DNA from: a virus
DNA length: 20,525 nucleotides
IMG/VR virus record: IMGVR_UViG_3300044516_000719
Coordinates: 1 to 20,525 of that record
Reading direction: 5' to 3' (one strand)
The stretch's first letter is position 1. Each line of letters opens with the position of its first letter. Of the stretch, positions 1-20,525 are shown piece by piece. The notes under the pieces were generated by a model. It worked only from the letters and a program-made list of their open reading frames with translations, searched no databases and was not told the DNA's origin. Position numbers and translations under genes: made by a program.

Positions 1-1
1 T

Positions 2-190
2 CAAAATAACTTTTTCAATGAAAAGGATGTCTTAGGTGTCAAGGATGCTTATAGATTTCTATCTTGGTTGGACTTGAGTAGTTTCCAATTAACACTTCCA
101 GAAGTCCATCTTTTATTAAAGACTGGTGTTTGTGGGGAGCACACCTTGGTTATCACGCCTTGTGATATGGTTTCTGATCTGCTTGTGTAG
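2..190 (+). CDS. 3' end of an unknown protein (start lies outside the window)
   Basis: An open frame enters from the left edge and runs 62 codons to a TAG at 188-190. The visible end reads like real protein, with mixed charged and hydrophobic residues such as LPEVHLLLKTGVCGEH and a hydrophobic finish, DMVSDLLV. No family is recognised. It has the same strand and similar codon choice (GGT, GTT, GAT rich) as the genes after it, which supports a real gene end. About 170 bases without a gene separate it from the next gene, unusually wide for this tightly packed window, so it may close a separate transcription unit. The rest of the gene is needed to identify it. Confidence 0.5.
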   Translation, partial: QNNFFNEKDVLGVKDAYRFLSWLDLSSFQLTLPEVHLLLKTGVCGEHTLVITPCDMVSDLLV

Positions 191-221
191 GAAGGTTTGA
201 GTTGATTAGATTGTGGTGTGT

Positions 222-233
222 ATCAATATTGAT
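222..233. promoter_or_regulatory. 12-base perfect palindrome, possible operator
   Basis: ATCAATATTGAT is a perfect palindrome in the gene-free stretch 191-359 before the deaminase gene. A loose promoter reading (TTGATT at 202-207, 17-base spacer, AATATT at 225-230) would put the palindrome over the -10 box, as an operator often sits. Both box matches are weak, so this is only a suggestion. Confidence 0.2.
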
Positions 234-251
234 CTGTACACTATCAATCTT

Positions 252-287
252 CACACTAGGCGCATCGTTGGTATGCGCTTTGGTGTG
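252..287 (+). promoter_or_regulatory. Hairpin in the leader before the dCMP deaminase gene
   Basis: CACAC (252-256) pairs with GTGTG (283-287), and GCGCAT (260-265) pairs with ATGCGC (273-278). This gives 11 pairs with an internal bulge and a 7-base loop. It is GC-rich for this genome. No clean T run follows, only scattered T-rich sequence, so it could be a weak terminator for the upstream gene or a leader structure. Apart from this hairpin and the nearby palindrome, nothing else is seen in 191-359. Confidence 0.35.
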
Positions 288-359
288 TTCGATTGTTTTG
301 GTGTCTTTCAGTTTGGGGTTTGGGAAGTTTTTCGAATTAGTTAGCAATGGGGAGTTTAA

Positions 360-830
360 ATGGCATCGCAATATGAGTTAGATCACACGTACATGAAAAT
401 GGCTATAGCAATGGCTAGTTTATCCAATGGTGTTAGATCAAAAGTTGGTGCTGTGGCAGTTACCAAGAACGGTGTTGTCTTGACCGGAGTTAACGGATTA
501 CCGAAACAGTTAGGAAATGTGCTTGAGGTCGAAGAGTATAGTAGTGAGCTGTTTGGGTCTGAACCTCGGTTGGTTACTAAACCAGAAGTAATCCATGCGG
601 AAGAGAATGTAATTCTTAAGGCTGCCCGTGAAGGAGTCTCCTTGATTGATTCAACTTTCTACATCACATTATCAACCTGTGTACATTGTGCCTCCCAGCT
701 TCTAAGCCTTGGTGTTGCACGTGTTGTGTATCTAAATGAATACAGAATTACAACAGGAGTTGACATTTTGAAACAATCAGGTATGATAGTTGACAAATTG
801 GAATTTAGAATGGTGGGATATAACGAATGA
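360..830 (+). CDS. Deoxycytidylate (dCMP) deaminase family protein
   Basis: Zinc-dependent deaminase that probably converts dCMP to dUMP, the substrate of the thymidylate synthase further along this window. The 156-residue length is normal for the family. The zinc and catalytic signature is visible: H79-A-E81 (IHAEEN) and the cysteine pair C107/C110 (TCVHCA). The residue before the first cysteine is Thr rather than the usual Pro. The ATG at 360 follows a GGGGAG SD with normal spacing. The gene overlaps the next by four bases (ATGA), so the two are probably translationally coupled. The fold is shared by cytidine and other deaminases, so the exact substrate is inferred from the size, the CxxC form and the presence of thyA. 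Confidence 0.85.
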   Translation: MASQYELDHTYMKMAIAMASLSNGVRSKVGAVAVTKNGVVLTGVNGLPKQLGNVLEVEEYSSELFGSEPRLVTKPEVIHAEENVILKAAREGVSLIDSTFYITLSTCVHCASQLLSLGVARVVYLNEYRITTGVDILKQSGMIVDKLEFRMVGYNE

Positions 831-1273
831 GTTTAAATATGATTCGAACACGTAGTTTAGCAAGTCGATATCATTTTGGTCAAAAATATGGTGAGTTAGA
901 TTATTTTAACTACCATATTTGTGGTGTAGCACAATCATTAGAAACTTGTGGTTACTCTACTGATCATGTTTTGACTGGATATCTGCATGATATTTTGGAA
1001 GACACAGATTGTCGTGAGGATGAAATCTCTGATGTTGCTGGTTTTGCTGTATTGGATGCAGTCATTGCTTTAACTAAGTGTTATTACGGTGAGGAGTCTC
1101 GACGTGATTATTTGAAACGTGTTGCTAAAAATGAAATTGCACGTGATGTCAAAATGCATGATATGTCTTTCAACATGCTAAATTGCTACAAGGAAGGTCG
1201 AATTGGGAAGATGTCTAAATACATGGCAGATATTCGAACCTTGAATGAATTTATTAAGGAGGAAACAAATTAA
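827..1273 (+). CDS. Small HD-domain hydrolase, SpoT/MESH1-like
   Basis: A 148-residue all-HD protein. Metal-site residues of the SpoT/MESH1 hydrolase group can be placed: H30, H54-D55 in LHDILEDT with E58 and D59, and a later D112 in KMHDMSFNM, where the family usually has K-ADR/K-x-N. The LHD-x-x-EDT block is typical of (p)ppGpp hydrolases. No synthetase, TGS or ACT domain is present, so if active it would only degrade. The likely role is hydrolysis of alarmone or another nucleotide in the infected cell. Other HD phosphohydrolases acting on dNMPs or dNTPs cannot be excluded. It is coupled to the deaminase gene by an ATGA overlap and followed at once by the primase-helicase gene. Confidence 0.65.
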   Translation: MSLNMIRTRSLASRYHFGQKYGELDYFNYHICGVAQSLETCGYSTDHVLTGYLHDILEDTDCREDEISDVAGFAVLDAVIALTKCYYGEESRRDYLKRVAKNEIARDVKMHDMSFNMLNCYKEGRIGKMSKYMADIRTLNEFIKEETN

Positions 1274-3337
1274 GTGTCTGAGATTTATAACGAAGGTTTC
1301 ATTGTAGAAGATTTTCACGGTACAGATTTATCACACATTGATTTTCAACATGAGCATAAAACTCAATGTCCGAAGTGTGCCGAGAATGGAGGTGATAACT
1401 CAGGTGATAATTTACATGTTTACGGTTTGGATGATAATGGTGAGCCACTCGGTGCAAAATGTTTTACTTGTGATTTCAAAGTACCAAGTATGGCTCATGA
1501 ACGAGACAAGGCTTCTGGTGGTTTTGCTGCTGCTCAACCAACCAAATCTTTTAGCAACAACACACTTCGAGCAAAGGTTAAGCGAAAACCGGATGATCTT
1601 GATGCGAAACGCTTAACTGTACAGCAAATTGCAGACATCAACTCGAAGTCCGTAGATAAGCTGCCAATTAAATATCGTGGTCTACAGCGTTATAACAAGA
1701 TCATGGAGAAGATTGGTGTACGTTGGGTTATTGGTAAAGATCATACTGGTAATGATGTTGTTGAAAAAATGCTATTCCCTGTTTATTACTTCAATGGTGA
1801 TAAGCGTGAATTAGTTGGTTATCGAGTTCGTGTGGCCTACAAGAATGGTCATCCAGAAAAAGATTTCTATGTACAGGGTTACTGTGGTATCGATGGTGCT
1901 GAACTGATTGGTAAGTCATATAATCCCAAGATTGCTGACACTCTAATCGTTGTTGGTGGTGAGGTTGACTTAATCACTACTATGGGTGCTGTTGAGGATA
2001 TCATGGCACGATACAAGGCTCACAGTATTAACGTGGTGTCTGTTATTAATGGTGAGAAGAGTTTAGCGGAATCATTGAAGGCTGATTATGACTGGGTTGT
2101 GTCTCACAACAAGATCATTTTAGCAATGGACAATGATAAAGCTGGTCAAGATGCAATTGATGAGGCTTTGAAGATTCTACCAACTGAACAGTGTTATGCT
2201 GCAAACTTTGGTAACTACAAAGATCCTAACTCATACGGCTTAGAAGTTGATCAATTAAAGAATGACATTTACTGGAAAGTTCAACCATTTGATGACTTTG
2301 GTTACATGGGTGCTGATGAACTGTTTGATGAAGGTTTACGTGTCTTAGAACAAGACAAGATTCCTTTACCTGACTTCCTTAGCGATCTGAAACCATACTT
2401 TACAGATGGTGCCATTGGTCTTGGTGAATGGGTAAACATCATTGCAGGTACATCAACTGGTAAGTCAACCATTATTGATGCATGGAAAGATGCGTGGATC
2501 GGATTGTCACCATATAAGCAAGCAGTTAACTCATTTGAAGCCTCTAGTGGTCGCTACGGCATCAAAGAAGTATCCGCTATGGCAGGTAGGAACATCTCGC
2601 AAATCGCTGGTAAAGAAGCTCGTATCGACTTCTACAAAGCGTTGCGTGAAGACTACATGAATCGTGTCCTTGGTGAAGATGGAAAACCGAAGTTCTACTT
2701 TGTTTCTAGTATTCCGAAGAGTATTGATCAGTTTAAGAAAATGCTTCTGCGATTGGTTAAGGTTGAAGGTGTTGGTGTTGTCTGGATCGATCCGGCATTG
2801 TCTTTGAAGGCAATGTGTGAATCAATGAAGGACTTTGATGACTTGTTAACTTGGATTGACCAAACTATCCGGTTAGAGCACAACACTACGATCATCACTG
2901 TACAGCACACTCGTAAAAACTTATCTAGTGGTAAGAATGCCTCTCAAGGTGGCGAGTTGTCGGAAGAGGATGGTGAAGGTAGTCGTATGCTTATTTCATT
3001 GGCAACTATCAACATCGGTATTGAGCGTAACAAAGAAAGTGAAGATGAGGTAGTTAGAAACACCACACTGATCTCTCTGTTCAAGAACCGTCCAGATAGT
3101 CGTACAGGTCGAAATATTGCTCGATTGTTTTATCGTTACAAGGCTAACCGACTGTACCCATTCAGTGTTGCAGCTCAACATGGTTTCTTCGCTAGTGATA
3201 GTGAAACAACTGTTGAAGAGTTAGCACAGGTTGAGGATGTTGGTTATTCAATTGCTAATGTGACAACCAGTATGGAAGAACATGAGGCATCTGCAAAGTC
3301 AGAATATGTTGAAGATGATGTGGATTTACCTTGGTAA
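1274..3337 (+). CDS. Primase-helicase, T7 gp4-like
   Basis: Bifunctional replication protein of 687 residues. From the N terminus: a zinc-binding domain with C32/C35 and C63/C66; a TOPRIM primase core with E230 (GGEVDLIT) and D286-x-D288 (MDNDKAG); and a RecA/DnaB-type helicase with Walker A GTSTGKST (392-399), Walker B WIDP around D506, a VQH motif (543-545), and a likely arginine finger in FKNRPDSRTGR (603-613). The order matches T7 gp4. The C-terminal tail is acidic and ends in LPW. The start is GTG directly after the previous stop; AGGAGG at 1257-1262 lies 11 bases upstream, slightly far. Expected to unwind the fork and lay down primers for the polymerase encoded next. Confidence 0.93.
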   Translation: MSEIYNEGFIVEDFHGTDLSHIDFQHEHKTQCPKCAENGGDNSGDNLHVYGLDDNGEPLGAKCFTCDFKVPSMAHERDKASGGFAAAQPTKSFSNNTLRAKVKRKPDDLDAKRLTVQQIADINSKSVDKLPIKYRGLQRYNKIMEKIGVRWVIGKDHTGNDVVEKMLFPVYYFNGDKRELVGYRVRVAYKNGHPEKDFYVQGYCGIDGAELIGKSYNPKIADTLIVVGGEVDLITTMGAVEDIMARYKAHSINVVSVINGEKSLAESLKADYDWVVSHNKIILAMDNDKAGQDAIDEALKILPTEQCYAANFGNYKDPNSYGLEVDQLKNDIYWKVQPFDDFGYMGADELFDEGLRVLEQDKIPLPDFLSDLKPYFTDGAIGLGEWVNIIAGTSTGKSTIIDAWKDAWIGLSPYKQAVNSFEASSGRYGIKEVSAMAGRNISQIAGKEARIDFYKALREDYMNRVLGEDGKPKFYFVSSIPKSIDQFKKMLLRLVKVEGVGVVWIDPALSLKAMCESMKDFDDLLTWIDQTIRLEHNTTIITVQHTRKNLSSGKNASQGGELSEEDGEGSRMLISLATINIGIERNKESEDEVVRNTTLISLFKNRPDSRTGRNIARLFYRYKANRLYPFSVAAQHGFFASDSETTVEELAQVEDVGYSIANVTTSMEEHEASAKSEYVEDDVDLPW

Positions 3338-3365
3338 TCCATTGTAAATATTGTTAGAGTTCTGT

Positions 3366-3395
3366 AAGATGTAGGGAATGAGTTTTCTACATCTT
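3366..3395 (+). promoter_or_regulatory. Stem-loop in the DNA polymerase leader
   Basis: AAGATGTAG (3366-3374) and CTACATCTT (3387-3395) form a perfect 9-pair stem with a 12-base loop, ending 9 bases before the GGAGG ribosome-binding site of the polymerase gene. No T run follows, so it does not look like a terminator. The position suits control of translation. Family B phage polymerases such as T4 gp43 are known to repress their own mRNA through a hairpin near the ribosome-binding site; that this is one is inference. The element GTTAGAGTT just upstream (3353-3361) recurs before the gene at 11193. Confidence 0.5.
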
Positions 3396-3414
3396 GATTT
3401 ATATGGAGGATAAA

Positions 3415-5607
3415 TTGACAGATAAAAGATTTTTCGAAACGGATTGGATATTTGACTTAGAAACTTATCCAAACTTTTTCAGTTGTGCAGCTATGAAAGC
3501 TGATGGTACACAGGAGCAGGTTTATGAGATCTCAGATCGGAAGAATGAGACTGAGGATTTATTAAACTTTCTTCGCAAAATGAAGAGTGAGGGTTGTCGA
3601 ATGGTTGGGTTTAACAACCTTGGATTTGACTATCCTATTATTCATTGGATCTTACAGAAAGCAGTTAGAGCAAAACGAGCCAACAAAACATTGAAGTTGA
3701 AAGCATCTCAATTGTATGATCAGGCTCAAAAGGTTATTGATAGTAGCAAAGATGATGGCTTTGGTTCAACCATTCGTGATGCCGATGTGATTATTCCACA
3801 AGTTGATTTATTTAAACTGAATCATTTTGATAACAAGGCAAAACGTACATCGTTAAAACTTCTTGAGTTCAACATGCGATCTAACAACATTGAGGATCTT
3901 CCTTATGCTGTTGGTACGGTGTTAGATGATAATGAAAAAGATGAGGTAATTAACTATAACTTCAATGACGTAAAGGAAACATTGGCTTTCTATTATCACT
4001 GTTATGATTCACTGGCTTTTCGTCAAGATTTAACAGCTAAGTATGGGTTCGATTGTACAAACTTGAACGACACCAAGATTGGTGAAAAGTTCTTTATGCA
4101 GCGAATCGAAATGCAAAATCCATATGCTTTCTATGAACCTACTGGTGATGGTAAGCGTAAAATGCGTCAGACTAAGCGTAGTTCAATCAGTATTAAGGAT
4201 TGCATCTTCCCATATATTCAGTTCTCAAAGCCTGAATTTAACGCTGTTAAGGCGTGGATGGAGAAGCAAATCATTACTGAGACATCTGGTGTGTTCAGTG
4301 ACATTGAAGAGCATTTACTAGGTGAGGAGTTAGCCAAGTACGCTGAGATGGTAACAAAGAGAGCAATCTTTAAGAATCCATCGAAGGTAAATGGTAAAGG
4401 TGTTGCTCAGAATGATTTTGATTTGGATAATCCAGAACATGTCAATCAGTTACAGTTAGCTAAAGAGGAGTTTTTGAAACTTCATCCGAAGGCTTGGTTT
4501 GAGGAAACTCGACTTCCGGTTAAGACTCAGAATCGTGTGAAGCTTACAGGCTTTTATCGAATGGCTGAAACCTTGAACGTTGTCATTGATGGGTTCCGGT
4601 ATGACTTTGGTGTTGGTGGTATTCACGGATCTGCACAAGGATCTGTACATGCTAAGAAGGGTTGGAGGATTATCGACCTTGACGTTGCATCATATTACCC
4701 GAACATGGCGATTGCAAACCGTGTGTATCCAGAGCATTTAGGTGAATCATTCTGTGATTCATATGAAGCGTTTTATAAGGAGCGTGGGAACTATGCAAAA
4801 GGTACTGGTGAAAACTTAGCAATCAAACTTGGTCTAAACGCCACGTATGGTAACTCTAACAACAAGTTCTCTCCGTTTTATGATCCTAAGTACACCATGA
4901 CAATCACCATTGGTGGTCAGTTAAGTTTGTGTATGTTGATGGAGCGTTTACGCATGGTTGCAGGTATCAAGTTGATTCAATGTAATACGGATGGTTTCAC
5001 CTTCTATGTGAAGGATGAGAAGATGGATGTCATGCGAGACAATGTGAAGCGTTGGGAAGGTGTCACTGGCCTGACGATGGAAGAGGCTGAATATTCTAGT
5101 ATGTATCTTCGAGATGTGAACAATTACATCGGTGTTTACACCAATGGTAAATTGAAGCAGAAAGGAGCCTATGAATACAAGGATTTAGCTTGGCATAAGA
5201 ATATGTCTGCTCTTGTGGTGCCTATGGCTGTTGAATCTGAATTGATGGGTCGAGATAGTTCAACTGAATTTATCTACAAACATCGTGATCCTTTCGACTT
5301 CATGTTGAGAACAAAGGTGGATCGTAGTTCAAGATTGATTTTGGTTACGGGTGATGTCACTGAGGAGCAGCAGCGTATTTGTCGTTACTACCCATCTGTA
5401 CAAGGTGGAAAACTTATCAAAGTGATGAAACCTTTGAAAGAGGATGGTGAGGATCGATTCATGGCAATGGAAGCTGAGTATGATGTTCGCACGTGTAATG
5501 ACATGTCTAAGTTCAATTGGGATGTTGATTATTCTTATTATGTCAATGAGGCAAATAAGTTATTAATTCCTTTTCAAACAGAGCTGTTCACTGAGTTGCA
5601 TAAATAA
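3415..5607 (+). CDS. DNA polymerase, family B, with 3'-5' exonuclease
   Basis: Replicative polymerase of 730 residues. The proofreading domain shows ExoI FDLET (D14, E16), ExoII NNLGFDYP and ExoIII YNFND. A GGIHG element sits at 401-405. Polymerase motifs follow: A, DVASYYPN (D423); B, KLGLNATYG (K471-G479); and C, CNTDGF (D526), where the usual first aspartate of DTD is Asn. Only 48 residues separate A and B and about 55 separate B and C. That leaves no room for a phi29-style TPR1 insertion, fitting a primase-dependent enzyme. The start is taken as TTG at 3415 because GGAGG lies 5 bases upstream; an upstream in-frame TTG (3394) and ATG (3403, inside the SD itself) are less likely. Confidence 0.9.
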   Translation: MTDKRFFETDWIFDLETYPNFFSCAAMKADGTQEQVYEISDRKNETEDLLNFLRKMKSEGCRMVGFNNLGFDYPIIHWILQKAVRAKRANKTLKLKASQLYDQAQKVIDSSKDDGFGSTIRDADVIIPQVDLFKLNHFDNKAKRTSLKLLEFNMRSNNIEDLPYAVGTVLDDNEKDEVINYNFNDVKETLAFYYHCYDSLAFRQDLTAKYGFDCTNLNDTKIGEKFFMQRIEMQNPYAFYEPTGDGKRKMRQTKRSSISIKDCIFPYIQFSKPEFNAVKAWMEKQIITETSGVFSDIEEHLLGEELAKYAEMVTKRAIFKNPSKVNGKGVAQNDFDLDNPEHVNQLQLAKEEFLKLHPKAWFEETRLPVKTQNRVKLTGFYRMAETLNVVIDGFRYDFGVGGIHGSAQGSVHAKKGWRIIDLDVASYYPNMAIANRVYPEHLGESFCDSYEAFYKERGNYAKGTGENLAIKLGLNATYGNSNNKFSPFYDPKYTMTITIGGQLSLCMLMERLRMVAGIKLIQCNTDGFTFYVKDEKMDVMRDNVKRWEGVTGLTMEEAEYSSMYLRDVNNYIGVYTNGKLKQKGAYEYKDLAWHKNMSALVVPMAVESELMGRDSSTEFIYKHRDPFDFMLRTKVDRSSRLILVTGDVTEEQQRICRYYPSVQGGKLIKVMKPLKEDGEDRFMAMEAEYDVRTCNDMSKFNWDVDYSYYVNEANKLLIPFQTELFTELHK

Positions 5608-5643
5608 TCAAGTGAATTTTACATAACTTTACACAAAAGTAGT

Positions 5644-5663
5644 TGATCTCATACAAAAGATCA
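5644..5663 (+). promoter_or_regulatory. Short inverted repeat between polymerase and next gene
   Basis: TGATCT (5644-5649) and AGATCA (5658-5663) form a 6-pair stem with an 8-base loop in the 90-base gap after the polymerase gene. It is AT-rich and has no T tract. It could be an operator or a minor leader structure. Nearby TTTACA (5628-5633) with TACAAA 18 bases later is only a weak promoter match. Confidence 0.25.
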
Positions 5664-5697
5664 CATATTATTACCTACATGGACTAGAGCACAAGGA

Positions 5698-5892
5698 GTG
5701 TGGAATGTTGGAAAGAGAATTTTTTTTCGCAAGCAATACTGCCATTTCTCTGTTGGAGATAAAGGTCAGGTGGTTGAAGTCATCCAATGTGAATGTTGCG
5801 AAGAACCTCTAGTCATATGTCGGGTGGTTGATAATAAGAACTCTAAGTTCATATGGATTGAACAGGGTTCTTTGGAGGAATTAATTCAATAG
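5698..5892 (+). CDS. Small unknown protein with a T8 run near its start
   Basis: The 64-codon frame reads as plausible protein. The segment VGDKGQVVEVIQCECCEEPL followed by ICRVVDNKN looks like a small beta-barrel (KOW or SH3-like) and carries a CECC cluster. No family is assigned. The start is a problem: the in-frame GTG at 5698 overlaps the only good SD (AAGGAG, 5693-5698). The ideally spaced start, ATG at 5705, is in the next frame and meets a run of eight T at 5720-5727. Reading the T run as nine bases (slippage, or a miscounted base) would join that ATG start to the body. The gene ends two bases into the AGGAGG of the DUF3310 gene. Confidence 0.55.
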   Translation: MWNVGKRIFFRKQYCHFSVGDKGQVVEVIQCECCEEPLVICRVVDNKNSKFIWIEQGSLEELIQ

Positions 5893-5900
5893 GAGGAAGT

Positions 5901-6197
5901 TTGGAAGAATTCAATCGAGAGCAAGAAGGTTACAATCCTCTTGTTCCTCAAGTCGCTGGTAATCACTACAAGAATCGTGGTATTCAACCAATTGAGTATT
6001 CAGCTCGTAACGAGTTGAGTTTTTGTCAAGGTAATGTAATTAAATATATTACTCGTTATAAAGATAAGAACGGAATCGAAGATTTAGCAAAAGTTGTCCA
6101 CTACACCTTATTGGAAACATATTTTCAATATGGAATAGAGGGTAGCACCGAATTGAAAAATCGAATCTTGGAAATTTTAGGAGAAAAAGTTGAGTAA
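5901..6197 (+). CDS. DUF3310 family protein
   Basis: 98 residues with the hallmark pattern of DUF3310, small proteins common in phage nucleotide-metabolism and replication regions: NHYKNRGIQPIEY (21-33), then FCQGNVIKYITRYKDKNG (41-58), EDLAK and HYTLLETY. Some members are annotated as nucleotide kinase-related, but no reaction is established that I can rely on. No P-loop is visible. The start is TTG at 5901 behind a strong AGGAGG at 5891-5896 with 4-base spacing. Its stop overlaps the next small gene by 8 bases, so the cluster 5698-6559 is probably translated as a coupled set. Confidence 0.8.
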   Translation: MEEFNREQEGYNPLVPQVAGNHYKNRGIQPIEYSARNELSFCQGNVIKYITRYKDKNGIEDLAKVVHYTLLETYFQYGIEGSTELKNRILEILGEKVE

Positions 6198-6363
6198 TTC
6201 AAAGAAAGAAAAGTTGATTAAATATATCAATTTTCAACTAAATGATTTGAAGAATCAACATGAGGATTCAGAAATTAAACGTGGTGAATACTTGGCTCGA
6301 AAAGATGAACTTGAGTGCATGTTGACATTTGTTGATTCTATTTATGGAGGTGAAGATGAGTAA
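6190..6363 (+). CDS. 57-residue unknown protein
   Basis: A TTG-started frame that fits exactly between its neighbours: it overlaps the DUF3310 gene by 8 bases and the next gene by 8 bases (ATGAGTAA). The product starts MSNSKKEKLIKYINFQ and is rich in Lys and Glu, with a likely alpha-helical or coiled character through LNDLKNQHEDSEIKRGEY. It ends with IYGGEDE. No membrane segment and no known motif. The perfect nesting between overlapping stops and starts, and the absence of any other frame in this stretch, is the main support. The ribosome-binding site is not strong (AGGAG at 6179-6183, 6 bases upstream). Confidence 0.6.
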   Translation: MSNSKKEKLIKYINFQLNDLKNQHEDSEIKRGEYLARKDELECMLTFVDSIYGGEDE

Positions 6364-6559
6364 TAAAGTATTAGTAGATGAAGATGCCCTTCGTGATTTA
6401 ATTAAGGATTCTCATAAGTTGCTGCTTCTGGAAGAACATGGTTGTGATAACTGGTGTGGTTGGAGCGATGCCCTTCGCAATGAGGATGGTGAGTCATTCT
6501 GGAATTTCGAGGAAGAACTTGATGGTATTTCTGGCGATGGTTTGCTGAATTATTTATAA
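6356..6559 (+). CDS. 67-residue acidic unknown protein
   Basis: The start is ATG at 6356, 5 bases after GGAGG at 6346-6350. A longer in-frame start at 6329 would place the SD inside the gene and is rejected. The product begins MSNKVLVDEDALRDLIKD and contains a CDNWCGW segment, two Cys three residues apart flanked by Trp, followed by an acidic stretch (RNEDGESFWNFEEELDG). The Cys pair could be structural, but one pair alone does not make a zinc ribbon. No family recognised. Last gene before the hairpin cluster that leads the binding-protein gene. Confidence 0.65.
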   Translation: MSNKVLVDEDALRDLIKDSHKLLLLEEHGCDNWCGWSDALRNEDGESFWNFEEELDGISGDGLLNYL

Positions 6560-6564
6560 AGAAT

Positions 6565-6634
6565 TCTCAACATAGCGTTGAGAGAGTGTGAGTCTGTCAT
6601 AGTGACAGGAAATTATGTCTGATCATAGTGATCA
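6565..6634 (+). promoter_or_regulatory. Three tandem hairpins before the ssDNA-binding protein gene
   Basis: Three stem-loops follow each other: TCTCAAC/GTTGAGA (6565-6571, 6577-6583, loop ATAGC); CTGTCA/TGACAG (6594-6599, 6603-6608, loop TAG); TGATCA/TGATCA (6620-6625, 6629-6634, loop TAG). Stem sequences differ but each apex holds ATAG, and no T run follows any of them. They fill most of the 96-base gap, ending 7 bases before the GAGGA ribosome-binding site of the 6656 gene. They could be an RNA-binding site for autoregulation, RNA processing or mRNA stability elements. Confidence 0.6.
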
Positions 6635-6655
6635 TTAAAATGAGGAAAATAAAAT

Positions 6656-7669
6656 ATGTCTGGTGGTTTTGAAGTTTATGGCGTTCAACAAAACGGTGGT
6701 GGTTCTAGCGAAGAAACACGTGCTAAGTTTGATGCTTTAAATAAACACATTGTTGAAACAGTTGGTTTGCAAACTCAGAAAACTTTAGTTGGTGTTGTTT
6801 CATCAATTGTTGACTTAGGTTCTCAACCTTTACCTGATTCTGAATACGCATTGGAAGGTGATCAAGTTGGGAAGTCTGAGGAAGAGTTGAATGCAGCTCG
6901 TACAGAAGAAGAACTCAAACGTGGTATTCACTTCGGTATGGGTTACAACGGTGATACTAAGCAGCGTGAAGTGATGAAGAAAGTTCCACAGAAACCGTTA
7001 CAGTGTGTGGCGTTAGCGATTGATTTCCCTAATAAAATTGTCGATAAAGGACAATTCTTCGGTGAAAGTAATCCACAACCTCTTCGCATTTGGTACGGTG
7101 GTAAATTCTGGAATGGTGAGAAGATGGTTATCCAAAACTTAACACCTTTGAAAGAACGTCCTATCACTAAAGGTGGTAGCGATTGGAGTCTGAATCCTAA
7201 ATCCATTTTACACAAAATGGCAGTAGCTGCTGAATTGGTTGCTGATACTAAAACTCCATTTAAATCTGGTCGAATTGATGAGCTATTAGGCAAAGCCTTC
7301 TTGTTCACCGTTCAGGTTTTCTTTGAGCAAGGTAAAGGTACTAATGCTGGTAAGCAATACTACAAAGAGAAGGTGACTTTCACTGGTGCTTTGATGGAAG
7401 GTATGCCAGTTCCTGAGTTAGCTCGTACTAACTTGGTAATGGTTAAGAATCCAAACAACGACCTACAGTCTGTGAAGGAGATCCCTGCACACGTTCGTAA
7501 CACTATTGAACGTTCTAAGGAGTTCGCTGGATCTGCAATCGAAGCTCAATTGGCAACAATTGCTGCTGAGGGTGGTTCTGGTGATGAAGGTGGTGAGTCT
7601 CAGGAAGCGGAAGTTACTGAAACTAAAGCTAAGGAAGCTGCTGCACCTGCTGGTTCTACGGACTGGTAA
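6656..7669 (+). CDS. Probable single-stranded DNA-binding protein
   Basis: 337 residues from ATG at 6656 behind GAGGA. No catalytic motif is seen. The body alternates beta-prone segments (KAFLFTVQVFFEQ, YYKEKVTFTG, PLQCVALAIDF) with basic and aromatic residues. The C terminus turns low-complexity and acidic (GGSGDEGGESQEAEVTE) and finishes STDW. An OB-like body plus an acidic tail with an aromatic last residue is the layout of phage single-stranded DNA-binding proteins such as T7 gp2.5. The position between polymerase and 5' nuclease genes agrees. The assignment rests on architecture and context rather than a diagnostic motif; another replication accessory protein is possible. The elaborate hairpin leader suggests strongly controlled or high expression. 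Confidence 0.55.
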   Translation: MSGGFEVYGVQQNGGGSSEETRAKFDALNKHIVETVGLQTQKTLVGVVSSIVDLGSQPLPDSEYALEGDQVGKSEEELNAARTEEELKRGIHFGMGYNGDTKQREVMKKVPQKPLQCVALAIDFPNKIVDKGQFFGESNPQPLRIWYGGKFWNGEKMVIQNLTPLKERPITKGGSDWSLNPKSILHKMAVAAELVADTKTPFKSGRIDELLGKAFLFTVQVFFEQGKGTNAGKQYYKEKVTFTGALMEGMPVPELARTNLVMVKNPNNDLQSVKEIPAHVRNTIERSKEFAGSAIEAQLATIAAEGGSGDEGGESQEAEVTETKAKEAAAPAGSTDW

Positions 7670-7700
7670 TACACTGTTAAGAAGTTGTAAAAATGGAAAG

Positions 7701-7725
7701 AGGGTGCCTTGTGCGCCCTTGTTTC
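7701..7725 (+). terminator. Terminator-like hairpin after the binding-protein gene
   Basis: AGGGTGC (7701-7707) pairs with GCGCCCT (7713-7719), 7 pairs with one G-U, and a 5-base loop, followed by the short T-rich TGTTTC. It lies in the 69-base gap before the next gene. The T run is imperfect, so termination may be partial. Confidence 0.5.
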
Positions 7726-7738
7726 TATGGAGTGGTAA

Positions 7739-7975
7739 ATGAGTGTTGAACACAGAAGATTTACGGCCACAGTTGGAAAGAAGCAAATTTCAGATGCTTT
7801 AGTTAATTGTGTGAATGATGGTGAATACACACCAGAAGAAGTTGTTGAGATTACAAATAAACTGATCTTGTATCTACATCGGAATCATCCAAATAAACTA
7901 ATGAGTGTGTGGCAGTATTTAAAACCTAAGTTTGAGAGATTTCTCAACTCAGAAAGATTTAATTCATGGAGGTAA
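7739..7975 (+). CDS. 78-residue unknown protein
   Basis: ATG at 7739 with TGGAG at 7728-7732 upstream. The product begins MSVEHRRFTATVGKKQISDAL and continues with likely helices: TPEEVVEITNKLILYLHRN and LMSVWQYLKPKFERFLN. It is basic overall and predicted soluble. No family is recognised. It is the first gene after the terminator-like hairpin and ends four bases before the 5' nuclease gene, whose ribosome-binding site (GGAGG, 7968-7972) lies inside this gene's final codons. Co-transcription with the nuclease is therefore likely. Confidence 0.65.
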   Translation: MSVEHRRFTATVGKKQISDALVNCVNDGEYTPEEVVEITNKLILYLHRNHPNKLMSVWQYLKPKFERFLNSERFNSWR

Positions 7976-7978
7976 GTA

Positions 7979-9016
7979 TTGGCTTTTAATGTATATAGTG
8001 CGGTTGAAGATGAATTGGAGGATGAAGTTCTACCCGAAGCAGGTAAAAGAAATAGAGTACCTTATAAGAACTTTGATCTTTCTGGTTTCACAGTTCATGA
8101 CAAGGTTGGTTTGATTGATGGTGACTGGTTAGCATACTCGGTGTGTTGTACACTATCCCCTTGGGATGAAGACTATGTTGCTAAAGGACGCATCAACAAG
8201 AAGATTGCAGCATTCGTTGAGGCATCAGGTTGTAATAAGTTAATTGTATTCTGTGGTAGTACAGGAAATTTTAGATTTGATTTACTGTTGCCGAAAAGAA
8301 TCAACACTGTTGCTGATAACTCAGGGAAATATAAAGCTAATCGAAAGGATCAGGAAGCACCTCCTTATCTTGAGGAAATTAAAGATTGGCTGATGCGAAA
8401 ACACCCATCGTGGTGGGCTGTTTGCATGGAAGCAGATGATGCTATTGTGATCTCAAGTGTTGATCTTACAAGTCGTGGAATTGAGAGTTATATCTTTGGT
8501 ATCGATAAGGACTATAACCAGATTCATGGTGGCGGATTAGCCATTGTTGGACATCAAGATATTCCAACATTCTACAAAGAGTGTGAGGAGAATAGACTTG
8601 GTGAACTACGCATCATTTCTAGAACTGTAGTTAGGGAAAACGGAACCAGTTATGTGGTTAAGGATGTGAAGGGTCATGGTGATAAATTCTTGGTTTATCA
8701 ATGTTTAACAGAAGATACAGCCGACAATTATTCTGCTAAAAACTTCTTAAAAAACAACTTCAATGCTGGAAACTTTGGTGATCAAGTTGCTGTTAAGTAT
8801 ATCAACCAAGCAACAACCAGAAAAGAACTGTGGGAATTATACATTCAACACTTTGAAAGTAAACTACCTGCTGAGTTTGAATATGAGGCATGGAATGGAA
8901 CCATTGTAAAAGCTACACCTTTTGATATTGCAGACCTGTATTTTAAGTGTGCTTGCATGATCCGCAAGGAAGGAATCAGACCAGATCTTAAATCTTATAT
9001 GGAGGGAATAGAATGA
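7979..9016 (+). CDS. 5'-3' exonuclease, T7 gp6-like (FEN/5' nuclease family)
   Basis: 345 residues. The metal-binding acidic residues and basic arch motif of the phage 5' nuclease family are visible in order: LIDGDWLAY (D47, D49), GKYKANRKD (117-124), MEADDAI (E151, D153, D154) and FGIDKDYNQI (D176, D178). A later segment, LTEDTADNY, is in the right place for the helix-three-turn-helix that grips DNA. T7 gp6 degrades DNA from 5' ends and removes RNA primers; the same role is expected here. The start is TTG at 7979 with GGAGG 6 bases upstream. About 45 residues precede the first metal motif. The stop overlaps the next start (ATGA). Confidence 0.85.
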   Translation: MAFNVYSAVEDELEDEVLPEAGKRNRVPYKNFDLSGFTVHDKVGLIDGDWLAYSVCCTLSPWDEDYVAKGRINKKIAAFVEASGCNKLIVFCGSTGNFRFDLLLPKRINTVADNSGKYKANRKDQEAPPYLEEIKDWLMRKHPSWWAVCMEADDAIVISSVDLTSRGIESYIFGIDKDYNQIHGGGLAIVGHQDIPTFYKECEENRLGELRIISRTVVRENGTSYVVKDVKGHGDKFLVYQCLTEDTADNYSAKNFLKNNFNAGNFGDQVAVKYINQATTRKELWELYIQHFESKLPAEFEYEAWNGTIVKATPFDIADLYFKCACMIRKEGIRPDLKSYMEGIE

Positions 9017-9216
9017 TCTTAGTTACAGCTTACTTTAGTGGTATGAACATGGAGCTTTCACATCGAAAGTTTCCATATGAAGAAGACGCTCTTCTTTACT
9101 TGAAAGATGAATTGATGTTGAGTGAAGAACAAATAGAAGAGATTCTAGATGGATGCACTGTACCTGATGATGAAGGTGAGGCTTACTTCTACTTAATTGG
9201 AGATGTGATTCTATGA
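9013..9216 (+). CDS. 67-residue acidic unknown protein (possible paralogue of 9386 gene)
   Basis: ATG overlaps the nuclease stop (ATGA), and GGAGG at 9001-9005 gives a good ribosome-binding site. The product is strongly acidic, with the stretch YEEDALLYLKDEL, then SEEQIEEILDG, and a hydrophobic end, FYLIGDVIL. The pattern YxED-x-L...EQxxxILxxG is shared with the gene at 9386, suggesting a diverged duplicate. No known family. Such small acidic phage proteins often bind host enzymes or mimic DNA, but nothing here proves that. Confidence 0.6.
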   Translation: MILVTAYFSGMNMELSHRKFPYEEDALLYLKDELMLSEEQIEEILDGCTVPDDEGEAYFYLIGDVIL

Positions 9217-9389
9217 CAACTGTTGAGGCTTGGGATTACATCAAGGAAAAGTTGAAAGAAGTGTCAGAGCACTTGAACGATGTATTCATTCATTCCGATA
9301 ATCACGATAGTAATATTAATCTGGCAGATTATGAGACTATTGATGAAGTATTCAAGTGTTTGAAGTTTAAAGATGAGGAGATGGTTTGA
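9213..9389 (+). CDS. 58-residue acidic unknown protein
   Basis: The ATG at 9213 overlaps the previous stop by four bases, and the TGA at 9387-9389 overlaps the TTG start of the next gene. This precise nesting, with no other frame filling the gap, supports a real gene. The product begins MTTVEAWDYIKEKLKEVSEH, probably helical, then NDVFIHSDNHDSNINLADYE and DEVFKCLKFKDEEMV. Acidic, soluble, no membrane segment, no recognised motif. Confidence 0.6.
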   Translation: MTTVEAWDYIKEKLKEVSEHLNDVFIHSDNHDSNINLADYETIDEVFKCLKFKDEEMV

Positions 9390-9580
9390 AGAGATATATT
9401 TGGATTAATGCTGATTTTGATTCTCGTGACTTGGATTATGATTATTGGGATGAGGATAAGCTCATTGATGAATTAATTACAGGTTACAATAAAACCGTTG
9501 AGCAAGCAGCATCAATTCTTAATCGAGGTTGGTGGTTTGATGAGTGGAACACCCATGCATTCGTTGAGGTGAAAACTTGA
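9386..9580 (+). CDS. 64-residue acidic unknown protein (possible paralogue of 9013 gene)
   Basis: TTG start at 9386 inside the previous stop, with GAGGAG at 9375-9380 as SD. The product begins MKRYIWINADFDSRD and carries a run rich in Asp and Tyr (LDYDYWDEDKLIDEL), then TVEQAASILNRGWWFDEW. It aligns by eye with the 9013 product over the ED-x-L ... EQ-xxx-IL-xx-G portion and the closing beta-like strand. Function unknown. Its stop overlaps the TTG of the HNH gene. Confidence 0.6.
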   Translation: MKRYIWINADFDSRDLDYDYWDEDKLIDELITGYNKTVEQAASILNRGWWFDEWNTHAFVEVKT

Positions 9581-10143
9581 GCGATAAGATAGATGAGTTA
9601 CTCAGTGAAAACAAACACATTTGGAAAACAAAATCAGCATATTGGAGTTTCATTCGTGGTGGTTTAAGGCGTGGCTTATGGATGAGAAATCCAGTGAAGG
9701 TTGAATTTAAAAACAAATTTAGAGTGAGGATGAAAAACCCAAACCCTAAAACTGCAACTAGATTTCCTGAGATCTGGGCCTGTCCTTGTCATATTTGTGG
9801 TGGTGTATTTGCTCAGAATGAAGTTGAGGTGGATCATAAAATTGGTCATCATTCTCTAACTTGTGAAGAAGATTTAATGAATTTCTTTCATTCCATTGCA
9901 TTTGTTACAGAGAAGGAATTACAACTCGTTTGTAAACCTTGCCATAAAATTAAATCCTATGCTGAAAGAATGGAAATTTCTTTTGATGAGGCGAGGGTAA
10001 TCAAAGAGATTATCGACTTACAAAAAGAAGGAAAAGATACTGGAAAGTTATTGCAATTAGGGGTAACAAAGAGTAACATTCCTACAACGAAAGATAAACG
10101 AAGACAGCTTCTAACTAAGTTGATGTTGGAAAGTTTGTCTTAA
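9577..10143 (+). CDS. HNH endonuclease
   Basis: 188 residues with a zinc-supported HNH (beta-beta-alpha-metal) nuclease core. CHIC (C71, C74) and VCKPCHK (C119, C122) would hold the structural zinc. EVDHKIG (D86, H87) supplies the first catalytic His, and the CHKIKSYAE segment (H123 onwards) closes the motif. The basic N terminus (30-60, rich in Arg and Lys) probably contacts DNA. The TTG start overlaps the previous stop; GAGGTG upstream serves as SD. Lying between replication genes, it could be a free-standing homing-type endonuclease or a nicking or recombination nuclease used by the phage. The motif is clear; the biological role is not. Confidence 0.8.
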   Translation: MSDKIDELLSENKHIWKTKSAYWSFIRGGLRRGLWMRNPVKVEFKNKFRVRMKNPNPKTATRFPEIWACPCHICGGVFAQNEVEVDHKIGHHSLTCEEDLMNFFHSIAFVTEKELQLVCKPCHKIKSYAERMEISFDEARVIKEIIDLQKEGKDTGKLLQLGVTKSNIPTTKDKRRQLLTKLMLESLS

Positions 10144-10166
10144 CATCTAAACATTGGGAGATTACA

Positions 10167-11090
10167 TTGCGTAAAAGAGGTTGGCATGAAAAGGCCATTG
10201 AGTTAAAGAAAAAAGGATTGTCTAACTACGAAATTGCTAGACAGGTATTTGGTAAAAGTTCTAAAGAAAGTACCCTTAGATATTTCTTCAATCACCGTTC
10301 TGTTGCAGCTCAAGTTAAACAAATCAATAAAGCTAAAATCCTATATTGGGATATCGAGATTGCACCTTTCTTATCATTCCACTGGGATAAATGGGGAGTG
10401 AATATTGGTAATGGTCAACACTTAACTGAGAAGTTCATGTTGAGTCATTCGTGGGCTTGGAACGATGGTGAGATTGAAGGTAGTGTTTTAACTTCGGAAG
10501 AAGCACGTACTCAGAATGATGAGCGTATTGTCACTGAGGCTTGGCAACTATTGGATGAGGCAGATATCTTAATTGCACACAATGGTCGTAGTTTTGATGT
10601 GAAGATGATTAATGCATTCTTTCTTCGACACGGCTTCCCACCACCAAGTCCTTATAAGGTGATTGATACCTACCGTATTGCAAAGCGTAAGTTTAAGTTG
10701 ACATCAAGTTCTTTGGCCTACCTTGCTAAATTCCTTGGTGTAACTCAGAAGTTAGATTCGGGTGGTATGGAGTCATTCATTAAAGCTTATCAGGGTGATG
10801 AAGAGGCTCTCAGAGAGATGCTGGTGTATAACAATGGTGACATTGATACATTGCGTCAGGTTTATCATAAGTTGAAGTCTTGGGATAATGACGGTGTGAA
10901 CATGGGTGTTTATTCTGAACATTCAGCAGTTTGTGCTAATTGTGGTAGTGATAACATCAGTGTGATTGAGAACAAGTTCCAGTTTACTAGTGTTTCAGCT
11001 TTCAATTTAGTGCGTTGCGGTGAGTGTCAGGCTGTGTCCAGATTTAGGAAGTCAACTAAGTTAGATGTAAATATTACTCGAACTACATAA
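10167..11090 (+). CDS. DEDD-type 3'-5' exonuclease with N-terminal HTH and C-terminal zinc ribbon
   Basis: 307 residues in three parts. Residues about 6-45 (AIELKKKGLSNYEIARQVFG) look like a helix-turn-helix of the resolvase or sigma-like kind. Residues about 57-235 form an RNase H-fold exonuclease: YWDIEIAP (D62, E64), HNGRSFD (138-144), DTYRIAKRKFKLTS, and YNNGD (Y221, D225), the Yx3D form of ExoIII. The C terminus has C256/C259 and C284/C287, a probable zinc ribbon. It resembles a polymerase proofreading domain without a polymerase. The start is TTG at 10167 with GGGAG 6 bases upstream. Possible roles are DNA end processing in recombination or host DNA breakdown. The domain order suggests targeted DNA binding. 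Confidence 0.75.
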   Translation: MRKRGWHEKAIELKKKGLSNYEIARQVFGKSSKESTLRYFFNHRSVAAQVKQINKAKILYWDIEIAPFLSFHWDKWGVNIGNGQHLTEKFMLSHSWAWNDGEIEGSVLTSEEARTQNDERIVTEAWQLLDEADILIAHNGRSFDVKMINAFFLRHGFPPPSPYKVIDTYRIAKRKFKLTSSSLAYLAKFLGVTQKLDSGGMESFIKAYQGDEEALREMLVYNNGDIDTLRQVYHKLKSWDNDGVNMGVYSEHSAVCANCGSDNISVIENKFQFTSVSAFNLVRCGECQAVSRFRKSTKLDVNITRTT

Positions 11091-11102
11091 AGTTGAGTGT
11101 TA

Positions 11103-11129
11103 AATAGACTAACAGATCGTTGGTCTATT
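11103..11129 (+). terminator. Strong hairpin after the DEDD exonuclease gene
   Basis: AATAGACTAAC (11103-11113) pairs with GTTGGTCTATT (11119-11129) over 11 pairs with one G-U, loop AGATC. It starts 12 bases after the stop codon. There is no T run behind it, so it may instead protect or process the 3' end of the transcript. It lies at the head of the leader of the next gene. Confidence 0.4.
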
Positions 11130-11133
11130 GTAA

Positions 11134-11192
11134 GTTAGAGTTAAGTTATGTAATATGTAATTACATTGGAATAATCAAGTAAGGAGAAAACA
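11134..11192 (+). promoter_or_regulatory. Leader with repeated motif and palindrome before the 11193 gene
   Basis: Contains GTTAGAGTT (11134-11142), identical to 3353-3361 in the polymerase leader; both are preceded by ATTGTAA. It also holds ATGTAAT/ATTACAT (11148-11154, 11160-11166), a 7-pair stem with a 5-base loop. The same bases can be read as a perfect 12-base palindrome, ATGTAATTACAT (11155-11166). AAGGAG (11181-11186) is the ribosome-binding site. The layout matches the polymerase leader. Confidence 0.45.
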
Positions 11193-11903
11193 TTGACAGA
11201 TAGTAATAACCAACTAGACCAGATTGCAGAAGTTGAATTAAATCAGGAAACGGTTGAAGAGGCTATTGTAGCAACAGAATCTGGGTTGGAAACATATCAG
11301 TCTTATCTAACTGGTGAGTTCAAGGATTCAGCTAAAGCATTTATTTATAATTGTGGCTTATTGAGCAATACACTATATCAAGATGATCCAGTTAAGTTCA
11401 TCAAGAAGGTCAACACTCAGTTGAATCAAGTAAAGGAAGAGCTTGGTGAGATTTTAGTTGCAATTGATCTTGACACTAAAGAGCATATTGATGGTCATGT
11501 TGATGCAATGTTTGTTGGATTAAACTTTGTTGAGATGAATCAGTATCTTCCATTGATTAGTGAAGATCTGCTTCAAGAGCATTTAGATATTAACAAACTT
11601 CAATTAGTTGGGAATATCTTTGATCACATTATTGGTTATCCTTTGCCGGAAACCGTGACAGATGCAGCAATGGTGACAGCAGCACGTCGAATTGTTGAAA
11701 ACAACAAATTGAAATATACCACAGATCGTGATGTAGCATACGCTTGGCGTTTACCTGCTGGTGCTCGAAAAGATGGAATTAAAGTTCAGGAAGTAGTTGT
11801 TGACGGTGTGACATATTACTCACTGGTTGATAAGAATGGGAAGATTCGCAAGCACCGTGATTTCGTGGCTGTAGAGTTGTCCGACCTCACTGGAGAGGGA
11901 TAA
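11193..11903 (+). CDS. MazG-like / HisE-like nucleotide pyrophosphohydrolase
   Basis: 236 residues. The all-alpha NTP pyrophosphohydrolase signature is present: VKEELGEILVAID (E82, E83, E86), then HIDGHVDAMF (D100, D104), which would bind Mg. The C-terminal NNKLKYTTDRDVAYAW followed by DGVTYYSLVDKNGKIRK matches the tail of phage proteins annotated as phosphoribosyl-ATP pyrophosphohydrolase-like or MazG-like. Expected to hydrolyse a (d)NTP or related nucleotide to the monophosphate. The TTG start at 11193 follows AAGGAG with 6-base spacing. The N-terminal 30 residues are acidic and probably flexible. It lies directly upstream of the ribonucleotide reductase genes, which fits pool sanitation. 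Confidence 0.65.
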   Translation: MTDSNNQLDQIAEVELNQETVEEAIVATESGLETYQSYLTGEFKDSAKAFIYNCGLLSNTLYQDDPVKFIKKVNTQLNQVKEELGEILVAIDLDTKEHIDGHVDAMFVGLNFVEMNQYLPLISEDLLQEHLDINKLQLVGNIFDHIIGYPLPETVTDAAMVTAARRIVENNKLKYTTDRDVAYAWRLPAGARKDGIKVQEVVVDGVTYYSLVDKNGKIRKHRDFVAVELSDLTGEG

Positions 11904-11904
11904 T

Positions 11905-12258
11905 ATGACAGAGAATGGACTATTTAAAGTTCCAGTCTATGTAAGTGAAGCGGATCTGAATGATCCGCAACTTGCTAAAATTGTAGAGCGCGTTGGACTT
12001 GATGTTGTTCTTTGTGAACTATTCGGGTTTGATAAAAATGAAGTGATTTGTGACATTGAGCCTTTCTTTTATGAGGTTGTAGAGTGTGAACATCGTCAAA
12101 GGATGCATCCATATGCTATCACAAAAAGTAAGCGATATTCAGGATATGAGCGTTTAGATAAAGCTTGGATTAATGGTGCTATGGCATCAGAAGAGGCAAA
12201 AATGTCAGCAAAGAATGATCGTGGTTATTTGAGCGAATTAAGAAATTTAGGAGGATAA
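11905..12258 (+). CDS. 117-residue unknown protein
   Basis: ATG at 11905, one base after the previous stop, with GGAGAGGGA upstream. The product begins MTENGLFKVPVYVSEADLND and has a hydrophobic central part (DVVLCELFGFDKNEVICDI, then EPFFYEVVE). A basic, polar C-terminal half follows (HRQRMHPYAITKSKRYSGY). No membrane segment or catalytic motif is obvious. Co-transcribed between the MazG-like gene and nrdA, so a link to nucleotide metabolism is possible but not shown. The AGGAGG of the nrdA gene lies in its last codons. Confidence 0.65.
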   Translation: MTENGLFKVPVYVSEADLNDPQLAKIVERVGLDVVLCELFGFDKNEVICDIEPFFYEVVECEHRQRMHPYAITKSKRYSGYERLDKAWINGAMASEEAKMSAKNDRGYLSELRNLGG

Positions 12259-12269
12259 AAAGTAAATTA

Positions 12270-14456
12270 ATGTTGGATATTAATGTAATTAAGAAGGATG
12301 GAACTGTAGAGCGTTTTGATTGTGAAAAGATTAAACGAGCAATTGAATTAGCCTGTGATGGATTGGAAGTTCAGGCAATTGTTTTAGAAAGCAAATTTGA
12401 TCAATTTATTGTTGATGGTGTTACTACTTATGATATTCAAGAAAACTTAATTGAACATGCAAAAAATCTAGCATCTCCTTTACAACCTGATTGGACATTG
12501 GTAGCAGGTCGTCTTGCTACTATGTCTATGTGGTCTAAACGAGGTTCCTACGATGTTCCGTTTGTGGAATTTGTACGTTCAATGCAGCGTAAAGGTATTT
12601 ACACACACCCAGCTTTAAATGTCTATACGGATGAAGAGTTGGAAATCGCTGGTTCTTGGATTAATAAAGAATATGATTTAGCACACTCAATTGCTTCTGT
12701 TGTAACCTTCCAAAATAAGTATTTATTGAGAAGTGAATGCATTCAGCAAGCCACAATGGTTGACACATTAATCTACGCATCTGTTGAGGCCACACCTAGT
12801 GATCGTATGCGATACACTAAGAAGTGGTATAAGCGTTTTGCTCAACGGAAGATTAGTAAGGCTACTCCACATTGGATGGGATTGCGAACCTTTGGTAATA
12901 CAGCATCGTGTTTCATTCTAGACATGAGTGATGACCGTGAGAGTATCATGCAGACAGCGTATGACGTTGCAATGATTAGTTCTGATGGTGGTGGAGCTGG
13001 ATTGTTTGCAGGCCACTTGCGAGCTAAAGGTGATACTTTGATGGGTGAGGCTAACACTGCTTCTGGTGTAACTCAATTTATCAAGATCTTCAATGATGTG
13101 ATCTTAGCTTTCAACCAACGTGGAAAACGTAAAGGTGCTATTACGGTAGCTCTTCCTATTTTCCATGCAGATGTTGAAGACTTCTTGGAAATTAACTCTG
13201 AAACAGGTGACTTACGTTCTAAGTCGTTTGATATTCAGCCACAGATCAATATTCCTGATCTATTCATGAAAATGAAGAAAGAGAATAAAGATCAAATCTG
13301 GCATACATTTAGTCCTTACGAAGTTAAAACAAAGTTGGGAATTGAGCTGTTTGATGTGTTCAATGAAGAGTTTGAGGTTGCTTACAAGGAGTGTGTTGCT
13401 GCTTACGAGAGAGGTGAATTACGTGTTGTTCGAACTTACGTCATTAATGATCTATGGAAAACTATTCTCAAGAAAGCTGTTGGGCATGGAACCCCATATA
13501 TCACATGGATTGATGCAGTTAACTGCGCTAACCCAAACCCACATGCAGGTAATATTTACTGCTACAACCTGTGCACTGAATCAAACAGTATCTTCCGAGC
13601 AGGTCAATACGCTCACACATGCTCACTCTTATCTGTTGTCGTAGGTCGTGTTGAGTTAGAAGAGCTGGTTGAACTGGGTGCTGATTGTACACGCATCTTG
13701 GCAAACAACTTGAAGTTGACTACGGCTCCAATCGAAATCTCACAGAACCACATTAATGATGTTCGTTCTATTGGTATCGGTATTCAGGGTTTAATTGACA
13801 TCATTGCACGTGAAAATCGTCATTATGGTGACTATAAATTCTTAACCGAAGTAGCTGAACGAATCATGTTTGGTGCAGTTCGAGAGAATATTCAGTTAGC
13901 CAAGGAGCGTGATCGTTACCCACTGTATGAGGGTAGTAAGTGGGAGTCTGGAGAGTTATTCGATAACTGGATTCGTGACTCTGTTTGTCCTGATTTAGAT
14001 TGGGGAGAGTTGAAGCGTTTAGCTGCGATCTACGGTGTACATTTAAGCCACTTGACATCACCAGCACCTAACACATCAACATCAATTGCAATGGACGCTC
14101 ATGCAGGTGTAATGCCTCCATATGGTGCTTTCTTCTATGAGGATAACACTAATGGTAACTTACCTGTAACTTCAATGTATTTGAAGCAGAATCCACTTCG
14201 TTATGCGAAGACGATTGGTAAGTTTGTTCCAGCAGAATTAACTAAATCTGTTGCTGCTTTGCAGAAGTTTGTCGATACAGGTATTTCAGCAGAATATGTA
14301 CTCGATATGAATACACAGAATGTTGATGCTGTAATGGTGGATGATTTGTACAACCAGTCGTGGGAGCAAGGAAACAAAGCTGTGTACTACTTGAGAACAA
14401 TTCTTGAGGGTGAAACATTGATTAAAGATGAAGCTTGTGCAAGTTGTGCAGCGTAA
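12270..14456 (+). CDS. nrdA: Class I ribonucleoside-diphosphate reductase, large subunit
   Basis: Reduces ribonucleotides to deoxyribonucleotides with the small subunit encoded next. 728 residues, near the usual length for class I. Residues 1-90 look like an ATP-cone (IKKDGTVERFDCEKIKRAI). The active site is intact: C214 (TASCFILD) and C451 (HTCSLLS) as the redox pair, NLCTE with N433, C435 (thiyl radical site) and E437, and a C-terminal C723-x-x-C726 for re-reduction. The PNTSTSIAMDAHAG block (roughly 600-620) is typical. The ATG at 12270 is unusually far (15 bases) from AGGAGG at 12249-12254 and no alternative start fits in between. No thioredoxin or glutaredoxin gene is visible in this window, so a host reductant or one encoded elsewhere is needed. 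Confidence 0.95.
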   Translation: MLDINVIKKDGTVERFDCEKIKRAIELACDGLEVQAIVLESKFDQFIVDGVTTYDIQENLIEHAKNLASPLQPDWTLVAGRLATMSMWSKRGSYDVPFVEFVRSMQRKGIYTHPALNVYTDEELEIAGSWINKEYDLAHSIASVVTFQNKYLLRSECIQQATMVDTLIYASVEATPSDRMRYTKKWYKRFAQRKISKATPHWMGLRTFGNTASCFILDMSDDRESIMQTAYDVAMISSDGGGAGLFAGHLRAKGDTLMGEANTASGVTQFIKIFNDVILAFNQRGKRKGAITVALPIFHADVEDFLEINSETGDLRSKSFDIQPQINIPDLFMKMKKENKDQIWHTFSPYEVKTKLGIELFDVFNEEFEVAYKECVAAYERGELRVVRTYVINDLWKTILKKAVGHGTPYITWIDAVNCANPNPHAGNIYCYNLCTESNSIFRAGQYAHTCSLLSVVVGRVELEELVELGADCTRILANNLKLTTAPIEISQNHINDVRSIGIGIQGLIDIIARENRHYGDYKFLTEVAERIMFGAVRENIQLAKERDRYPLYEGSKWESGELFDNWIRDSVCPDLDWGELKRLAAIYGVHLSHLTSPAPNTSTSIAMDAHAGVMPPYGAFFYEDNTNGNLPVTSMYLKQNPLRYAKTIGKFVPAELTKSVAALQKFVDTGISAEYVLDMNTQNVDAVMVDDLYNQSWEQGNKAVYYLRTILEGETLIKDEACASCAA

Positions 14457-14465
14457 ATTTTAAAC

Positions 14466-14487
14466 AAGCAGGGTTTCGGCCCTGTTT
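14466..14487 (+). terminator. Hairpin between nrdA and nrdB
   Basis: AAGCAGGG (14466-14473) and CCCTGTTT (14480-14487) form 8 pairs with one G-U and a TTTCGG loop. The T-rich arm is part of the stem and no long T run follows. It probably attenuates transcription or stabilises nrdA mRNA, since nrdB begins 17 bases on and needs read-through. Confidence 0.5.
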
Positions 14488-14503
14488 CCTATAAGGAGAT
14501 TAA

Positions 14504-15556
14504 GTGAATTTAAATATTGAAAAGATCAACGAAGTTTATCGTGATGTTCAGCTTGTGACAGCACCCATCTTTAATGAGAAAGGAACGGACGCTTACGATG
14601 ATCAATTGTTGATTGGTGGTAATCCTACTGGTATTGCAAACATGAACACGGTGCGTCACCAGTGGGCTGTGAAGATCTACAATAAGATGTGGGAGCAATT
14701 CTGGACTCCATCAAAAGTAGACATGTCTGCGGATCGTGTGACAAAGAATCAATTAACCGAAGCTGAATACTTCTCTGTGAAGGAGACACTTGGATTCTTG
14801 ATCTTTATGGATAGTTTTCAGATGCGAAACCTCCCGAACATCTTTGATCCGGTTACTCTACCGATGGTTGTAGCTGCTGGTACGGTGCAGACAGCATTTG
14901 AGAGTATGCACACACAGGCTTATCAGTTCATGGCTGAGACGCTTATTCCACCAACTGAACGTGATGCTATCTATGATCGTTGGAAAGACTCACCAGCGTT
15001 AAAGAAACGTATTCTGACAATCTCTAAGATTGCACAGGATTACTTGAATGAACAAACTTTAGAGAACTACTACAAATTACTTGTAGCTAACTTAATTTTG
15101 GAAGGTTTGTATTTCTACCAAGGTTTCAACTTCTTTGATCAATTAGCACATCGTAACCGAATTGTACAGTCTGCTAAACAGATTGATTATATTCGACGTG
15201 ATGAATTTACCCATATGGGTTTATTTGTTCAGATGATTAAGGAACTTGGTGTTGATGATGAGTTAATTATCGCAATGTTCCGTGAGGCTGTTGAGAATGA
15301 GATTGAATGGTGTCATCACAACTATGGTAATAGAATCTTAGGTATTACAACCACATCATCAGAACAATATGTGAAGTATCTAGCAAATGATCGTCTTGGT
15401 CGTTTGGGTATTGCTCCTATTTATGAGGATGTATCTAACCCGTATCAGCATCTTGAAACTGCTGCATTACAAGGTGGTAAACGTGAGAACTTCTTTGAAT
15501 CAACTGTTACCAGTTACATTCAAGCTGATATGTTGAGCAATTGGGATAAAATTTAA
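14504..15556 (+). CDS. nrdB: Class I ribonucleoside-diphosphate reductase, small subunit
   Basis: 350 residues carrying the di-iron and tyrosyl radical centre that activates the large subunit. All expected ligands can be placed: D103 (FMDSFQMRN), E133 and H136 with radical Tyr Y140 (FESMHTQAY), E200 (LILEGLYFY), and E234 and H237 (RRDEFTHMG). The spacing E-xx-H-xxx-Y matches the Escherichia coli NrdB motif, so a Tyr-dependent class Ia type is likely. The start is GTG at 14504 with AAGGAG at 14493-14498, 5-base spacing. It follows nrdA after a short hairpin and ends before a putative promoter. Confidence 0.95.
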   Translation: MNLNIEKINEVYRDVQLVTAPIFNEKGTDAYDDQLLIGGNPTGIANMNTVRHQWAVKIYNKMWEQFWTPSKVDMSADRVTKNQLTEAEYFSVKETLGFLIFMDSFQMRNLPNIFDPVTLPMVVAAGTVQTAFESMHTQAYQFMAETLIPPTERDAIYDRWKDSPALKKRILTISKIAQDYLNEQTLENYYKLLVANLILEGLYFYQGFNFFDQLAHRNRIVQSAKQIDYIRRDEFTHMGLFVQMIKELGVDDELIIAMFREAVENEIEWCHHNYGNRILGITTTSSEQYVKYLANDRLGRLGIAPIYEDVSNPYQHLETAALQGGKRENFFESTVTSYIQADMLSNWDKI

Positions 15557-15565
15557 CAATTAACG

Positions 15566-15594
15566 TTGACAACTCTACAATACTTAACTAAAGT
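15566..15594 (+). promoter_or_regulatory. Putative sigma-70-type promoter after nrdB
   Basis: TTGACA (15566-15571) is a perfect -35 box. It is followed after exactly 17 bases by TAAAGT (15589-15594), 4 of 6 matches to the -10 consensus. It lies in a 73-base gene-free gap and would start transcription near 15601, about 30 bases before the next start codon. It could drive the 15630-thyA group. Confidence 0.4.
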
Positions 15595-15629
15595 GAACAC
15601 ACTGTTACATGAATTGTGGAGTTGTTATA

Positions 15630-15890
15630 GTGATTTTGGAAGGAATGGGGAAACCCAATTTAGGAAAGATTATGCGTAAAGGTAAAGCGTCCAGATTGGA
15701 CATGGATTACATTGTTGAGAAAGACCGTAAAGAAAGCAAGAAGCGATCTAAGGCTTGGAGAGAAATGCGAAAGAATGTAGCACACATGAAGCGAAATCAT
15801 GAAGTCACTACACCGGATGATGGTCGAGTGTTGGAAGGTTGGGATTGGAAAGAGTCCGATGAGGGTTATGGTCTAGGGGATCAAGCTTAG
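15630..15890 (+). CDS. 86-residue basic unknown protein
   Basis: The start is taken as GTG at 15630, with TGGAG at 15617-15621 eight bases upstream. An earlier in-frame ATG at 15609 has no ribosome-binding site. The first half is strongly basic (GKIMRKGKASRLDMDYIVEK, then ESKKRSKAWREMRKNVAHMK) and likely helical, suggesting nucleic acid contact. The second half is acidic and polar (DDGRVLEGWDWKESDEGY). No family recognised. Its stop shares a base with the GTG of the next gene. Confidence 0.6.
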   Translation: MILEGMGKPNLGKIMRKGKASRLDMDYIVEKDRKESKKRSKAWREMRKNVAHMKRNHEVTTPDDGRVLEGWDWKESDEGYGLGDQA

Positions 15891-16183
15891 TGGATATTGA
15901 ACAATTATTCTTGTGTAAACTAGCAGAAGAGTGTAGTGAGGTAATTCAGCTTTGCATGAAGGCTCAACAGTTTGGTTTAGATAGTGTTGATCCCAAATCT
16001 GGATCTACCAACAAAGAGTTATTACATGGTGAATTGAATGATATCCTTGGTGTTGTTGGTGCTTTAAATATCTTCAATCAGTTTGATTTTCAAGAAAGCG
16101 ATCTTGCTAAATTGCAAAAGCATGATAAGATGCTCAAGTATTTAAAAATTTCTCAAGAGTTAGGAAGGGTGAAAGAATGGTAA
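15890..16183 (+). CDS. MazG-like nucleotide pyrophosphohydrolase (short form)
   Basis: 97 residues with the canonical EExxE...ExxD magnesium motif: LAEECSEVIQL (E13, E14, E17) and GELNDILG (E48, D51). This is a single-domain MazG-like fold. Such enzymes hydrolyse nucleoside triphosphates or damaged nucleotides to monophosphates, and in phages are discussed as affecting alarmone or dNTP pools. The GTG start shares its G with the previous TAG; AGGGGA lies about 10 bases upstream. It overlaps thyA by 7 bases, suggesting joint expression. It is the second pyrophosphohydrolase in the window and differs in length and motif spacing from the one at 11193. Confidence 0.75.
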   Translation: MDIEQLFLCKLAEECSEVIQLCMKAQQFGLDSVDPKSGSTNKELLHGELNDILGVVGALNIFNQFDFQESDLAKLQKHDKMLKYLKISQELGRVKEW

Positions 16184-17064
16184 ATGTTCAAGAACAGCAA
16201 TACTTAGATATCTTGCGAAAGTTGAAAGACGAAGTTGAGGCTGGTGGTTTGGAGCCAGTACGTGATGGTCATTATCGAGCACGTATCTTTGGTCAACAAA
16301 TGCGTTTTGATTTATCCAAAGGCTTTCCATTGCTGACACACAAGAAAGTGTTTATGCGTGGAATCTTTGAGGAGTTAATGTGGTTCCTTCGTGGTCAAAC
16401 TGACAACAAGATCCTTCAAGCTAAGAACGTACACATCTGGGATGAGTGGCATGATGCCTTAGTTCCTTACGGTTATGAATCTGGTGAACTTGGTGCTATC
16501 TATGGTGAATCATGGCGTAATTTTGACGAGGTGTCCATTGAACGATGTGACACAAAGGTTGAGCGATATGATATTATTCAGGAAGGTTTTGATCAGATCG
16601 AGTGGGTGATTAATGAGATTAAAACTAATCCAGCATCATCACGATTGATTGTAACAGCTTGGAACCCTCATGTGCATTGTCAGTCTGGAGCTGCTGCTTT
16701 ACCTCCATGTCATACACTATTTCAATTCTTTGTGAAGCAAGGAAAGCTGTCTTGTCAACTTTACCAACGTAGTGCTGATGTGTTCCTTGGTGTACCTTTC
16801 AACATCGCTAGTTATGCATTATTGACACATATGGTAGCACAAGCTTGTGATTTAGAAGTGGGTGAGTTTATGTGGATTGGTGGTGACTGTCATGTGTATG
16901 GTAATCAGGTTGAGTTCTTTGATGCTGCAATCAATGCTGAAACATATGACTTTCCAACACTTGAGTTGAATAAAAAGGATTCCATTTATGATTATGAATG
17001 GGAGGATGTTAAAGTGGTGGGTTATCAACATGGTTCCCCAATTGTTATTCCAGTGAGTACATGA
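16177..17064 (+). CDS. thyA: Thymidylate synthase
   Basis: Converts dUMP to dTMP using methylene-tetrahydrofolate. 295 residues, somewhat longer than the 264 of E. coli ThyA. Diagnostic features: N-terminal FPLLTHKKVFMRGIFEELMW; YGESWRNF; catalytic C178 in LPPCHTLFQFFV; the dUMP-binding block QRSADVFLGVPFN (R198, D201, N209); and GGDCHVYGNQVEF (H239, Y241). The folate-dependent ThyA type is clear and excludes the flavin-dependent ThyX. The gene overlaps the MazG-like gene upstream by 7 bases and the small gene downstream by 4. Together with the dCMP deaminase at 360 it completes a dCMP to dTMP route. Confidence 0.95.
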   Translation: MVNVQEQQYLDILRKLKDEVEAGGLEPVRDGHYRARIFGQQMRFDLSKGFPLLTHKKVFMRGIFEELMWFLRGQTDNKILQAKNVHIWDEWHDALVPYGYESGELGAIYGESWRNFDEVSIERCDTKVERYDIIQEGFDQIEWVINEIKTNPASSRLIVTAWNPHVHCQSGAAALPPCHTLFQFFVKQGKLSCQLYQRSADVFLGVPFNIASYALLTHMVAQACDLEVGEFMWIGGDCHVYGNQVEFFDAAINAETYDFPTLELNKKDSIYDYEWEDVKVVGYQHGSPIVIPVST

Positions 17065-17228
17065 TGAAGCAAATTAAAATTACCGATGCAGAATTCGCTG
17101 CAAAATCAATGCTGTCAACTGGTATTTACTACATGGTTGCTCTTGAAAGTGAAACTCGATTCTTGATTATTAATCAGAAAGGAAATCGAATTAGTGTTCC
17201 TAAAGATAAATGTGAAGTTTCTGATTAA
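17061..17228 (+). CDS. 55-residue unknown protein
   Basis: Starts at ATG 17061 or the adjacent ATG 17064, overlapping the thyA stop. No strong ribosome-binding site is visible, so coupling to thyA translation is likely. The product begins MMKQIKITDAEFAAKSMLST and has two beta-like stretches, GIYYMVALES and TRFLIINQKGNRISVPKD, ending CEVSD. No family recognised. It closes the operon just before the strong terminator at 17251. Confidence 0.6.
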   Translation: MMKQIKITDAEFAAKSMLSTGIYYMVALESETRFLIINQKGNRISVPKDKCEVSD

Positions 17229-17250
17229 ATAATGTTGTATTAATATCTAA

Positions 17251-17284
17251 CCTCTGATAGAATTCGTTCTATCGGGGGTTTTTT
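17251..17284 (+). terminator. Rho-independent terminator with UUCG loop
   Basis: CCTCTGATAGAA (17251-17262) pairs with TTCTATCGGGGG (17267-17278) over 12 pairs, two of them G-U, around a TTCG tetraloop. Six T (17279-17284) follow. This is the clearest intrinsic terminator in the window and separates the nucleotide-synthesis genes from the downstream Ter-type cluster. Confidence 0.9.
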
Positions 17285-17302
17285 ATTATGTGGAGAATTT
17301 AA

Positions 17303-17593
17303 ATGGTGAAATCCTATAAGATCAAAGTTAACTCTTTAATAATTGAAGAGGTGTATCATCTCTTGATGAAACTCGGTTATGAGCCTTACAGGGAGTTAGA
17401 GTTTTACAAAGAGGTTGAAGCTAACGCTTTTTATGCTGAACCTGATAGATATGGGTTGTTCTCAATGAATAGTAAAAAAGGTCATCCTGTTATTGAATAT
17501 GATAACAGTGAAGATATGAGTTTTTATAATTCTTGTGAGAATGTAGAAATCACTCTTGATCAATTGCGTGAAATGGTGAAGTCTAAATGCTAA
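17303..17593 (+). CDS. 96-residue unknown protein
   Basis: ATG at 17303 with GGAG at 17292-17295, 7-base spacing; GTG at 17306 is a possible alternative. The product begins MVKSYKIKVNSLIIEEVYHL and is acidic and Tyr-rich in the middle (YEPYRELEFYKEVEANAFY), ending ITLDQLREMVKSKC. It looks like a small alpha/beta protein. No family is recognised. It directly follows the strong terminator with no room for a separate promoter, so its expression depends on read-through. It overlaps the next gene by 7 bases. Confidence 0.6.
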   Translation: MVKSYKIKVNSLIIEEVYHLLMKLGYEPYRELEFYKEVEANAFYAEPDRYGLFSMNSKKGHPVIEYDNSEDMSFYNSCENVEITLDQLREMVKSKC

Positions 17594-17835
17594 CTTGGAT
17601 TACAGTTTGGATTCTAACTGTTAGTCACTATGAGACAGACGATAGTGGTCATGCTGGATACGGGGTAGGTTATACATATCAACTCCAATACAAGGATCAG
17701 AAAACTTGTTTAAGACAAGCTGATGCTCACCGAGAAAGAAAGATTTCTAAGACTAAGTTTTTGGAACCTGATTCTTATGTTAATCTACACAAAAGAACTC
17801 GTTGTGATTTTCAACAAATTCCAGTTTATAAATAA
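17587..17835 (+). CDS. 82-residue unknown protein with hydrophobic N terminus
   Basis: The first dozen residues, MLTWITVWILTV, are hydrophobic and could serve as a short membrane anchor or uncleaved export signal; no lipobox is present. The rest is polar with two Cys (in KTCLRQAD and TRCDFQQ) about 32 residues apart, which could form a disulphide outside the cytoplasm. Small phage proteins of this shape, an N-terminal hydrophobic segment followed by two distant Cys, are common, but no function is known to me. The ATG overlaps the previous stop. The export prediction is weak because there are no positive charges before the hydrophobic run. Confidence 0.55.
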   Translation: MLTWITVWILTVSHYETDDSGHAGYGVGYTYQLQYKDQKTCLRQADAHRERKISKTKFLEPDSYVNLHKRTRCDFQQIPVYK

Positions 17836-17845
17836 AGAGGTATAA

Positions 17846-19156
17846 ATGAAACAATCATCATTCGCTGCTAAATTATCTCAAGCAGCACCATCACCTGCAA
17901 TCATGCAGAAGACACCATTAGCCTCAAGCTTAACTAACATAGGTGAAATGGTAAATCGCTCTTCTGCATCAAATCAGGTGGCTCCAGTGAACAATTATAC
18001 ATCTGTTCGAAACGAAGACATTCGTAAGTCTTTAGAAGCAGCAGGTATGACTCAATTGGTTAATCCAAATGAAATGGAACTAACCTATGTCAATTCCGTG
18101 TTCCAAAGTAAAGGTTTTCATAAGATTGAAAACGTTACCTATGAAGCAGTGACCAACATTGGTAAGGCTGAGTTTGAAGACCTTAATCGAAAGATGAAGG
18201 AATTCACTTCTAAGATGGGTGGAGTTAATACTGCTGGCATCTTTGATCTCATTGATGAAGTTTCCAAAGGTGTTGCTGAGACAGATCTTGAGTCTATCTA
18301 CATGAAGGCTGTGAATGCTAAACCAACACTGTGGGCATTGTTCTTATCTCTGTTTGATAAAAACGCTAAGGGTCGATCTGTTCAGCAAAAACTTAAAGCT
18401 TTGGGTGATACACTAGGTGCAAATGGTAAGAGTTTGGAAGTTAAGCTTACTTCAATTGAGCAAGATTTATCCAAACAGAAACAAATGCAAGAAAAAAATG
18501 TAAAAGACCTTGAGAAATCATTTGAGATCTACTACAATTCTTTCATCGAGTTAAGAAAGCAATATGCTTTAATCGTCTACTTAGAGCATTCATATAAAGC
18601 TCAGTTAGATAAGTTTAAAGCAGACAATAGTGGTTCAACTGATTTGGTTATTTCAAAAGAACTTCAAGATTATGAAGGTCGATATCAGGATATCCAGAAC
18701 AAACGATTGATTATTCATAAATCAATGTTGCAGTTGCCAATTATTGTTCAGCAGAACACTAACTTGGTTACAGTGATTAAGACTCTTATGAAAGAGATTG
18801 ATAATACTCTGGTAAGTAGTTTCCCGTTAATTCGCGGTAACTTGCAAACTATCGGTGTTTCAATTATGACTCAGAAGGCAATGTTGGGAAATAACAACGC
18901 TAAAGAGTTAGAAAAGAATCTAGCACTAATGGCTAATCGTGTAACTGGTGATCTTGCTGTAGCAGGTGCTACGTTGTCAGCCGATCTTCGCTTACAAGAA
19001 GCTCAAACTGTTGAGACTCTGGTTGGTGGATTAAAGACATTAACTCAACGACTTGAGGCTGCTAAAGAAGAGAGTCAACAGAAAATGAATGATGCAACTG
19101 GTATTCTCACCAATGCAACTAATGAACTTAAAGATTTACTTGGAGGTAAAAATTGA
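17846..19156 (+). CDS. telA: TelA-like toxic anion resistance family protein
   Basis: 436 residues. The first 55 are polar and probably flexible. The rest is almost entirely helical with long coiled-coil stretches (RSVQQKLKALGDTLGANGKS; KQKQMQEKNVKDLEKSFEIY). The section KRLIIHKSMLQLPIIVQQNT (about 290-310), followed by IDNTLVSSFPLIRGNLQT, matches the TelA/toxic anion resistance pattern, where helices scaffold Ter-type complexes. The biochemical role of TelA proteins is not settled. ATG at 17846 with AGAGG upstream. Its stop overlaps the TTG start of the TerD gene, so the two are probably made together. Confidence 0.75.
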   Translation: MKQSSFAAKLSQAAPSPAIMQKTPLASSLTNIGEMVNRSSASNQVAPVNNYTSVRNEDIRKSLEAAGMTQLVNPNEMELTYVNSVFQSKGFHKIENVTYEAVTNIGKAEFEDLNRKMKEFTSKMGGVNTAGIFDLIDEVSKGVAETDLESIYMKAVNAKPTLWALFLSLFDKNAKGRSVQQKLKALGDTLGANGKSLEVKLTSIEQDLSKQKQMQEKNVKDLEKSFEIYYNSFIELRKQYALIVYLEHSYKAQLDKFKADNSGSTDLVISKELQDYEGRYQDIQNKRLIIHKSMLQLPIIVQQNTNLVTVIKTLMKEIDNTLVSSFPLIRGNLQTIGVSIMTQKAMLGNNNAKELEKNLALMANRVTGDLAVAGATLSADLRLQEAQTVETLVGGLKTLTQRLEAAKEESQQKMNDATGILTNATNELKDLLGGKN

Positions 19157-19767
19157 TTCAACTTAACTTAACTAAAGAAGCTGCTGGCCCGATCTCATTC
19201 TCGCTTTGCAAGATCCAGAAATACATTGTGGAATTGTACTGGGAATCACAGCATGATCTTGATGTACATGCAATTGCATTGAAGGGTGGTAAACTCACTG
19301 GTATCCAAGGTATCCTTTCAACCTACAATGGTGGTTTGGTTACTACTGCTAACCCTGCTGTGAATCATGTATCTGGTGGCAAAGAGATGTTCCAGAACAT
19401 CAATGGTAGCTTGATCCATCACGGTGACGCTCGTTCAGGTATTAGTGTAAACCAAGCACTACCAGATGAGGTGTTAACTGTGGATCTTCCTAAGTTAACT
19501 GATGGTACTGATGAGATTGGTTTCTTCATTACTACTCACCCACCATCATCTGCTAAGTTCAGTCAGGTGAATGATGCTAAACTTGTGATCAAAGATGATT
19601 CCGGTGCAACATTGTTGACTGCTAACCTAACTAACGACTTTGACTCGTTTGATATGGTACAGATGGGTAGCTTGGTATTGAACCCTGCCTCTAATGGTTG
19701 GGAATTTAACCCACATGCAACAGGCATCAACGGATCGTTCAACGACATCATTGCAATGTTTCAATAA
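19153..19767 (+). CDS. terD: TerD-family protein
   Basis: 204 residues fitting the beta-rich, calcium-binding TerD fold. YWESQHDLDVHAIAL (30-43, D35 and D37) fits the acidic Ca-binding entry motif. HHGDARSG (89-96) and LPDEVLTVDLPKL (103-115) match the central GD..G..DE block, and NGWEFNPHATGING with NDIIAMFQ ends the domain. TerD proteins belong to tellurite and general stress systems and are thought to act in membrane-linked Ca-dependent complexes. The TTG start overlaps the telA stop; GGAGG (19142-19146) is 6 bases upstream. A GNRA-loop hairpin follows. Confidence 0.85.
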   Translation: MIQLNLTKEAAGPISFSLCKIQKYIVELYWESQHDLDVHAIALKGGKLTGIQGILSTYNGGLVTTANPAVNHVSGGKEMFQNINGSLIHHGDARSGISVNQALPDEVLTVDLPKLTDGTDEIGFFITTHPPSSAKFSQVNDAKLVIKDDSGATLLTANLTNDFDSFDMVQMGSLVLNPASNGWEFNPHATGINGSFNDIIAMFQ

Positions 19768-19775
19768 TTGAGTAA

Positions 19776-19791
19776 GGGGTGGAAACACCCC
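19776..19791 (+). terminator. GAAA-loop hairpin after terD
   Basis: GGGGTG (19776-19781) pairs with CACCCC (19786-19791) around a GAAA tetraloop. No T run follows (ATTCTAAAAAG), so it may protect the telA-terD message from 3' decay or attenuate rather than fully stop transcription. The next gene begins 22 bases later. Confidence 0.5.
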
Positions 19792-19813
19792 ATTCTAAAA
19801 AGAGTTAGAGAAT

Positions 19814-20005
19814 ATGGCATTTTTAGCTTGGTTTCTTGGTGAAATTGTAATATTATTATCAGCAACACTACTGATTTTGTTATTACCAGAATATGCGGAT
19901 AGTGTTGGGTTTGCTGCTGCTTTAATTGCTACTGGTTGGATATTTGTTATTGGTTGTTTATCGTCAGCTATTGGAAAAAATAATTTTGGAGGAAATAATG
20001 ATTAG
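19814..20005 (+). CDS. Small membrane protein with two transmembrane helices
   Basis: 63 residues. Two hydrophobic segments, about residues 4-25 (WFLGEIVILLSATLLILLL) and 31-52 (VGFAAALIATGWIFVIG), are joined by a short PEYADS loop. The polar tail GKNNFGGNND follows. Clearly an inner-membrane protein by composition; no family is recognised. It sits between terD and the vWA gene and overlaps the latter by 8 bases, so it may be the membrane partner of this module. The start at ATG 19814 has only a weak ribosome-binding site (TAGAG), and translation may be low. Confidence 0.65.
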   Translation: MAFLAWFLGEIVILLSATLLILLLPEYADSVGFAAALIATGWIFVIGCLSSAIGKNNFGGNND

Positions 20006-20525
20006 TTTTGATTTAGAGAAAAGTACGGAAGCTTTACAGTTCAGTTTGGTGAAGCATAATGTTGGAAAAATTTTACCTTGTCAGGTGAATTTCACAATGG
20101 ATGTCTCTGGTAGTTTTGATGATGAACATCGTTCTGGTTACACTCAACAATTGTTAAATCGATTCGTACCTTTTGCAATGTTGTTTGATAAAGATAAAAC
20201 ACTTGGTAGTTATGTCTTTGCTTCTCGCTGTGAGCAGTTGGGTGACATCAATGAGCGTAACTATGCTGATTACATTCGCAAGTCAGTTCAGCGTAGTTCT
20301 GTGTACAACGGTGGCACAAACTATGTTCCAATCTTTGATTTGTTGATTGAGAATACTAAAGCTGAAATTGAAGCACCTGTGTCAACTGGTGGTTTCCTAT
20401 CTCGCTTGTTTGGTCGCTCAAAACCTGCTGAAACAGTGGCTACTACACCAGAAAAACATTTACATGTATTTGTGACTGACGGTGAGGCTTTTGATCAGGA
20501 TGAGGCAGCACGACATCTTGATGAT
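19998..20525 (+). CDS. von Willebrand factor A domain protein, Ter-associated (3' end missing)
   Basis: ATG at 19998 with GGAGGA at 19988-19993. The 176 visible residues cover most of a vWA domain with an intact metal-ion-dependent adhesion site: DVSGS (D35, S37, S39), GGTNY (T107), and TDGEAFD (D161). A polar insert of about 30 residues (TKAEIEAPVSTGGFLSRLFG and onward) lies between the last two motifs. This type of vWA occurs with TerD and TelA proteins in bacterial Ter operons (TerF/TerY-like). It probably binds a partner protein through the metal site. The right edge of the window cuts the gene, so its C-terminal domain, if any, is unknown. Confidence 0.8.
   Translation, partial: MISFDLEKSTEALQFSLVKHNVGKILPCQVNFTMDVSGSFDDEHRSGYTQQLLNRFVPFAMLFDKDKTLGSYVFASRCEQLGDINERNYADYIRKSVQRSSVYNGGTNYVPIFDLLIENTKAEIEAPVSTGGFLSRLFGRSKPAETVATTPEKHLHVFVTDGEAFDQDEAARHLDD

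Follow-up and report, generated by a model that had tools for sequence, protein, structure and literature searches.

The Ter systems of plasmid R478 (terZABCDEF) and Bacillus subtilis (yceCDEF, meeF) contain the TerD and TerC families and the vWA-TerF domain, R478 carrying in addition multiple TerD paralogues and TerB. Neither is known to include a homolog of the 436-aa protein described below, whose family is named TELAL in this report. Phages carry abbreviated ter operons, for which a role in superinfection competition was published in 2021 (PMC7824862), and the terC-terD-terF-telA genes of phiPsa374 followed in 2022 (PMC9796965). According to the published model TelA and TerF form sub-membrane structures, TerD acts as a sensor and TerC as the membrane responder, with competition against superinfecting phages as the proposed outcome (PMC7824862). 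Phage inhibition and colicin resistance are ascribed to R478 ter in work cited in PMC9796965.

The window analyzed here is the whole 20,525-base IMG/VR virus record IMGVR_UViG_3300044516_000719. Sixteen of its proteins are 53-85% identical to their counterparts in Acinetobacter phage vB_AciJM_313 (phage 313; 105,952 bp) and are encoded in the same order, which identifies the window, judged by sequence, as a fragment of a related and collinear phage. An Acinetobacter-type host fits, the relatives of gene 17587 in Acinetobacter phage records being consistent with that genus. The genome is of a lytic type with nucleotide-metabolism genes. Four open reading frames on the plus strand occupy the region from position 17,846 to the right edge. 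The first-pass annotation had read them as TelA, TerD, a two-helix membrane (2TM) protein and a vWA protein, forming a phage-borne Ter-type stress module, and had reported that the first pair and the last pair of reading frames overlap; order, coordinates and overlaps were all confirmed. That the set is a Ter-type module is nearly certain. In phage 313 the same order was found: a TelA-like gene (CDS_51), terD (61% identity), the 57-aa CDS_49, the vWA gene (CDS_48) and terC.

Features of the module and its surroundings in the window (percentages give identity to the phage 313 proteins)
Feature	Coordinates	Strand	Remarks
Intrinsic terminator, strong	17249..17280	+	14-bp stem, UUCG loop, T-run; stem dG -17.7
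Small ORF, 96 aa	17303..17593	+	weak phrog_7617 match, E 1e-4; missing there in phage 313
Small ORF, 82 aa	17587..17835	+	24 records matched by tblastn (lowest E 1e-10), including 21 from Acinetobacter phages, e.g. AP22 and TaPaz
TELAL, divergent TelA-type helical protein, 436 aa	17846..19156	+	54% to phage 313 CDS_51
TerD, 204 aa	19153..19767	+	TTG start overlapping the TELAL stop; PF02342 E 5e-10
Intergenic hairpin just after terD	19776..19791	+	GGGGTG-GAAA-CACCCC, no T-run; z -3.6
Two-helix membrane protein, 63 aa	19814..20005	+	two hydrophobic segments; homologous to phage 313 CDS_49 (57 aa)
vWA-TerF-like protein	19998..20525	+	full MIDAS; runs off contig end; PF10138 E 1.5e-13; 63% to phage 313 CDS_48
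Basic amphipathic motif GFLSRLFGRSK, inserted in the vWA domain	20391..20423	+	recurs in TELAL proteins

The strong terminator closes the upstream thyA unit and is the left boundary of the transcription unit of the module. In phage 313 a comparable terminator follows thyA; L005, an IMG/VR phage carrying a related module, has one after thyX, and in both phages the right boundary is a terminator after terC. The module genes sit in the nucleotide-metabolism region after thyA, away from the structural genes. Two small genes at 17303 and 17587 had been suggested as further members. They share the terminator-bounded unit, yet the former gave no match among phages, the latter has relatives in phages such as AP22 and TaPaz, and phage 313 has two exonuclease genes at this place; on these comparisons they are not conserved members of the module.

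Several further observations were made on this neighborhood. In the window, phage 313 and L005 the module lies directly 3' of a thymidylate synthase gene, and the enzyme differs, being ThyA in the window and phage 313 and ThyX in L005 (phage 313, 15904-23420; window, 17249-17280; L005, 9286-14425). Phages of Otagovirus, Caulobacter and Vibrio have genes for NAD salvage (nicotinamide phosphoribosyltransferase, NMN adenylyltransferase, PnuC) no more than about 10 kb from their Ter genes; in phage 313 the distance is about 15 kb (loci L001, L003, L004, L019 and L021, L001 being phage 313). In the annotation of phage 313 (13354-15901) the label "ribonucleotide reductase large subunit" is attached to a 348-bp gene and the 2190-bp gene is called hypothetical, as though the product names had slipped by one position. 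On the 3' side of the module of that phage (24167-26226) lie CDS_43 to CDS_40, an uninterrupted run of four proteins, each about 170 aa long and partly similar to one another, which apparently form an expanded family.

The name TelA, given to the 436-aa protein in the first-pass annotation, holds as remote homology through intermediate sequences and as a predicted fold, and does not hold in the sense of a canonical TelA with a direct Pfam match. No match to Pfam was found for the window protein at E<1, and the gathering score of the TelA model PF05816 was not reached; the same model gave no match in phage 313 at E<=10 and none in the TELAL family members tested. NCBIfam and PADLOC models did not match the window protein either, and single-sequence scans of IMG/VR returned nothing. 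The IMG/VR relatives L005 and L006 led to plasmids and then to 41 bacterial loci of the family. The clade of window, phage 313 and L005 was joined to the rest of TELAL by hhalign with a probability of 99.5%. Comparison of the TELAL profile with that of canonical TelA gave a probability of 95.9% (E 5e-9), while reversed, block-shuffled and column-shuffled controls reached at most 2.7%. This link depends on the bacterial intermediates: the three sequences of the window clade alone gave 0.6%, and a comparison of profiles built from two sequences each gave no signal, the relationship emerging only once the bacterial relatives had been found.

An AlphaFold model of TELAL built from 28 sequences had a pLDDT of 67 and a TM of about 0.4, was good over residues 50-310 and is of modest confidence; an earlier model from three sequences (pLDDT 46) was discarded. 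A Foldseek search of viral structures gave four matches at E <= 0.001. Three of these carry toxic-anion or tellurite resistance names, and at the top of the list stand TelA or tellurite resistance proteins, with E 2e-5 to 1e-4. Together, the profile match and the Foldseek matches identify the 436-aa protein, by sequence profile and modeled fold, as a distant relative of TelA that falls outside the curated family. A likeness to pore-forming toxins was also considered. None of the ClyA/HBL fold matches in the PDB was found at E<=0.001, and they were read as generic helical-bundle similarity; in L006 a Pfam match to HBL lies below threshold.

The terD gene begins with TTG inside a TTGA overlap, with a Shine-Dalgarno sequence (ggaggt) just 5' of it. 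Its product scored 39.6 bits against PF02342 (cut-off 25.3) and aligns with the solved TerD of Klebsiella (2kxt, E 1.7e-4). The acidic Ca-binding motifs attributed to it earlier are there in part. The protein retains DLD and GDxRxG...DE, but of the GDGDDE loop of 2kxt only ...PDE is left; where TerD Ca2+-binding proteins have the full acidic loop GDNRTGEGDGDDE, the window has HHGDARSGISVNQALPDE, retaining just part of it. Phage 313 and L005 also have a hairpin after terD, of differing sequence. This hairpin was rejected as a special regulatory element, similar intergenic hairpins being common in these phages. Stable stems with short loops and little or no T-run follow many of their genes (for example 14466-14487 and 19776-19791 in the window, and 5722-5739, 9598-9619 and 21702-21717 in phage 313) and are possibly mRNA processing or stability elements.

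The vWA gene starts at an ATG (19998), is preceded by a Shine-Dalgarno sequence (ggagg) and overlaps the 63-aa reading frame by 8 nt. Its product scored 51.8 bits against the vWA-TerF-like family PF10138 (cut-off 29.4), and the complete MIDAS recorded at first reading (DxSxS, T, D) is both present and conserved. A basic amphipathic motif was identified in 25 of 53 vWA proteins, 11 of 40 TELAL proteins and 2 of 506 background ORFs, counts to be read in the light of a pattern picked after seeing examples and of family members related to one another. The enrichment is suggestive of a motif shared by the two families, and a membrane-docking loop common to both would fit.

The window stops inside the vWA gene, and in both phage 313 and L005 terC directly follows that gene. 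Since the window ends there and phage 313 has terC next, a terC gene is very probably located just to the right of the edge. The TerC of phage 313 matched the Pfam TerC family (E 8e-42) and the YjbE metal-transport subfamily of NCBI (TIGR03717, 175.6 bits versus a cut-off of 134.8). TerC of the YjbE branch is predicted to be a metal transporter; the B. subtilis TerC proteins MeeF and MeeY have roles in Mn efflux and metalation (PMC10550928).

The 63-aa protein is homologous to CDS_49 of phage 313, the score of the pair being reached by 2 of 2000 shuffles which preserve the hydropathy pattern. Apart from phage 313, no phage searched has it, L005 and L006 included, and neither do the bacterial operons. 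The slot between terD and vWA is filled instead by different, non-membrane genes: a soluble 63-aa ORF in L005, a 249-aa protein in L006 and, in bacteria, a helical protein of about 330 aa which has no name and is here called X. Conservation of the 2TM protein at this position, which the first-pass annotation had expected, is thus limited to phage 313 among the relatives searched. Its suggested role as a missing membrane anchor was abandoned, because TerC adjoins vWA in both closest relatives and makes such an anchor unnecessary. The 2TM protein may instead act as a small regulator or an adaptor.

Members of the TELAL family occur on plasmids and in no fewer than 41 bacterial species, drawn from the alpha-, beta- and gamma-proteobacteria, the Chloroflexota and the Patescibacteria. 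The order TELAL-TerD-X-vWA was seen in 38-39 of the 44 bacterial and plasmid loci; TELAL and X of the plasmids are annotated as hypothetical by NCBI. Phage 313 repeats the order of the window, and so does L005, except that another gene takes the place of the small ORF. L005 has almost nothing else in common with the window, yet TELAL, TerD, vWA and TerC are all present. In trees of TerD and of vWA the proteins of the window, phage 313 and L005 group with L006 and the bacterial TELAL operons, and the sets of Otagovirus, Phapecoctavirus and Caulobacter phages fall apart from this clade (supports 98/97 and 100/99). From this congruent branching, and from the occurrence of the set in L005, it follows that the set moves as a unit. 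The module is phage-borne and co-inherited, and the genes of its relatives are clustered rather than scattered. That the window module belongs to the lineage of the TELAL operons is highly probable. The same core in four phages and in the bacterial and plasmid loci, with congruent TerD and vWA trees, refutes an association of unrelated genes by chance for TELAL, TerD and vWA, a reading with practically no probability left even though phage early regions are rich in unrelated small genes and the small ORFs vary here; the 2TM ORF may owe its place to chance.

Beyond its own phage clade, the nearest kin of the window module is the operon of bacteria and plasmids (Agrobacterium, Sphingobium, Novosphingobium, Mesorhizobium, Achromobacter, Chloroflexota), with which it shares the TELAL family, the gene order and the TerD/vWA clade. 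It differs in having the 2TM protein where these have X, and the bacterial operons usually have no adjacent TerC and often have CDF or P-type ATPase exporters beside them. The modules of Otagovirus (phiPsa374, VCM) and of Caulobacter jumbo phages (TelA-vWA-TerC-TerD) hold the same four functional classes, compactly and on one strand, but with a canonical Pfam TelA, another gene order, and TerD and vWA branching away from those of the window. In Phapecoctavirus phAPEC8 the four classes (TerC, TelA, vWA, TerD) lie within about 8 kb and are interspersed with other ORFs, again with canonical TelA and with TerD and vWA of another clade. The module is a more familiar one than the first-pass annotation suggested. 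Phage Ter modules and the idea of excluding rivals are published (PMC7824862, PMC9796965); what is new is the TELAL lineage, its bacterial and plasmid operon, the replacement of X by the 2TM protein, and the basic amphipathic motif common to vWA and TELAL. The operon TELAL-TerD-X-vWA appears to be distinct and still unnamed, with the proviso that the foundational 2012 paper on Ter systems might mention it.

Three side results concern these loci. X was considered as a TelA, which was unsupported (9% in profile comparison); it weakly resembles the N-terminal half of TELAL (78%). Near-identical operons in several beta- and gamma-proteobacterial genera (L044, L046, L047, L048, L051, L054), often with a CDF gene, are probably one recently spread metal-resistance island. 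The record "Bacteriophage sp." MT836679.1 (L020) was rejected as a phage relative because its TELAL protein is 100% identical to one on Agrobacterium plasmid NZ_CP116694.1. Its TELAL gene adjoins CDF transporter genes, and the record looks like a mislabelled plasmid fragment.

Our preferred explanation is that the phage carries a variant Ter operon whose TELAL, TerD and TerF-type vWA core is inherited together and would be completed by a YjbE-type TerC, as it is in phage 313 and L005. TELAL, as a long helical bundle, and vWA, through its MIDAS, may form a scaffold under the membrane, attached by the basic amphipathic loops; TerD would be a metal-regulated adaptor and TerC the membrane component moving a divalent, Mn2+-like metal. 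Made during infection, such a complex could stabilize the envelope and metal balance of the host and so limit rival phages, mobile elements or envelope stress. A sub-membrane assembly with TerC which protects the envelope of the infected cell is somewhat favored over its competitors taken together. That its main role is to protect the envelope or to exclude rivals has about an even chance and is the least certain part of the explanation. What the data show is the set of genes and its order, their common inheritance, their families and the TelA-like fold, whereas the complex, its attachment to the membrane and the handling of metal are inferred. The metal-related neighbors of the bacterial operons, counted below, and the motif shared by vWA and TELAL speak for the explanation. 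Weighing against it are the position of TerC outside the window, the partial loss of the acidic Ca2+ loop of TerD, the modest TELAL model, the lack of any matching PADLOC model and the bacterial operons, most of which have no adjacent TerC, so that the transporter may be an optional partner.

Two competing explanations are equally unlikely, each at about one chance in five. The module might shield the phage from abortive or envelope-acting host defences, for instance by repairing the membrane or resetting the balance of metals once such a defence is triggered; this is in keeping with the lytic-type genome and its nucleotide-metabolism genes, and phages with Ter modules also carry, in the same region or genome, NAD-salvage genes, which are proposed counter-defences (PMC7824862). 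However, chromosomes and plasmids of bacteria carry the same operon in a setting with nothing to counter, and no relation to PADLOC systems was found. Alternatively, the module could be an auxiliary cassette by which an infected host survives tellurite, metal or oxidative stress, either up to lysis or while pseudolysogeny lasts. A CDF exporter, a metal P-type ATPase or TerC was found within about 5 kb of 16 of the 44 bacterial and plasmid TELAL operons, Mesorhizobium metallidurans among them, a count which stands without a background rate and in which several loci are near copies of one mobile island. The membership of TerC in the YjbE metal-transport family points the same way. On the other hand, phage ter sets were judged too incomplete for tellurite resistance by the authors of PMC9796965, and the benefit is doubtful if the phage is strictly lytic.

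Far less probable is a part in virion assembly, with vWA and TelA as membrane-linked cofactors like the proposed MoxR-vWA pairs of other viruses: vWA co-chaperone systems with such a role have been discussed for jumbo phages and archaeal viruses (PMC7824862), but the module has no MoxR ATPase, lies after thyA rather than among structural genes, and exists as an operon in bacteria without phages.

Bacteria, plasmids and phages commonly carry Ter systems. The five-gene phage version and its four-gene bacterial and plasmid counterpart are compact enough to be cloned whole and tested for phage exclusion and metal handling. TelA gains a new branch, two unnamed families (TELAL and X) are added, and the shared motif suggests a route by which soluble Ter proteins reach the membrane. 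The unnamed operon of bacteria and plasmids is a more interesting result than the phage variant. As a tentative idea, rated improbable, TELAL-TerD-X-vWA may be an unrecognised mobile operon acting at the membrane against invading elements, which phages would have captured, exchanging X for the 2TM protein and adding TerC, to exclude their rivals.
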